Positions 1 through 52,693 of a stretch of DNA of 52,693 nt are shown here, piece by piece (the first letter of the stretch is position 1; each line of letters opens with the position of its first letter). This DNA is from Gemmatimonas sp. (lineage in GTDB: Bacteria; Gemmatimonadota; Gemmatimonadetes; Longimicrobiales; Longimicrobiaceae), in contig WHSP01000014.1 in the NCBI GenBank assembly GCA_009380025.1, positions 1 to 52,693 of the forward strand, given 5' to 3'. The notes below the pieces were generated by a model, which was given only the letters and a program-made list of their open reading frames with translations, did not search any database and was not told the origin of the DNA. The position numbers and the translations under genes are program-made.

Positions 1-718
1 TAGCTCCGCCCGGCGCCCGTCCTCCCGCCCCTGCGACTCGACCCCTACCCGGCCCCTGACGCCATGGCCTGCCTCTCCGGCTCGCCCGAAGCGATCCGCG
101 TGACCCGCCTCGCATCCACACGCAGATCCCCTCACACCCTCGGATTCGCTTGACCCACCTCGGCTCCCTCGCGTATCCTGCCGGAAGGGCCGAATATGAG
201 CCGAAAGAGCGTTTGGATTTCCTATCCCTTATCCCTTATCCCTTTATCCCTTATCCCTTATCCCTTCATCCAGCGGCGTGCTTGACACAAGAGCGTCGAA
301 AGCTTGACCTCGCCAGCGACGGCATGTACTCTTCGCCGTAGGAGCCAAGATTGCCGGGCTGTAGGATCAAGCTTGTCCGAAGGCGTTTGGATTCCTGTCC
401 CACCCCCAATTCCCCCCCTTTTCTTTGATCTAGGTCCTACAGCAGTCGTGTCTCGGTAATCGTCGAGTAGCACTGGTTGTAATGGGCCAGTTGTCGAGGT
501 CTGACGGCCGATGCCAGGAAGATGCTTCATACGGGCACCTTCTCGACAGGGTGAGTGAGGTCCAAGCTTCATAGACTCGTGTAGAGGCCGTGCTCCAGTT
601 CGAGCCGCTTCTTCAACGCCCACCGCAGGTGCGTCGAGATCGCGTTCCAGATCTGGGTCTTCACCCCCCGCGTTCGCTGCCGTTCGCATCATCACCTTCA
701 CTCGACGGAGGATCGACC
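1..718. other. Left-edge region without a recognised gene
   Basis: No reading frame here has recognisable protein similarity. The stretch holds a heptamer tandem repeat at 223-265 and C-rich tracts near 405-420. A TTGACA hexamer at 282-287 could be a -35 box, but no convincing -10 follows, so no promoter is called. The last 12 bases carry GGAGG (707-711), the ribosome site of the SusC gene. Confidence 0.5.
223..265. repeat. Heptamer tandem repeat TATCCCT, 3 + 3 copies
   Basis: Three perfect TATCCCT units (223-243), one extra T, then three more perfect units (245-265). Flanking CCTATCC and TCATCC look like decayed units. The unit is 7 bp, so it does not keep frame. It lies about 450 bp upstream of the SusC gene. 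It has no spacer structure and is not a CRISPR. Confidence 0.9.
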
Positions 719-3700
719 ATGATCATCCCTTTGGTACGATCGCGAATGTTGGCCGCTTCGGTCGTGCTGGCCCCCCTCACGGTGCTGCTCGCCCCATCTC
801 TGGAGGCGCAGGGCACGGTGACGGGAACGGTGGTGCAGGCGAGCACATTGGAGCCGATTTCCGCTGTGCAGCTCTTCATCGAGGGTACCGAGATCGGCAT
901 CTTGAGCGGGCCTGGTGGGGCCTTCACCATCTCGAATGTGCCCGTGGGGACGCACGTACTCGTAGCGCAACGGATCGGGTTCGAGCCGCTGCGGCAGGAG
1001 GGTGTCACGGTGACGCAAGGTCAATCGACCAACCTGCAGTTGACGATGAGCACGGCTGCCCTGGCACTGCAAGGGGTCGTGGTGACCGGCCTAGTGGATC
1101 CGGTCCAGGGGGTGCTCTCTCCGATCGCCGTGGCCAGCGTGACCCGTGAGATGATGCCCGTCGTGCAAACGGGGGCCGCGATCCAGAGCCTCCAGGGGGT
1201 GGTCCCTGGGCTCCAGATCGTGCGACCCAGCGGGCAGCCTGGTGAGGCCCCGACGATGATGCTCCGGACGCCCACGAGCATCCGTTCGAGATCGGCTCCC
1301 GGGGAGAACACGTTCAGCGGCTCAAATGCCGGCCAACTAGGAACGGGCGCTCCCCTGATCGTGGTCGACGGGGTGGTCCTGGGAGGGGGTGGAACCCCAT
1401 CCACGTTGGACATCGAAGGGATGGACGTCGAGAGCATCGAGGTGATTCGAGGGGCTGCCGCTTCCTCACAGTACGGTTCGCGAGCGGCGGCGGGAGTGAT
1501 CGCCATCACGACCGCGCGGGGCCAGGGAATCCCCCTGGGGCAGACGCGGTTCAGCGCTCGCACCGAGATGGGGGTGAGCCAGGCAGTCGAGGGCACCTAC
1601 ATCTCGAGGTTCCATCACTACCTGATGGACCCGACGAACTCGTACTACGTGAACGCGGAGGGTCAGGAGGTGCCCCGCGACCAGCGTGTGACTCCGCCGC
1701 TGCACCAGTCCTTCCTGGACCGGCCCTTCCCCGGTGAGACGTATGACAACCTGGGAGCGGTCACGCGGCCCGGAGGATTCAGGTCGTACAACGTCGGGAT
1801 TCAGGGCAACGAGGTGTCGACGAACTTCGCGATCTCGATGAACCACAACGAGGAGCAGGGTGCGCTCGTCAACAACGACGGCTATACCCGAAGCAGCTTC
1901 CGCATCAACCTCGACCATCGGTTCCAGGACAACCTGAGCCTCGGGACATCGTTCTTCCACAGTCGTGACGGACGCGACGAGATCTTCGGAGGGGCAGGCG
2001 ACGTCTTCGAGGACGCCGTCTTGGCACCTACCGACGTCGATTTCGGTGCGAAGGTGGATGGCCAGTACGTTCAGCAGCCGGATCCGACGCTGCTCTTGCA
2101 GAATCCTTTGTGGGCGCAGGCCACCCGGGATGCGGAACGGAGGGGAACGCGGACCCTCGCGAGCGGCAGGCTGACGTTCAGTCCCGCCTCGTGGATCAGC
2201 TTCGTGGCAGGCGCTGGATACGATCGGTCGGATCGGACCACCCGGGAGTTGATCCCCAAGGGCACGCCCGCGGATGTGGGCTCCGAGCTGGGATCGTCGG
2301 ACGGCTCGCTCGACATCCAGGACATGCTCACCGACACCTATAACGCGGACGCGCAGGTTTCGCTGCGGCGCGACTTCGGGCTTCTCAACGTACGGACGAC
2401 GGTGCGAGGCCTCGTCGAGCACGACCGCGAGATCCTCAGCGGAAGGTACGGCGAGGGGTTCACGGTCGAGGGCGTCCCCCACTTCTCCGCGATCCCGCCC
2501 GATCGTCTCGAGGTGTTGTCCTGGGATACGGAACGGAATGCGTTGGGAATGCTCTGGGACACTGCGCTCGACTACGACACGAAGTACGTCCTGAGCGGGG
2601 TCCTCCGCAGGGACGGGAGCTCTCTCTTCGGGCCGGACAACCGCTGGCACAACTATTATCGGATTGCGGGAGCCTGGCGGGTGGGTGAGGAGCCGTGGTT
2701 CAACATCCCGAACGTGAGCGAGTTCAAGTTGAGCCTCGCCCGCGGCACGGCGGGCGGCCGACCCGGTCAGATGTGGCAGTACGAGACCTGGGAACTGCAG
2801 GATGGCGTTCCGCGGCCCGGTACGCTGGGGAATCGCTTCCTCCGGCCGGAGCACACGGTCGAGAATGAGCTGTCGCTGAACGCCATTCTCTACGATCGCG
2901 TGGGGATCGTGCTGACGCACGCGCGGCAGCGCACGACCGATCAGTTGATCGATGCGCCTCAGTCGACGCTGACGGGTTATGTGGACCAGTGGGTGAATGC
3001 CGGGACCCTCGAGGGCCACAGCACGGAGATCCAGATCGAAGGGCAGCTCATCCAGGAGGCGAACTTCGGGTGGACCTCCATGCTGGTCGGCGATTACTCC
3101 TACGCCGAGATCACCGAGTGGCCGCTCCCCTGCCGTACTAACATCGCGTGGCGGAAGTTCTGCGAGGGAGAGCCGGTCTACGGTCGCTTCTCCCTGTACG
3201 TGGTGCACGACACCGGCGAGCGCGGCGGCCTCGAGGGCGAGCTCGCGAGGCACCACGGCGGCAAGGCCCTTCCGTACATCGACGAGTTCATGTTCAACGA
3301 CGAAGGGATGGTCGTCTGGGTCGGCGAGGGGAACCACTACACCGAGGGAGTCGACAAGAACCTGTGGGGCACCACCAAGGAGATCGAGGGAGTCGTGTAT
3401 AATTGGGGTGCCGCGTTCCAGGAGCGGGACGAATTCGGCAATCCCTTCCGCCAGCTGGCGGGCACGGGAAACCCGTATAGCCTCGGGTGGATCAACAGCT
3501 TCCGGTTGGGAGCCAACCTCACCTTCAGTGCGCACCTGCACGGTTCGGTGGGAGCCGATGCACACAACCTGGCTACCCGGAACCTGATCAACAACCGCAA
3601 CTCCTACATCATGGACGCGGGCGGCAAGCCGGTCGGGCTGAAGAAGCCGATCTCCTACTACGCGGCATCGATCGTCGGCAACACGAACTACTACGTGGAG

Positions 3701-3958
3701 AGGGCGAATTATCTGAAGCTGCGAAGCCTCGCGGTGAACTATCAGATGGGCCAGGAGCAGCTCGCGCGATTCGGTCTGGGGGGCATGGGGATGGAGACCC
3801 TCACGCTCGGCTTGGTCGGGCGAAACGTGTTTACTGTCTCGACCTTCAGCGGTTTCGACCCGGAGGGTGCGTTGAACCTTGCGACCGGGGTGAACTCCCA
3901 GACCGTCCCATACCCGGCGACGCGGACCCTGACCGCGTCGGCTTCCGTCACGTTCTGA
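719..3958 (+). CDS. SusC/RagA-type TonB-dependent outer-membrane receptor
   Basis: Outer-membrane, TonB-dependent import channel that works with a SusD lipoprotein to take up oligomeric nutrients. The 1079-residue product begins with a signal peptide ending near LEAQ, followed by a carboxypeptidase-regulatory-like domain (about residues 32-125, containing VGTHVLVAQRIGFEPLR), a plug domain (about 125-265, with APLIVVDGVVLGG and IEVIRGAAASSQYGSRAA) and a long barrel ending in aromatic F. ATG 719 is chosen over an upstream in-frame start at 590 because GGAGG sits 7 bases before it and the signal peptide starts there. The SusD gene follows after 33 bp, so they form an operon. Substrate cannot be read from the sequence. 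The reading frame is intact over 3.2 kb. Confidence 0.93.
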   Translation: MIIPLVRSRMLAASVVLAPLTVLLAPSLEAQGTVTGTVVQASTLEPISAVQLFIEGTEIGILSGPGGAFTISNVPVGTHVLVAQRIGFEPLRQEGVTVTQGQSTNLQLTMSTAALALQGVVVTGLVDPVQGVLSPIAVASVTREMMPVVQTGAAIQSLQGVVPGLQIVRPSGQPGEAPTMMLRTPTSIRSRSAPGENTFSGSNAGQLGTGAPLIVVDGVVLGGGGTPSTLDIEGMDVESIEVIRGAAASSQYGSRAAAGVIAITTARGQGIPLGQTRFSARTEMGVSQAVEGTYISRFHHYLMDPTNSYYVNAEGQEVPRDQRVTPPLHQSFLDRPFPGETYDNLGAVTRPGGFRSYNVGIQGNEVSTNFAISMNHNEEQGALVNNDGYTRSSFRINLDHRFQDNLSLGTSFFHSRDGRDEIFGGAGDVFEDAVLAPTDVDFGAKVDGQYVQQPDPTLLLQNPLWAQATRDAERRGTRTLASGRLTFSPASWISFVAGAGYDRSDRTTRELIPKGTPADVGSELGSSDGSLDIQDMLTDTYNADAQVSLRRDFGLLNVRTTVRGLVEHDREILSGRYGEGFTVEGVPHFSAIPPDRLEVLSWDTERNALGMLWDTALDYDTKYVLSGVLRRDGSSLFGPDNRWHNYYRIAGAWRVGEEPWFNIPNVSEFKLSLARGTAGGRPGQMWQYETWELQDGVPRPGTLGNRFLRPEHTVENELSLNAILYDRVGIVLTHARQRTTDQLIDAPQSTLTGYVDQWVNAGTLEGHSTEIQIEGQLIQEANFGWTSMLVGDYSYAEITEWPLPCRTNIAWRKFCEGEPVYGRFSLYVVHDTGERGGLEGELARHHGGKALPYIDEFMFNDEGMVVWVGEGNHYTEGVDKNLWGTTKEIEGVVYNWGAAFQERDEFGNPFRQLAGTGNPYSLGWINSFRLGANLTFSAHLHGSVGADAHNLATRNLINNRNSYIMDAGGKPVGLKKPISYYAASIVGNTNYYVERANYLKLRSLAVNYQMGQEQLARFGLGGMGMETLTLGLVGRNVFTVSTFSGFDPEGALNLATGVNSQTVPYPATRTLTASASVTF

Positions 3959-3991
3959 CCTGGCAACCACACGTTCAAGGGGTTCTTGACC

Positions 3992-5710
3992 ATGTCGAAA
4001 GCTACAAGACGGGCGGAAAGGGTCCGCAGGTTTGCGCTCGTGGCCGCGCTGCTCCTCTCGGGGACGGCCTGCAAGGACTTTCTGCAAGTTGACAACCTGA
4101 TGATGCCCGACCGGGAGCGCGCCACCTCGAACCCGGAGGACCTGGAGGCGCTCATCGGCGGGATCTTCTATCCCACCTTCTACAACGCGTGGAACGAAGG
4201 CACGCACGCGACGAACCTGTGGCCGCCCGCGGCCTCGGAGCAGACGGCGACCCTGAATAGCACGGGGGACTTCCAGTTTGCGTTCGAGTTGCAGGAGCCG
4301 AGGAGGGCTCACGACAACACCACCGACATCTCCGCCGGAGCAGGCCCTCACGGGCCGCGGAATTTCTGGTCTGGTGTGGGGAACGCCGCGACGCAAGCGT
4401 ACAATGGCCTCATCGCGCTGAACGAGGGCGCGGTGATCATGGACGGGGACGTGGACGTCACCGATCGGGCTTGGGCCTACGCCCTGTTCATGCGGGGCTG
4501 GACATGGGGCTACGGCGGCCTCGTCTTCGATCGCTTCCACATCCTACCCGAGACCACGCCGCTTCCGGCTGATCCGGCAGCGTTGCGCGACCTCACTCTA
4601 TCATCCCTCCGGCCTTACCCGGAGGTGATCGAGGCGGCCGTGGCTTCACTCGAGGAAGCGATCGAAGTAGCCCAGCAGAACCCGTCGGTCGTGCGTTTTC
4701 CCACTCTGTCGGAGTCGCCCCTGTGGTTCGGTACGGCGACACCCGTGTCGAATACGCAGTTCATCCAGATGGCCAATACTCTGGCCGCGCGGCTGCTCGT
4801 TCTGAGCGCCAGGACCCCGGCGGAGCGGGCGCAGCTGGACTGGGCTCGGGTCCGGCGGTTCACTCAGAACGGGCTCACGGAGGACTTCGAGGTTCAGCGG
4901 ACCGCTCAGCGGACCAGCCTGTATCTCCTTCGGATCCAGAACAACGACCCCAGCTATACGAGCAACCAGCGTCTGGACTACAGGATGATCGGGTTGGCGG
5001 ATCAGTCCGGCGCGTACCAGAACTGGATCAATTCGCCGATTCAGGATCGCACCCGGTTCGACATCGTGACGCCGGACCGCCGGATCACCGGGCCTCAGGG
5101 ACCGACCTCCGGCGGGGCGTATACCCGGTACAGGGTGGACAACAACGGGTTCGCGCTGGACCGGGGCGCCTATCTGTTCTCGGCCTATCAGTGGGCGCGC
5201 CACGCGAAGCGCAACAACCTCGAGGGAGACGGGCTGGTGGACACGGGGGCGCAGAGTGGGGTGCATCCGCACATCACCGTGGACGAGAACAATCTGCTCG
5301 CCGCGGAGGCGGAGTACTACCTGGGCAATCGGGCCGCTGCGGCGGAGCTGGTCAACATCACGCGCCAGCGCAGCCACACGATCGACGGGGTCGAGTACCC
5401 CGGGCTTCCCCCGGTCACCGCGGCGGGTGTTCCGATGGTCGATGGTCAATGCGTTCCTCGCACGGACTTCACCGGAGAGTGCGGCGACCTGCTGACCGCG
5501 ATCCGATACGAGCGGATGCTGGAGCTGACAGGCCTCGATCCAATCCGAGGCTATGCGGATTCCCGCGGTTTCGGGATCCTCGCCGACGGGTCGTTGCTGC
5601 AGTGGCCGGTACCCGGCAACGTGCTCGAGTTGTATGACGTGGAATACTACACCTATGGTGGCGTAGGGACCGAATTCGGGGCGGCGTTCGCCCCCGTTAC
5701 CGGCCCGTGA
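3992..5710 (+). CDS. SusD/RagB family outer-membrane lipoprotein
   Basis: Surface lipoprotein that caps the SusC channel and binds substrate. The 572-residue product has a basic N-terminus, a hydrophobic stretch and a lipobox (LSGTAC), giving a lipidated Cys near residue 25. The helical TPR-like core is seen in segments such as RAWAYALFMRGWTWGYGGL and ANTLAARLLVLSARTPAE, and a C-terminal RYERMLEL segment typical of SusD appears near residue 505. ATG 3992 is preferred over TTG 3986. It lies 33 bp behind the SusC gene, the usual susCD order. The substrate is unknown. Confidence 0.92.
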   Translation: MSKATRRAERVRRFALVAALLLSGTACKDFLQVDNLMMPDRERATSNPEDLEALIGGIFYPTFYNAWNEGTHATNLWPPAASEQTATLNSTGDFQFAFELQEPRRAHDNTTDISAGAGPHGPRNFWSGVGNAATQAYNGLIALNEGAVIMDGDVDVTDRAWAYALFMRGWTWGYGGLVFDRFHILPETTPLPADPAALRDLTLSSLRPYPEVIEAAVASLEEAIEVAQQNPSVVRFPTLSESPLWFGTATPVSNTQFIQMANTLAARLLVLSARTPAERAQLDWARVRRFTQNGLTEDFEVQRTAQRTSLYLLRIQNNDPSYTSNQRLDYRMIGLADQSGAYQNWINSPIQDRTRFDIVTPDRRITGPQGPTSGGAYTRYRVDNNGFALDRGAYLFSAYQWARHAKRNNLEGDGLVDTGAQSGVHPHITVDENNLLAAEAEYYLGNRAAAAELVNITRQRSHTIDGVEYPGLPPVTAAGVPMVDGQCVPRTDFTGECGDLLTAIRYERMLELTGLDPIRGYADSRGFGILADGSLLQWPVPGNVLELYDVEYYTYGGVGTEFGAAFAPVTGP

Positions 5711-5852
5711 AGGGGCCTCTGCGCTCGTTGGTTCAGCGCGCGGGGTCGGCGTGCGAGCAGTTAGGGCCTGTCGGTCGAGGTCTCGTGAGGAGAGGTCCGC
5801 GATCACCGCCCTCCGCAGGAGTGGGGGCCGAGCAACCATAGGAGACGTCCTG

Positions 5853-6485
5853 ATGAAGAGAGTATTTGCAGGCGCTGCGGCGGCGTTGATTCTCGCCGTG
5901 CAACCGTTGTCCGGGCAGCTCTGGGAAGCTGGGCTGCCCGGGGACGATATCGGGTCTCTGGCGGTCAACTTCGGTGTCCTTTCGCCGACGACCGAGTTCC
6001 CGGACGATGGCAGTTCTTTCGATCAGGGTACCGGATTCGGGATGGCCCTCACATACTGGCCATCCGATCACTTCGGTCTGCGCACGCACGTGATGAGGGG
6101 AGAAACACCGGGGAACCACGGGAATCTGGCTCCCTGTCCTCCAACTCCCTGTTCGGCAGTCGGGTATCAGGAGCCGGTGGTATGGCATTACTCCGCGGAG
6201 GCGGCGGTGCGCCGTCCGATGGGCGGTGCCGGGTTCGCGTGGTTCCCGTACGCGAGCGCCGGAGTGACCGGCAAGAGTTACCGATGGAGCATCGATCGTC
6301 CTCGGGTCGGGTACACCGGGGGGGGCTGGACGGCCGCGGGAGGCATCGAGGCGCGTACGGGCGCCACCGGGCCCCTCGGGTTCATGGCGGAGGTCCGCAC
6401 CTACCAGACCAGGTTCCAGACCTTGGGAAAGAACCAGGGTCAATCGGATTTCGCCTTGACGGCGGGGGTTACGCTGAGCAGGTGA
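5853..6485 (+). CDS. Small outer-membrane beta-barrel protein
   Basis: Predicted exported protein of 210 residues with a clean signal peptide (MKRVFAGAAAALILAVQPLSG) and alternating Gly/aromatic beta-strand texture through to the C-terminus (MAEVRTYQTRF, FALTAGVTLSR), as in OmpA/OmpX-like eight-strand barrels. AGGAG (5840-5844) precedes ATG 5853; an earlier in-frame start at 5751 adds a non-signal extension and is rejected. A CPPTPC pair (about residues 92-97) may form a loop disulfide. It follows the susCD pair by 140 bp and may be co-transcribed. No specific function is assignable. Confidence 0.7.
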   Translation: MKRVFAGAAAALILAVQPLSGQLWEAGLPGDDIGSLAVNFGVLSPTTEFPDDGSSFDQGTGFGMALTYWPSDHFGLRTHVMRGETPGNHGNLAPCPPTPCSAVGYQEPVVWHYSAEAAVRRPMGGAGFAWFPYASAGVTGKSYRWSIDRPRVGYTGGGWTAAGGIEARTGATGPLGFMAEVRTYQTRFQTLGKNQGQSDFALTAGVTLSR

Positions 6486-6502
6486 AGCATCCCCTCCCTT
6501 GC

Positions 6503-6534
6503 CTGCAGGCAATCTTACGGTAGATTGCCTGCAG
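6503..6534. terminator. Strong bidirectional hairpin after the beta-barrel gene
   Basis: Perfect 12-bp inverted repeat: CTGCAGGCAATC (6503-6514), loop of 8, GATTGCCTGCAG (6523-6534). A second 7-bp hairpin GCGTGCG/CGCACGC follows directly (6534-6551). There is no long T tract, so this is terminator-like rather than a classical intrinsic terminator. It separates the susCD operon from the metH leader. Confidence 0.65.
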
Positions 6535-6572
6535 CGTGCGATTGCGCACGCGGTGGATAAATTTGCGGTCGC

Positions 6573-6600
6573 TTGCAACCACCTAAAAAAATGCTAAAGT
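6573..6600 (+). promoter_or_regulatory. Candidate promoter for the metH leader
   Basis: TTGCAA (6573-6578), a 16-bp spacer rich in A, then TAAAGT (6595-6600). Each hexamer matches the sigma-70 consensus at four of six positions. The A-rich spacer stands out in this GC-rich DNA. Placement 105 bp upstream of the metH start fits a structured leader. Confidence 0.35.
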
Positions 6601-6627
6601 GTCGGACAGCACCACCTTACGGTGAGC

Positions 6628-6654
6628 GGGCCCCGCACTTCGAGAGCGGGGCCC
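6628..6654 (+). promoter_or_regulatory. Terminator-like hairpin in the metH leader
   Basis: Perfect 9-bp stem: GGGCCCCGC (6628-6636), loop ACTTCGAGA, GCGGGGCCC (6646-6654), followed by GTTTCGTATT. A smaller CACC/GGTG hairpin precedes it. This could be the attenuator of a methionine-pathway leader. I cannot match it to a named SAM or SAH riboswitch consensus, so no ligand is claimed. Confidence 0.4.
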
Positions 6655-6704
6655 GTTTCGTATTGGCCAGCCGCAGGCGGCCCACCACATCGGCAGGACG
6701 ATCC

Positions 6705-7196
6705 GTGACAGAATCGACATATCTACGCGCGCTCCGGGAACGGGTGCTCGTCTTCGACGGTGCGATGGGTACCTCGATCCAGGGGTACGACCTGACGGCC
6801 GAGGACTTCGGCGGGGCCGAGCTGGAGGGGTGCAACGACTATCTGGTGATCACCCGGCCGGACGTGATCGAGGAGATCCACACGAGCTTCCTCGAGGCCG
6901 GGTGCGACGCGCTGGAGACGGACACCTTCCGCTCGAACCGGATCACGCTGGGCGAATACGGCCTGGGGGAGCGGGTGCGGGAGGTCAACGTGGCCGCGGC
7001 GCGAATCGCCCGGCGCGCGGCGGACCGCTTCACGACGCCCGAGCGTCCCCGCTTCGTGGCGGGCTCGATCGGCCCGTCGGGCTTCCTCCCGTCGGCCTCG
7101 GACCCGACGCTCGGGAACATCACCTTCGCCGAGCTGGTGCCCGTCTTCGCCGAGCAGGCGAGGGGCTCGTGGAAGGGGGCGTGGACCTGCTCCTGA
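6705..7196 (+). pseudogene. metH: metH, N-terminal part 1 (homocysteine S-methyltransferase domain), frameshifted
   Basis: Start of cobalamin-dependent methionine synthase, which methylates homocysteine. GTG 6705 gives VTESTYLRALRERVLVFDGA followed by MGT; LETDTFRSNRITLGEYGL is the family hallmark. Near 7162-7165 one base is missing from a G run: the expected continuation (ARG, then L/V, EGGVDLLLIE) is found in the +2 frame, while this frame ends at 7196. The first 150 residues align normally, so either this gene is decayed or the base was lost in sequencing. It lies behind the leader hairpin. Confidence 0.8.
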
Positions 7197-8416
7197 TCGA
7201 GACCTCGCAGGACATCCTGGAGGTGAAGGCGGCGATCTTCGGATGCCGTCAGGCAATCGCGGAGGCCGGCCGCCCGGTGGCGCTGCAGGTCCAGGTCACG
7301 CTCGATACCTCCGGGCGGATGCTGCTCGGAACGGACATCGGCGCGGCGCTGACCACCCTCGAGTCGCTGCGTGTGGACGTGGTCGGCCTCAACTGCTCGA
7401 CCGGGCCGGAGCACATGCGGCAGCCGGTGCGCTTCCTGGGCGAGAACTCGCGCCTGCCGATCTCGGTCATCCCGAACGCCGGCATCCCGCACAACGAGGG
7501 GGGGCAGGCCGTCTACCCGCTGGAGCCGACGCCGTTCGCCGATCAGCTGGAGGAGTTCGCGCGCGAGTTCGGCGTTTCGGCGGTCGGCGGGTGCTGCGGC
7601 ACGACGCCGGAGCACATTCGGCAGCTCGTGGAGCGGGTCGCGGGGCTGAAGCCGAAGGAGCGGGCGGTCACCCCGGTGCCACGGCTGTCGTCCGCGATCC
7701 GGGCGATCGAGCTCGTCCAGGAGCCGCGGCCGACGATGATCGGCGAGCGGGTCAACGCCCAGGGCTCGCGCAAGATGAAGCGCCACCTGCTGGAGGACGA
7801 CTACGACGGGGTCCTCGAGGTGGCGCGCGAGCAGGTCGACGGCGGCGCGCACGTGCTCGATGTCTGTGTCGCGCTGACGGAGCGGCAGGACGAGGACGTC
7901 CAGATGCGGACGGTGGTGAAGCTGCTCTCGCAATCGGTGGAGGCGCCGGTCTGCATCGACTCGACCGAGGGGAACGTCATCGAGGCTGCGCTGGAGCAGA
8001 CCCCCGGGCGCGCCATCGTGAACTCGATCAACCTGGAGAACGGGCGTGAACGGGTCGACGCCGTGCTGCCGCTCGTGGCAGCGCACGGCGCCGCGGTGAT
8101 CGCGCTCACCATCGATCGCGACCTCGACGGGATGGCGAAAACGGCGGAGACGAAGGTGGAGGTCGCGCGGAAGATCCATCGGATCGCGACCGAGGAGTAC
8201 GGCCTCGGGCCCGACGCCCGGATCTTCGACGCGCTCGCCTTCACGCTCGCGACGGGTGAGTTCTCGTCTCTATCGTCGGAGTCGTGGGTTCGTGCTCGTC
8301 TCCTGCCCGCAGGCCGGGCCCGTTTCTATTCAACGACACGAGGCTCGCGGTCAGGGACCACGTTGGGCCCTTCTGCCCGGGGAGCTTTGACCACAGGGTG
8401 TGGGAGGCTGGGCTGA
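6830..8416 (+). pseudogene. metH: metH part 2 (Zn site and pterin domain), 3'-truncated
   Basis: Continuation of methionine synthase in the shifted frame, homologous from about 7166 to 8262. It carries the zinc ligands (NCSTGPEH near 7393 and GGCCGTTPEHI near 7590) and most of the pterin (methyltetrahydrofolate) domain, from TMIGERVNAQGSRK to FDALAFTLATGEF. There the similarity stops: the rest of the pterin domain and the cobalamin-binding and SAM-reactivation domains are absent, so only about 510 of 1200 residues remain. Translation beyond 8262 to the stop at 8416 resembles nothing known. Even without the frameshift this could not be a complete MetH. Confidence 0.82.
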
Positions 8417-8649
8417 GAACGCCTTCAGACGATAGGCTCCGTGCGAGACCCGCTCGATGGAGCCCGCTCTGGAAGGCAATGCAACTGCTAGCGGACGATC
8501 GCGCTTCCCGTGCCTGGGGAGGTGGTGAAAATACCGCCGTTGGCGTTCGGCAGTCGGATAGAGGACGTCGGAGGCTAAGTGCACGAAGGCCAATCGTGCG
8601 ACTCGTGGGCTGGGACCGGTGGAGGCGTTCGCCTGTGAAGAGCCGAGCC
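8263..8649. other. Unassigned stretch after the metH break
   Basis: No frame on either strand resembles a known protein. A weak hairpin GCCCG/CGGGC (8305-8319) followed by CCGTTTCTATT is terminator-like. The left border is the metH homology break and the right border is the intact 3' end of a permease gene on the opposite strand. Confidence 0.4.
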
Positions 8650-9948
8650 TCACTCTTCGCGCATGGTGATCATCGGATCAACCCGGGTGGCGCGTCGCGC
8701 CGGAACGTAGCTGGCGAGCCAGGCGACTGCGCTGAGGATCGCGACGACGCCGGCGAAGGTGAGGGGATCCGTCGGCGTGACACCGGAGAGGAGCCCGCGC
8801 AGGAGTCGGGACACGAGGAATGCCCCACCGATGCCCACCACCAGGCCTGCGAGCGTCGCCACCAAGACGCTCCGCTGCAACAAGTTCCGGACTTGGCCTG
8901 GCGCGGCGCCCAGCGCCAGCCGGATCCCGGTCTCACGGGAGCGACGCGCGACCGCGTAGGAGACGACTCCATAGATGCCGACCCCGGCGAGCAGCAGCGC
9001 AACCACGGCGAAGGTGCCGAGCACCAGCATGGTGAAGCGGCGGTCAGCGACGGAATCGACCAGCCGTGCGCGCATGGTCGCGAACTCCGCCGGGATCTCA
9101 GGGTCCAGCGCGCGCAACCGCGCCCGGGCCGGACCCACGAGGCTCGCAGGCGAACCGGCGGTCCGCAGGGTGACGACAGAGGACCACGCACGGTCGGGCC
9201 GCTGCAGGTAATGGACATAGATCTCCGGTTCGGCGACGTCCAGAATCCCCCCGTGGCGGGCGTCACCGACGACGCCGACGATGGTAATCCACCGGTCAGG
9301 GTAGAGCCAGGAGTCGTTCGCGAGGTTTCGCACCCGTTTGCCGATAGGATCCTCCCCCGGCCAGAGTCGCTCAGCGAGGGTTTGGTTGATGAGCGCGACG
9401 TCACCCACGCCCGCGCGATCCTGGTCGGCGAAGAGTCTTCCCCGGAGCAAAGGGACCCCCATGGCTGCGAAATAGCCCTCGCTGGCGACCCGGTAGCCCG
9501 GATAGACCCCGATCTCATGCGTGTTTCCCTGCCCCTCGACTTCGAAGCTACCGTTGTGGGTCATGCCGCCGAGCGGAAGATGCTGGACCAACCCGACGGC
9601 CTCCACACCCGGGATCCTCTCCAGCTCGAGGAGCAGCTCTTGGTAGTACGCGGCGCGCGCCGGGTCATCTGGGTATCTCGATTGGGGAAGGGAGACGTCG
9701 ATCGTGAGAACGCCGGTGGGATCGAAACCGGTGTCGACGCCGAGCACCTCCCAGAAGCTCCTCAGAAGGAGCCCGGAACCGACGAGCAGCAGGATCGTCA
9801 GCGCGACCTCCACGCCGACCAGGGTTCCCCACACGCGTTTGCCCGAACCGCCCGAGTTCCCGCGATTGCTGGAGCGTAAGGTCTCGCCTGCACCCGACCT
9901 CGAGGTACGAAGAGCCGGGAAGAGCCCGAAAAGCACTGCGGCAATCAC
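8650..9948 (-). pseudogene. ADOP/MacB-type ABC permease, C-terminal half only
   Basis: C-terminal half of an acidobacterial-type duplicated permease (normally about 800 residues with two FtsX/MacB halves). Homology can be followed upstream in frame to about 10017 (reading [20 protein letters not shown]), so the start at 9948 is only the first usable codon. Visible: a TM segment ([21 protein letters not shown]), a periplasmic MacB-like region, three C-terminal TM helices including [21 protein letters not shown], and the family motif [12 protein letters not shown]. The natural C-terminus is intact. No ATPase gene is adjacent. The N-terminal half is missing, so it is probably non-functional. Confidence 0.8.
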
Positions 9949-10083
9949 CGCGACGATCAGGGCGAAACCGAAAAAAGCGCCGTCGAGACGGACGCCCCCC
10001 GTCGCGAGAAGGGCTTCCGGTCCGTTGCAGCTCTCGTCTCCGGATGTAAACTCGCTGCCACTGGGACTACCGATCAGATCGTC

Positions 10084-11019
10084 GTGTCGATTCCCGCAGA
10101 GCTCAGAGAAGAGCTAGGACCCGCCCTTCGAGCCTCCCTGGAACCACACGTGTTCACCGTTCGAAACGAACCCATCTTCGACGTTGCCTATCTTGATCCA
10201 GAAGACCCTGCATGGTCGGACCTGAGGCTCATGCGCGGAATCCTCCTCGTCGGCGGAGCGACCGACCCACAGGTATCGGAGGCGCTCGCTCAAGCGGACG
10301 ATCTCGGTGCCATCGACCCGCCGGCTGTCCTTCAAATAGCAGACGTTTGGGCAAAGCGGCAAATCGTGACCGTCGCACTACTTCCGCCGGATGCCGAGCG
10401 AAACGAGATCATCGCGCTGCTCAGCGAGGTGGGAAACGTGTATCTGCGCCAGTTTCAAGAGCAAATGGAGGTTAGTGCGGCCATTCTGGGCAGCGGCTGG
10501 ATCGATCATGCATCTCGGCGGGATCTCGGATTTCGACTCTTTCTACCTGCCCAGTTCGGCTATGAGACCCCGGATGCAGGTGTTCATATCTTCCAGCAGG
10601 CGGACGAGACTCCGGCCTCGCCAGTCATTCGCACCATCACGATAGCGTTCCGGCCCATCGGGGAGGTCGACTGGTCGGCAGAGGGCGCGGTTGAATGGAG
10701 ATCCGAGCTGGGACGTCGGCACGGCCGGCCCCCGCAGGTGACGGAGGCACATCCGCCCGCCTTTCACGGAGTACGGGCGTCGGGCCGGGTCATCGGTGTG
10801 CGAGGTGTGTGGTCGAATCCGGAAGGCGAACGGCCGGCTGCCGGGCCATTCGTGGCTCAGATGATGGAGTGCTCCGACGGGCTGTATTTGTCGGATGCCC
10901 GGCTATACGCTCCAGCCACATATAAGTACGATCTGATGCACCAACTGGATCAGATGCTGAGCACGTTCAGGTGTCCCGCATCTGTCGGCGAGGAATCGAT
11001 AGAGGGGTCTTCCCGGTGA
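10084..11019 (+). CDS. DUF4837-family lipoprotein, 5' end lost
   Basis: Resembles DUF4837, an exported lipoprotein family of unknown role. Family-like features are the [14 protein letters not shown] segment, [13 protein letters not shown], and the C-terminal [17 protein letters not shown] 10084 is the first usable start, but conserved sequence continues upstream in frame: 10024-10083 reads [20 protein letters not shown], a signal-peptide end with lipobox VSGC. No ATG, GTG or TTG is found in frame upstream of that before 9958, where the opposite strand becomes the permease. The gene therefore lost its start and the beginning of its signal peptide. Confidence 0.65.
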
Positions 11020-11459
11020 CCGAACGGTCGATTGTCTGGCCGGGGAGAAGGGAACCAAAAAGAGACCGGTTCGCGGCATGGGTGCGTCGCCAATCTCGGG
11101 ATCTTCCTCCCTTGAGGATCCGGGGTATGTCGACATGCTATCTCCTGTCCCTTCTTGTACCCTTTGTTCGCAGCCCATAACGCTTGCGGGTCTAGTCGGT
11201 GGAAGTCCGGCTGTGGAATTGGCTTTGAGCCCACGTCGTGATATCCGACATCTTTCGGGGTGACGCGCGTGGGAGAGCTCGGGGCAAGCGAACAGATCGT
11301 AAATCGGGATCAACTCGGCGCATCCGGGTGCTCGTTGCCGGCCGGTATTTTCTCTTGTTTGGCGAGATTGAAATACCCCTGCCCTGCAAGAATGCGAGCT
11401 CCGGATGCATCGTACTTTACAGCTGTACCAACGAGTTACGAATTTCGGACTGTCACTGG
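11020..11459. other. Gene-poor gap between DUF4837 and protoglobin genes
   Basis: Several frames are open by composition, but none resembles a known protein and codon texture is not convincing. No repeat, tRNA or terminator with a T tract is seen. Confidence 0.35.
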
Positions 11460-12029
11460 CTAGAAGTCTCCCTCGACACAGTACGGCAGGCTCCACAGGG
11501 TAACCTGGAGGATCACGGATTTGACCCAGGCGGCGTGCATCTTGTCGACTTCGTCCAGGGCGTGCCCTTTCTTCTCCAGGAAGGGCCTGAGCGTGGTTGT
11601 GATCGGTACCACCAGCGGCGGTAGATAGCGATAAGGGATGTGGTCGATCGCGTCCACCCGGTCCGTGCGGTTCTTGCCGCTCCGGTGGTGCCGACGTCCG
11701 ATCTCGAGTTGGTAGTCGAGCCAATGCTGATCATATTGGGCTGCGGCGGTGTCAAGAATCCACTGCTCGAACCGCTCCCGTACCCGATCCAAGTACTCCG
11801 GGATAGGCTGGCGGTCGGAGACGCTCGTGAAGTAGTACAGAAGGTGAGAGTTCGATCCGACGAAGTCGTACCACACGTCGAGAATCGCGTCCGTCTGGTC
11901 CTTGAGAATCGGGAGAGATGCACGTAGAGAGCGGACATCCTCATCACCGAAGAGGGCTGTGGTTTTCATGAGCTCGAAGTCGGCCAGGCTCACAGTGGGA
12001 CCGTTGGGTCTGCTTTCGTGTTCCGCCAT
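11460..12029 (-). CDS. Protoglobin (single-domain heme globin)
   Basis: Single-domain sensor-type globin of 189 residues that binds heme and gaseous ligands (O2, CO, NO). The family signature is clear: IGRRHHRSGKNRTD, which contains the proximal-histidine region, followed by HIPYRYLPPLVVPI. There is no output domain, so it is a protoglobin and not a globin-coupled sensor. ATG 12029 (MAEHESRPNG) is preceded by AAAGGA. It is divergent from an HxlR-family regulator with a 107-bp shared intergenic region, suggesting the regulator controls it. This gene is intact inside a zone of broken genes. Confidence 0.88.
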   Translation of the reverse strand: MAEHESRPNGPTVSLADFELMKTTALFGDEDVRSLRASLPILKDQTDAILDVWYDFVGSNSHLLYYFTSVSDRQPIPEYLDRVRERFEQWILDTAAAQYDQHWLDYQLEIGRRHHRSGKNRTDRVDAIDHIPYRYLPPLVVPITTTLRPFLEKKGHALDEVDKMHAAWVKSVILQVTLWSLPYCVEGDF

Positions 12030-12109
12030 GATGAATCCGTCCTTTGCCGGGCGATGGGAACGAGTGAACTAGCACAATCTCTTGCGGGTTCGGACGCCAC
12101 TGCAAGGAG

Positions 12110-12142
12110 GGTACACTTTGGTAAGGAGGTAACCGAATGGTA
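12110..12142 (+). promoter_or_regulatory. Iterated GGTA motifs at the HxlR start
   Basis: GGTA occurs at 12110, 12120, 12128 and 12139, at spacings of 10, 8 and 11 bp. The third lies inside the ribosome site AAGGAGGTAACC and the last overlaps the ATG at 12137. Regular helical spacing suggests an operator for the winged-helix regulator. This is inference only. Confidence 0.3.
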
Positions 12143-12499
12143 AGAATTCCGGCGAGCCCTTCGTCCCCGTCGGGCCGTAACCTGGCGAGGCATGAGGGCC
12201 TGCAGCAGGTGACCGAGATCCTGCGGTGTAAGTGGACGATCGCGATCCTCGACCGGGTCGCTGGTGGGATCAATCGACCCGGCCGCCTCGAGCGTTCGCT
12301 CCCGGGCCTGACGACAAAGGTGCTGAACGAGCGGGTCAAGAAGCTGGAGGGTCTAGGGGTCCTTCGGCGGCGGTCCTATCCGGAGGTGCCACCCCGCGTC
12401 GAGTATGAGCTCACGGATCGGGGTCGCGAGCTCGTCGATCTCGTCGAAACGATCGTCGAGTTCGCGGACGACTGGGACCCAGAACCCGCTGGCGTCTGA
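12137..12499 (+). CDS. HxlR-family winged-helix transcriptional regulator
   Basis: DNA-binding regulator of 120 residues. The HxlR core runs from about residue 22: VTEILRCKWTIAILDRVAGG, then LPGLTTKVLNERVKKLEGLGVLRRR (recognition helix and wing) and VEYELTDRGREL. HxlR proteins usually sense electrophiles, redox state or small ligands. An unusually strong ribosome site (AAGGAGGTAA) precedes ATG 12137. The divergent neighbour is a protoglobin, so a gas- or redox-responsive pair is plausible. A 6-bp hairpin follows the stop. Confidence 0.85.
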   Translation: MVRIPASPSSPSGRNLARHEGLQQVTEILRCKWTIAILDRVAGGINRPGRLERSLPGLTTKVLNERVKKLEGLGVLRRRSYPEVPPRVEYELTDRGRELVDLVETIVEFADDWDPEPAGV

Positions 12500-12502
12500 G
12501 AT

Positions 12503-12518
12503 CTCAGCATGAGCTGAG
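12503..12518 (+). terminator. Hairpin after the HxlR gene
   Basis: Perfect CTCAGC, ATGA loop, GCTGAG hairpin four bases after the HxlR stop codon. No T tract follows, so the call is tentative. Confidence 0.4.
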
Positions 12519-12893
12519 CACACTGATTCGCCTCTCGGAATCGTTGCGACCGGACTCAACGCGCCCGGCAGCCCGGAGTACGAATCGATCTGCAAGGGCC
12601 CGCCAGAGCCTGGCTGGACTTGATCCGGGGGCAGCGAATCCGGCCTGAGACCGCAGGCGTCCCGCCCGCAGGCGAGATTCGTCCGATGGCCCGCGAGTCA
12701 GACTCCCGGGAGCCCGAGGAACGGGCGGCCTTAGGAATCAGCATAAGTGCGGCTTCCACGAAGCTCATAGGTGGTGGAGTTCACTTCGGAGAGCAGTGAG
12801 GTTGCGAGTGGGAGCGCCTTCGTCGAATCTTGGAGAACGCTCTGACGAGGCGAGCCGCTTTGACCTCGGTTTGGCAATCCGCGAAGGGATTCA
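12519..12893. other. Unassigned stretch before the DinB fragment
   Basis: A + strand frame is open from about 12605 to 12798 but has no recognisable similarity and no start signal. Nothing else is seen. Confidence 0.3.
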
Positions 12894-13070
12894 ATGCCTG
12901 CGGAATTTCACGACCTCGTGCCTTGATGACGCCCTTTCCTTGTTCCGCTTCTACCAGCGACTCGGCGAGGCCGCAATTGCGCAAGTCGCCGACGAGGAGC
13001 TCACGCGAGTGCTCGACCCCGAGATGAACTCGATCACTCAAACCGTCAAGCATGTCGTCGGAGATCCCCA
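12894..13070 (+). pseudogene. DinB/DUF1572-like N-terminal fragment
   Basis: Remnant of a DinB-superfamily (DUF1572-type) protein, a metal-binding four-helix fold. The recognisable part is DDALSLFRFYQRLGEAAIAQ followed by VADEELTRVLDPEMNSITQTVKHVVGD; in the family the next residues should carry SRWTDF. Here the match ends at about 13066 and sequence from an opposite-strand gene follows. ATG 12894 would give MPAEFHDLV in one frame, with the helix starting in the next, so an indel lies near 12915. Only about 55 of 170 residues remain. Confidence 0.45.
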
Positions 13071-13160
13071 AAGCTTCGCAGTTGATCCAACTTTCCCGCC
13101 CGCCTCCACGCTCGTCGCCACGAACGCGTCGTCCTCCGGCGAGAAGGCAACGCGGTACAT
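13040..13160 (-). pseudogene. HicB-like N-terminal fragment
   Basis: ATG 13160 is preceded by a very strong AAGGAGGA and gives MYRVAFSPEDDAFVATSVE, which resembles the start of HicB-type antitoxins. After about 19 residues similarity ends where the DinB fragment of the opposite strand begins. It sits directly downstream of higA on the same strand. The assignment rests on a short stretch. Confidence 0.3.
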
Positions 13161-13178
13161 GTAGTTCGTCCTCCTTCA

Positions 13179-13469
13179 TCACGCGATCCGCTCGACTCGC
13201 TCGATACGGATCTCGGTTGCCGTGTGATCCGCCTGCCACGCATCGTAACCGGCCTGCATCCGGATCCAGATCCCTGCACTGCCACCGTAGGCCTGGGCCA
13301 ATCGGATCGCCAACGCGGGCGAGATCGCGGCGCGAGCGTTGATGACGCTCGAGAGATGCTTGCGGCTGACGCCCAGGTGCTTGGCCGCCGAGGTGATCGT
13401 TTGTCCCGTGGGCTCGATGCACAGATCGAGGATGCTCTCGCCGGGATGAGGTGGATCATACATGCGCAT
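13179..13469 (-). CDS. higA: HigA-type antitoxin (XRE helix-turn-helix)
   Basis: Antitoxin and autoregulator of a HigBA module, 96 residues. N-terminal [18 protein letters not shown] is the HigA signature, followed by the helix-turn-helix ([20 protein letters not shown]) and [23 protein letters not shown] 13469 is used; MYDPPHPGE two residues later is the alternative. The toxin gene lies upstream on the same strand, ending 13 bp before, which is the usual toxin-first order. The antitoxin is intact while the toxin has lost its start. Confidence 0.88.
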
Positions 13470-13482
13470 GGGCGCCCTCCCT

Positions 13483-13701
13483 TCAGTGGTAATCTTCGTA
13501 ATCGATATCGATGAACGAGCCATCCAGATCGACGCACCAGGTTACGCGCCAGTTCGCGCGCACGGTGACGGCATAGGTATCGCTTCGATTGCCCTTTAGC
13601 CGATGAAAGTGCAAGCCAGGTTGGTCGAGCTCTTCCGGCTTCTTGGCGTCGTCGAGTCGTGCCAGAACTTCACGGAGGCACCTGCGCTGGAGGGAGCCAG
13701 A
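13483..13701 (-). pseudogene. higB: HigB toxin (RelE superfamily), N-terminus missing
   Basis: C-terminal two thirds of a HigB ribosome-dependent mRNA interferase. The minus strand reads CLREVLARLDDAKKPEELDQ then PGLHFHRLKGNRSDTYAVTV and [20 protein letters not shown], ending YEDYH and a stop at 13483. GLHFHRLKG, the NWR block and the terminal DYH are diagnostic. About 20-25 N-terminal residues are absent: an in-frame stop lies upstream near 13705 and no start is found, where the opposite strand begins a lipoprotein gene. The toxin is probably dead. It was not flagged as a full ORF because it has no start codon. Confidence 0.72.
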
Positions 13702-14210
13702 ATGTCACACGTCCGGGTCTTGAACCTCATCCTGATTGTGCCCTCACTCGTGCTGGTCGCATGCGACGAGGGGCGCTCCGCTGGCGCTACGGCGCCGCTC
13801 GTGCGCGACAGCTCGGGCATTACGATCGTCGAGAACGTGGCTCCGAGGTGGAGAGCCGGGGAGGAGTGGCGACTTTCTCCAGATCCTCTGGTGATCGGGT
13901 CACTGGACGGACCACCCGGATACCAGTTCTTCCGGGTTGATGCAGCGATCCGTCTGACGGATGGCCGAATCCTTGTCGGTGATCAGGGCAGCGGCGAGCT
14001 CCGTTTGTCTAGCGGAAACGGCGAGTACCTCCAGACATTGGCGAAGCAGGCAGTGGTCCGGGGGAATATCGGGATATTGCGGCAATCCACGAGTTTGGCG
14101 ATTGCCTCTTCGTGGTCGATCTAGCGCAGCGGCGCGTCTCGGTGCTCAATCTCGATGGGCAGTTCGCGCGATCATTTCCAATCCCGCTTCCAACGCCGAC
14201 ACTACACTGA
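13702..14210 (+). pseudogene. Six-bladed beta-propeller lipoprotein, frameshifted and truncated
   Basis: ATG 13702 opens a lipoprotein signal (ILIVPSLVLVAC) followed by the propeller-family start DSSGITIVENVAP and GYQFFRVDAAIRLTDGRILV then GDQGSGELRL. At 14040 one G is missing: the expected GEAGSGPGEYRDIAAI continues in the next frame through FVVDLAQRRVSVLNLDGQFA and stops at 14210. Families of this type are about 350-400 residues; only about 165 remain. The last codons overlap VapC sequence on the other strand, placing the break near 14180. Confidence 0.68.
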
Positions 14211-14313
14211 CGTAGGCAACGTCGGCCGTGGCAATCGCCTGCCGAGCTGCGGTTTTCAAACGGGGACTGTCTTCACGCCACCAGATTGCGATGGAGGTGT
14301 CGAGCAGAATCAT
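14146..14313 (-). pseudogene. vapC: VapC PIN-domain toxin, N-terminal fragment
   Basis: ATG 14313 gives MILLDTSIAIWWREDSPRLK then TAARQAIATADVAYVSVVSA and LEAGLE, the start of a PIN-domain RNase with the first catalytic Asp (D5) and a SALE motif. Similarity stops near 14180, at the broken propeller gene of the opposite strand, leaving about 45 of 130 residues. The start overlaps the vapB stop as ATGA, typical of vapBC operons. Confidence 0.65.
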
Positions 14314-14569
14314 CGGGACCCATCTGACGCCGTTCCACCGTACCACTCCGCCAGCTCGTCCCTGAAACTTCCTGGTCGAAATCTTCCGACATCCAGACCT
14401 TGCCTTCCCACCCGCCTGGCTTCCGCGGCTGCTTCGACGCCACCAACGCGACCAGCCGCGCTGTGGGTTTGCCACCCTTCGCGATGATGATCTCCTCGCC
14501 GGCCGCCGCTCCTTGACGAGCTGCGACAACTGCGTCTTCGCTTGGTTACAGGTTGACGATCCTGGTCAT
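14310..14569 (-). pseudogene. vapB: VapB-type antitoxin with several indels
   Basis: Phd/YefM-like antitoxin of the VapBC pair. ATG 14569 behind AGAGGAG gives MTRIVNL, and then the frame is broken: an extra A turns the expected Y-Q-A-K-T-Q-L-S into a stop. The antitoxin reads on in other frames as QLVKE, AAGEEIIIAKGGKPTARLVA with LVASKQPRKPGGWEG, VWMSEDFD, and RDELAEWYGGTAS. At least three indels are needed. Its stop overlaps the vapC ATG. An inverted repeat operator lies just upstream. Confidence 0.6.
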
Positions 14570-14582
14570 GAGGCTCCTCTGT

Positions 14583-14599
14583 TTGGTCTAGTTGACCAA
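14583..14599 (-). promoter_or_regulatory. VapBC operator dyad
   Basis: Perfect dyad TTGGTC, N5, GACCAA, ending 14 bp upstream of the vapB start and next to a TATCGT -10-like hexamer. Such dyads are the usual autoregulatory sites of VapBC complexes. Confidence 0.5.
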
Positions 14600-14709
14600 C
14601 GATAGCAAACGGTTCTGCAAGTGTCCAGACGGACCGGGCTCCTGCATGGTCTACCTCCGGATCGATTTGTATCGCCGGGCGAACGCCAGGCGATAGGGGA
14701 GCCTAACCT

Positions 14710-15147
14710 TTGGGCTCCGAGGTGGGGACGGGATCGGGTGCCGTGCTGTTCCTGACGGCGGGCTGCCGGGAGACGCTGCGGGTCAACGGACGACTCGACT
14801 CCCCCGGCTACGACCGGGTGCTGCAGCTACGCGGCCATGCCCGCCTGCAGACCGACGCCGACCTGCTGGCGTCCATGGCCGTCAACGGCAAGGCCCCCAC
14901 CGTCGCCCTCGTCGTCGACATCGATGCGGCCGCCCTCGTCCCCGAGCCCGTGCTCACCGCGGCCGAGCTGTGGAACCGTGACCGTCACATCGACACCGAC
15001 GAACTGCCCCGGGCGACGCGCATGTGGACCGATCACGTGAAGATGAACGAGATCCGGGGCCTCGCCGCCAAGGCCATCCGCACCGGCATTAGCGAGAAGG
15101 CGATGCGCCGCGGCAGCGACCGCGACTACAAGCAGAACCTGTACTGA
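14710..15147 (+). pseudogene. PPOX-class FMN-dependent enzyme (DR2398-like), N-truncated
   Basis: C-terminal two thirds of a pyridoxamine-phosphate-oxidase-fold flavoprotein. Recognisable: GCRETLRVNGR, VNGKAPTVALVVDIDAAALV, AAELWNRDRHID and a C-terminus ending in NLY. Homologs are about 200 residues; here similarity begins abruptly around 14715 with no signal for a start. The style of the gene and of the convergent fragment that follows looks actinobacterial rather than like its neighbours. Probably imported debris. Confidence 0.6.
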
Positions 15148-15171
15148 ACAGCGCCGGTCGTTGGCCCTAGC

Positions 15172-15395
15172 TCAGCCGCAGCTCGCGGCCTCCGCCCTGG
15201 ATCCGGGCACGAAGCCGAGGGGTTCGGTGGTCGTCGGCTGCGTGGTCGTGGTCGTGTCGCCGGAATCACCGGTGGCCTCGGGCGAAGTCGTCGTCGTGAT
15301 CTCGGGAGTCGACGGTGACGGCTGATCGTGGAGGGTCGTAGATCCACTCTCGGGTGCGACATCGTCAGTAGCCGACGATCCAGAGGCGCACTGAG
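15172..15395 (-). pseudogene. Thr-rich secreted/lipoprotein C-terminal fragment
   Basis: Minus-strand frame with no start codon, opening just after a stop at 15396. It encodes a low-complexity, Ser/Thr/Pro-rich linker with runs of Thr (ITTTTSPEATGDSGDTTTTT), ending FVPGSRAEAASCG. Such linkers are common in actinobacterial (for example Acidimicrobiia) surface proteins. It faces the PPOX fragment tail to tail, 24 bp apart, so the two probably arrived as one piece. Function unknown. Confidence 0.4.
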
Positions 15396-15499
15396 CTCAA
15401 AGTCGCGGTCGTAGGCGTTATCGCCCTGGACGCCTCATGATTACTCAACTGACAGTCGAATCGCACGAACGCTCTCATCTCAGTCTATAGGCGCTAATG

Positions 15500-15745
15500 C
15501 TAATCCGGCGGCGAGGTTGTATCGATGAAGAGGATCCCGTGCTCTTCGCGCGGGACGATTCGCTGCGGGGTTGAATGCCCCACTCGCTGCCGATGATCTG
15601 CTGATACATCCACGAAGTCCCCGCGCTGCGCCGACTCTCGACATATCGACGAACGATAGCGCCACCGGGAGTAGCGGAGAATCGACTCGAGACTCCTCTC
15701 TCATGCGGGTCGATCGTGTAGACCTGCTGATCGTTCAGCGCTGCG
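15500..15745 (-). pseudogene. Unrecognised coding remnant
   Basis: A minus-strand frame without a start reads NDQQVYTIDPHERGVSSRFS, then a stretch ending SWMYQQIIGSEWGIQP; after one frame change REEHGILFIDTTSPPD reaches a stop at 15500. Codon choice looks protein-coding, but I do not recognise the family. It abuts the second permease fragment. Nothing else is seen between 15396 and 15500. Confidence 0.25.
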
Positions 15746-15975
15746 CTGCCGCGTAGGAGATAACGCCACAGACGCCCAAGAGCAGGGCAGTGGCTGAGGC
15801 AATCACAAGCATCAACAGCGCGAAAGCTGCGCGCGAAGGCTGCGCACCATCAGTCCCGCGCCGACCATCAGCGCCAGCGCCACAGCCACCTCGGCCATGA
15901 CGACCACTTCCTGGAGCCCGAAGCGCCCGCCGGAACCACGCCCGCCCTGGGTCATCCCTGAGCTCTGGAGCTCTT
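15735..15975 (-). pseudogene. Second ADOP/MacB permease remnant with internal deletion
   Basis: Two pieces of one permease half are joined. The first reads ELQSSGMTQGGRGSGGRFGL and QEVVVMAEVAVALALMVGAG followed by LMVRSLR (TM segment after the linker). The second, in another frame from about 15840, reads AFALLMLVIASATALLLGVC then GVISYAAAQR, the helix that in the family lies some 250 residues later. The intervening MacB-like periplasmic domain is deleted, and both outer ends are missing. It is a different gene from the fragment at 8650. Confidence 0.6.
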
Positions 15976-16144
15976 GGCAGAAGGCACGCCGTCGAGCGAG
16001 GTTGCACAGAAGCTGGCCGAGCGGCACGGCGTCTCGGTGCGACAGGGGTGGCGGTACGTGCGCGAGGCGACCAAGCACTCCGTGCCCCTCGACGTTCCGG
16101 AGCAGAAGGTAGTCTTCACAGTGAAGGTCCCGGAGAGTCTGTGA
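15962..16144 (+). pseudogene. Small recombinase-associated protein, C-terminal piece
   Basis: A frame with no start reads LELLAEGTPSSEVAQKLAER then HGVSVRQGWRYVREATKHSV and ends VVFTVKVPESL with a stop at 16144. The first half looks like a small helix-turn-helix. It sits immediately upstream of the recombinase piece, as an accessory gene would. The family is not identified. Its left end meets permease sequence of the opposite strand at about 15970. Confidence 0.3.
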
Positions 16145-16175
16145 GGTTGTCCCGTTTCAGTGGACAGGGTAAGGC

Positions 16176-17981
16176 TTGGGCAGTGGCGGTCGGGGGGCGA
16201 GTTTTCCACGCGCTGCGAGGAGAGCACGAGAGCATGGGAGCCCTGGCCCGGTCCCTGAGCGAAGCGGGCGTTCGGACGTGGGGAAGGGCCGCTGGGACCG
16301 CTCTGTGATCTGGGCCATGCTCCGGAATCCGGCCTATATGGGCCAGGCGGCATTCGGCAAGACACGGGTCGGCGATCGGCCCAAGAGGCTCACCCGCCCG
16401 ATGCGCCAGCGGGGAGGGGTCCCGAGCCCGCAACCCGCCGTGGAGGACCGCCCGCCGGAGGAATGGATCGAGATTCCGGTCCCGGCGATCGTGGATGAGA
16501 CCACCTTTGCACTGGCCGCCGAGCAGCTGGAGAGGAATAAGCAATTCGCCCGTCGGAACACGAGGGAGCCCACCCTGCTCCAAGGGCTTCTCGTGTGTCG
16601 TCAGTGCGGGTATGCATATTATCGGTGCTCGACGAAGACCACGAAGCGGAAGATTTACTACTATCGTTGCCTTGGCGCGGACGACTACCGGTGGGAAGGG
16701 GGGCGCGTCTGCTCGAACCGACCAGTCCGACAGGATTATCTCGACGCGGTGGTCTGGGATGCGGTGGTCGAGCTGCTGGCCAATCCGGCGCTGGTGCGCC
16801 AGGAGCTGGACCGGCGCTTGGAGGAGCGGCGTCAGTCGAGCACCAGCCAGAAGCAAAAGGACCGGCTCCTTCGGGAGGTGGCGCGGCATCAAACGGCCGT
16901 CAAACGGCTCATCGAAGCCTATCAGGAGGAGCTGATCTCGATCGAAGAGCTGCGGGCGCGAATCCCCGAGGTTCGCAGCCGGGAGAAGGCGGCATCCGCT
17001 CAGTTGGAAACCCTCGAAGCCCAGCTCATCGACCAACAAGCCTATTTGAAGCTGGCCGAGACCTTGGAATCCTTTCTCACACGCTTGGAACAACGTGCTC
17101 AGAGCCTCTCCATCGAGGAGCGACAAAAGGTGCTGCGCCTCGTGGTCAAGGAAGTCCAGGTCGAGGGTGAACGAGTCGTCATCAAGCACTCCATCGCCCC
17201 TTCGGATGGTGACTCGGCCTCAGGTTATCGATTGCGTGGGGGGAGTGATCAGCCCGCTCCTGGCCAATCTGTACCTGCACTACGTATTCGACCCTGGATC
17301 CAACGGTGGAGGAAGAAGCGGGCGCGCGGCGACGTGATCGTGGTGCGTTTCGCCGACGACTTTGTCGTAGGCTTTGAACATCGAGAGGACGCCGAGCAGT
17401 TTCAGCACGAACTGAAGGAGCGGTTGGCCGAGTTCGCACTGGAACTGCACCCCGAGAAGACGCGGATCCTCGCTTTCGGTCGCACGATCGCGTGGCAATG
17501 GCGTGACCATCGGGGAGAGAAGCCCGGCACGTTCGACTTTCTCGGCTTTACGCACAGTTGCGGGAAAACGAGGAGGGGCAAGTTCATCGTGTTGCGGCGG
17601 ACGATGCGCAAGCGCATGCAGGCCAAGCTCAAGGAGGTGAAGGAGAGTCTTCGGCGCCGCATGTACGATCCCGTCCCGGAGCAAGGTGTCTATTTGCGAG
17701 CGGTAGTCGGTGGGTACATCCGATATCATGGGCTGCCCCTGAACTCGCAAGCGATCAGCATCTTTCGACTCGAAGTGATTCGACTGTGGCGGGCCAGTCT
17801 CGGCCGACGCAGTCAGAAGGGTCGCCTCAGTCGTCGGCGAGTGGATGCCTTAGCCACGCGTTGGCTCCCGCCTGCCCGAATCTGTCACCCCTTCCCTGGG
17901 TACGTTGTGTCGTCTGACCCGAGACAGGAGCCCGGTGCGGTAGGACCGCACGCCGGGATCTGTGGAGGGGGCGGCGGGTGA
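16176..17981 (+). pseudogene. Serine recombinase C-terminal part fused to a group II intron RT C-terminal part
   Basis: One open frame made of two unrelated mobile-element genes. Residues from about 16278 to 17235 are the recombinase domain and zinc ribbon of a large serine recombinase: RWDRSVIWAMLRNPAYMGQA, a zinc ribbon with CRQCGYAYY and a later VCSNRPV, then a coiled-coil and VLRLVVKEVQVEGERVVIKH. The segment before 16278 ([19 protein letters not shown]) is in another frame, so a base is missing there. The catalytic resolvase domain is absent. At about 17240 the sequence switches to a reverse transcriptase. Neither part can be active. Confidence 0.75.
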
Positions 17982-18000
17982 CCGCTGTCCCTACTCCGAC
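17228..18000 (+). mobile_element. Group II intron remnant: RT C-terminal part, domain V and 3' end
   Basis: RT sequence begins abruptly with GGVISPLLANLYLHYVFD (one frame), then after a lost base near 17293 continues WIQRWRKKRARGDVIVVRFA with FADDF as the catalytic motif, FDFLGFTH, and the thumb/maturase region to a stop at 17981. The order and the following domain V identify a bacterial group II intron, probably class C. All of domains I-IV and the RT N-terminal half are missing; the 3' end is preserved to about 18000. It is flush against the recombinase piece, so one deletion joined them. Confidence 0.72.
17928..17960 (+). ncRNA. Group II intron domain V
   Basis: Folds as the catalytic hairpin: lower stem from GAGCCCGG to CCGGGATC, upper stem TGCGG/CCGCA with a short loop, and a 2-nt CG bulge on the 3' side. 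Catalytic AGC is at 17929-17931. A GGCGG/CCGCT hairpin ending CCCTAC follows (about 17969-17995) and fits domain VI with its branch-point A. Confidence 0.6.
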
Positions 18001-18136
18001 CGCTCTTCGCGTGAGGGTTGTTTACGGGAGCCGCCCAACGGTCCAGAAGCCCAGAGCGTAGCGGTGCGTTTCCCCGGAGACTCGGAATGCGCAGCCGCAT
18101 TTGTGGAAGTCCTCGCCATCGGAATCGAGGCACAAT

Positions 18137-19840
18137 ATGAAAAAGATGACACGTTCGGAGTTCCTCCGCGGGAGCGCGAAGCTTGCCGCCGCGGTTGGAT
18201 TGGGGTCGCTGCCCGCCGCGTGTGCGGACGAGGGCAGAGAAGAGGCGGGAACGGCGGAGCTCGCCCCGGACCTCGCGCTAGTAAACGGCAAGGTGTACAC
18301 GATCGACGACCAGTTGCCGGAGGCCGAGGCGTTCGCGATCAAGAACGGGCGTTTCGTAGCGGTCGGATCGAGCGACGACATCCGAAACCTGGTGCGCCCC
18401 GGCACCGAAGTCATCGACGCCGAAGGGATGCCCATCGTCCCGGGGTTCATCGACGCCCACTGCCACCCGAGCGGGGTGTCGGAGCTACAGAACGTAGACG
18501 CGAACGTACCCAGCATCGCCGAGCTCAAGGAGGCGATGCGCCGACGCGCGGCCGAGACCCCGTCGGGATATTGGGTGATCGCCTCGATGTACGACGACAC
18601 GAAGCTGAGCGAGGGGCGGCCGATCAGCCGTGTCGATCTCGACGAGGTTGTGCCCAACCATCCCGCGATGGTGGGACACAGGGGCGGACACACGGCCGTG
18701 TACAACAGCGAGGCGTTCCGCCTGGCGGGGGTCACGGCGGAGACTCCGCAGCCACCCGACGGTCACTTCTATGTCGAGAATGGCGAGCTGACGGGAAAGG
18801 TCGCGGAACAGGCACGCGGGGTGTTCAGCGATGTGGGGATGCGCCCCGAAGTGACCCGCGAGGTGCGCCAGGCTGGCGTCGCCCTGATGTCAGAGCGGAT
18901 GACCGCGGCGGGTCTCACGTCCGTGCACCAGACTGGTACCGACGTAGAGTCGCTGATCGCCCTGCAGGATGCCTATCGCGCCGGTGGGATGCGGTTCCGC
19001 ATGTACGCCTTCCCCCGTGGCGAGTTGTTCGATCGGCTGAAGGGCACGGGCGTGCGCTCTGGCTTCGGCGACGACTGGCTGAAGATCGGCGCTGTCAAGT
19101 TCGCCGTGGACGGCTCGGCGTCCGAGCGGACCATGGCAATGAGCACGCCCTACGTCGGGCGTCCGGACGATCACGGCATCCTTACCATGACGCCCGATGA
19201 GATCAACGCCGCCGTCGAGGATGCCCACCGGCACGGCTTCCAGATCGGCGTCCACGCCAATGGCGACAGGGCGATCGACATGGTCCTCTCCGCGTACGAG
19301 CGTGCTCAGGAGATCCTGCCGCGCAACGACGTCCGCCACCGTATCGAGCACTGCTCCCTGGTCAACGAGGATCTTCTTCGCCGGATCGCGGCCGGCGGCT
19401 ACATTCCTACCCCCTTCTGGACCTACATCTACTACCACGGCGAGAAGTGGGCGGAATATGGCCAGGAGAAAATGAAGAACATGTTCGCCCACCGCTCGTT
19501 CCTGGATTACGGGATCCCCGTTCCGGGCGCCTCGGACTACGGTCCGGGACCGTTCGAGCCCATGATGGCCATCCAGAGCATGGTGACGCGCACCGACTAC
19601 CGGGGGACGGCGTGGGGGACGAACCAGCGCGTCTCCGTCGACGAGGCGCTGCGGATCGCCACGATCAACGGCGCACACGCCTCCTTCGAGGAGAACGTGA
19701 AGGGCTCGATTACCGCCGGGAAGCTCGCCGACTTCGTGATGCTCGGACAGGATCCGCATACCGTAGACCCCGGCGCCATCAAAGACATTCCCATCGTCCG
19801 CACGGTTGTTGGAGGGACGACCATGTATGAAGCCGACTAG
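18137..19840 (+). CDS. Exported YtcJ-like amidohydrolase (Amidohydro_3)
   Basis: Metal-dependent hydrolase of 567 residues in the YtcJ/N-substituted formamide deformylase-like group; substrate unknown. Metal ligands visible: HCH at residues 108-110 (FIDAHCHP), a Lys candidate in AVKFAVDGSA, His in GVHANGDRAID and RHRIEHCSL, and Asp in GASDYGPGPF. The N-terminus (TRSEFLRGSAKLAAAVGLG) resembles a Tat signal but lacks the second Arg, and a Cys follows at PAAC, so lipoprotein export is also possible. ATG 18137 is used; ATG 18146 is an alternative. It stands alone just after the intron remnant and is intact. A paralog lies at 45151. Confidence 0.88.
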   Translation: MKKMTRSEFLRGSAKLAAAVGLGSLPAACADEGREEAGTAELAPDLALVNGKVYTIDDQLPEAEAFAIKNGRFVAVGSSDDIRNLVRPGTEVIDAEGMPIVPGFIDAHCHPSGVSELQNVDANVPSIAELKEAMRRRAAETPSGYWVIASMYDDTKLSEGRPISRVDLDEVVPNHPAMVGHRGGHTAVYNSEAFRLAGVTAETPQPPDGHFYVENGELTGKVAEQARGVFSDVGMRPEVTREVRQAGVALMSERMTAAGLTSVHQTGTDVESLIALQDAYRAGGMRFRMYAFPRGELFDRLKGTGVRSGFGDDWLKIGAVKFAVDGSASERTMAMSTPYVGRPDDHGILTMTPDEINAAVEDAHRHGFQIGVHANGDRAIDMVLSAYERAQEILPRNDVRHRIEHCSLVNEDLLRRIAAGGYIPTPFWTYIYYHGEKWAEYGQEKMKNMFAHRSFLDYGIPVPGASDYGPGPFEPMMAIQSMVTRTDYRGTAWGTNQRVSVDEALRIATINGAHASFEENVKGSITAGKLADFVMLGQDPHTVDPGAIKDIPIVRTVVGGTTMYEAD

Positions 19841-20037
19841 CCACACTCTCTCGACCCCGTAGTCGCGGAACATTCGCCCGCGCGACCTCGGAAAATTCGG
19901 CGGGCGCCTGGTTACCCTTGAGTGCAGAACTGCAGCCCGGCGTGCTGACCACGCACCCGTCTCTAAAGGCCAACCCGGCGACTTTCGCCCTTTCGTCGCC
20001 CCGAGTCTCTCGATGCTCTTGACTCGTCCGCCGCCGT

Positions 20038-20073
20038 GTGCTAAATAGCCAGCATATGCTAGAAACTTAGCAC
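20038..20073 (+). promoter_or_regulatory. Nested dyad operator upstream of the HEAT-repeat gene
   Basis: A 36-bp element symmetric about one centre: outer arms GTGCTAA (20038-20044) and TTAGCAC (20067-20073), and a perfect inner palindrome AGCATATGCT (20051-20060). It can also be read as two 16-bp sites, TGCTAAATAGCCAGCA and TGCTAGAAACTTAGCA, 18 bp apart centre to centre. TTGACT (20019-20024) lies just upstream, with TAAATA at 20042-20047 as a possible -10, so the dyad would cover the promoter. This is a good candidate for a two-dimer repressor site. Confidence 0.6.
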
Positions 20074-20092
20074 TCTCGACAGGAGGCGTCTC

Positions 20093-21448
20093 ATGCGGGT
20101 TTGGAAGGTGGTGCTTGGAGTGGGTGCGCTGCTGCCTGGCGTCGTGGTGTGGGCGGCGCCGGCAGGTAGTGCGATCGCGTCACAAGTGGACGAGGCGTCG
20201 CATGCGCGTCTGATGTTGGAGTCGGCGCGGGGAACGTCGCCGGTCATGTGCCGGCTGGCGGCACGCACACTGGAGTCGCAGCGGGGCTCGTTGCCGTGGG
20301 TAGGGGTTGTGGCGCTTCAGGGGCCAGATGAGGATGCCGCTACGTGGGCTGCATCTGCGCGGCCGGGCGGGGCGACAACGCCTGTCCTACTGGCGGGACT
20401 GGAGGCCGGGGATGCGTGTGTGCGACAGGTCGCGTCGCGGCTGCTCGGCCGGTCGGAGGATGAGTCGGCACTGGTCGGGCTGCTCGCTGCGCTCGAGTCG
20501 GTTTCGCCGTTGACGCGGGAGGCGGGGGCGGTGGCGTTGGGACTAGGAGAGTGGAGGCGGGCGCTGCCGGCGCTGTTGGATCGGCTCGGCGACGCGGCGG
20601 TGGCTGTGCGAGCGGCAGCCGCTTGGGCGTTGGGAGAGTTGGAGCAGGAGGACGTAGTCGAGGAGCTTGCGCGGGTGCTGCGGGAAGATCCGGAGGAGGA
20701 GGTCCGCGTGGCAGCGGCGCAGGCGCTAGGCCGGATCGAAGGCGCGCGTGCGGCCGCTGCGCTGCGGACGGCTTTGGATGATTCTAGCGTCCGGGTCCGG
20801 CGTGCTGTGGTGTGGGCGCTTGGCGAGACCGAGGAGCACCAATCGGTGGGAGGGCTGACAGGTGCGCTGAACGACGCGGACGAGGGAGTTCGGGAGACAG
20901 CTGCCTGGGGTCTGGGTCAGATCGAGTCGGCGGACGCGGTGCCCGCGTTGGGAAATACCCTTCGTTTCGAGGAGAGTATTTCGGTAAGGGAAACGGCTGC
21001 TTGGGCGCTGGGCCAAATCGAGGCGACGTCTGCCGTGGAGTACCTGGGCGCAGCCTTGTCGGACGAGAGCGTGCGGGTACGGCGCATGGCGGCGTGGTCC
21101 ACGGGCGAGATCGAGCCCAGCCGCGCACCTGAGGCGCTGATCGGCGCACTCGAGGACGTCGATCCAGGCGTTCGACGCGCCGCCGCCTGGGCGCTCGGCC
21201 AGATCGAGGATGCGGGTGCGGCGCCGGCCCTCGGCGACGCGCTCGGTGACGCGGATGCGGATGTCCGTGCTGCGGCGCTATGGGCGCTCGGGGGAATGGA
21301 TGGGTCTGCGGCGAGCGAGGCGCTGGTGCGGGCGCTGAGCGACGAGGACGCACAGGTACGGGTCGCGGCAGCACGCGCACTGAGCGGTCAGAACCGAGGC
21401 CCGTGGCCATGGCCGAGGCCCAGGCCGCGGCCATTCCCGAACCCGTAG
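20093..21448 (+). CDS. Secreted HEAT-repeat protein
   Basis: Exported scaffold of 451 residues. A signal peptide (VVLGVGALLPGVVVWAAPAG) is followed by about 100 non-repeat residues, then eleven HEAT/PBS-lyase-like units of about 31 residues, recognised by helix-B motifs such as VRAAAAWALGELE, VRRAVVWALGETE and VRRAAAWALGQIE. The C-terminus is a short Trp/Arg/Pro tail. AGGAGG lies 9 bp before ATG 20093. HEAT arrays bind proteins; no enzyme motif is present. In related bacteria such genes often sit beside BlaI/M56-peptidase regulators, but none is adjacent here; the upstream dyad suggests a trans-acting repressor. Confidence 0.88.
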   Translation: MRVWKVVLGVGALLPGVVVWAAPAGSAIASQVDEASHARLMLESARGTSPVMCRLAARTLESQRGSLPWVGVVALQGPDEDAATWAASARPGGATTPVLLAGLEAGDACVRQVASRLLGRSEDESALVGLLAALESVSPLTREAGAVALGLGEWRRALPALLDRLGDAAVAVRAAAAWALGELEQEDVVEELARVLREDPEEEVRVAAAQALGRIEGARAAAALRTALDDSSVRVRRAVVWALGETEEHQSVGGLTGALNDADEGVRETAAWGLGQIESADAVPALGNTLRFEESISVRETAAWALGQIEATSAVEYLGAALSDESVRVRRMAAWSTGEIEPSRAPEALIGALEDVDPGVRRAAAWALGQIEDAGAAPALGDALGDADADVRAAALWALGGMDGSAASEALVRALSDEDAQVRVAAARALSGQNRGPWPWPRPRPRPFPNP

Positions 21449-21454
21449 AGGGTG

Positions 21455-21471
21455 CCCGCGCTTATCGCGGG
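21455..21471 (+). terminator. Hairpin after the HEAT-repeat gene
   Basis: CCCGCG, loop CTTAT, CGCGGG, 7 bp after the stop codon. No T tract follows. Confidence 0.4.
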
Positions 21472-21813
21472 AGTGCCACGCGGTCGCCGCGACCAGTAGG
21501 CGAAGTAGATGACACCGGTTTCGCGTTCGATCGGTAGGTCGAAGCGCCGGTGCCGGAGGGGTCTGGAAAGTACTCCGGGGAAGAGTTCACCCCGCCTCGC
21601 TGCCAGATTCTAGGGGAAGGTGCGCCAGAGTGTCGTCTCGTGGGGTAATCGCGCCGGAACGTTCGATCAGTTTCCCCTTGATCGAGGCTAGTGGACGAGG
21701 TGGGCAGCGGCCAGCACGAACAGCTTCCGTTCCACCTCCGGAGTCCGAGTGGGCTGGGGATCTCTCATGTAGTGCCGCCGATCCGCTGCCCAAACTATTG
21801 TTGGGGCGGGCAG
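21472..21813. other. Gap between convergent genes
   Basis: Region between the converging HEAT-repeat and glutaminyl-cyclotransferase genes. No frame is recognisable and no clear repeat or RNA gene is seen. Confidence 0.4.
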
Positions 21814-22623
21814 TCATGAGGGCAGGCGGACCTCGTAGATTCGTGGCCAATTCTTCCCAGTCACCCACAGCCGTCCGGAGACAGAATCATATGCGATTCC
21901 GTTCGCTACCTCGGCACCTCGAACTCGATCCCACCAAGAGATGAAGCCGCCCACGTTGAGCCAACCCACTACTTCACCCGTGCTGGGATCGATGCGGGCA
22001 ATGTTGTCCTGTTGCCAGATGTTGGCCCAGATCTCACCGTCGACCCACTCGAGCTCATTGAGGGCGAATACTGCACGTCCCCTGTCGCTAACCTCGAGGA
22101 CCCGGGTTACCTCGAACGTCTCCGGGTGGAGAAATCGAAGCCGATAGGTGCCATCGCTCATGATCAACTGTGACCCATCGGTCGTGAGTCCCCAGCCCTC
22201 CCCTGAATAGGCGAAGGTCCCAATCGAGTCGAGCGCCTTAGCTCCATAGATGAAGCCAATGCCGTGGCGCCAGGTCAGCTGGTACAACCGCCCTTCCAAC
22301 GCGGCTAGCCCTTCCCCGAAAAAGCGTTCCGGAAGTTCGCGCCGCTCCAGTATCTCTCCGCTAGTAGCATCAATCCTTCTGAGTGATGAAGCTCCATTAA
22401 GCCCAGTTGATTCCCAGAAGTACCCGTCCCGAACAATGAGCCCCTGGGTGTAGGCACCAAGGTCATGCTGCAACGTCTGCATGACCTCGAGCCTGTCTCC
22501 TTGGAGCGGTTCAGGAGTGCCGGGTGCGCAGCCCGACAAGAGAATGGCGAGAATTAGTGGTGTTCTCAGAAAGGCCAGAGGAGTGACTCGCCAGCCCTTC
22601 CTATCCAAGGAAGTCGATAACAT
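21814..22623 (-). CDS. Glutaminyl-peptide cyclotransferase (glutamine cyclotransferase family), lipoprotein
   Basis: Beta-propeller enzyme that converts N-terminal Gln to pyroglutamate, here predicted in the periplasm or membrane-anchored. The 269-residue product has a lipobox (AILLSGC) and the family motifs YTQGLIVRDGYFWESTGLNG, GWGLTTDGSQLIMSDGT, and LNELEWVDGEIWANIWQQD. ATG 22623 is chosen: the upstream DUF433 stop lies 15 bp before, with GGAG near it. A GTG at 22641 overlapping that stop is an alternative. The tight spacing places it in one operon with the two small genes upstream. Confidence 0.87.
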   Translation of the reverse strand: MLSTSLDRKGWRVTPLAFLRTPLILAILLSGCAPGTPEPLQGDRLEVMQTLQHDLGAYTQGLIVRDGYFWESTGLNGASSLRRIDATSGEILERRELPERFFGEGLAALEGRLYQLTWRHGIGFIYGAKALDSIGTFAYSGEGWGLTTDGSQLIMSDGTYRLRFLHPETFEVTRVLEVSDRGRAVFALNELEWVDGEIWANIWQQDNIARIDPSTGEVVGWLNVGGFISWWDRVRGAEVANGIAYDSVSGRLWVTGKNWPRIYEVRLPS

Positions 22624-22637
22624 ACGGCTCGGGCTCC

Positions 22638-23009
22638 TCACTGGCCGGTCGTGTGTCGTGCCAACATTTCAACGCCGGGGCGATCCGCCCCGGGTTCTTT
22701 TCGGCGTTTACGCCGAACGGCCGCCCGCGGCGTAGCGAGCGGCAGCTCGCGTTTCACACGCTCCGGTGTCCAGCGCTCTTCACGTTCGAGACGCCGATCG
22801 ATTGCCTCCGGATATAGCTCATAGTACCCGAGCGCGGCGCGCAATTGAGCTTCCGAGAGCCACGGGTAGTTACGGACCAGTTCCTCGTAGCTCTCGCCGC
22901 CTTCACGCCAGGTCGCGATGATCTCCCATACGTCGAGGCCTGTGCCGCCGAGCGCGGCCCGCCGGCCCGTCGCACCGTCCACGAACACGATACCGGGAGC
23001 ACGCCTCAT
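22638..23009 (-). CDS. DUF433-domain protein (antitoxin-like)
   Basis: 123-residue protein with a DUF433 core: APGIVFVDGATGRRAALGGT, then VWEIIATWREGGESYEELVR and LSEAQLRAALGYYELYPEAI, a small helix-turn-helix-like fold often found as the antitoxin partner of PIN-like DUF5615 toxins. No DUF5615 gene is adjacent. Its ATG (23009) overlaps the stop of the upstream ribbon-helix-helix gene as ATGA, so the two are translationally coupled. The basic C-terminal tail (AAVRRKRRKEPG) is longer than usual. Role uncertain. Confidence 0.7.
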   Translation of the reverse strand: MRRAPGIVFVDGATGRRAALGGTGLDVWEIIATWREGGESYEELVRNYPWLSEAQLRAALGYYELYPEAIDRRLEREERWTPERVKRELPLATPRAAVRRKRRKEPGADRPGVEMLARHTTGQ

Positions 23010-23137
23010 CTCTGCACGGCCTCGGTCAGGAGCTCCAGCGCCGCCCCCGACCACGACTGCCCGCGTTCCTCGCCCTCACGCTCGATTTCCTTTTCCTGCT
23101 CCTCGGGCACTCTCAGGCCTCTCGCTTTCGTTCCCAT
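23006..23137 (-). CDS. Small ribbon-helix-helix-like protein
   Basis: 43 residues: a short strand (KARGLRVPEE), then two helices (EIEREGEERGQSWSGAALEL to LLTEAVQR), as in CopG/Arc-type DNA-binding antitoxins. ATG 23137 is chosen because the upstream extension (Cys-rich, repeat-derived) lacks family features. It is coupled to DUF433 by an ATGA overlap. As a likely DNA-binding protein it may autoregulate the operon that ends with the cyclotransferase. Confidence 0.6.
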   Translation of the reverse strand: MGTKARGLRVPEEQEKEIEREGEERGQSWSGAALELLTEAVQR

Positions 23138-23328
23138 GCTACATCCTATTCCGTTCTTGGGAAGCTCCTTTGTGCACGAAGTGCACATCGTGCAGGTGGT
23201 GTACCAAGGCTAGCGTCGTCCAGCATGGGAATCAAATGGTCGAGCGAAGGCTGACCGGAACGGGGACGTGTACGCGTACGAAGAAGTATCATATCGCAAA
23301 GCGTTCACGATGTGGTGGCCGTTAGCGC

Positions 23329-23568
23329 CTAGAAGACCTCCTTGAGTAGAGTCACGAGCCCGGGGGCGTCGATCCGCCGTGGATTGTTCGATAGGCGGTC
23401 CACGTTGACGGACCTGGCCAACGCAGGCAGATCGCTCTCCCGGATCCCCACATCACGCAGGCGGCAAGGGCAGCCGATCTGCCGGATCAGAGAGTGTAGC
23501 CTGTTGCGGGCTCGGGCCGCGGATCCGGTGCCGAGCAGTTGAAGCAGGAAGTCGATCCTGTCCTTCAC
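23329..23568 (-). pseudogene. Iron-containing alcohol dehydrogenase C-terminal remnant
   Basis: About 75 residues match the end of Fe-ADH/maleylacetate-reductase proteins: GCPCRLRDVGIRESDLPALA then NNPRRIDAPGLVTLLKEVF. The preceding 60 bases in another frame read SLLNALLLPSTLHAQ, which resembles the helix before it, so the remnant is also frameshifted. The catalytic and NAD-binding parts are absent; upstream lies the glycerophosphodiesterase 3' end. Confidence 0.5.
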
Positions 23569-23650
23569 CGCGCCAGCACTCGTCTCTCCTGCGCGTGCAG
23601 GGTCGACGGTAGCAAGAGGGCGTTCAGCAGCGAGACCCTGGAGAGCGGCA

Positions 23651-24580
23651 TCACGGTGACAGCAGGCGCCAACCGTTGCGCGAGAGGAGCTGCGTTTTCA
23701 TCCACGCGGGTCGGTTCGTCGTGAGGCCGTCGACACCGAGCTCGAGGGCTCTCTGCGCGTCGTCCACGTCATCCACTGTCCAGACGTAGAATCCGAGGCC
23801 AGCTTCGCGGATCAGCGCAACGTCCTCTCCGTCCGTTGCGGGGCCCACGAAGCTGAGGTTGACGCCGTTCAGGTTCGCCGCCCGCGCCTGGCGAACGACA
23901 TCCTCCATGGAGGGCGTCCACTCGCCCGTCTGTTCGTCCTGCTCGAACCCCACCAGCCAGTAGACCGGGGTACGCGGCCTCAGTCGCTTGGTCTCCGCAG
24001 CCACGTCGTAGGAAAAAGCAATCACCGCGAACTGATGGGGATGATGCGGAACCTCGTCGAACACTTCGAGCATCGGCTCGACGATACGAACATCCGACTT
24101 CGCTTCGACAATGAACCGTTTGCCTTCGGGCAGGGTCGCGAGCGCGTCCCGCAGCGTGGGGATCGACTCACCCCTCCACTGGGGCGCCTTCCAGGCTCCG
24201 TAGTCGAGCTCCCGGAGCTGGGCGAGCGTCAGTTCCTCAACCACGCCGTCCCTTCCGGTGATTCGGCTCGTGTTCTGGTCGTGGAACAGGACGATTTCAT
24301 CGTCGGCTGTGAGGAAGATGTCGAACTCGACCGCATCCGCATCCAGCGCCCACGCGAGCTGGATGGAAGCCATCGTGTTTTCCGGCGCGTCGAAGGATGC
24401 GCCACGATGGGCGACGATCTCCGGCATCCGCAGATCCGCCGAGTCCTGTGCCGTGGCCGCCGCAACGCCGGCGAATCCGGATACTAGCCATAGGAGCAGC
24501 GCAGCCAAGAAATTCACGCGAAGACGCGAAGACGCGAAGACGGGCGTTCTCGATGCCTCAAAAGGTCGGTAGTAGATCAT
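23651..24580 (-). CDS. Exported glycerophosphodiester phosphodiesterase
   Basis: Hydrolyses glycerophosphodiesters to glycerol-3-phosphate and an alcohol. Catalytic motifs are present: HRG (H58, R59), ENT, E85xD87 and H100 (counted from ATG 24580), in VAHRGASFDAPENTMASIQL and VEFDIFLTADDEIVLFHDQN; the TIM barrel ends with VDGLTTNRPAWM. A signal peptide (VNFLAALLLWLVSGFAGVAA) indicates a periplasmic or secreted enzyme. Start is ambiguous: ATG 24580 puts an octamer repeat in the coding sequence, whereas GTG 24517 starts exactly at the signal peptide. It is downstream of a susCD pair on the same strand, separated by 85 bp. Confidence 0.9.
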   Translation of the reverse strand: MIYYRPFEASRTPVFASSRLRVNFLAALLLWLVSGFAGVAAATAQDSADLRMPEIVAHRGASFDAPENTMASIQLAWALDADAVEFDIFLTADDEIVLFHDQNTSRITGRDGVVEELTLAQLRELDYGAWKAPQWRGESIPTLRDALATLPEGKRFIVEAKSDVRIVEPMLEVFDEVPHHPHQFAVIAFSYDVAAETKRLRPRTPVYWLVGFEQDEQTGEWTPSMEDVVRQARAANLNGVNLSFVGPATDGEDVALIREAGLGFYVWTVDDVDDAQRALELGVDGLTTNRPAWMKTQLLSRNGWRLLSP

Positions 24581-24651
24581 TCTTCGTCTTCGTGTGAACT
24601 GGAAAAATGGCGTAGGCCGGTTGCCTTCGCGTCCTTCGCGGCTTCGCATGA
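24514..24651. repeat. ACGCGAAG octamer repeat with inverted copies
   Basis: Three tandem ACGCGAAG units (24516-24539) face inverted partners at 24582-24597 (CTTCGTCTTCGTGTGA) and 24621-24651 (CTTCGCGTCCTTCGCGGCTT). It spans the junction between the SusD gene and the glycerophosphodiesterase and enters the 5' end of the latter. Another copy lies at 38388-38518. Confidence 0.75.
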
Positions 24652-24665
24652 GGATTTGTCGTTCC

Positions 24666-26093
24666 CTACCTCGCCCACCAGACGGGCGTCTGCAAATCGT
24701 CCGGTCCGCCGAGCAGATCCACTGCGGTGGCGTAGTTGGTGGCGTTCAGGGCCTGCACGGTGCTCGGGTACCTGAGGCGGGTTGGAACCATTCCGTCGTT
24801 CTGGGTTCCCGGCCCGATCGGAAGCTCCGGATAACCGGTCCTACGGTACTCATGCCATCCCTCCATACCGGACCAGAAGAGGGCGATCCACTTCTGGCTC
24901 ATCAACGTGGACAGCTGACCGTCGAAGAGCACGCCCGGCTGATCCAGATAGCCCGCCGGGACTTCCTCGCCCCAGAACGCCATCGAGCTGGCGATCCCGT
25001 TGGCGTAGTGCTCGGCAGGGTCCCCCGATATCCAGCCCTTCAGTGCCGCCTCGGCGCGGATGAACTCGACCTCCGCGTGGGAGAGGATGATGGCCGGCTG
25101 GTCGGCCGCCTGCAGGTCTTCGTGATAGGCCGACGTGTTGGTCGGCGGGTTCTGCGCCCAGCCACTCGGGATCCCGAGGAACTCGCCGACTGTGTTCGTG
25201 CCCAGGAAACGGCCGAGACGCGGGTCGCTAAGCCCGCCCAGAGTCCCGACCATGAACGCGCTCGCCCTCCTGTTCCCATTGAACTCCAGGGGCCGCCAGT
25301 CGTAGAACGGGCTGATGTTGGGGCGAATTCCCGAATAGTAAAGGACCGCGGCTTCGTCGTTGCTCCCGATGATCGGATAGTCCGTGGGATTGTCGAGGAT
25401 CTCCGCGATCCGTGCACCTGCATCCATCTCGGGCCGGTTGGATACGCGGAGGAGTAGCCGCAGCTGCAGAGAGTTGCCGAGCTTCTGCCACAAGGAGAGG
25501 TCCCCGCCGAACAGGATATCCTGCTGAGGATCGATACCCGCGGCGAAGTCGAAGAGCGTATTGGCTTCCGCGAGCTCTGCCAGGATGCTGCGGTACACCT
25601 CCTCCTGCGTGTCGAACCCGGGCTGCAAAGGCCCGCTCTGGTCCCCCTGCAATGCATCGTGATAGGGAACTGGACCGAACATGTCGGTGAGGTTGGCGAA
25701 CGCCCAGCTCTTGATGATCTTCGCAATCGCCACGTAGTTCCAGCGCTCTGTCTCCGCGCCGCGCTTCTCCATGTCCACCACATCCATGAGGTTCGTGTAG
25801 GACCGGCTCCAGACGCTGGTCGACTGGGCCTGTGGGACGACGAAGCGGTGATATTCGTTCAGCTCGCTATTGTGGACCGAGTACTGGACGAACTCGTTTG
25901 TGAGGCGGTGGCCGAAGTCCATCGTGTTCCACGTCGTCTCATAAATGGCGGGCGCGAGGAAACTCTCCGGCGTCGCCTTCTTGACTCGGTTCGGATCCTG
26001 GTTGATGTCGCCGAAATCCGTCGCCAGTGAGTCGCACCCGGCGAGGCCCATGGCGACGACCGCTGAAAGTAGAACCCTGGTCTGTTTCATCAT
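24666..26093 (-). CDS. SusD-like outer-membrane lipoprotein (SusD_2 type)
   Basis: 475-residue substrate-binding lipoprotein. A lipobox (VAMGLAGC) is followed by the family opening DINQDPNRVKKATPESFLAP, the TPR core (AKIIKSWAFANLTDMFGPVP with YHDALQG), HAEVEFIRAEAALKGW and the C-terminal LFWSGMEGWHEYRRTGYPEL. It follows the SusC gene on the same strand by 150 bp, with a hairpin-forming repeat between them. A glycerophosphodiesterase comes next, hinting that the substrate contains glycerophosphodiesters. ATG 26093 is immediately followed by a Met-Lys signal start. Confidence 0.92.
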   Translation of the reverse strand: MMKQTRVLLSAVVAMGLAGCDSLATDFGDINQDPNRVKKATPESFLAPAIYETTWNTMDFGHRLTNEFVQYSVHNSELNEYHRFVVPQAQSTSVWSRSYTNLMDVVDMEKRGAETERWNYVAIAKIIKSWAFANLTDMFGPVPYHDALQGDQSGPLQPGFDTQEEVYRSILAELAEANTLFDFAAGIDPQQDILFGGDLSLWQKLGNSLQLRLLLRVSNRPEMDAGARIAEILDNPTDYPIIGSNDEAAVLYYSGIRPNISPFYDWRPLEFNGNRRASAFMVGTLGGLSDPRLGRFLGTNTVGEFLGIPSGWAQNPPTNTSAYHEDLQAADQPAIILSHAEVEFIRAEAALKGWISGDPAEHYANGIASSMAFWGEEVPAGYLDQPGVLFDGQLSTLMSQKWIALFWSGMEGWHEYRRTGYPELPIGPGTQNDGMVPTRLRYPSTVQALNATNYATAVDLLGGPDDLQTPVWWAR

Positions 26094-26133
26094 TCCATTC
26101 AGTTTCAGTTGGCGCCGAACAACAACTACAGTT

Positions 26134-26216
26134 CAACCGCGGAGACGCTGAGGGCGCAGAGAACGACAGTCGTTATTCGTTGTTGTTCCCTCTGCGTACT
26201 CTGCGCCTTTGCGGTA
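26134..26216. repeat. CCGCGGAG/CTCTGCG intergenic inverted repeat
   Basis: Left arm ACCGCGGAGACGCTGAGG through CGCAGAGAAC (26135-26163), right arm GTTCCCTCTGCGTACTCTGC through GCCTTTGCGGT (26185-26215). It lies between susC and susD of the second pair and would fold in their shared mRNA, which may lower or raise downstream expression. A relative is at 43722-43772. Confidence 0.75.
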
Positions 26217-26242
26217 GATTTTGTAGTTCTCGCACGAGGTAA

Positions 26243-29200
26243 TCAGAAGCTGACCTGAACATTGAAGCCGACAGCCGTCGTGGACGGGAACTGCCCGGTC
26301 TCGATCCCCGGGAAGACCGTGTTCCCGTCCAGCGTCGCCGCTTCCGGATCGAACGAGCCAAATGAGCTCCAGGTGTACAGGTTGCGGCCAGTGATCGATA
26401 CCGTCGCGCTCTGAATGTCCCTTCCCTGCAGCCACCGCTGGGGCAAATCGAAGCCGAGGCTCACTTCTCTCAGCTTGAGGAACGAGGTGTCCAGCGTATT
26501 CGCCTCGATGTTGTCGCGGCTGTAGAGGGCATCGTAGTAGTAGCCGATGTTCGTCGGCTGTCGCGTATTCGGGGAGTAGGTGCCGTCAGCGTTCTGCACG
26601 ACGCCGGTGGGCGTGATGTTGCTGTCGTACCTGCCCTCCAATGAGTTCGTCAGCTTCCCGCTGTACGAGAGGGCCGCGTAGGTCAGCGAGTAGAGGTCGC
26701 CACCCTGCCGGAAATCGAAGAGCGTATTGAGCGTGAGACCCTTGTAGCGGAAGCTGTTCGACACCCCGCCTGTCCAGTCCGGATACGCGTTCCCGGTCAA
26801 CATCAGGGAATCCGTCAGCATCGGATATCCGTCCTCGTTGTGGACGATCTGCCCGTTGGGCGCGCGCAGGTATCCCCGCCCATAGATGTTCCCGAACCGC
26901 TCTCCGGGCCTCGCCTCGACAAACACACGACTGGCGATGCCACTCCGCAGCACGTAGCTGTCGACGCCCTCGCTCAGCGAGACGACCTCACTGCGGTTCG
27001 TCGCCCAGTTCACTGTGCTGTTCCATTGGAAGTCCGGGGTCTGTACCGGGGTAAACGCGGCCATCAGCTCAATGCCGGTATTGTCGATCTGGCCAGCATT
27101 CAGGAGGGCCGAGGTGAAGCCGGTGGAGGCATCGACCGGGACGTTCAGGATCTGGTTGATGCTCTCGGAGCGGTAGAACGTCGCATCGAGCCGAGCATGG
27201 CCACCGAAGAATCGCGTATCGAAACCTGCCTCGTACGAAGTTACGATCTCCGGCTTAAGGTTCTGGTTGGGGATCGAGCCAGGATTCGAAAGCGACCCGT
27301 CGAAGTCGTGGAACGAGTAGTACTTGTCGAGCCGGTACGGATCGCCGTCGTTCCCCACCTGGGCGGCCCCGAATCGCAGCTTCGCGAAGTCGAGCGCACT
27401 GCCCGTGTCGAACAGCTCCGAGAGAACCACGCTCAAACTGGCGGACGGATAGAAATAGGAGTTGTTCTCCGTCGGCAATGTGGAGGACCAGTCGTTCCTG
27501 GCCGTCAGATCGAGGAACCACCAGTTCCTGCCTAACGACAACATCGAGTACAGGCTGTACATCTTGCTCTCAGCCGAACTGCTGGACACCAGCGGACGGA
27601 TCGCGCTGTTGCCCAGATTGTAAACCCCTGGCAGCACCAGCTCTTCGGCGGTAACCATGTGGTTCGGGGAGTACGTGTCCCGATAGTTGCCCCCGACGGA
27701 GAGGGTCGCGTCCATTTCGCCGAGCAAGCCGGGGCCCTCGAAGGGTGGGGTGTAACTCAGCAGGAAGTCACTGTTGTTTTCCTCGAACCTCACCGTTTGC
27801 TCGCGATACATTCCGTGCGGAAAGCCCACACTGCTCTTCGGGCGGATGGTGGTGCGGAAGTCTTCCGACTGGTCCCGCGCCGTTCGAAGAATGATGCGAG
27901 AGTTTGGTGTCGGCGCGAGTTCGAGGGAGAGCGAACCGATCAGACGACTGCGGTCCTGCGTGTCGAGCTGCTCGTACGCCTGGAAGTAGGGGTTGTCGGC
28001 GTTCGGATTGATCCGATTGTCCTGGACCGCGTCCTCGTCCACCCAGTAGTCCTTGAGCCAGTCGACACCGATGCTGTTGTTCATCCAGGTGAAGAAGTAC
28101 ATCGGCGACTCTGAACCGTAACCCGCGCTGGGCAGGTTGTCGCTCTTCCGATTGATGTACCTCCCGCTGGCGTTCATCCGAATATCGTCGTTGACGTTGA
28201 CTTGCGTCGTCAGATCGACGGTGTTCAGGGTGCTTCCGGTGTTTGGAACGATCCAGCTGTTGTCCCGCTGGGACAGCGACAGTCTGAAATTGCCGAGATC
28301 GCCCGCACGGCTCAGGGACAGATTGTGATTGGCCGCGACTCCCGTTTCGAAATATCCCTTGATGAAGTCTCGCGCCTGCCAGGGTAGTTGCACCGCTTCA
28401 TCCGTGTCGGGCTGGTACTGATGGAACTGCTGATCGCGGAATGGCAGCCCCCACGAGTGAGTCGACTGGTTCCCCTCCCGGCCCTCCTCGCTGTCGAACG
28501 AGTAGTAATCGAGCTCGAGTCTGACGCGGCTCCCCGAGCCGAACTCGGTCTGATAGTCCGGCCAACGCGTGATCTCTTCCATCATCAACCCGCCGCTGTA
28601 GGTCAGGCCGAGGCCTTGCTGAGCCTGCGCCGTCTTGGTGGTGATGATGATCGCGCCATTGGATGCTCGAGAGCCGTACAGCGCAGCAGCGCTCGGACCT
28701 TTCAACACAGTGACGCTCTCGATGTCGCCCGGATTGAGGTCACTGATGCCGTCTCCGAAGTCGATCGGGGTCTCGGAGCCGAGGTAGGAATTGGCGCCCA
28801 TGCCCGTCATCTTTCCGTTGATCGGAACTCCATCGACGACCACCAGAGCTTCCCCTCGGCTCAAGTTGAGAGAGTTCTCCCCGCGCAGGGTGATGCGGGT
28901 CGTACCCATCACCCCCGAGCCGGCCGACTGCAGGTTCAGGCCGGCCACCTGCCCCTGCAGGCCATTCACCCAGCTATCGGACATGCCCACGTTGATGTCG
29001 TCACCGCCGACCGTCTGAGTAGCGTATCCCAGTGTGTATGCCTCCCGTTCGATCGCCAGAGCCGTGACTACCACCTCGTCGAGAGCGACTGCTGCCTCTT
29101 CGAGCTGGAAGTTCACCGTGACCGTCTCCCCGGCCCCCAGCGTCACCGTCGATTCGGCACTGGTGTAGCCGATCAGCTGCGCCTGCACCGTCACGGAACC

Positions 29201-29428
29201 GGCCGGTACATTCGACAGCGTGAACCGACCATCATCCCGAGTCAGCGCCCCGATCGAACTCCCAACGGCCTGAACCTGCGCCCCGGCCAACGGCTGCTGT
29301 GTGGTGGCCTCGATCACCTGGCCGGCAACCGTCCCCGTTTGCGCCGCGAGCGGGGCCGTGGGTCGGGCGAGTAGCGATAACAGAAGGACGGACATCGTCA
29401 TGAGCCCAGATCGCGATGAAGAGCTCAT
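26243..29428 (-). CDS. SusC/RagA-type TonB-dependent outer-membrane receptor
   Basis: Second SusC channel, 1061 residues. A signal peptide (MSVLLLSLLARPTAPLAAQ), a carboxypeptidase-regulatory-like domain (about residues 32-115; AGSVTVQAQLIGYTSAESTV), a plug (NGLQGQVAGLNLQ, GEALVVVDGVPINGK, IESVTVLKGPSAAALYGSRA) and a barrel ending in F. ATG 29428 follows GAGGAGG by a short gap and is preferred to an in-frame start at 29482. It heads an apparent susC-susD-phosphodiesterase unit. It is not closely alike to the SusC at 719, so a different substrate is likely. Confidence 0.94.
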   Translation of the reverse strand: MSSSSRSGLMTMSVLLLSLLARPTAPLAAQTGTVAGQVIEATTQQPLAGAQVQAVGSSIGALTRDDGRFTLSNVPAGSVTVQAQLIGYTSAESTVTLGAGETVTVNFQLEEAAVALDEVVVTALAIEREAYTLGYATQTVGGDDINVGMSDSWVNGLQGQVAGLNLQSAGSGVMGTTRITLRGENSLNLSRGEALVVVDGVPINGKMTGMGANSYLGSETPIDFGDGISDLNPGDIESVTVLKGPSAAALYGSRASNGAIIITTKTAQAQQGLGLTYSGGLMMEEITRWPDYQTEFGSGSRVRLELDYYSFDSEEGREGNQSTHSWGLPFRDQQFHQYQPDTDEAVQLPWQARDFIKGYFETGVAANHNLSLSRAGDLGNFRLSLSQRDNSWIVPNTGSTLNTVDLTTQVNVNDDIRMNASGRYINRKSDNLPSAGYGSESPMYFFTWMNNSIGVDWLKDYWVDEDAVQDNRINPNADNPYFQAYEQLDTQDRSRLIGSLSLELAPTPNSRIILRTARDQSEDFRTTIRPKSSVGFPHGMYREQTVRFEENNSDFLLSYTPPFEGPGLLGEMDATLSVGGNYRDTYSPNHMVTAEELVLPGVYNLGNSAIRPLVSSSSAESKMYSLYSMLSLGRNWWFLDLTARNDWSSTLPTENNSYFYPSASLSVVLSELFDTGSALDFAKLRFGAAQVGNDGDPYRLDKYYSFHDFDGSLSNPGSIPNQNLKPEIVTSYEAGFDTRFFGGHARLDATFYRSESINQILNVPVDASTGFTSALLNAGQIDNTGIELMAAFTPVQTPDFQWNSTVNWATNRSEVVSLSEGVDSYVLRSGIASRVFVEARPGERFGNIYGRGYLRAPNGQIVHNEDGYPMLTDSLMLTGNAYPDWTGGVSNSFRYKGLTLNTLFDFRQGGDLYSLTYAALSYSGKLTNSLEGRYDSNITPTGVVQNADGTYSPNTRQPTNIGYYYDALYSRDNIEANTLDTSFLKLREVSLGFDLPQRWLQGRDIQSATVSITGRNLYTWSSFGSFDPEAATLDGNTVFPGIETGQFPSTTAVGFNVQVSF

Positions 29429-29612
29429 CGGGGGAACCTCCTCGTAGGGAAACGCGCAGCAGGACGTGGGCGCCGGGCCCAAGTTCGAACATGGGCGCCA
29501 ATATCGGGGTCCAGGCGATGCGAGGGGATCACCGCTTGGTCACAGCATCGCTACAATGCTGCACGGTTCCGGTACGGTCCTGGTGACGTGCGACGCGAAG
29601 CGTGGGGTTGGG

Positions 29613-29684
29613 CTCACGCGGAGGGGGCGGAGACTACGGAATTCCCTAGGACGGCGAGGAGCGTCTCCGCAGACTCCGCGCGAG
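29613..29684. repeat. GCGGAGAC-type inverted repeat
   Basis: Left arm CTCACGCGGAGGGGGCGGAG then AC (29613-29634) pairs with GTCTCCGCAGACTCCGCGCG then AG (29663-29684) with few mismatches. It lies between the DUF4440 gene and the SusC start, in the 245-bp gap that otherwise shows nothing. Confidence 0.65.
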
Positions 29685-29727
29685 CCCCTGAGCGTGAAGG
29701 CTGTAACGGCCGGCGGATCCGCAAAGA

Positions 29728-30225
29728 TTACGTCGGCGGAGCCGACAGATGCTCGTGGACGATTTTCCACTCTCCATCCAGCCTTCGGAACACCGCAGTC
29801 CAGGCGCCTTCGATAACGTGAGGGTTTCCGTCGGGAGCCGTGTGCGGAATCGACCACGTGCCGGTGAGAACGGCTGCGTCTCGTGACAGCCGGTCCACCT
29901 GTACTTCTCCCCAGCGCCACTGCGCATCCTGCATGTTCTGGCCTGCTTCCAGCCAAAAGCGTTGGATACCGGCCCGGACCGAATCGGCCGAAACGGTCAT
30001 CTGTCCGCCGCTAGCGGAAACCACCCGATCCGATCTCGCATACAGGGCCGACATGCGTTCGGGCGCACCCGGCCGCTCGAGATCGTACGCGTCTTCGATC
30101 AACGTCGTCAGGGTATCGGCCAGCGCCGCGTCTTCACGGCCAGGGGGAGGAGCGGTTTCAACGCAGCCGGAGGCGCCGAACGCAATCGTCAGGAGGAGCC
30201 AGAATGGCCTCAAAGGTTGGATCAT
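29728..30225 (-). CDS. DUF4440/SnoaL-like exported lipoprotein
   Basis: 165-residue cone-shaped NTF2-like protein with a lipoprotein signal (LLLTIAFGASGC). The core has the DUF4440 pattern: an N-terminal helix (DTLTTLIEDAYDLERPGAPE), YARSDRVVSASGG, AGIQRFWLEAGQNMQDAQWR, then TGTWSIPHTAPDGNPHVIEG and the final FRRLDGEWKIVHEHLS. The fold often binds small hydrophobic ligands, but no catalytic residue can be fixed here. It is oriented as the SusC gene behind it but is probably separate because a repeat intervenes. Confidence 0.8.
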   Translation of the reverse strand: MIQPLRPFWLLLTIAFGASGCVETAPPPGREDAALADTLTTLIEDAYDLERPGAPERMSALYARSDRVVSASGGQMTVSADSVRAGIQRFWLEAGQNMQDAQWRWGEVQVDRLSRDAAVLTGTWSIPHTAPDGNPHVIEGAWTAVFRRLDGEWKIVHEHLSAPPT

Positions 30226-30401
30226 TCGTCCACCTCAGGAGACACGTAGTGTAGTAGATCGAGGACGCTGACGTAGTGTCCCCTGCCCCCTCAGACGAGG
30301 GGATCCGACAGGTTCAGTTCTGGCGCGGCCTATGCGATACATAGGTAGGTCCGTCCGGTAGTGGTCGCCTGCAGGATTCGGCCTTTGGCTATGGAGGTTC
30401 C

Positions 30402-31049
30402 ATGCGCGCGCTGGTACTTATCCCCATCACCCTTACAGCTGCGATGCTGACCGCGTGCTCTGATGGCGAGATCACGCAAGTCGCCGACCCCGACCTGGCT
30501 TCGGAACTGGAGCTCGCCATTTTCAGCGGGATCGAGGAATCCGTGCCCGTGCTGTCCGAGCTCGAGATCCATCGTCCAGAGGAGTCGAAGCCAGCCGGTC
30601 CAGCCGAGCCGGTCGCAATCCAGGATACCAGAGCGATGCCGGAACCCCAAGGGCCGAATCTACTCGGGGAGGCCGTAGCGGAGCTGGCATCCACGGAGAT
30701 CGAACCTGTCACGGCTTCGGCTGCGGACGGCATCAACCTGGAGCCGGTCGCAACGCCCGGCGCAGAAGAAGATTCCGAAGCGCGCGGTTCCGACATGCCG
30801 CGTCCGAACACCGGGGGGATCATCATTCGCGGCGGCGTCTCCGGTCGAGATCCGTGTAAGCGCCACTCACCGGGGACCGGTGGACTTGCCGGTGCTTTGC
30901 CGACCCACGGACACGGTGGAGGGCTCGGGACGGTGGGTGCGATGGTCAACGACCGTGCTCCACGGCCCGCCGGCAACCGCGGTACCCGGGCTCCCTCCGG
31001 CCGAGGCTTCGGTGGTGGCGGAGCAGTCTTCGCCGGTGGGATTCGGTAA
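30402..31049 (+). CDS. Gly-rich lipoprotein of unknown function
   Basis: 215-residue exported protein with a lipobox (LTAAMLTAC). The middle is acidic and Pro/Glu-rich without structure motifs; the last third is Gly-rich (GGIIIRGGVSGRDPCKRHSP, HGHGGGLGT, GRGFGGGGAVFAGG), with one Cys. The GGIIIRGG block looks conserved in style but I cannot name the family. GAGGTTCC precedes ATG 30402. Divergent from the DUF4440 gene by 176 bp. Confidence 0.55.
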   Translation: MRALVLIPITLTAAMLTACSDGEITQVADPDLASELELAIFSGIEESVPVLSELEIHRPEESKPAGPAEPVAIQDTRAMPEPQGPNLLGEAVAELASTEIEPVTASAADGINLEPVATPGAEEDSEARGSDMPRPNTGGIIIRGGVSGRDPCKRHSPGTGGLAGALPTHGHGGGLGTVGAMVNDRAPRPAGNRGTRAPSGRGFGGGGAVFAGGIR

Positions 31050-31123
31050 AAGCTTCGCAGACTTGGGCCGTTCCCGCGTCAAGACGATATAGGCTCTTCC
31101 CAGTCTGCATTCCGGCCCCCCAT

Positions 31124-31200
31124 CGTCATTGCCGCGAAAGCGGGAATCCAGTGCGCGGCAGCCGATCCAGCGACTGGATCCCCGCCTTCGCGGGGATGAC
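31124..31200. repeat. CGTCATCCCCGCGAAGGCGGGGATCCAG-type inverted repeat, copy 1
   Basis: Left arm CGTCATTGCCGCGAAAGCGG then GAATCCAG (31124-31151); right arm CTGGATCCCCGCCTTCGCGG then GGATGAC (31174-31200). It is a member of a widespread bacterial intergenic repeat type. Other copies: 33646-33702 and 36515-36600. Confidence 0.85.
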
Positions 31201-31211
31201 ACAGGGGTGGC

Positions 31212-31498
31212 CTAGCGATTCCGTGGATCACTCTGATCCGCCCGCCTGGAAGCTACTAAACCTTCCGTTCGACCGAGGATCCGGGCGCCGATGCTCTCGA
31301 ATCCCCGCGCAGCCAAGTCGTCGTCGGCCCCGGTCGTGCCCCCTCCCTGCCGAACGATCGCTGGAACGTGCGAGTCGGATAGATCCATTCGTGTAGCTTC
31401 TCTCCTCCCCTGCCCAACGGATTCTCGAGGCCCTGATCTGGACCGGCGCCGTAGCCGTCGAGCGAGATCCCGAAGGCATGGACGCGAAGCTTGGACAT
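31212..31498 (-). pseudogene. RibD-C/dihydrofolate-reductase-like protein, N-terminal fragment
   Basis: ATG 31498 gives SKLRVHAFGISLDGYGAGPD, then QGLENPLGRGGEKLHEWIYP with TRTFQRSFG, the start of a DHFR-fold (RibD C-terminal) protein. One C is missing from a run at 31339-31343 (+ strand), so the next part, EGGTTGADDDLAARGFESIG followed by ARILGRTEG, is in another frame. About 85 of 210 residues remain before unrelated sequence and a stop at 31212. An intact relative lies at 35170. Confidence 0.72.
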
Positions 31499-31566
31499 AT
31501 GGGTCATCTCCCAGTGTATTGCGTGCGTGGAAAAGGTTCAGGCTGAGACGGTGGCTCCGCCGGCGG

Positions 31567-32217
31567 CTACTTCGAGCGACCGGCGGCACGAAGCACGTCC
31601 AGGTCTGCCGAGACGATCGCCTCCAGGTGACGTGTGATGTGCGCCGGGTCCCAGTCCCACCAGCGGATCTCCAGCAGTTCCTCGATTACGTCATCCGGGA
31701 AGCGGCGCCGGAGAGGTCTTGCGGGGTTGCCGCCGACGATGGTGTACGGCGCCACGTCGGCAGTGACGACCGAGCCCGTTGCGACGATCGACCCGTCGCC
31801 GATGCCCACACCGGGCATGACCAGGGCCTCGTACCCGAGCCACACGTCGTTGCCAACCACCGTGTCCCCCCTGTACGGCAGGTCTTCGGGGGTGGGGATC
31901 ACGCGCTCCCAGCCCGACCCGAAGATGTTGAACGGATAGGTGGAGAAGCCACTCATCTTGTGATTCGCCCCATTCATCACGAAGCGTACTCCCTTGGCGA
32001 TTGCGCAGAACTTCCCGATGATCAACCGGTCGCCTATGAAGGGAAAGAGGTACAGGACGTTCCTCTCGAAGTTCTCGGAGTCCTCGGGATCGTCGTAGTA
32101 CGTGTAGTCGCCGACGACGATCTGCGGGTTCGTCACCGTGTTCTTGACGTAACAGACCTGTGGAAACCCCTTCATCGGATGCGGATCGAAGGGACTGGGT
32201 CCCTGCTGCGTACTCAT
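31567..32217 (-). CDS. Xenobiotic acetyltransferase (Vat/CatB-type, left-handed beta-helix)
   Basis: 216-residue hexapeptide-repeat acyltransferase of the XAT class, which O-acetylates hydroxyls of antibiotics such as streptogramin A or chloramphenicol using acetyl-CoA. Family marks: PQIVVGDYTYYDDPEDSENF, LIIGKFCAIAKGVRFVMNGA followed by NHKMSGFSTYPFNIFG (catalytic His in NHKM), and IGDGSIVATGSVVTADVAPY then TIVGGNPAR. ATG 32217 is chosen; the upstream in-frame extension lacks similarity. Divergent from a flavin monooxygenase. Actual substrate unknown; many environmental XATs do not confer resistance. Confidence 0.9.
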   Translation of the reverse strand: MSTQQGPSPFDPHPMKGFPQVCYVKNTVTNPQIVVGDYTYYDDPEDSENFERNVLYLFPFIGDRLIIGKFCAIAKGVRFVMNGANHKMSGFSTYPFNIFGSGWERVIPTPEDLPYRGDTVVGNDVWLGYEALVMPGVGIGDGSIVATGSVVTADVAPYTIVGGNPARPLRRRFPDDVIEELLEIRWWDWDPAHITRHLEAIVSADLDVLRAAGRSK

Positions 32218-32416
32218 TGCGCCGCCGTGGTTCGAAAGGGTAGAAAGGGTGAGTGGAACGGAGCGCCGCCGGTCCCGCCGCCCGGAAAGGAAACCGACCA
32301 TGGCCAGCGAAGCAACCTCGTCCGCAACCATCCGCTCGTGCTCACGGTGGCGCACCGGGTGCAACCCCGTTCGGGTTCGGCCGGAGATTCGGACCCGCAC
32401 GGCCGCACACATCTAG

Positions 32417-33400
32417 ATGGAGACTCGCTCGACCGCGCAGACTTCGCCGCGCAGAACCACCTCGGGTGTCGCCCTCAAGACGGAGGTCGTGGTCATCGGT
32501 GCGGGCCAGGCGGGGCTGTCCGCGGCGTACCATCTGAAGAGGCGGGGACTGGCGGCGCACCGCGGCTTCGTAGTACTCGACCGGTCGCCGGCGCCCGGCG
32601 GCGCCTGGCAGTATCGCTGGCCCTCGCTGACGCTGAGCACCGTTAACCGCATCCACGATCTGCCAGGGATGCGGTTTTCGGAAGCCGGGGACGCCCCCAC
32701 CACCGACGTGCAAGCCAGGGAGGCGGTGCCCAGGTACTTCGCCGCATACGAGAAGAGGTTCGAACTCCCCGTCTACCGGCCCGTGAGCGCAAGGGTCGTC
32801 TGTGAGCGCGATGGCCGCCTCCGGATCGAAACCGACCGGATCGAGTTCTCTGCCCGCGGAATCATCAACGCTACGGGCACCTGGGAGAGTCCCCACATTC
32901 CCGAGATTCCCGGTGCGGACCGGTTCCGCGGCCGCCAACTGCACACGAAGGACTATCGCACAGCGGAGGAGTTCGCGGGACGACATGTGGTTATCGTCGG
33001 TGCCGGTATCTCCGGGATTCAGCTTCTCGACGAGATCTCTCGCGTCACCCGCACGACCTGGGTGACACGCAGGCCTCCCGAGTTCTTCGCCGGTCCCTTC
33101 GATGAGGGGCGGGGCCGAGCCGCGGTGGCGGTCGTCGAGGATCGCGTTCGGCGGGGTTTGCCGCCTGCCTCGGTCATCTCGGTCACCGGTATTCCGGCCA
33201 CCCCCGCGATCGAGGCGATGCGGGAGCGTGGCGTCCTGAACCGACGCCCGATGTTCAGCGAAATTACCGAGGACGGCGTGCGCTGGTCCGATGGCAGCGT
33301 GCTCCAGGCCGAGGTGATCCTTTGGTGTACGGGCTTCCGCAGCTCACTCGATCACCTGGCGCCGCTGATGCTGCGCGAGCCGGTGGGGGCATCTTCATGA
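32417..33400 (+). CDS. Flavin-dependent monooxygenase/NAD(P)-binding oxidoreductase, 3' frameshifted
   Basis: FAD-dependent oxidoreductase of the flavin-containing-monooxygenase type. FAD Rossmann motif GAGQAGLSAAYHL (from residue 25), FMO-like FRGRQLHTKDY before a second Rossmann site VVIVGAGISGIQLLDEIS, and the ILWCTGFRSSLDHL block near the end. The frame ends early at 33400 because one G is missing from the run at 33385-33389; the last 60 residues continue in another frame. Divergent from the acetyltransferase with 199 bp between. If the frameshift is real, the C-terminal FAD-contact strand is lost. Confidence 0.82.
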   Translation: METRSTAQTSPRRTTSGVALKTEVVVIGAGQAGLSAAYHLKRRGLAAHRGFVVLDRSPAPGGAWQYRWPSLTLSTVNRIHDLPGMRFSEAGDAPTTDVQAREAVPRYFAAYEKRFELPVYRPVSARVVCERDGRLRIETDRIEFSARGIINATGTWESPHIPEIPGADRFRGRQLHTKDYRTAEEFAGRHVVIVGAGISGIQLLDEISRVTRTTWVTRRPPEFFAGPFDEGRGRAAVAVVEDRVRRGLPPASVISVTGIPATPAIEAMRERGVLNRRPMFSEITEDGVRWSDGSVLQAEVILWCTGFRSSLDHLAPLMLREPVGASS

Positions 33401-33567
33401 CCGGCAGATTGGCAACGCAGGTCGGGAAGGACCCCCGGATCCACCTCGTGGGCTATGGGCCGTCTGCGTCCACCATTGGCGCCAATCGCGCCGGTCGAGC
33501 CGCGGCGGAGGAACTGATGGCACACCTCGAGCTTCCAGATCGTATGGCCGCGGCGAGCCCACTATAG
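33385..33567 (+). pseudogene. 3' remainder of the flavin monooxygenase
   Basis: In the +1 frame the family C-terminus continues directly: GGGIFMTGRLATQVGKDPRI then HLVGYGPSASTIGANRAGRA and AAEELMAHL, with the expected second FAD-contact Gly (HLVGYGPSAST). The stop is at 33567. Joining it to the upstream frame restores a normal product of about 380 residues. Confidence 0.75.
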
Positions 33568-33645
33568 CGGCCTCACTCCAGTGAAGCGCCCGGCAAGTAC
33601 ACCGTGTCTGAAGTGCGATGCAGCATTCGAGGTCCTACCCAGTGG

Positions 33646-33702
33646 GTCATCCCCGCGAAGGCGGGAATCGAGCGAACTGGATCCCCGCCTTGGGGGATGA
33701 CG
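33646..33702. repeat. CGTCATCCCCGCGAAGGCGGG-type inverted repeat, copy 2
   Basis: Left arm GTCATCCCCGCGAAGGCGGG then AATCGAG (33646-33672); right arm CTGGATCCCCGCCTTGGGGG then ATGACG (33677-33702). It lies between convergent ends of the monooxygenase and the aldo/keto reductase. TCGACTCGGAATACGTCGCC (33708-33727) next to it recurs near 35987. Confidence 0.85.
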
Positions 33703-33740
33703 ACGTCTCGACTCGGAATACGTCGCCCTACTTATGGTAG

Positions 33741-35169
<1,429 letters not shown>

Positions 35170-35754
35170 ATGTCTGCATCAGTGCTCTACATGTCGATGT
35201 CGCTCGACGGGTACATCGCGGGTCCGAACGACGAACCGGGCAACCCCGGCGGGGACGGCGGAGCGGTCGAGCGGCTGCACGAGTGGGGTTACACCGCGGA
35301 CGGGAACGTCCGGCGGACCGGGCCGGCCGGGGAGTTGGCCGACGAGATGGAAGCGACCGGTGCGGTGCTGGCGGGTCGGCGGACCGTGGAGCAGGTCGAT
35401 CACTGGAAAGGTGATCATCACGGCGTGCCGATCGTGGTGGTCAGCCACCGGCCGCCCGGCCCCTCGGCCGCGAACTATCCGTTGGTGACGTACGTGACCG
35501 ATGGGATCGCCAGCGCGATGGCACAGGCGAAAGCCTCCGCCGGGGATCGAAACGTGATGGTGCAGGGCGCGTATACGGCGCAACGGGCACTCGAGGCCGG
35601 TGTGCTGGACGAGTTGGAAATTCACCAGATCCCGGTGCTGTTCGGCAGTGGCCGTCGGCTATTCGAGGCGTTGCCGTCGCGCGTCGAGCTGGAGATCGTT
35701 CGGGTGATAGACACGCCGGAGGCCACACACATCCGCTACCGCGTCCGTCACTGA
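35170..35754 (+). CDS. Dihydrofolate-reductase-fold protein (RibD C-terminal domain)
   Basis: 194-residue NADPH-binding protein of the RibD-C/DHFR family. MSMSLDGYIAGPNDEPGNPG at the start, AVLAGRRTVEQVDHWKG, VMVQGAYTAQRALEAGVLDE then LEIHQIPVLFGSGRRLFEAL are characteristic. It lacks a deaminase domain, so it is not RibD itself; such stand-alone proteins are of unknown physiological substrate. GGAGG precedes ATG 35170, chosen over an upstream ATG at 35134. A perfect palindrome covers its stop codon. Confidence 0.87.
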   Translation: MSASVLYMSMSLDGYIAGPNDEPGNPGGDGGAVERLHEWGYTADGNVRRTGPAGELADEMEATGAVLAGRRTVEQVDHWKGDHHGVPIVVVSHRPPGPSAANYPLVTYVTDGIASAMAQAKASAGDRNVMVQGAYTAQRALEAGVLDELEIHQIPVLFGSGRRLFEALPSRVELEIVRVIDTPEATHIRYRVRH

Positions 35755-35770
35755 GCCGGTCGACCGGCTC
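35753..35770. terminator. Perfect 18-bp palindrome at the RibD-C stop
   Basis: GAGCCGGTC followed directly by its complement GACCGGCTC. It begins inside the TGA stop codon. Without a spacer it makes a poor RNA hairpin and has no T tract, so it could be a protein-binding dyad instead of a terminator. Confidence 0.35.
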
Positions 35771-36127
35771 GTTCGCCAGCGCTTGGGCGGTCAGCATCGA
35801 CGGGACTCCCGCGCGCCACCGCCTACGAGAGAAGGAGCCAAGCAGGTTGGAGCCCGGTTCACCGTAGGCCGGCTGGTCCGAGCTCGCCGCTGTACGGTGG
35901 CTCGAACGCGACGGGCGACGGAATCCTCGCCCCCACTTCCTACCCGCAGCGGTAGGCCTCGAGGGGATGGCGACTCTTGCGATTTGTCGACTTGGAATAC
36001 GTCACCGTATTGCGACAAGTAGCTCTTTAGGCAAGATCGACGCGGTCCCAGGTTCGTGGTCGAGGGTATCAGAACCGGCCGATTGAAGTCGAGCACCACC
36101 GAGACCTTCAAGAACGAGGTAAGGGAC
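35771..36127. other. Intergenic region with a hairpin and a shared 20-mer
   Basis: No gene is recognised. A hairpin at 35984-36018 pairs TTGTCG with CGACAA and AATACG with CGTATT. Its left part, TCGACTTGGAATACGTCACC (35987-36006), repeats 33708-33727 with two mismatches in 20. Confidence 0.4.
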
Positions 36128-36406
36128 TTGGCCAACACGCCCAGACTCGAGATCGAGTACTGTACGGGTTGCCGATGGCTCCTGCGCGCCGGCTGGGTCG
36201 CCCAGGAGTTGCTCACGACCTTTCAGGATGAGCTGGGGGAGGTCGCGCTCATTCCGGGGTCGGGCGGCGTCTTCGAAGTTCGAATCGAGGGTCAGGTCGT
36301 CTGGTCACGGAGCGGCGAAGGGCGCTTGCCCGAACTGGCCGAGTTGAAACGGCGGGTGCGAGATCACGTGGCGCCAGACCGCTCGCTCGGACACTCGGAT
36401 CAATGA
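36128..36406 (+). CDS. SelW/SelT/SelH-family (Rdx) thioredoxin-like protein, Cys form
   Basis: Small redox protein with a CxxC motif in the family position: LEIEYCTGCRWLLRAGWVAQ followed by ELLTTFQDELGEVALIPGSG and GGVFEVRIEGQVVWSR. In vertebrate SelW the second Cys is selenocysteine; here both are Cys. About 92 residues from TTG 36128, which follows a GAGGTAAGGG ribosome site; GTG 36056 is an upstream alternative that adds 24 residues without family similarity. Monocistronic. Likely cytoplasmic. Confidence 0.78.
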   Translation: MANTPRLEIEYCTGCRWLLRAGWVAQELLTTFQDELGEVALIPGSGGVFEVRIEGQVVWSRSGEGRLPELAELKRRVRDHVAPDRSLGHSDQ

Positions 36407-36514
36407 CCGCCAGGCCTACCGGCTGCGCGCCTGGAACGCCCCGACGACGGACCTGCTGTGGTAGCTCTGCTCTTGTCACAACCACGACGACGTATTTTCG
36501 CGTCACCAACCGTC

Positions 36515-36600
36515 GTCATCCCCGCGAAGGCGGGGATCCAGTCTGGATCCAGTCGCCCCATCGGCTCCGAATCTTCTGGATTCTCGTTTTCGCGGGACCA
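36515..36600. repeat. CGTCATCCCCGCGAAGGCGGG-type inverted repeat, copy 3
   Basis: Left arm GTCATCCCCGCGAAGGCGGG then GATCCAG (36515-36541); a degenerate right arm CTGGATTCTCGTTTTCGCGG then GACCA (36576-36600). Together with the next repeat it occupies most of the 500-bp gap before the gene at 36905; nothing else is seen there. Confidence 0.8.
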
Positions 36601-36727
36601 CTGAGAACCTTCGAATGCGTCACCACCGGATTCAAGATGTGGTGTACTTCGCCGGCCCGCCCGACACAGATAAGGTCTGCGGCCTAACCTTTAAATCTTG
36701 TGGCCGTCATGATCACTCAGTATATAC

Positions 36728-36791
36728 CGTTCCCGTACACGTTCCCGTTCCCCTCGGCCTTCGCATCGGGCGGTGTACGTGTACGGGAACG
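36728..36791. repeat. CGTTCCCGTACACGTTCCCG inverted repeat
   Basis: Left arm CGTTCCCGTACACGTTCCCG (36728-36747), right arm GTGTACGTGTACGGGAACG (36773-36791). The same arms occur at 42011-42065, and a single degenerate arm at 23260-23285. It lies 114 bp before the gene at 36905. Confidence 0.8.
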
Positions 36792-36904
36792 AGCTGCCGC
36801 TCTTGCACACCTCCAGAAGAGCGACTGATGCCGCCCCAAACTGCCGGGCGTGGTCCCGGCGGTTGGATAGGCAACGAAACTCAACCGGAACGAGAGAGGG
36901 GACC

Positions 36905-38356
36905 ATGCCACAGATCATCATGTATTGGGACGGCATCACTCCGCTGGGTGATCCCACAGCCGGCATGGAGATCCTGAATGCGGGAAATCAGTTCATCGAA
37001 ATTCCCCCGGAAGCCTGCGGTTTCCGGCTGGGGATCCCGGGCGAGCCGTGGTACGATTCGTGGTTCTTCGCAGAACCCAACAACTACGGGACCTTCCAGC
37101 ACCAGGGCATCACGTACTCCTCTTCATTCACGGGTTCCTCGCCGAGCGCGATCGAAGCGGTGGGTCCGGTTCATGGATGTGTGAATGGATCCTACGCGTT
37201 TCAAACCCCGCTGGGGGACTTCGGAATCAGCGGCGATGATCCGGTGGTCGCCGGTGCTGGGTCGTTCGTTGCCGAGTTCGCGGACGCATCCGAGATAACC
37301 TGGCTGGACTTCGCTGGCGCAGCGGTAGAGTTGCCCGATGTAGGCGGGGAGGATCCCGAGTCGCCCGAGCTGCCCCCAGAGTTCTTCGAAGAGCCGCCCG
37401 AGGTCGAAGGTTGCTACCGGGACTTTCTGGGGCAGCTTCAGTGCCCTCCGGACGCATTCCCACATCCCGAGGAGATCGGCCCGGGTACCCCTGGCCTGAC
37501 CGGGACCGAGCTGTCGCCGACGGCTCATCGACTCCACTTGCCGCGGGGTGTGGCGGCGCTCGTCGCTGCCGAGAGTGGGGTCCTTCCCCGGATCAAATCC
37601 ATCACACGCCCACAGGGAGAGGTGACCCGGGCCAACACCACGAAGGTCGAGGTGGCCTGCCCGGCGGAGCTGGTGCTGAACGCCACCTTTTTCAAGAGCA
37701 GTAGCGCACCGCCGGGCACTGTTCTGTACCGATTCCGCTTCGTCCACGGGCCGATCTCGACCGTTTTCTCGACCCTTGTCGACCAGGACGGGCCGAACCA
37801 CGTGTCGCACTCGGTGCCGATTCCCTTGCCTCCGCCTATTCGTCCGGATGGCTCGGGCGGCGGTGGGCGCCCACCCGGGACGGCAACCAACCTCGCCATC
37901 TATTTCGATCCCGGAGACGTGGGACCGCCCGGCGGTGGTACGCCCCCTGTGATCGAGCCACACTTCGCAGTGGACGCGCTTCCAAGCAACGAACACAAGA
38001 GCTCAGTGCGCGTCGAGGTATTGAACGCATTCGAGGGCGTCGTCTCCTCGTCCTGGATGACTTATCACCTGGTCTGCGTGAACTCGTCCGATCCTCCCGT
38101 CCTCGGCCCCGGTGTCTTCGGCGCATCGGTTACGTCCCTACAGGCCACGATCAATCGGTGGCTGCGCTCTCAGGGATTAAGGGAACTGAGGGTTGACGGG
38201 ATCTTCGGATCGGGCACCGAAGAAGCAGTGAAGATGTTTCAGCGGGGCAATGACCTGAGGGAAGATGGCCTCGTTGCACGGCGAACCTGGCACAACCTAC
38301 TCGCTACGTCCGGTGGCTCGGAGGATGATGCTCGATTGCTCAGGGGGCGCCGCTGA
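36905..38356 (+). CDS. Large protein with a C-terminal peptidoglycan-binding domain
   Basis: 483 residues. The C-terminal 60 residues form a PGBD-1 fold (LQATINRWLRSQGLRELRVD then GIFGSGTEEAVKMFQRGNDL and LVARRTWHNLL), a three-helix module that binds peptidoglycan or acts as a docking piece. The first 150 residues (CGFRLGIPGEPWYDSWFFAE, GSYAFQTPLGDFGISGDD) and an acidic, Pro-rich centre are not recognised. There is no signal peptide from ATG 36905, which follows a GAGAGAGGGG site, so export would need another route. Three Cys pairs may be structural. Function unknown. Confidence 0.7.
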   Translation: MPQIIMYWDGITPLGDPTAGMEILNAGNQFIEIPPEACGFRLGIPGEPWYDSWFFAEPNNYGTFQHQGITYSSSFTGSSPSAIEAVGPVHGCVNGSYAFQTPLGDFGISGDDPVVAGAGSFVAEFADASEITWLDFAGAAVELPDVGGEDPESPELPPEFFEEPPEVEGCYRDFLGQLQCPPDAFPHPEEIGPGTPGLTGTELSPTAHRLHLPRGVAALVAAESGVLPRIKSITRPQGEVTRANTTKVEVACPAELVLNATFFKSSSAPPGTVLYRFRFVHGPISTVFSTLVDQDGPNHVSHSVPIPLPPPIRPDGSGGGGRPPGTATNLAIYFDPGDVGPPGGGTPPVIEPHFAVDALPSNEHKSSVRVEVLNAFEGVVSSSWMTYHLVCVNSSDPPVLGPGVFGASVTSLQATINRWLRSQGLRELRVDGIFGSGTEEAVKMFQRGNDLREDGLVARRTWHNLLATSGGSEDDARLLRGRR

Positions 38357-38387
38357 ACGGAGCTCCCCTGACGACCCAGGAAGAGGC

Positions 38388-38518
38388 TCACGCGAAGACG
38401 CGACCAACGCGAAGCCCCTCCGACCTTAATCTTATGAGAGAGTCACGCCACCTCGATCTTCACGGCATCACCCTTTCCCGTGTGCATTGGGCTTTCGCGG
38501 CTTCGCCCCTTCGCGCGA
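38388..38518. repeat. CGCGAAG-type inverted repeat, second copy
   Basis: Left arm TCACGCGAAGACGCGACCAA then CGCGAAG (38388-38414), right arm CTTTCGCGGCTTCGCCCCTT then CGCGCGA (38492-38518). Same family as 24514-24651. No gene is seen from 38357 to 38711. Confidence 0.65.
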
Positions 38519-38582
38519 TGGTTGTTGTATCGGGGCGCCGCGACGCAGCGGGCCAGAAGCCCAGAGCGCGCAGGCGAGATTG

Positions 38583-38631
38583 TCAGGAGCACCGCCAGCC
38601 GGCGGGGCCGGCCCGCATCAAGCGAGAAACT
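38583..38631 (-). repeat. AGTTTCTCGC-type dispersed repeat, copy 1
   Basis: On the minus strand AGTTTCTCGCTTGATGCGGG and CCGGCCCCGCCGGC lead to GTGCTCCTG. Two + strand relatives flank the repeat at 42.0 kb. Just outside, CCAGAAGCCCAGAGCG (38553-38568) recurs exactly at 18043-18058. Confidence 0.6.
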
Positions 38632-38711
38632 GGACGTAACCACCCTGAGAGCGCGGGCGTCCTCGCCCGGAGGCGGTGGGGGTGGCGCCGTCGATTCGAC
38701 GTGGGATCCGA

Positions 38712-39149
38712 TCAACTCACCTCCTGCAACGCAATCTCCCGCTCCGCGATGTGCTCCTCCCGGTACCGTCGAATCGTGCCGGCCCGATCGCCGCTGACCC
38801 GCGCCAACCGTTCCGCCGAGAGTTCGGGATCCAGGTGCCTGTGCGTCCCCCAGATGATCATCTCGATCAAGACCGGAAGGAGGTCCAGCCCGTCGTCCGT
38901 AAGGAAATACTTTGCGCGCCGGCGGTCAGTCGGGTCCGGCGCTTTCACCGCCAGGCCCCCTCGCTCCAGGCGCTGGAGGCGATCCGTCAGGATCTTGGTG
39001 GAAATTCCCTCGGAGGCGCCAAGGAAGTCACGGAAGTAGCGGCGGCCCTTGAACGCCAGGTCCCGCAGGATCAGTAGCGTCCAGCGATCGCCTAGCACGT
39101 CCAGACAGTAGGCGATTGGGCATCGGGAACGTTCCCTGTGAGCAGCCAT
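38712..39149 (-). CDS. HxlR-family winged-helix transcriptional regulator
   Basis: 145-residue regulator with a near-canonical HxlR core: CPIAYCLDVLGDRWTLLILR followed by DLAFKGRRYFRDFLGASEGI, STKILTDRLQRLERGGL and YFLTDDGLDLLPVLIEMI. The Cys at residue 10 (RCPIAYC) is the position that senses oxidants or electrophiles in relatives such as YodB. It differs from the HxlR at 12137. Divergent from the DUF5916 gene, which it may control. Confidence 0.9.
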   Translation of the reverse strand: MAAHRERSRCPIAYCLDVLGDRWTLLILRDLAFKGRRYFRDFLGASEGISTKILTDRLQRLERGGLAVKAPDPTDRRRAKYFLTDDGLDLLPVLIEMIIWGTHRHLDPELSAERLARVSGDRAGTIRRYREEHIAEREIALQEVS

Positions 39150-39360
39150 GGTCGTCGCGAGATCCGATCGTTCCGGGAAGGAGAAGGCAGTCTCCGTTCG
39201 GTGGTTGGGGAACTCGGTGCCAGCGTGACCCCGCCTGGCGGCAATTTAACTTGCAAAAGGAAAGTGACAAGCCCATCTTCGTCAGGCGGACTCGTCGACG
39301 CAGCGAACCATCTCACCACCCGAGCGACCTTCCTCATGCGAAACCATTCCCCCCTGAGAG

Positions 39361-40755
39361 GTGTCGTCCGATTCGTCGCCGGCTGGTTTCACTCGGCCGG
39401 CGCCACCGGTGGGAGGGGTCCTGGCGGGCGACCGCAATGGGTGGCCAAAGTGCAGGAGACCGGTCGGCTGGTCGGTGTTCCCACCGCGCGGGGCACCATT
39501 CGACGCACACCAGTCGTCCCCCGCGTCCTTGCTACCGCCGCTGTCGCGCTTCTGCCTGCTTGTACCGGGCGGCGCTCTTGGGCAGACCCCTCCGGAGGAC
39601 GAGCGACAACCCCCCGAGGTTGCCCCACCGGTGGAGGTGGTGGCCGACCAGGTCCCGATCACTCGGGACGCGAATGGGCATCCGACCATCCGCGCTTTCC
39701 GCGTCAGCGGCCCCATCGAGGTCGACGGCGACCTGAACGAGCCTTTCTACGGGGCGACGCCACCGATCGACGATCTGATCCAGGCGGTCCCGGTTGCGCG
39801 AGGGGTGCCTTCGGAGCGAACGGAAGTTTGGATTGGGTTCGATGATGCGAATCTCTACGTTGCCGCCCGGGTATGGGACTCCCACGGCGAGGCGGGATGG
39901 ATCGCAAACGAGATGCGTCGGGACTCGTTCCAGCTCCGCGCCAACGATTCGTTCGGGATCTACTTCGACACCTATCGCGACCGACGGAACTCGATTGGGT
40001 TCTTCATCAACCCGATCGGCGGCTTCGCCGATGTGCAGATCACCGATGAGGCGGTCCCAAACTTCGACTGGAACCCGGTCTGGAGCGTGAGCACGGGCCG
40101 GTTCGACGGTGGGTGGACAGTCGAGATGGCGGTCCCCTTCAAATCACTCCGTTACGGGCCCGGTTTGGAGCAGATCTGGGGGATTCAGATCCGCCGCTCG
40201 GTTCTGCGTGACAACGAGTGGAGCTATCTGACGCCCGTGCCGATCCAGGCGGCCGGGACTGGGTCGAACGCCGTCTTCAGAGTGTCGTCCTACGGGGATC
40301 TGGTCGGGCTCGAGACGCCTCCACTGGGGCGCAACCTCGAAGTGAAGCCGTACGTGACGTCACGGCTCAGTAGCGACCTGGTCGTCGATCCTGCTGTCGA
40401 GAACGACTTCGAGGCGGACGGGGGCCTCGACGTCAAGTATGCCTTGACGCAGAATCTGACGCTCGATCTGACGGTCAACACCGACTTTGCGCAGGTCGAG
40501 GTGGACGAGCAGCAGGTGAATCTCACCCGCTTCAATCTCTTCTTTCCGGAAAGCGCGGTTTCTTCCTGGAAGGAAGGGGGGTCTACGAGTTCGGGGTCGG
40601 CCGGACGGGTTCGGGTGGCCCGGGTGGCGGCGTTGGCCAGGCGCCCACCCTCTTCTACTCCCGGCGGATCGGGCTCCAGGGCAGCGCCCCCGTGCAGGTT
40701 CTCGGTGGCGGGCGGCTCACAGGCAAAGTTGGCTCGTTCGACGTCGGCCTTCTGA
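39361..40755 (+). CDS. CBM9/DUF5916 outer-membrane protein, part 1
   Basis: N-terminal part of a surface protein with a CBM9-like domain (residues about 115-290: IRAFRVSGPIEVDGDLNEPF, WIGFDDANLYVAARVWDSHG, MAVPFKSLRYGPG) followed by a DUF5916 barrel. The start is unclear: the best signal peptide (VPRVLATAAVALLPAC) is in another frame between 39500 and 39575, so another base may be missing near 39570; ATG 39336 could then be the start. Near 40550-40552 one A is missing, and the family sequence KRGFFLEGRGVYEFGV continues in the next frame. Role and ligand unknown; it is thought to act at the cell surface. Confidence 0.78.
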   Translation: MSSDSSPAGFTRPAPPVGGVLAGDRNGWPKCRRPVGWSVFPPRGAPFDAHQSSPASLLPPLSRFCLLVPGGALGQTPPEDERQPPEVAPPVEVVADQVPITRDANGHPTIRAFRVSGPIEVDGDLNEPFYGATPPIDDLIQAVPVARGVPSERTEVWIGFDDANLYVAARVWDSHGEAGWIANEMRRDSFQLRANDSFGIYFDTYRDRRNSIGFFINPIGGFADVQITDEAVPNFDWNPVWSVSTGRFDGGWTVEMAVPFKSLRYGPGLEQIWGIQIRRSVLRDNEWSYLTPVPIQAAGTGSNAVFRVSSYGDLVGLETPPLGRNLEVKPYVTSRLSSDLVVDPAVENDFEADGGLDVKYALTQNLTLDLTVNTDFAQVEVDEQQVNLTRFNLFFPESAVSSWKEGGSTSSGSAGRVRVARVAALARRPPSSTPGGSGSRAAPPCRFSVAGGSQAKLARSTSAF

Positions 40756-41840
40756 GCATCCAGACCGGTGAGGAGGAGTCGCTCGGCGCGGTGTCGACGA
40801 ACTTCACGCTTCTCCGTCTGAAGCGCGACCTATTGGGCCAGAGCAACGTGGGAGTGATCTTCGAGAACCGCTCGGAATCACTCGCTGCCCCGGGAGAGTC
40901 CAACCAGGCGTGGGGTATCGACGGTGCCTTTGTGCTCAATGACGAAATGAACGCGGTGACCTATTACACCCGGTCTCATACCCCCGGACGCGAGGGGAAC
41001 GATCAGAGCTACCGGGCGCGCTTCAATTACGACGCTGACCTCATGGGAGGGAGCGTGGACTACCTCGTCGTGGGGGATGACTTCAACCCGGAGATGGGCT
41101 TCGTGCGCCGGCTCGGATTCCGCCACAGCTCGCTCGGCGCACGTTTCAGCCCGCGACCCGCATCGATCTCCTGGATCCGTCGGATGAACTTCCACGCCGA
41201 CATTGGCTACTTCGAGAACGACCTGGACCGATACGTCGAGAGCCGGGACCGCGGTGGCCGGATCGAGCTCGACCTGGAGAACGGCGACGGCTTCTCGCTG
41301 AACGCGAACGACTATTACGAGTTCCTCTCGGGGAGCGAGCAGATCTCAGGGGCGCTCTTCGAGGCCGGGCGCTACGCCTATACGGACTACGAGATTGGTT
41401 ACCAATTCGGGCCGCAACGGCCATGGCAGGGTGACCTAAGCGTCCGGTGGGGTGAATTCTACTCGGGCGAACGCCTGTCCGTTGGAATCGGGAGCGGCCG
41501 CGTCGAGGTCAGCCCGCAGCTTTCGGTCGAGCCAAGCCTGGAGTTCAACTGGCTCGACCTCCCGCAACAAACCGAGCCCGGGGAATTCGACCAGCACGTT
41601 GCGCGTACCCGCGTGACGTATACGATGACGCCGCGAGCCTACGTGAGCGGACTCGTTCAGTACAGCACCGGGAGCGAGACCCTGAGCGGAAACTTTCGGC
41701 TGCGCTGGGAGTGGGCGCCGGGGAGTGAGTTGTTCATCGTGTACACCGAGGACCGGAATACCGATATGCTGGGCGATCGGTGGTCGGAGCTGTCGACCCG
41801 GGGACTCGTCGTCAAGGTGACGCGCTTATTCCGGCCTTAG
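40692..41840 (+). pseudogene. CBM9/DUF5916 outer-membrane protein, part 2 (barrel)
   Basis: Continuation of the same gene in the shifted frame, homologous from about 40553. Alternating beta-strands: GKVGSFDVGLLSIQTGEEES, DYLVVGDDFNPEMGFVRR, FHADIGYFENDLDRYVESRD and the C-terminal end of a typical DUF5916 barrel (SELFIVYTEDRNTDMLGDRW, VVKVTRLFRP). Stop at 41840. Joining both frames gives a normal-length protein of about 780-830 residues. Confidence 0.78.
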
Positions 41841-41938
41841 CAGTTGGCCTGCTCCCTGGAGCGGACTAGAGCATCTGGGTCCCAGGAACTCTCCTCGCTC
41901 TTCTGGACCGTTGCACTTCGTACGAGTTCGCACGCACG

Positions 41939-42160
41939 AGTTTCTCGCCCGATAGGGGCCGCGCCGGCTCAGGATGCTCTTGAGAAACCTCAACGGCGGG
42001 ACAGCAGGCCCGTTCCCGTACACGTTCCCGATGCGGTGACGGACGGGAACGGGAACGTGTACGGGAGCGTGTACGGCAGGGGGCTTCGCGTGAGCCTCCC
42101 GCTGGGTCCCTGAGTTTTCTCGGCCGATGGGGGCCGGCCCGGCGGGTTGATGATGCTCCC
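41939..42160. repeat. Composite repeat: two AGTTTCTCG copies around a CGTTCCCG inverted repeat
   Basis: Two direct copies (41939-41982 and 42113-42160), each starting AGTTT(T)CTCG and containing GGGGCCGxxCCGGC and GATGCTC, flank an inverted repeat with arms CGTTCCCGTACACGTTCCCG (42011-42030) and CGGGAACGGGAACGTGTACG then GG (42044-42065). It fills the gap between the converging DUF5916 and decarboxylase genes. Confidence 0.7.
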
Positions 42161-42167
42161 AAACCAA

Positions 42168-43631
42168 CTATCGGATGGCTTCGGCGCATACTCGAACCAG
42201 GAAGCGAAATAGCTCGTCGATGTCCTCGATGCGTGTGCGGAAATTCACCGGATTGACACGAAAGTAGGCGTCGCCCTTCAACTCAGTCGTCGAGATCCAG
42301 AACCGGCCACTCTCTTCCACCCGGCGTGCCACCCTGGCATGGAGTGACGACAGCTCTTCGTCTGGCACGGTCGCAGGCGAATATCGCAAACAGACCGCCG
42401 ACAGGTCGGGCTCGCGGGCCGTGACGAAGTCCGGGTGAGCCTCGGCCAGCTCGTAGAGCCGCTTGGCCTGCGCAACGTTGGCATCCACCCATTCACCGAT
42501 CCGGTCCGTTCCGTATCGCTTGAACGCCATCCACACCTTGAGCGATCGAAACCGCCGGGACTGCTCGAGGCCGTGAACGAAGTAGTCATAACGCTCCCCG
42601 CGCCCGTCTTGCGGCTCGGTCAGGTACGCCGGCCGCATCCCGAACGAACGGGTCAGCCGCTTTTCGTTTTTCAACAACACTGCGCCGGCATCCAGCGGCG
42701 CGAAGAACCACTTGTGCGGGTCGAGCGTCACGGAATCGGCCAACTCGACGCCGTCCAGAACCCCCGGATTCGCCCGCGAAAGCAGCATGCCCCCACCGTA
42801 CGCCGCATCCACATGCAACCAGATCCCCTCCCGATCGGCGATCTCCCGAAGCCGCCGCAGTGGGTCCACTGACCCCGTGTTGGTACTGCCTCCCATTCCG
42901 ACGATGCAGACGGGAAGGATCCCCCGCGCCCGGTCCGCCGCGATCGCTTCTTCCAGAGCCTCGAGCCGTACGGTGAATCGCTCGTCGGTCGGAATGATGC
43001 GCAAGTTTTCGCGCCCGATCCCGACCACGTCGACCGCCTTGTCGATCGATACGTGCCGCTCCTCTGACGTGTACACCGCCATCGGCTCCCGCACCCCTTC
43101 GCCTTGCGTACGGTCGTCGGAGGCCCAGTCGCGCGCGAGCTTCAACGCGATCAGATTGGCCATCATGCCACCGCTCGTCAGGTTGCCCCCCGCGCCCGCG
43201 CCATAGCCCACCAGATCGGCGAGCCAGCGGATCGTCCGGCGCTCGATGGCCACCGCGGCGGGACCCAGCGAATACAGGCCCAGATTCTGATTCAGGGCCG
43301 ATGCCACGAAGTCCGCCAGGATCCCGGCCGGCGTCGGCGTAGGAGTGATGTAGCCGAAGTAGCCCGGATGGTTGACCTGCGTGACGTGCGGCAGCAGCTT
43401 CGCCTCGAGGGTGTCGATGACCTCGGCAAGCGGCGTCGGCTGGCCCGGCAGCGGCTCGGCAAAGTCATCGTACACCGCCTCCGGCTTCACCTCGGGAAAG
43501 AGCGGCCGGGTGCCAATGGTTTCGAGGTGATCCGCGAGCAGATCGACCAGCCGGTGGCCGTTCGCTCGGAACTCCTGCAGGTCCATGTCGGGGGGTACAG
43601 TTTTGTTCAGGGCTTCGAGGTCTTGAGTCAT
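42168..43631 (-). CDS. PLP-dependent group II amino-acid decarboxylase
   Basis: 487-residue fold-type I decarboxylase of the aromatic-amino-acid/glutamate decarboxylase group, producing an amine from an amino acid. HVDAAYGG (residues 273-280; Asp contacts the PLP ring) and the Schiff-base Lys307 in TLDPHKWFFAPLDAG are intact; the N-terminus has VNHPGYFGYITPTPTPAGIL and NLTSGGMMANLIAL. ATG 43631 starts MTQDLEALNKTVPPDMDLQE; the 76-residue upstream extension is repeat-derived and rejected. Substrate is not decidable from motifs alone. Divergent from the zinc-ribbon gene. Confidence 0.9.
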   Translation of the reverse strand: MTQDLEALNKTVPPDMDLQEFRANGHRLVDLLADHLETIGTRPLFPEVKPEAVYDDFAEPLPGQPTPLAEVIDTLEAKLLPHVTQVNHPGYFGYITPTPTPAGILADFVASALNQNLGLYSLGPAAVAIERRTIRWLADLVGYGAGAGGNLTSGGMMANLIALKLARDWASDDRTQGEGVREPMAVYTSEERHVSIDKAVDVVGIGRENLRIIPTDERFTVRLEALEEAIAADRARGILPVCIVGMGGSTNTGSVDPLRRLREIADREGIWLHVDAAYGGGMLLSRANPGVLDGVELADSVTLDPHKWFFAPLDAGAVLLKNEKRLTRSFGMRPAYLTEPQDGRGERYDYFVHGLEQSRRFRSLKVWMAFKRYGTDRIGEWVDANVAQAKRLYELAEAHPDFVTAREPDLSAVCLRYSPATVPDEELSSLHARVARRVEESGRFWISTTELKGDAYFRVNPVNFRTRIEDIDELFRFLVRVCAEAIR

Positions 43632-43721
43632 ATTCGGAGTGAGATCAACGATGGTGTGTAACAGGTGATCCGTCACGTGGCATCGGCTGGCTCGGGCACA
43701 AGGCCTACCGGCAGACAAATC

Positions 43722-43772
43722 TACCGCAGAGGCGCAGAGCTCTTTTGGGTTTTCTCTGCGCCCTCTGCGCCT
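43722..43772. repeat. CCGCAGAGG/CTCTGCGCC inverted repeat
   Basis: Left arm TACCGCAGAGGCGCAGAG (43722-43739), right arm CTCTGCGCCCTCTGCGCC (43755-43772), a near-perfect hairpin with tandem 9-bp units in the right arm. Same family as 26134-26216. It lies between the divergent decarboxylase and zinc-ribbon genes. Confidence 0.8.
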
Positions 43773-43896
43773 TATAGGTGAAAATTCACTATACAGAACT
43801 TGCGACTCAAGGGCGGCCAGTTGCAACCCAGACCCACGTCCAACGGTAGTATCGGGCATGAGATTTCCGTTGGCCGAATGATTTCGCCAGACCGCT

Positions 43897-44952
43897 ATGT
43901 ACTCGACGTGCCTCTACTGCAAACGCGACCTCGGGAGTAACGAAGCGCTCGACGATTTCCCCGTCGGCCGGCGGATCGCATTCGACGCGGCGAAGGGACG
44001 GCTGTGGGTCGTCTGCCGAGGGTGCGAGCGGTGGAATCTCTCCCCGCTGGAGGAGCGGTGGGAGGCGGTAGAGCAGGCGGAGCGGCTTTACCACGACACG
44101 CGCCGCCGGGTCGCAACCGAGCACATCGGCCTCGCAAGGTTGCGCGACGGGACCGAGCTGGTGCGGATCGGCGAGCCGCTCAGGCCGGAGTTCGCGGCGT
44201 GGCGGTACGGCGATCAGTTCGGGCGGCGGCGGAAGCGTCAGGTCCTGGTCGCGGGCGCTGGGCTGGCGGCGCTTGGCGGTGTCGCTATCGGCGGTATGGT
44301 TGCAGGCGCGGCGGTCGGCGGGTTTGCCTACGGGATAAGCCAGATCGGTGCGGCGATGGTCCACGGGCGAGCTGAGACAGTCGTGGCGCGGATCCGGACC
44401 GAGACGGCGGGCGAGGTCCACGTCCGGCGCCGGCACCTCGCGGAAACGCGCATCGTCCGCGGCACCGACGCGCCGATCGCGCTCGACCTGCGCTTCAAGG
44501 GCGGGGCGGCCCACTTCGAGGGCCGCGAGGCGCTGCGGATCGCGGGGACACTCATGCCGCACGTCAACCGGTTCGGCGGGAAGCGCGACGTCGTCGAATC
44601 GGCGGTTGACGTGCTCGATACGAGTGGCGGCGCCGAGGGCTACTTCGAGCGCCTCGCCCGCTACGCGCCGGCCGACACCGAAACCCCGCCCTCCCGAAAG
44701 GGAGACGGGATACGGAAGACGAAGCGGGGAGCGTCCGGCGCGTTCAGGAGCGGCCTCTTCGGGCTCCGCGCCCCCGACAAGCTCGCGCTCGAGATGGCGC
44801 TGCACGAAGAAGTAGAGCTGCGAGCAATGCAGGGCGAGCTCGCCGAGCTGGAGCTCGCGTGGCGCGACGCGGAGGAAATCGCGGCGATCGCGGACAACCT
44901 CTTCGTGCCGGCAGGAGTGCGGGCGGCGTTGGAGCGGCTTCGCGGAGTGTAG
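43897..44952 (+). CDS. Zinc-ribbon membrane protein of unknown function
   Basis: 351 residues. N-terminal zinc ribbon with CLYC (residues 5-8) and CRGC (40-43), the latter in GRLWVVCRGCERWNLSPLEE. A Gly/Ala-rich hydrophobic segment (VLVAGAGLAALGGVAIGGMV followed by AGAAVGGFAYGI, about 117-148) probably forms one or two membrane helices. The C-terminal half is charged and ends in helical ELRAMQGELAELELAWRDAE, possibly a coiled coil. I do not recognise the family. Monocistronic; a repeat lies upstream and no partner gene is nearby. Confidence 0.75.
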   Translation: MYSTCLYCKRDLGSNEALDDFPVGRRIAFDAAKGRLWVVCRGCERWNLSPLEERWEAVEQAERLYHDTRRRVATEHIGLARLRDGTELVRIGEPLRPEFAAWRYGDQFGRRRKRQVLVAGAGLAALGGVAIGGMVAGAAVGGFAYGISQIGAAMVHGRAETVVARIRTETAGEVHVRRRHLAETRIVRGTDAPIALDLRFKGGAAHFEGREALRIAGTLMPHVNRFGGKRDVVESAVDVLDTSGGAEGYFERLARYAPADTETPPSRKGDGIRKTKRGASGAFRSGLFGLRAPDKLALEMALHEEVELRAMQGELAELELAWRDAEEIAAIADNLFVPAGVRAALERLRGV

Positions 44953-45150
44953 GGCGTAGAACGGCGAGAAGGACGAAGCCGCCCGGTCACATCATTGAAT
45001 TGACAGGGCGCTGCGCAATCCTTCTCTTCATTGGACTCCCGCGCGCCGCGTTCTCCGCGCCCCCGCGTGAGACCTTACCAATCCGCGGATGCGACGCAGT
45101 TCGGCCGAGCTACCGCGCTGATCTCTGATCCCTCCATCCGACCCACGCAC

Positions 45151-46881
45151 ATGACACGAAGACTTCGCTCCTGGCCTGCTCTTCCGCTCCTCACCCTGCT
45201 CGCCGCCTCCGCCTGCGCAGAGAACACTCGCGATTCCGACGCCGCCGACCTCGTTCTCATCGACGGAAAGGTCGTGACGATGGACCCCGCGCTCCCCGAG
45301 GCCGAGGCGGTGGCCATTTCCGGTGACCTCATCGTCGCCGTCGGCTCGTCGGAGGAGATCCGGGAATACGTAGGCCCCGAGACGCGAACGATCGAGCTGG
45401 ACGGCCGCCTGGTGACGCCGGGCTTCATCGAGGGGCACGGGCACTTCATGTCGCTGGGCGAATCGAAGCTCGTGCTGGACCTCACCACGGCGACGAGCTG
45501 GGAAGAGATCGTTGCGATGGTGGCGGACGCCGCCGCCGAGGCTGCTCCGGGAGAGTGGATCCTGGGGCGAGGATGGCACCAGGAGAAGTGGACTTCGCTG
45601 CCGTCGCCCTCGGTGGAAGGAAACCCCGTGCACACCTCCCTCAGCGCGGCATCTCCCGCGAATCCGGTGGGCCTTACTCATGCCAGCGGCCACGCCTCCT
45701 TCGTCAACGCGCAGGCCCTGGAGCTCGCCGGGATCACCCGCGAAACCCCCAACCCCGACGGCGGGGAGATCGTTCGCGACGCCTCGGGCACGGCCACAGG
45801 CCTCCTGCGCGAGACCGCGCAGCGTCTGGCCGACGCGGCGCTCGCCGAAGTGGACTCGACGCTCAGCCCCGAGGAGACGCGGGAGCGCCGGCGCCGAATC
45901 GCCCAGCTCGCCGGTGAAGAGGCGCTCGCAAATGGCGTCACCTCCTTCCACGACGCGGGAGTACCCTTCGCCACAATCGATTTCTACCGGGAGCTGGCCG
46001 ACGACGGCGAGCTCCCGGTTCGGCTCTATGTGATGGTGCGGGAGCCGAACGAAGCGCTGGCCGAACAGCTCCCCAACTACCGCCTCGAAGGTTACGGCGG
46101 CGGCTTCCTCACCGTTCGCTCGATCAAGCGGCAGATCGACGGGGCGCTCGGCTCGCACGGGGCCTGGCTGCTCGAACCCTACGAGGACCTCCCACGCAGC
46201 GCCGGCCTGAACCTCGAGTCCGTCGATGACCTCGAAGCGACCGCACAGATCGCCCTCGAACACAGCTTCCAGCTCAACACCCACGCCATCGGAGACCGCG
46301 CCAACCGCGAGGTGCTCGACGTCTACGAGCGCGCCTTCGAATCAGCCGGGAACCCCGAAGATTCGCGCTGGCGGATCGAGCACGCCCAGCATCTGCATCC
46401 CAGTGACATCACCCGCTTCGGCGAACTCGGCGTGATCGCCGCCATGCAAGGAGTCCATGCAACCTCCGACGGCTCCTGGGTACCCGACCGGATCGGCGCA
46501 AAGCGGGCCGAAGAGGGCGCGTACGTCTGGCGCTCGCTACTCGATGCCGGCGTCACCATCGCCAACGGCACCGACGTCCCCGTCGAGCGTATCGACCCGA
46601 TCGCCAACCTCTACTCCACCGTCGCCCGTCGCCTTGCCGATGGGTCGGTCTTCCACGGCGACCAGCGCCTCACCCGCGAAGAGGCCCTCGAGAGCTACAC
46701 CATCAACAACGCCTTCGCCGCCTTCGAAGAGGACCTCAAGGGCTCCATCACCCCCGGCAAGCTCGCCGACCTCGTCGTCCTCTCCCAGGACCTGCTCACG
46801 ATCCCTGAAGAGGCGATCCCCGCGACACGGGTGCTGTACACGATCGTCGGCGGCGCGGTGCGCTACGCGAGTGATGAATAG
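45151..46881 (+). CDS. Exported YtcJ-like amidohydrolase (Amidohydro_3), paralog 2
   Basis: 576-residue metal-dependent hydrolase with a lipoprotein-like signal (LPLLTLLAASAC). Metal ligands: HGH at 96-98 (FIEGHGHF), Lys in SIKRQIDGALGSHGAW, His in NTHAIGDRANREVL and RWRIEHAQHL, and Asp in NGTDVPVERIDPIA. It shares domain order and the opening (VTMDPALPEAEAVAISGD) with the protein at 18137. ATG 45151 is chosen over 45031 because it begins the signal peptide. Substrate unknown. Confidence 0.9.
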   Translation: MTRRLRSWPALPLLTLLAASACAENTRDSDAADLVLIDGKVVTMDPALPEAEAVAISGDLIVAVGSSEEIREYVGPETRTIELDGRLVTPGFIEGHGHFMSLGESKLVLDLTTATSWEEIVAMVADAAAEAAPGEWILGRGWHQEKWTSLPSPSVEGNPVHTSLSAASPANPVGLTHASGHASFVNAQALELAGITRETPNPDGGEIVRDASGTATGLLRETAQRLADAALAEVDSTLSPEETRERRRRIAQLAGEEALANGVTSFHDAGVPFATIDFYRELADDGELPVRLYVMVREPNEALAEQLPNYRLEGYGGGFLTVRSIKRQIDGALGSHGAWLLEPYEDLPRSAGLNLESVDDLEATAQIALEHSFQLNTHAIGDRANREVLDVYERAFESAGNPEDSRWRIEHAQHLHPSDITRFGELGVIAAMQGVHATSDGSWVPDRIGAKRAEEGAYVWRSLLDAGVTIANGTDVPVERIDPIANLYSTVARRLADGSVFHGDQRLTREEALESYTINNAFAAFEEDLKGSITPGKLADLVVLSQDLLTIPEEAIPATRVLYTIVGGAVRYASDE

Positions 46882-46981
46882 TGAACCGGTGCCTGCGAGA
46901 AGTCCGGCCGTAGACGTTCACCTCCCTCCCATGGCGAACGCAGAGGTCGCGGGGGTCACAGAGGAAACGGTCGAGTGTCCT

Positions 46982-47380
46982 TTATCCTTCCTCGTCGGCA
47001 GCGTTCCAGCCATTGGTGACGCGAGAGATGCCATCGCGCATGTGTTCCACATGAAAGTTGAGCAGCAGGCCGCGGTCGTACCCTCCCAATCGCAGGTAGG
47101 AAAGGAGTTGGGCCTTGTGGACGGGACGCACCGCGGCCAGAGCCTTCACCTCGACGACCACGTCTTCCTCGACGAGCAGGTCGATCCTGTATCCGATATC
47201 GATCCTGACGCCACGGTAGGTAACGGCAAGGGGGACCTGCCTCACGGCCCGAAGGCCGAGGCTCTCGATCTCCCGCTCGAGGCAGACTTCGTAGGCCGCC
47301 TCGAGCAGACCCGGCCCTATGGCCGAGTGCACGTCCATCGCCGCACCGATGATCTGGCTGGTGAGCTCGTCGGTACCCAT
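46982..47380 (-). CDS. GxxExxY protein (PDDEXK-like)
   Basis: 132 residues. The name motif is visible as GPGLLEAAYE (residues about 22-31), followed by a nuclease-like core with D, E and K in IDLLVEEDVVVEVKAL and LLSYLRLGGYDRGLLLNF. The fold is related to restriction-type nucleases, and the family's role is unknown; members are often scattered alone between other genes, as here between two amidohydrolases. ATG 47380 (MGTDELTSQIIGAAMDVHSA) is chosen. Confidence 0.85.
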   Translation of the reverse strand: MGTDELTSQIIGAAMDVHSAIGPGLLEAAYEVCLEREIESLGLRAVRQVPLAVTYRGVRIDIGYRIDLLVEEDVVVEVKALAAVRPVHKAQLLSYLRLGGYDRGLLLNFHVEHMRDGISRVTNGWNAADEEG

Positions 47381-47553
47381 GAGCCGACGTTGCAACACTC
47401 GCTACGTAGAAACCAGATGTTGGGCCCTCAACGATCGAGCTGGCCAGCTGCCGGCACGACTGCCCACCGACCAACCCCATTCGGCAGTCCTCACCGACCT
47501 CCGCGACCTCTGCGTTCACACCGCCACGACCTCGGCGCCGCAGTGAACCCGTC

Positions 47554-48987
47554 CTATCGCACCCCGACTGTGCCCTTCACGGATTCGAGCAAGGCTGTCG
47601 GATCGTAGCCGACTCCGTCCTTGAAGATGTGGGTGACATTGCGGATCTCGGCGGGCGTGGCGGCGGGGTTCCCGTGGACCACCACCAGGTCGGCGGCCTT
47701 GCCGACCTCGACGGAGCCGAGCTCGTCCTCCACGCCCAAGACCTCGGCCCCATTGAGGGTCATGATGTTCAGCGCCTCGACCGGATCGAAGCCCGCCTCC
47801 ACGAGCAACTCGAGGTTACGCTGGTCGCCGAAGCCGGGGAGGGCGCCGCCATTGCCCGTGGGGTCGACCCCGGCGGCGAGCAGCCCACCGAGCCTCACGA
47901 ACTCCCGCTCGTACTCCATCGCCTTGTGGAGCAACTCCAGCGACATCCCGGAGCCGGGATTCTCCTCGATGCGCTTGCGGGTAGCCAGGTACTCCTCGGC
48001 CGTCTCCGGGGACATCGCGTCCAGCATCCGCTGCTCGAGCGGTGGCCGCCCCGGCACGGAGAGCTCGTAGACCGCCAAGGTGGAGGTCATCGCGACGCCG
48101 TTCTCGATCATCTCCTCCAGTGTGGCCCGCACCGGCGCGCCCTCGACGTCGAGAGTCTCCAGCGACGCCCGCGGGTTGGAGGGGCAACGGTCGGCCTCCT
48201 TGTCCGGGTGGTACTCGCTGTTGGCGAAGAGCCCATGCTCCAGGTTGTCGATCCCCAACGCCACCGCCTCGCGGTAGCCGACGGAGCAGAGGTGGCCAGT
48301 GAGCTTCACCCCCCGACTGTGCCCTTCCTCGATCGCTGCACGCATCGCGTCGCGACTCACCAGGGTATAGAACTTCAGCCAGGTCGCCCCCTCCTCGGCC
48401 CAATAGGCGACCACACGCCGCGCGTCCTCGGGGGTGGAAATCGCGTGCATCCCGCCGCCGGCACCGTCGCCGGTAAGGTAGGGCCCGGTGACGTGCATCC
48501 GCGGCCCGGGGGTCCTTCCTTCGTCGATGGCTCGCCGCAGGTTGAGCTCGGCGTAGGGCGACATGCTCCCCGTGGTGCGGATCGTCGTTACTCCGCTGGC
48601 CAGGTAGAGGCGCGGCGCGCTGAAGTTGAGCTGTACGCTACGCCCAAACGAGGTGGTGTAGAACGTGTGGTCGTGAAGGCCGATCAGCCCCGGGAGCACC
48701 GTGTGCCCCGCCAGGTCGAGCACCCGTGCCGCCGTCGGGGTGGGCGTGGAGTCAGACGCCCCTGCCGCCACGATGCGCCCGTTCTCGATCACCACCGTCT
48801 GCCCCTCCCGCGCCGGGGCCCCCGTTCCATCGATCACCCGCACGTTGGTCAGAGCAATCGCCGGGTCGCTCACAGAGACGTACTCGCGAACGCCTTCGGC
48901 GAGCGTGTCAAGGCTCTGTGCCGTAGTCGGCAGGGGGAGGAATGCACAAATGACGAATGATAAATAGCGGATCGTGAATGAACGCAT
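47554..48987 (-). CDS. Secreted imidazolonepropionase-like amidohydrolase
   Basis: 477-residue amidohydrolase (PF01979 type) with a signal peptide ending at TTAQ. Metal site: HDH at 105-107 (GLIGLHDHTF), a Lys in EGATWLKFYT, His in KLTGHLCSVGYREA and DNLEHGLF, Asp in AAGVDPTGNG. The usual end (LNIMTLNGAEVLGVEDELGS with VEVGKAADLVVVHGNP) is present. It may act as a prolidase- or imidazolonepropionase-like peptidase or cyclic-amide hydrolase; the substrate is open. Codons 8-14 of the signal peptide are heptamer-repeat DNA. Same strand as the multicopper oxidase behind it. Confidence 0.9.
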   Translation of the reverse strand: MRSFTIRYLSFVICAFLPLPTTAQSLDTLAEGVREYVSVSDPAIALTNVRVIDGTGAPAREGQTVVIENGRIVAAGASDSTPTPTAARVLDLAGHTVLPGLIGLHDHTFYTTSFGRSVQLNFSAPRLYLASGVTTIRTTGSMSPYAELNLRRAIDEGRTPGPRMHVTGPYLTGDGAGGGMHAISTPEDARRVVAYWAEEGATWLKFYTLVSRDAMRAAIEEGHSRGVKLTGHLCSVGYREAVALGIDNLEHGLFANSEYHPDKEADRCPSNPRASLETLDVEGAPVRATLEEMIENGVAMTSTLAVYELSVPGRPPLEQRMLDAMSPETAEEYLATRKRIEENPGSGMSLELLHKAMEYEREFVRLGGLLAAGVDPTGNGGALPGFGDQRNLELLVEAGFDPVEALNIMTLNGAEVLGVEDELGSVEVGKAADLVVVHGNPAATPAEIRNVTHIFKDGVGYDPTALLESVKGTVGVR

Positions 48988-49074
48988 GATTTGAATGGAT
49001 GAAAGGTGGATAGCGAATGGTGAATAGTGAATGGGAAGGTGAATTCAGGTTCACCCTTCACTATTCACCATTCA
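48945..49074. repeat. Heptamer repeats and inverted repeat between two exported-protein genes
   Basis: Tandem CACAAAT, GACGAAT, GATAAAT (48945-48965) lie inside the amidohydrolase signal-peptide codons. Farther out, GAATGGTGAATAGTGAATGG then GAAGGTGAA (49016-49044) faces TTCACCCTTCACTATTCACC then ATTC (49050-49073), an inverted array of 7-bp units. The 97-bp gap before the multicopper oxidase stop is almost all repeat. Confidence 0.75.
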
Positions 49075-49084
49075 TGGCTCGGTT

Positions 49085-51322
49085 TCAATCGACATTGATG
49101 ACGAACTGCATCCCTGCTTCGAGGTGCTCGGCGATGTGACAGTGCACCATCCAGCGGCCCGGGTTACTCAGCTCCAGGAGGATGTCAACGGTCATTCCCA
49201 CGGGGACGAGCACAGTGTCCTTCCAGGCGTGGTTCTCGACGGGTACGCCGTTCACGGCCAGGACGAGGAAGCGCTGGCCGTGGATGTGGATAGGGTGCTG
49301 CATGGCGTGGAGCGAATGACGCTGGTTCCGTAGGCGCAGCCGCACCACGTCGCCCACCTCGAAGCGCCAGTCGATGGCCTCGTTCTCGGCGCCGGTGCGG
49401 GCGTCCCGCATGATCCAACGAACCTCGCTGGAGGTCGGGAGCCAGTCCATCATCGGCATCGTCCCCGCCCACTCGACCGGGTTGAAGTAGAGCGAGTCGA
49501 GCCGCATGACCCGCGTCAGCTCGAAGGGGAGGCCGCGGTCCTCGATGGCCAGGTCCAGCTCGAAGTCCGCCGGGCGGTCGAAGTGCGGGCGATAGCGCTC
49601 GATCTCCGCGGCCACCTCCGGGTGGCGGCGCAGCACCCCGAAGCTCGCCGAGAAGTCGCGGGAGGCGGACTCCGCGGCCACCTGCACGGTGCCGAGTGTA
49701 TCCACCAGCGCCAGGAACTGGCCCATCATGTGGTCGATCCCCTGTACCCGGTTGGTCAGCGCGGACCTGCCGGGGCGCTCGAAGCGCACATCGACCACGT
49801 AGCGCTCGGCCGGCGCGATTGCCACGCTCTCTACCCACTCCTCCCGCTCGAAACGCCCCACGTCGGTGGCGACGACCTTCATGCGGGCCCCCTCGAACGA
49901 CAGATTGAAGGTGCGCGTGTTCGAGGCGTTCGTGAGGTGAAAGCGCACCACCTCGCCGTCGCGGACCTCGAGCTCGTAGCGGGGCTCGCCGTTCACCAGA
50001 AGGAGGTTTCCGAAGCGGCCTGTCATCGCGAAGGTCGCCTGCTCGAGTCCGTAGGGGACCAGCCCTTCGTCGCCCACCAGGAGGTCATCGAGCATCAGCA
50101 CCTCCTCACGGTGCGCCGGGCCATAGTAATCTGGTGTCGCCGGCGCCACCAGCAGGTTCCCGTACAGCCCCAGGTCCTGCTGGATGTCTTCGCGGTGGTG
50201 AGGATGATACCAGTAGATACCGGCGTCCGGAAAGTGGATGCGGTAGCGGAAGCTGCCGCCCGGCGGCACGGGCTCCTGCGTCAGGTCCGGCACCCCGTCG
50301 AAGCGATTGTCGAGACGGATCCCGTGCCAATGCACCGCCGTGGGGTGCTCGGTCCGGTTGGTGAAGTCGACGGTGATCGTGGCCGCCTGCGGGACGTGGA
50401 TGAGCGGGCCCGGATACTGGCCATTGAAGCCGTACATCACCAAGTCGCGCCCCGCGAGGGTCCGGCGCACGAGACCCGCGGTGAGGGCGATGGTGTCGCC
50501 GTCCTCCACGCGCAGCAGTTCGCGCGGACGGGCGAGGGGGATCGACTCCGCCTCCACATCGCCACCAGGGAGGAAGGGCGTCGCTGCGGGTACCCGGTGC
50601 TCGGTCCCCATGGGGGACATCGGGACGCGCGGGTCATGCGGGGGCATCCCCCACACCAGGGGCGACAGCGACCCTGGCGATGCCGCCGTCCTGGGCGCGG
50701 CCTGACCGGCGTACTCCGAAGAAGCGCTCGAGGCCGCCGGCCCCAGGCCGACGAAGTGGGGGTCACGCATGCGCGTGCTGGCCGACAGCCCGCGGAGGAC
50801 CAGCGGCCCGCGCCGCTCGCTCACCGAATCCGACACCTCGGCGCTGACGAGCAGATAGAACTTGTTCAGCGCCACCTCGCCCGTCTCGACCCGCCCATTG
50901 CGCACCGGACCCAGACGAGTGACAGGCGCGAGCGTTGGGGGCATGGCCCAGGCGACATACGTGGAGTAGTCACCGAGCGTCGCCGGGTCGGGGAGCCCGC
51001 GCAGCAGGAATGTCGTGCGGTAGCGGTGACGTCCATCGATCGTAACTGCAGCGCCGAACGGCGACGCTGGTGGGGCGAGCTGCGCCACCCCCGTCGCAAC
51101 TCCGTCGAGCTCCGGCGGCGGGATCAGCTCTACACAGTAGAGGTCCGTGCTCGGCGCCCCAACGAAAGTGAAGTCCGCCGGGTCGGTCGGGCAGAAGTCG
51201 ACGGCGGCCGGGGTGTTGACGGCTTCATGAGATGAGGGGGCCGGAACGGCGCAGGCGGCGAGGAGCGCGGCCGCCACGGCCGCGAATGGTGAATTGTGAA
51301 GGGTGAATTGTGAAATGCTCAT
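49085..51322 (-). CDS. Multicopper oxidase with an N-terminal extension domain
   Basis: 745-residue exported oxidase. All copper motifs are present: HWHG (331-334), HPHH (373-376), HPIHIHG (676-682) and HCHIAEHLEAGM (727-738), the last with type 1 ligands C728, H733 and M738. Such enzymes oxidise Cu(I) or phenolics in the periplasm. The signal peptide is followed by a lipobox-like LLAAC and then about 230 residues before the first cupredoxin, including GDYSTYVAWAMPPTLAPVTR and VALNKFYLLVSAEVSDS, an extra domain absent from CueO/CopA. ATG 51322 is used; it makes the first codons heptamer repeats. Downstream of the outer-membrane gene by 70 bp, the same operon. Confidence 0.93.
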   Translation of the reverse strand: MSISQFTLHNSPFAAVAAALLAACAVPAPSSHEAVNTPAAVDFCPTDPADFTFVGAPSTDLYCVELIPPPELDGVATGVAQLAPPASPFGAAVTIDGRHRYRTTFLLRGLPDPATLGDYSTYVAWAMPPTLAPVTRLGPVRNGRVETGEVALNKFYLLVSAEVSDSVSERRGPLVLRGLSASTRMRDPHFVGLGPAASSASSEYAGQAAPRTAASPGSLSPLVWGMPPHDPRVPMSPMGTEHRVPAATPFLPGGDVEAESIPLARPRELLRVEDGDTIALTAGLVRRTLAGRDLVMYGFNGQYPGPLIHVPQAATITVDFTNRTEHPTAVHWHGIRLDNRFDGVPDLTQEPVPPGGSFRYRIHFPDAGIYWYHPHHREDIQQDLGLYGNLLVAPATPDYYGPAHREEVLMLDDLLVGDEGLVPYGLEQATFAMTGRFGNLLLVNGEPRYELEVRDGEVVRFHLTNASNTRTFNLSFEGARMKVVATDVGRFEREEWVESVAIAPAERYVVDVRFERPGRSALTNRVQGIDHMMGQFLALVDTLGTVQVAAESASRDFSASFGVLRRHPEVAAEIERYRPHFDRPADFELDLAIEDRGLPFELTRVMRLDSLYFNPVEWAGTMPMMDWLPTSSEVRWIMRDARTGAENEAIDWRFEVGDVVRLRLRNQRHSLHAMQHPIHIHGQRFLVLAVNGVPVENHAWKDTVLVPVGMTVDILLELSNPGRWMVHCHIAEHLEAGMQFVINVD
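51282..51316 (-). repeat. Five heptamer units forming the first codons of the multicopper oxidase
   Basis: On the minus strand: ATTTCAC, AATTCAC, CCTTCAC, AATTCAC, CATTCGC. They encode residues 3-14 of the signal peptide (ISQFTLHNSPFA). Unit length 7 means successive units are read in different frames. Confidence 0.85.
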
Positions 51323-51391
51323 GCTGGGAGACGATCGGGCGCGGCCGTTACTACTGCCTTTGCCGATAATGGCCGGCGGCGTTGCTTGCAT

Positions 51392-52693
51392 CTACATGTC
51401 CGGCATCTCGGCGGCGGGCGGCAGCGGGACCGCCGCCGGGATGGGCATGGGTCTCGGCCTGAGGCTCGCGAAAACCGCCACGCCGCCGGGCATCCGGCTA
51501 CCATAGAACGGGTCGAGGTCGGACGGGAAAAAGCTAACGGAGATCTGCCCACCCATCCCGGGCACGAGGGCACCCCTCCGGCCGAATTGCCGCACGTATC
51601 CTACCGAAAGCTTCCCCACGGTAAAGACTTCGTCGGCGAGTAAGGGAGCTTCCTGTTCGATCGCCAGTTCCTCACCACTCTTCCATACCAGCTCTGCTCT
51701 CCCGAAGAAGATGTTACGCTCTTCGAGGTTCAGGTTGGTCTCGACCAGAAAGGCATCAGTGCTCAGACCATGAGCCCGGTTTTGGCCCCATGTCAGCGTG
51801 CTGGCCCAGATGCCGTGGGGGCCGAGCGGATAGTGGTAGGTTGCGGACGCGCTGGCGCGCGTTACGTCCGCGCGCCTCTCTCCAGGCTCCCGCGACGCTT
51901 CCGCCTCGGTCAATCGCCCGAGCGAAACCTGAAGCGCCCAGCGGTCGTCCGGCAAGAGCCAGACTCGACCCGAGTAGGAGTCGAGGGGGGCGAGATCGAA
52001 ATCGAAGCGGTTCTCGTCCGGTTCCCGTCCGTTGAAGAGGGAGCCCTCGAGTTTCCAGGTGCGACCGTAGATGCCGGCCGTGGCGACGCCGAATGAGATG
52101 TGCGTTGCATCCTGCCAGTGGTGGCCGATCGGGGCGAAGGGGCTCGGCACGGCGGAGACGCGGTGCGGGAAGGCCACCGGACCGAGGGCCGGCTCGCCTA
52201 CCGGTCCACCGTACAGTTCGAAGGCTACCTTGCTCCCCAAAGGCCGCTGGTACTGCGCAGCGATCTCCATGAAGAGGTCGTGAGGGTGCTGGCGGTCGTG
52301 CAGCGGCTCGCCGTTGCAGAACTCGCCGGTTGCCAGCAGATCTGGGTAGCCGCACTTGTCCACAGTGATCGGCTCAGCGCTCAACATGGCCCGGAGGCCG
52401 AGCCGCCCAGTGCCTACCGGACGGCTCGCCATCCCATGAAACCAGTTGGCGAGGCCAAGCTGACGATCTCCCCGATCACTCCCGTCGTCGACGTACTGGA
52501 GAAAGAGATTGCCATGCAGCATGAACGCCCAGCTTCCCGCCATCGAGTGGATCGCATAGATCGGCGAAGCGTCCGGCTGCCACGAGCTGCCCGAACCTTC
52601 GCGGTGCATGCCGATACCCAGCGGGCCAAGCAGCATAGCCATGTCCTGCGGCATCGCCGCCTCCGCGGAGTCGGCAACCGCGGGCTTTGCAGG
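51392..52693 (-). CDS. Outer-membrane protein partner of the multicopper oxidase (5' end outside the window)
   Basis: At least 433 residues, open to the window edge; the first in-window ATG is 52654 but the frame continues upstream without a stop. Conserved-looking segments: GMHREGSGSSWQPDASPIYA, FMLHGNLFLQYVDDGSDRGD, KCGYPDLLATGEFCNGEPLH then DRQHPHDLFMEIAAQY, and GHHWQDATHISFGVATAGIY, with barrel strands to the end. His/Met-rich loops (HDRQHPHD, GHHWQD) could bind copper. It precedes the multicopper oxidase in one operon, as in copper-tolerance loci. No domain name is known to me. Confidence 0.75.
   Translation of the reverse strand, partial: PAKPAVADSAEAAMPQDMAMLLGPLGIGMHREGSGSSWQPDASPIYAIHSMAGSWAFMLHGNLFLQYVDDGSDRGDRQLGLANWFHGMASRPVGTGRLGLRAMLSAEPITVDKCGYPDLLATGEFCNGEPLHDRQHPHDLFMEIAAQYQRPLGSKVAFELYGGPVGEPALGPVAFPHRVSAVPSPFAPIGHHWQDATHISFGVATAGIYGRTWKLEGSLFNGREPDENRFDFDLAPLDSYSGRVWLLPDDRWALQVSLGRLTEAEASREPGERRADVTRASASATYHYPLGPHGIWASTLTWGQNRAHGLSTDAFLVETNLNLEERNIFFGRAELVWKSGEELAIEQEAPLLADEVFTVGKLSVGYVRQFGRRGALVPGMGGQISVSFFPSDLDPFYGSRMPGGVAVFASLRPRPMPIPAAVPLPPAAEMPDM

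Follow-up and report, generated by a model that had tools for sequence, protein, structure and literature searches.

Tandem palindromes over the promoter of a HEAT-repeat gene in Gemmatimonadota as a predicted operator of a BlaI-family repressor

Promoter architecture of the HEAT-repeat gene

The window, i.e., the whole stretch of DNA analysed here (52,693 nucleotides), represents contig C55 of a Gemmatimonas sp. genome of 5.02 Mb, a fragmented assembly of 478 contigs in which the assignment of contigs to one genome depends on binning. It contains a gene for a 451-aa HEAT-repeat protein with a hydrophobic, signal-peptide-like N-terminal segment (sequence was the only basis for calling gene starts and signal peptides); the nearest named relatives of this protein come mostly from Gemmatimonadetes assemblies. 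The gene and the elements preceding it are:

20019..20024, + strand: -35 hexamer TTGACT; TTGAC lies exactly 15 nt 5′ of the first TGCTA, as at three other promoters of the predicted regulon in this genome
20039..20054, no strand: putative operator site A, TGCTAAATAGCCAGCA, with one mismatch to TGCTA-N6-TAGCA
20042..20047, + strand: probable -10 hexamer TAAATA inside site A, in its inferred position after a 17-nt spacer from TTGACT
20057..20072, no strand: putative operator site B, TGCTAGAAACTTAGCA, an exact TGCTA-N6-TAGCA and one of four in the genome
20082..20086, + strand: ribosome-binding site GGAGG, 6 nt 5′ of the ATG
20093..21448, + strand: target gene, HEAT-repeat protein (PF13646 HEAT_2, E 8e-73)

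A first-pass annotation had described outer arms and an inner dyad sharing one centre between TTGACT and the start codon, and all of these elements are found exactly as written: GTGCTAA (20038-20044), AGCATATGCT (20051-20060) and TTAGCAC (20067-20073) have a common centre, downstream of the hexamer and upstream of the ATG at 20093. The overall 36-bp symmetry arises from two neighbouring 16-bp palindromes with centres 18 bp apart, which can be summarized as TGCTA-N6-yAGCA. Where the annotation had offered both a nested 36-bp dyad and paired 16-bp sites, the latter description stands: the functional units are the two 16-bp sites, and a single 36-bp dyad acting as the unit is ruled out, as the 16-bp units also occur as single copies, in tandem and, at one locus, as an array of five. 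Sites A and B are the sole matches to TGCTA-N6-TAGCA with at most one mismatch in the window; dinucleotide shuffles of the window contain 0.26 matches on average, and two or more were obtained in 1 of 100 shuffles. Site A covers the -10 region of the TTGACT-N17-TAAATA promoter, whose TAAATA matches TATAAT only in part and has TGC immediately before it, the configuration of an extended -10 element. No PF03965 (BlaI) gene is present on the window's contig, in keeping with the initial remark that no regulator gene is adjacent. At 16176-17981 (+), the window also holds a 601-aa open frame with the unusual combination of serine-recombinase domains (Recombinase, zinc ribbon) and a partial reverse-transcriptase domain (PF00078).

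Recurrence of the sites in the genome and among relatives

A search of the genome for TGCTA and TAGCA separated by 0 to 12 nt returned five matches, four of them with exactly N6. The fifth, with N12, precedes another blaI gene on contig C112 and is better read as TACGG-N6-CCGTA. The genome scan that the first-pass annotation had proposed thus places the exact sites at a blaI-M56 operon, at two genes for HEAT proteins and at one for a DUF5916 outer-membrane protein:

C36:11055: at the start of the blaI gene
C55:20057: site B, before the window HEAT gene
C432:14377: before the second HEAT gene, with a one-mismatch partner 19 bp away
C445:12092: before the DUF5916 outer-membrane gene

A search for the composite TTGAC-N14-16-TGCT-N8-AGCA likewise yields exactly four hits genome-wide, each with N15; they lie at the promoters of the blaI-M56(HEAT) operon, the window HEAT gene, the second HEAT gene (C432) and the DUF5916 gene (C445). 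The same arrangement therefore marks the putative repressor's own promoter and those of the two HEAT genes and the DUF5916 gene as predicted targets, and because this fixed promoter-operator geometry singles out four promoters alone in this genome, the targets are cleanly predictable. The remaining one-mismatch sites lack the TTGAC-N14-16 spacing, except for the tandem partners and a site at C36:8477. The latter lies in front of a DUF5916 gene that follows the blaI operon, and was counted as weak. Three genes in the genome match the window HEAT protein (the window gene, the C36 fusion and the C432 gene), and the operator lies upstream of all three. DUF5916 genes number about a dozen and the full composite occurs at only one of them, so that the regulon does not extend to every member of the DUF5916 family. 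A further DUF5916 match in the window (40336-40551, +) carries no regulon operator. The DUF5916 gene downstream of blaI-M56 on C36 (L001:888-2397) is split over overlapping frames (888-1949 and 1891-2397), which suggests a frameshift or an assembly error.

In related bacteria, exact TGCTA-N6-TAGCA was found 55 times, in 17 of the 41 genomes searched, and the N5 variant twice. For nine exact sites TTGAC stands 15 nt upstream, and for five the distance is 12 nt, with 0.036 expected per distance. When 44 loci from relatives were retrieved for inspection of their gene neighbourhoods, the directly downstream gene was blaI, usually followed by M56, in 17 and DUF5916 in 11, together 28 of the 44. The 16 others, which precede other genes or none that could be named, are possible further targets. 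Downstream genes other than blaI and DUF5916 encode secreted peptidases (S9, M13, M16, M61, met-zincin), a DsbD-like protein, amino-acid permease/MoxR pairs and a TPR protein. At three loci not near blaI (L067, L096, L102), TGCTA-N6-TAGCA lies near or between a gene for a MoxR-type ATPase and a second gene, an amino-acid permease in two cases and AceK in one. Among 146 genomes drawn from the order, TTGAC-N14-16-TGCTA-N7-AGCA is present in 17, nearly all belonging to the window's family and one sister family. A relative of the same genus (G001) has neither a HEAT match nor a site, so that gene and site are absent together, and only two weak PF03965 matches were found in it (best E 5e-4).

Where the HEAT genes of relatives are closest (L233-L239), blaI is followed by M56 and then by HEAT repeats; several of these loci have another HEAT stretch beyond a stop codon. 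Six of the seven blaI promoters bear two or three sites, e.g., TTGAC-N15-TGCTAGAATTCCAGCA-CGG-TGCTAGATTTCCAGCA. The hybrid TGCTA/CAGCA form of site A also occurs at blaI promoters of relatives. The earlier proposal that HEAT genes of related bacteria accompany BlaI/M56 is thereby borne out, the nearest ones being part of blaI-M56 operons that carry these tandem sites. On the simplest reading of these sequences, the window HEAT gene, standing apart from the blaI operon, would have either retained or acquired a copy of that operon's operator. The dyad is thus neither unique in the genome nor missing from orthologous promoters, the two findings that the first-pass annotation had set against its own proposal. 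One relative carries five 16-bp operators with a 19-bp period upstream of its blaI-M56 operon (L073:3001-3092, G019:C425), one exact and four with TGCCA left halves.

The candidate repressor and its M56 partner

The genome contains eight PF03965 matches. One of them, the BlaI protein encoded on C36 (G000:C36:10639-11019; PF03965 E 6e-24), gives profile matches to MecI and BlaI structures with E values of about 1e-5 to 1e-6. Its operon also encodes a 696-aa M56 protein (PF05569 E 1e-31) with four hydrophobic segments. A HELAH motif (residue 244) lies in the stretch separating segments 3 and 4, and the HEAT repeats follow segment 4. No penicillin-binding domain was detected by Pfam in the M56 protein, which has the HEAT repeats at its C-terminus instead; if the protein has the topology of BlaR1, this HEAT part should be periplasmic and stand where the penicillin sensor would be.

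The operators upstream of BlaI paralogs in these bacteria differ within one 16-bp frame (TACTA, TGCTA, TGCTG, TACGG, TGCCA and TACA types). An arginine at one position of the recognition helix (YSAVR-like) is found in 40 of 40 BlaI proteins with TGC-type operators versus 0 of 47 others. As the 40 proteins constitute one clade, the pattern shows kinship and not an independent residue-base code; a code pairing the SAVR-helix arginine with G at operator position 2 is not claimed, since the tree holds only one independent change, and it is further weakened by S. aureus MecI, which has arginine at the aligned position. The helix of the TGC-type clade occurs only in C36 BlaI among the aligned BlaI proteins of this genome, and C36 BlaI is, from its sequence, most likely the repressor of the window operator. 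The eight PF03965 matches and a 16-bp frame common to BlaI proteins of different clades could favor binding of the tandem site by a different regulator, i.e., another BlaI paralog of the genome or an unrelated factor. We consider this improbable, as the other paralogs have differing helices and upstream motifs, e.g., TACGG-N6-CCGTA on C112, and, in relatives, the promoters of a single BlaI clade carry the TGCTA sites.

The classical operator core TACANNTGTA (TACA/TGTA) is absent from sites A and B, which have TGCTA/yAGCA; the TACA core is present at other BlaI paralogs of relatives. C36 BlaI also lacks, in its C-terminal part, the N-F dipeptide at which MecI is cleaved (within LVLNFVEKE), the aligned region being MVTLLRMSDARM. 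With neither the core nor the dipeptide, the mechanism of release may differ from that of the classical system.

Proposed regulon and comparison with known systems

The sites and their distribution, together with promoter geometry and gene content, make it very probable that the element is a tandem operator for a repressor of the BlaI family, with C36 BlaI as the likeliest candidate, through which the HEAT gene and the regulon would be repressed. The BlaI/MecI-type paired-dyad operator that had initially been suggested is supported at the sequence level by recurrence at blaI-M56, HEAT and DUF5916 promoters. Two BlaI dimers would occupy sites A and B, covering the early transcribed region as well as the -10 region, and would thereby keep the secreted HEAT-repeat gene from being transcribed. 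The repressor would likewise silence its own blaI-M56(HEAT) operon, the second HEAT gene (C432) and the DUF5916 outer-membrane gene (C445). A cell-envelope signal, sensed through the predicted periplasmic HEAT domain, would lead the M56 protease to inactivate BlaI, and the whole set would be induced.

The imperfect promoter hexamers, with no consensus promoter match found here, might instead be taken to indicate activation, the bound protein recruiting or positioning RNA polymerase. Such a role is very unlikely, since the sites lie over the -10 and early transcribed region and not upstream of -35, and blaI's own promoter is arranged likewise. Least credible of all is a palindrome or a hairpin in the 5′ leader RNA that has no DNA-binding partner: any dyad can fold as RNA and palindromes of this length arise by chance in large genomes, but the 55-to-2 preference for N6 over N5, the association with blaI and DUF5916 promoters, the fixed TTGAC spacing and the overlap of the site with the promoter here and elsewhere, much of it at or before the transcription start, speak against both, and the spacing and distribution rule out chance.

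BlaI/BlaR1 is known mainly as a switch for penicillin resistance. The system proposed here shares with BlaI/MecI and BlaR1/MecR1 of Staphylococcus and Bacillus (PF03965 with PF05569) the winged-helix repressor family, the adjoining M56 membrane protease, dyad operators over promoters and autoregulation, the last being predicted here from the sites. It differs in having TGCTA/TAGCA half-sites rather than the TACA/TGTA core, in lacking the N-F cleavage dipeptide, in bearing a HEAT domain at the position of the BlaR1 penicillin sensor, and in its predicted targets, which are HEAT and DUF5916 genes whereas that of BlaI/MecI is beta-lactamase. Judged by sequence, with members of both protein families, it is a variant of BlaI/BlaR1; no link to beta-lactams or penicillin resistance is visible in this analysis. 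BlaI of Clostridium thermocellum provides a parallel, as it controls small autoregulated regulons through two pairs of inverted repeats per promoter, and its binding to the non-classical half-sites GTCTAT and GACTAT has been shown by DAP-seq and EMSA (PMC8457756). The two systems have in common two sites per promoter, a small autoregulated regulon and non-classical half-sites; they differ in phylum, half-site, spacing and target genes, and the one described here is predicted from sequence. The BlaI-like copper repressors CopR/CopY also use a 16-base operator, RNYKACANNTGTMRNY, often with two copies per promoter (PMC7253601). In contrast to the present system, they are under metal control via CXC motifs, recognize a KACA core and have no M56 partner.

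A wider picture, in which our belief and our doubt are about equal, is that of a non-beta-lactam BlaI/M56 branch in Gemmatimonadota with a periplasmic HEAT sensor. Through TGCTA-N6-TAGCA operators, this branch would control DUF5916 outer-membrane proteins and secreted HEAT proteins similar to the sensor domain, as well as secreted peptidases in certain relatives. By sharing the ligand of the sensor, the secreted HEAT protein may exert feedback on it; sister BlaI paralogs would each have evolved their own half-site within the common 16-bp frame, which would keep parallel pathways apart. No description of a BlaI regulon in Gemmatimonadota was found in the open literature searched, which does not prove that none exists. 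A BlaI/M56 module with another operator, and with a HEAT domain in place of the sensor, seems to govern small regulons of the cell envelope in a phylum that has received little study. The regulon also provides a hint, open to testing, as to when the cell makes DUF5916 outer-membrane proteins and secreted HEAT proteins. The BlaI paralogs with their distinct half-sites constitute a natural set for learning how repressors choose their DNA. In a sister BlaI clade (L180-L183, L190, L192, L193, L197, L202, L240), a near-invariant palindrome, TGCTGAATATTCAGCA, lies upstream.
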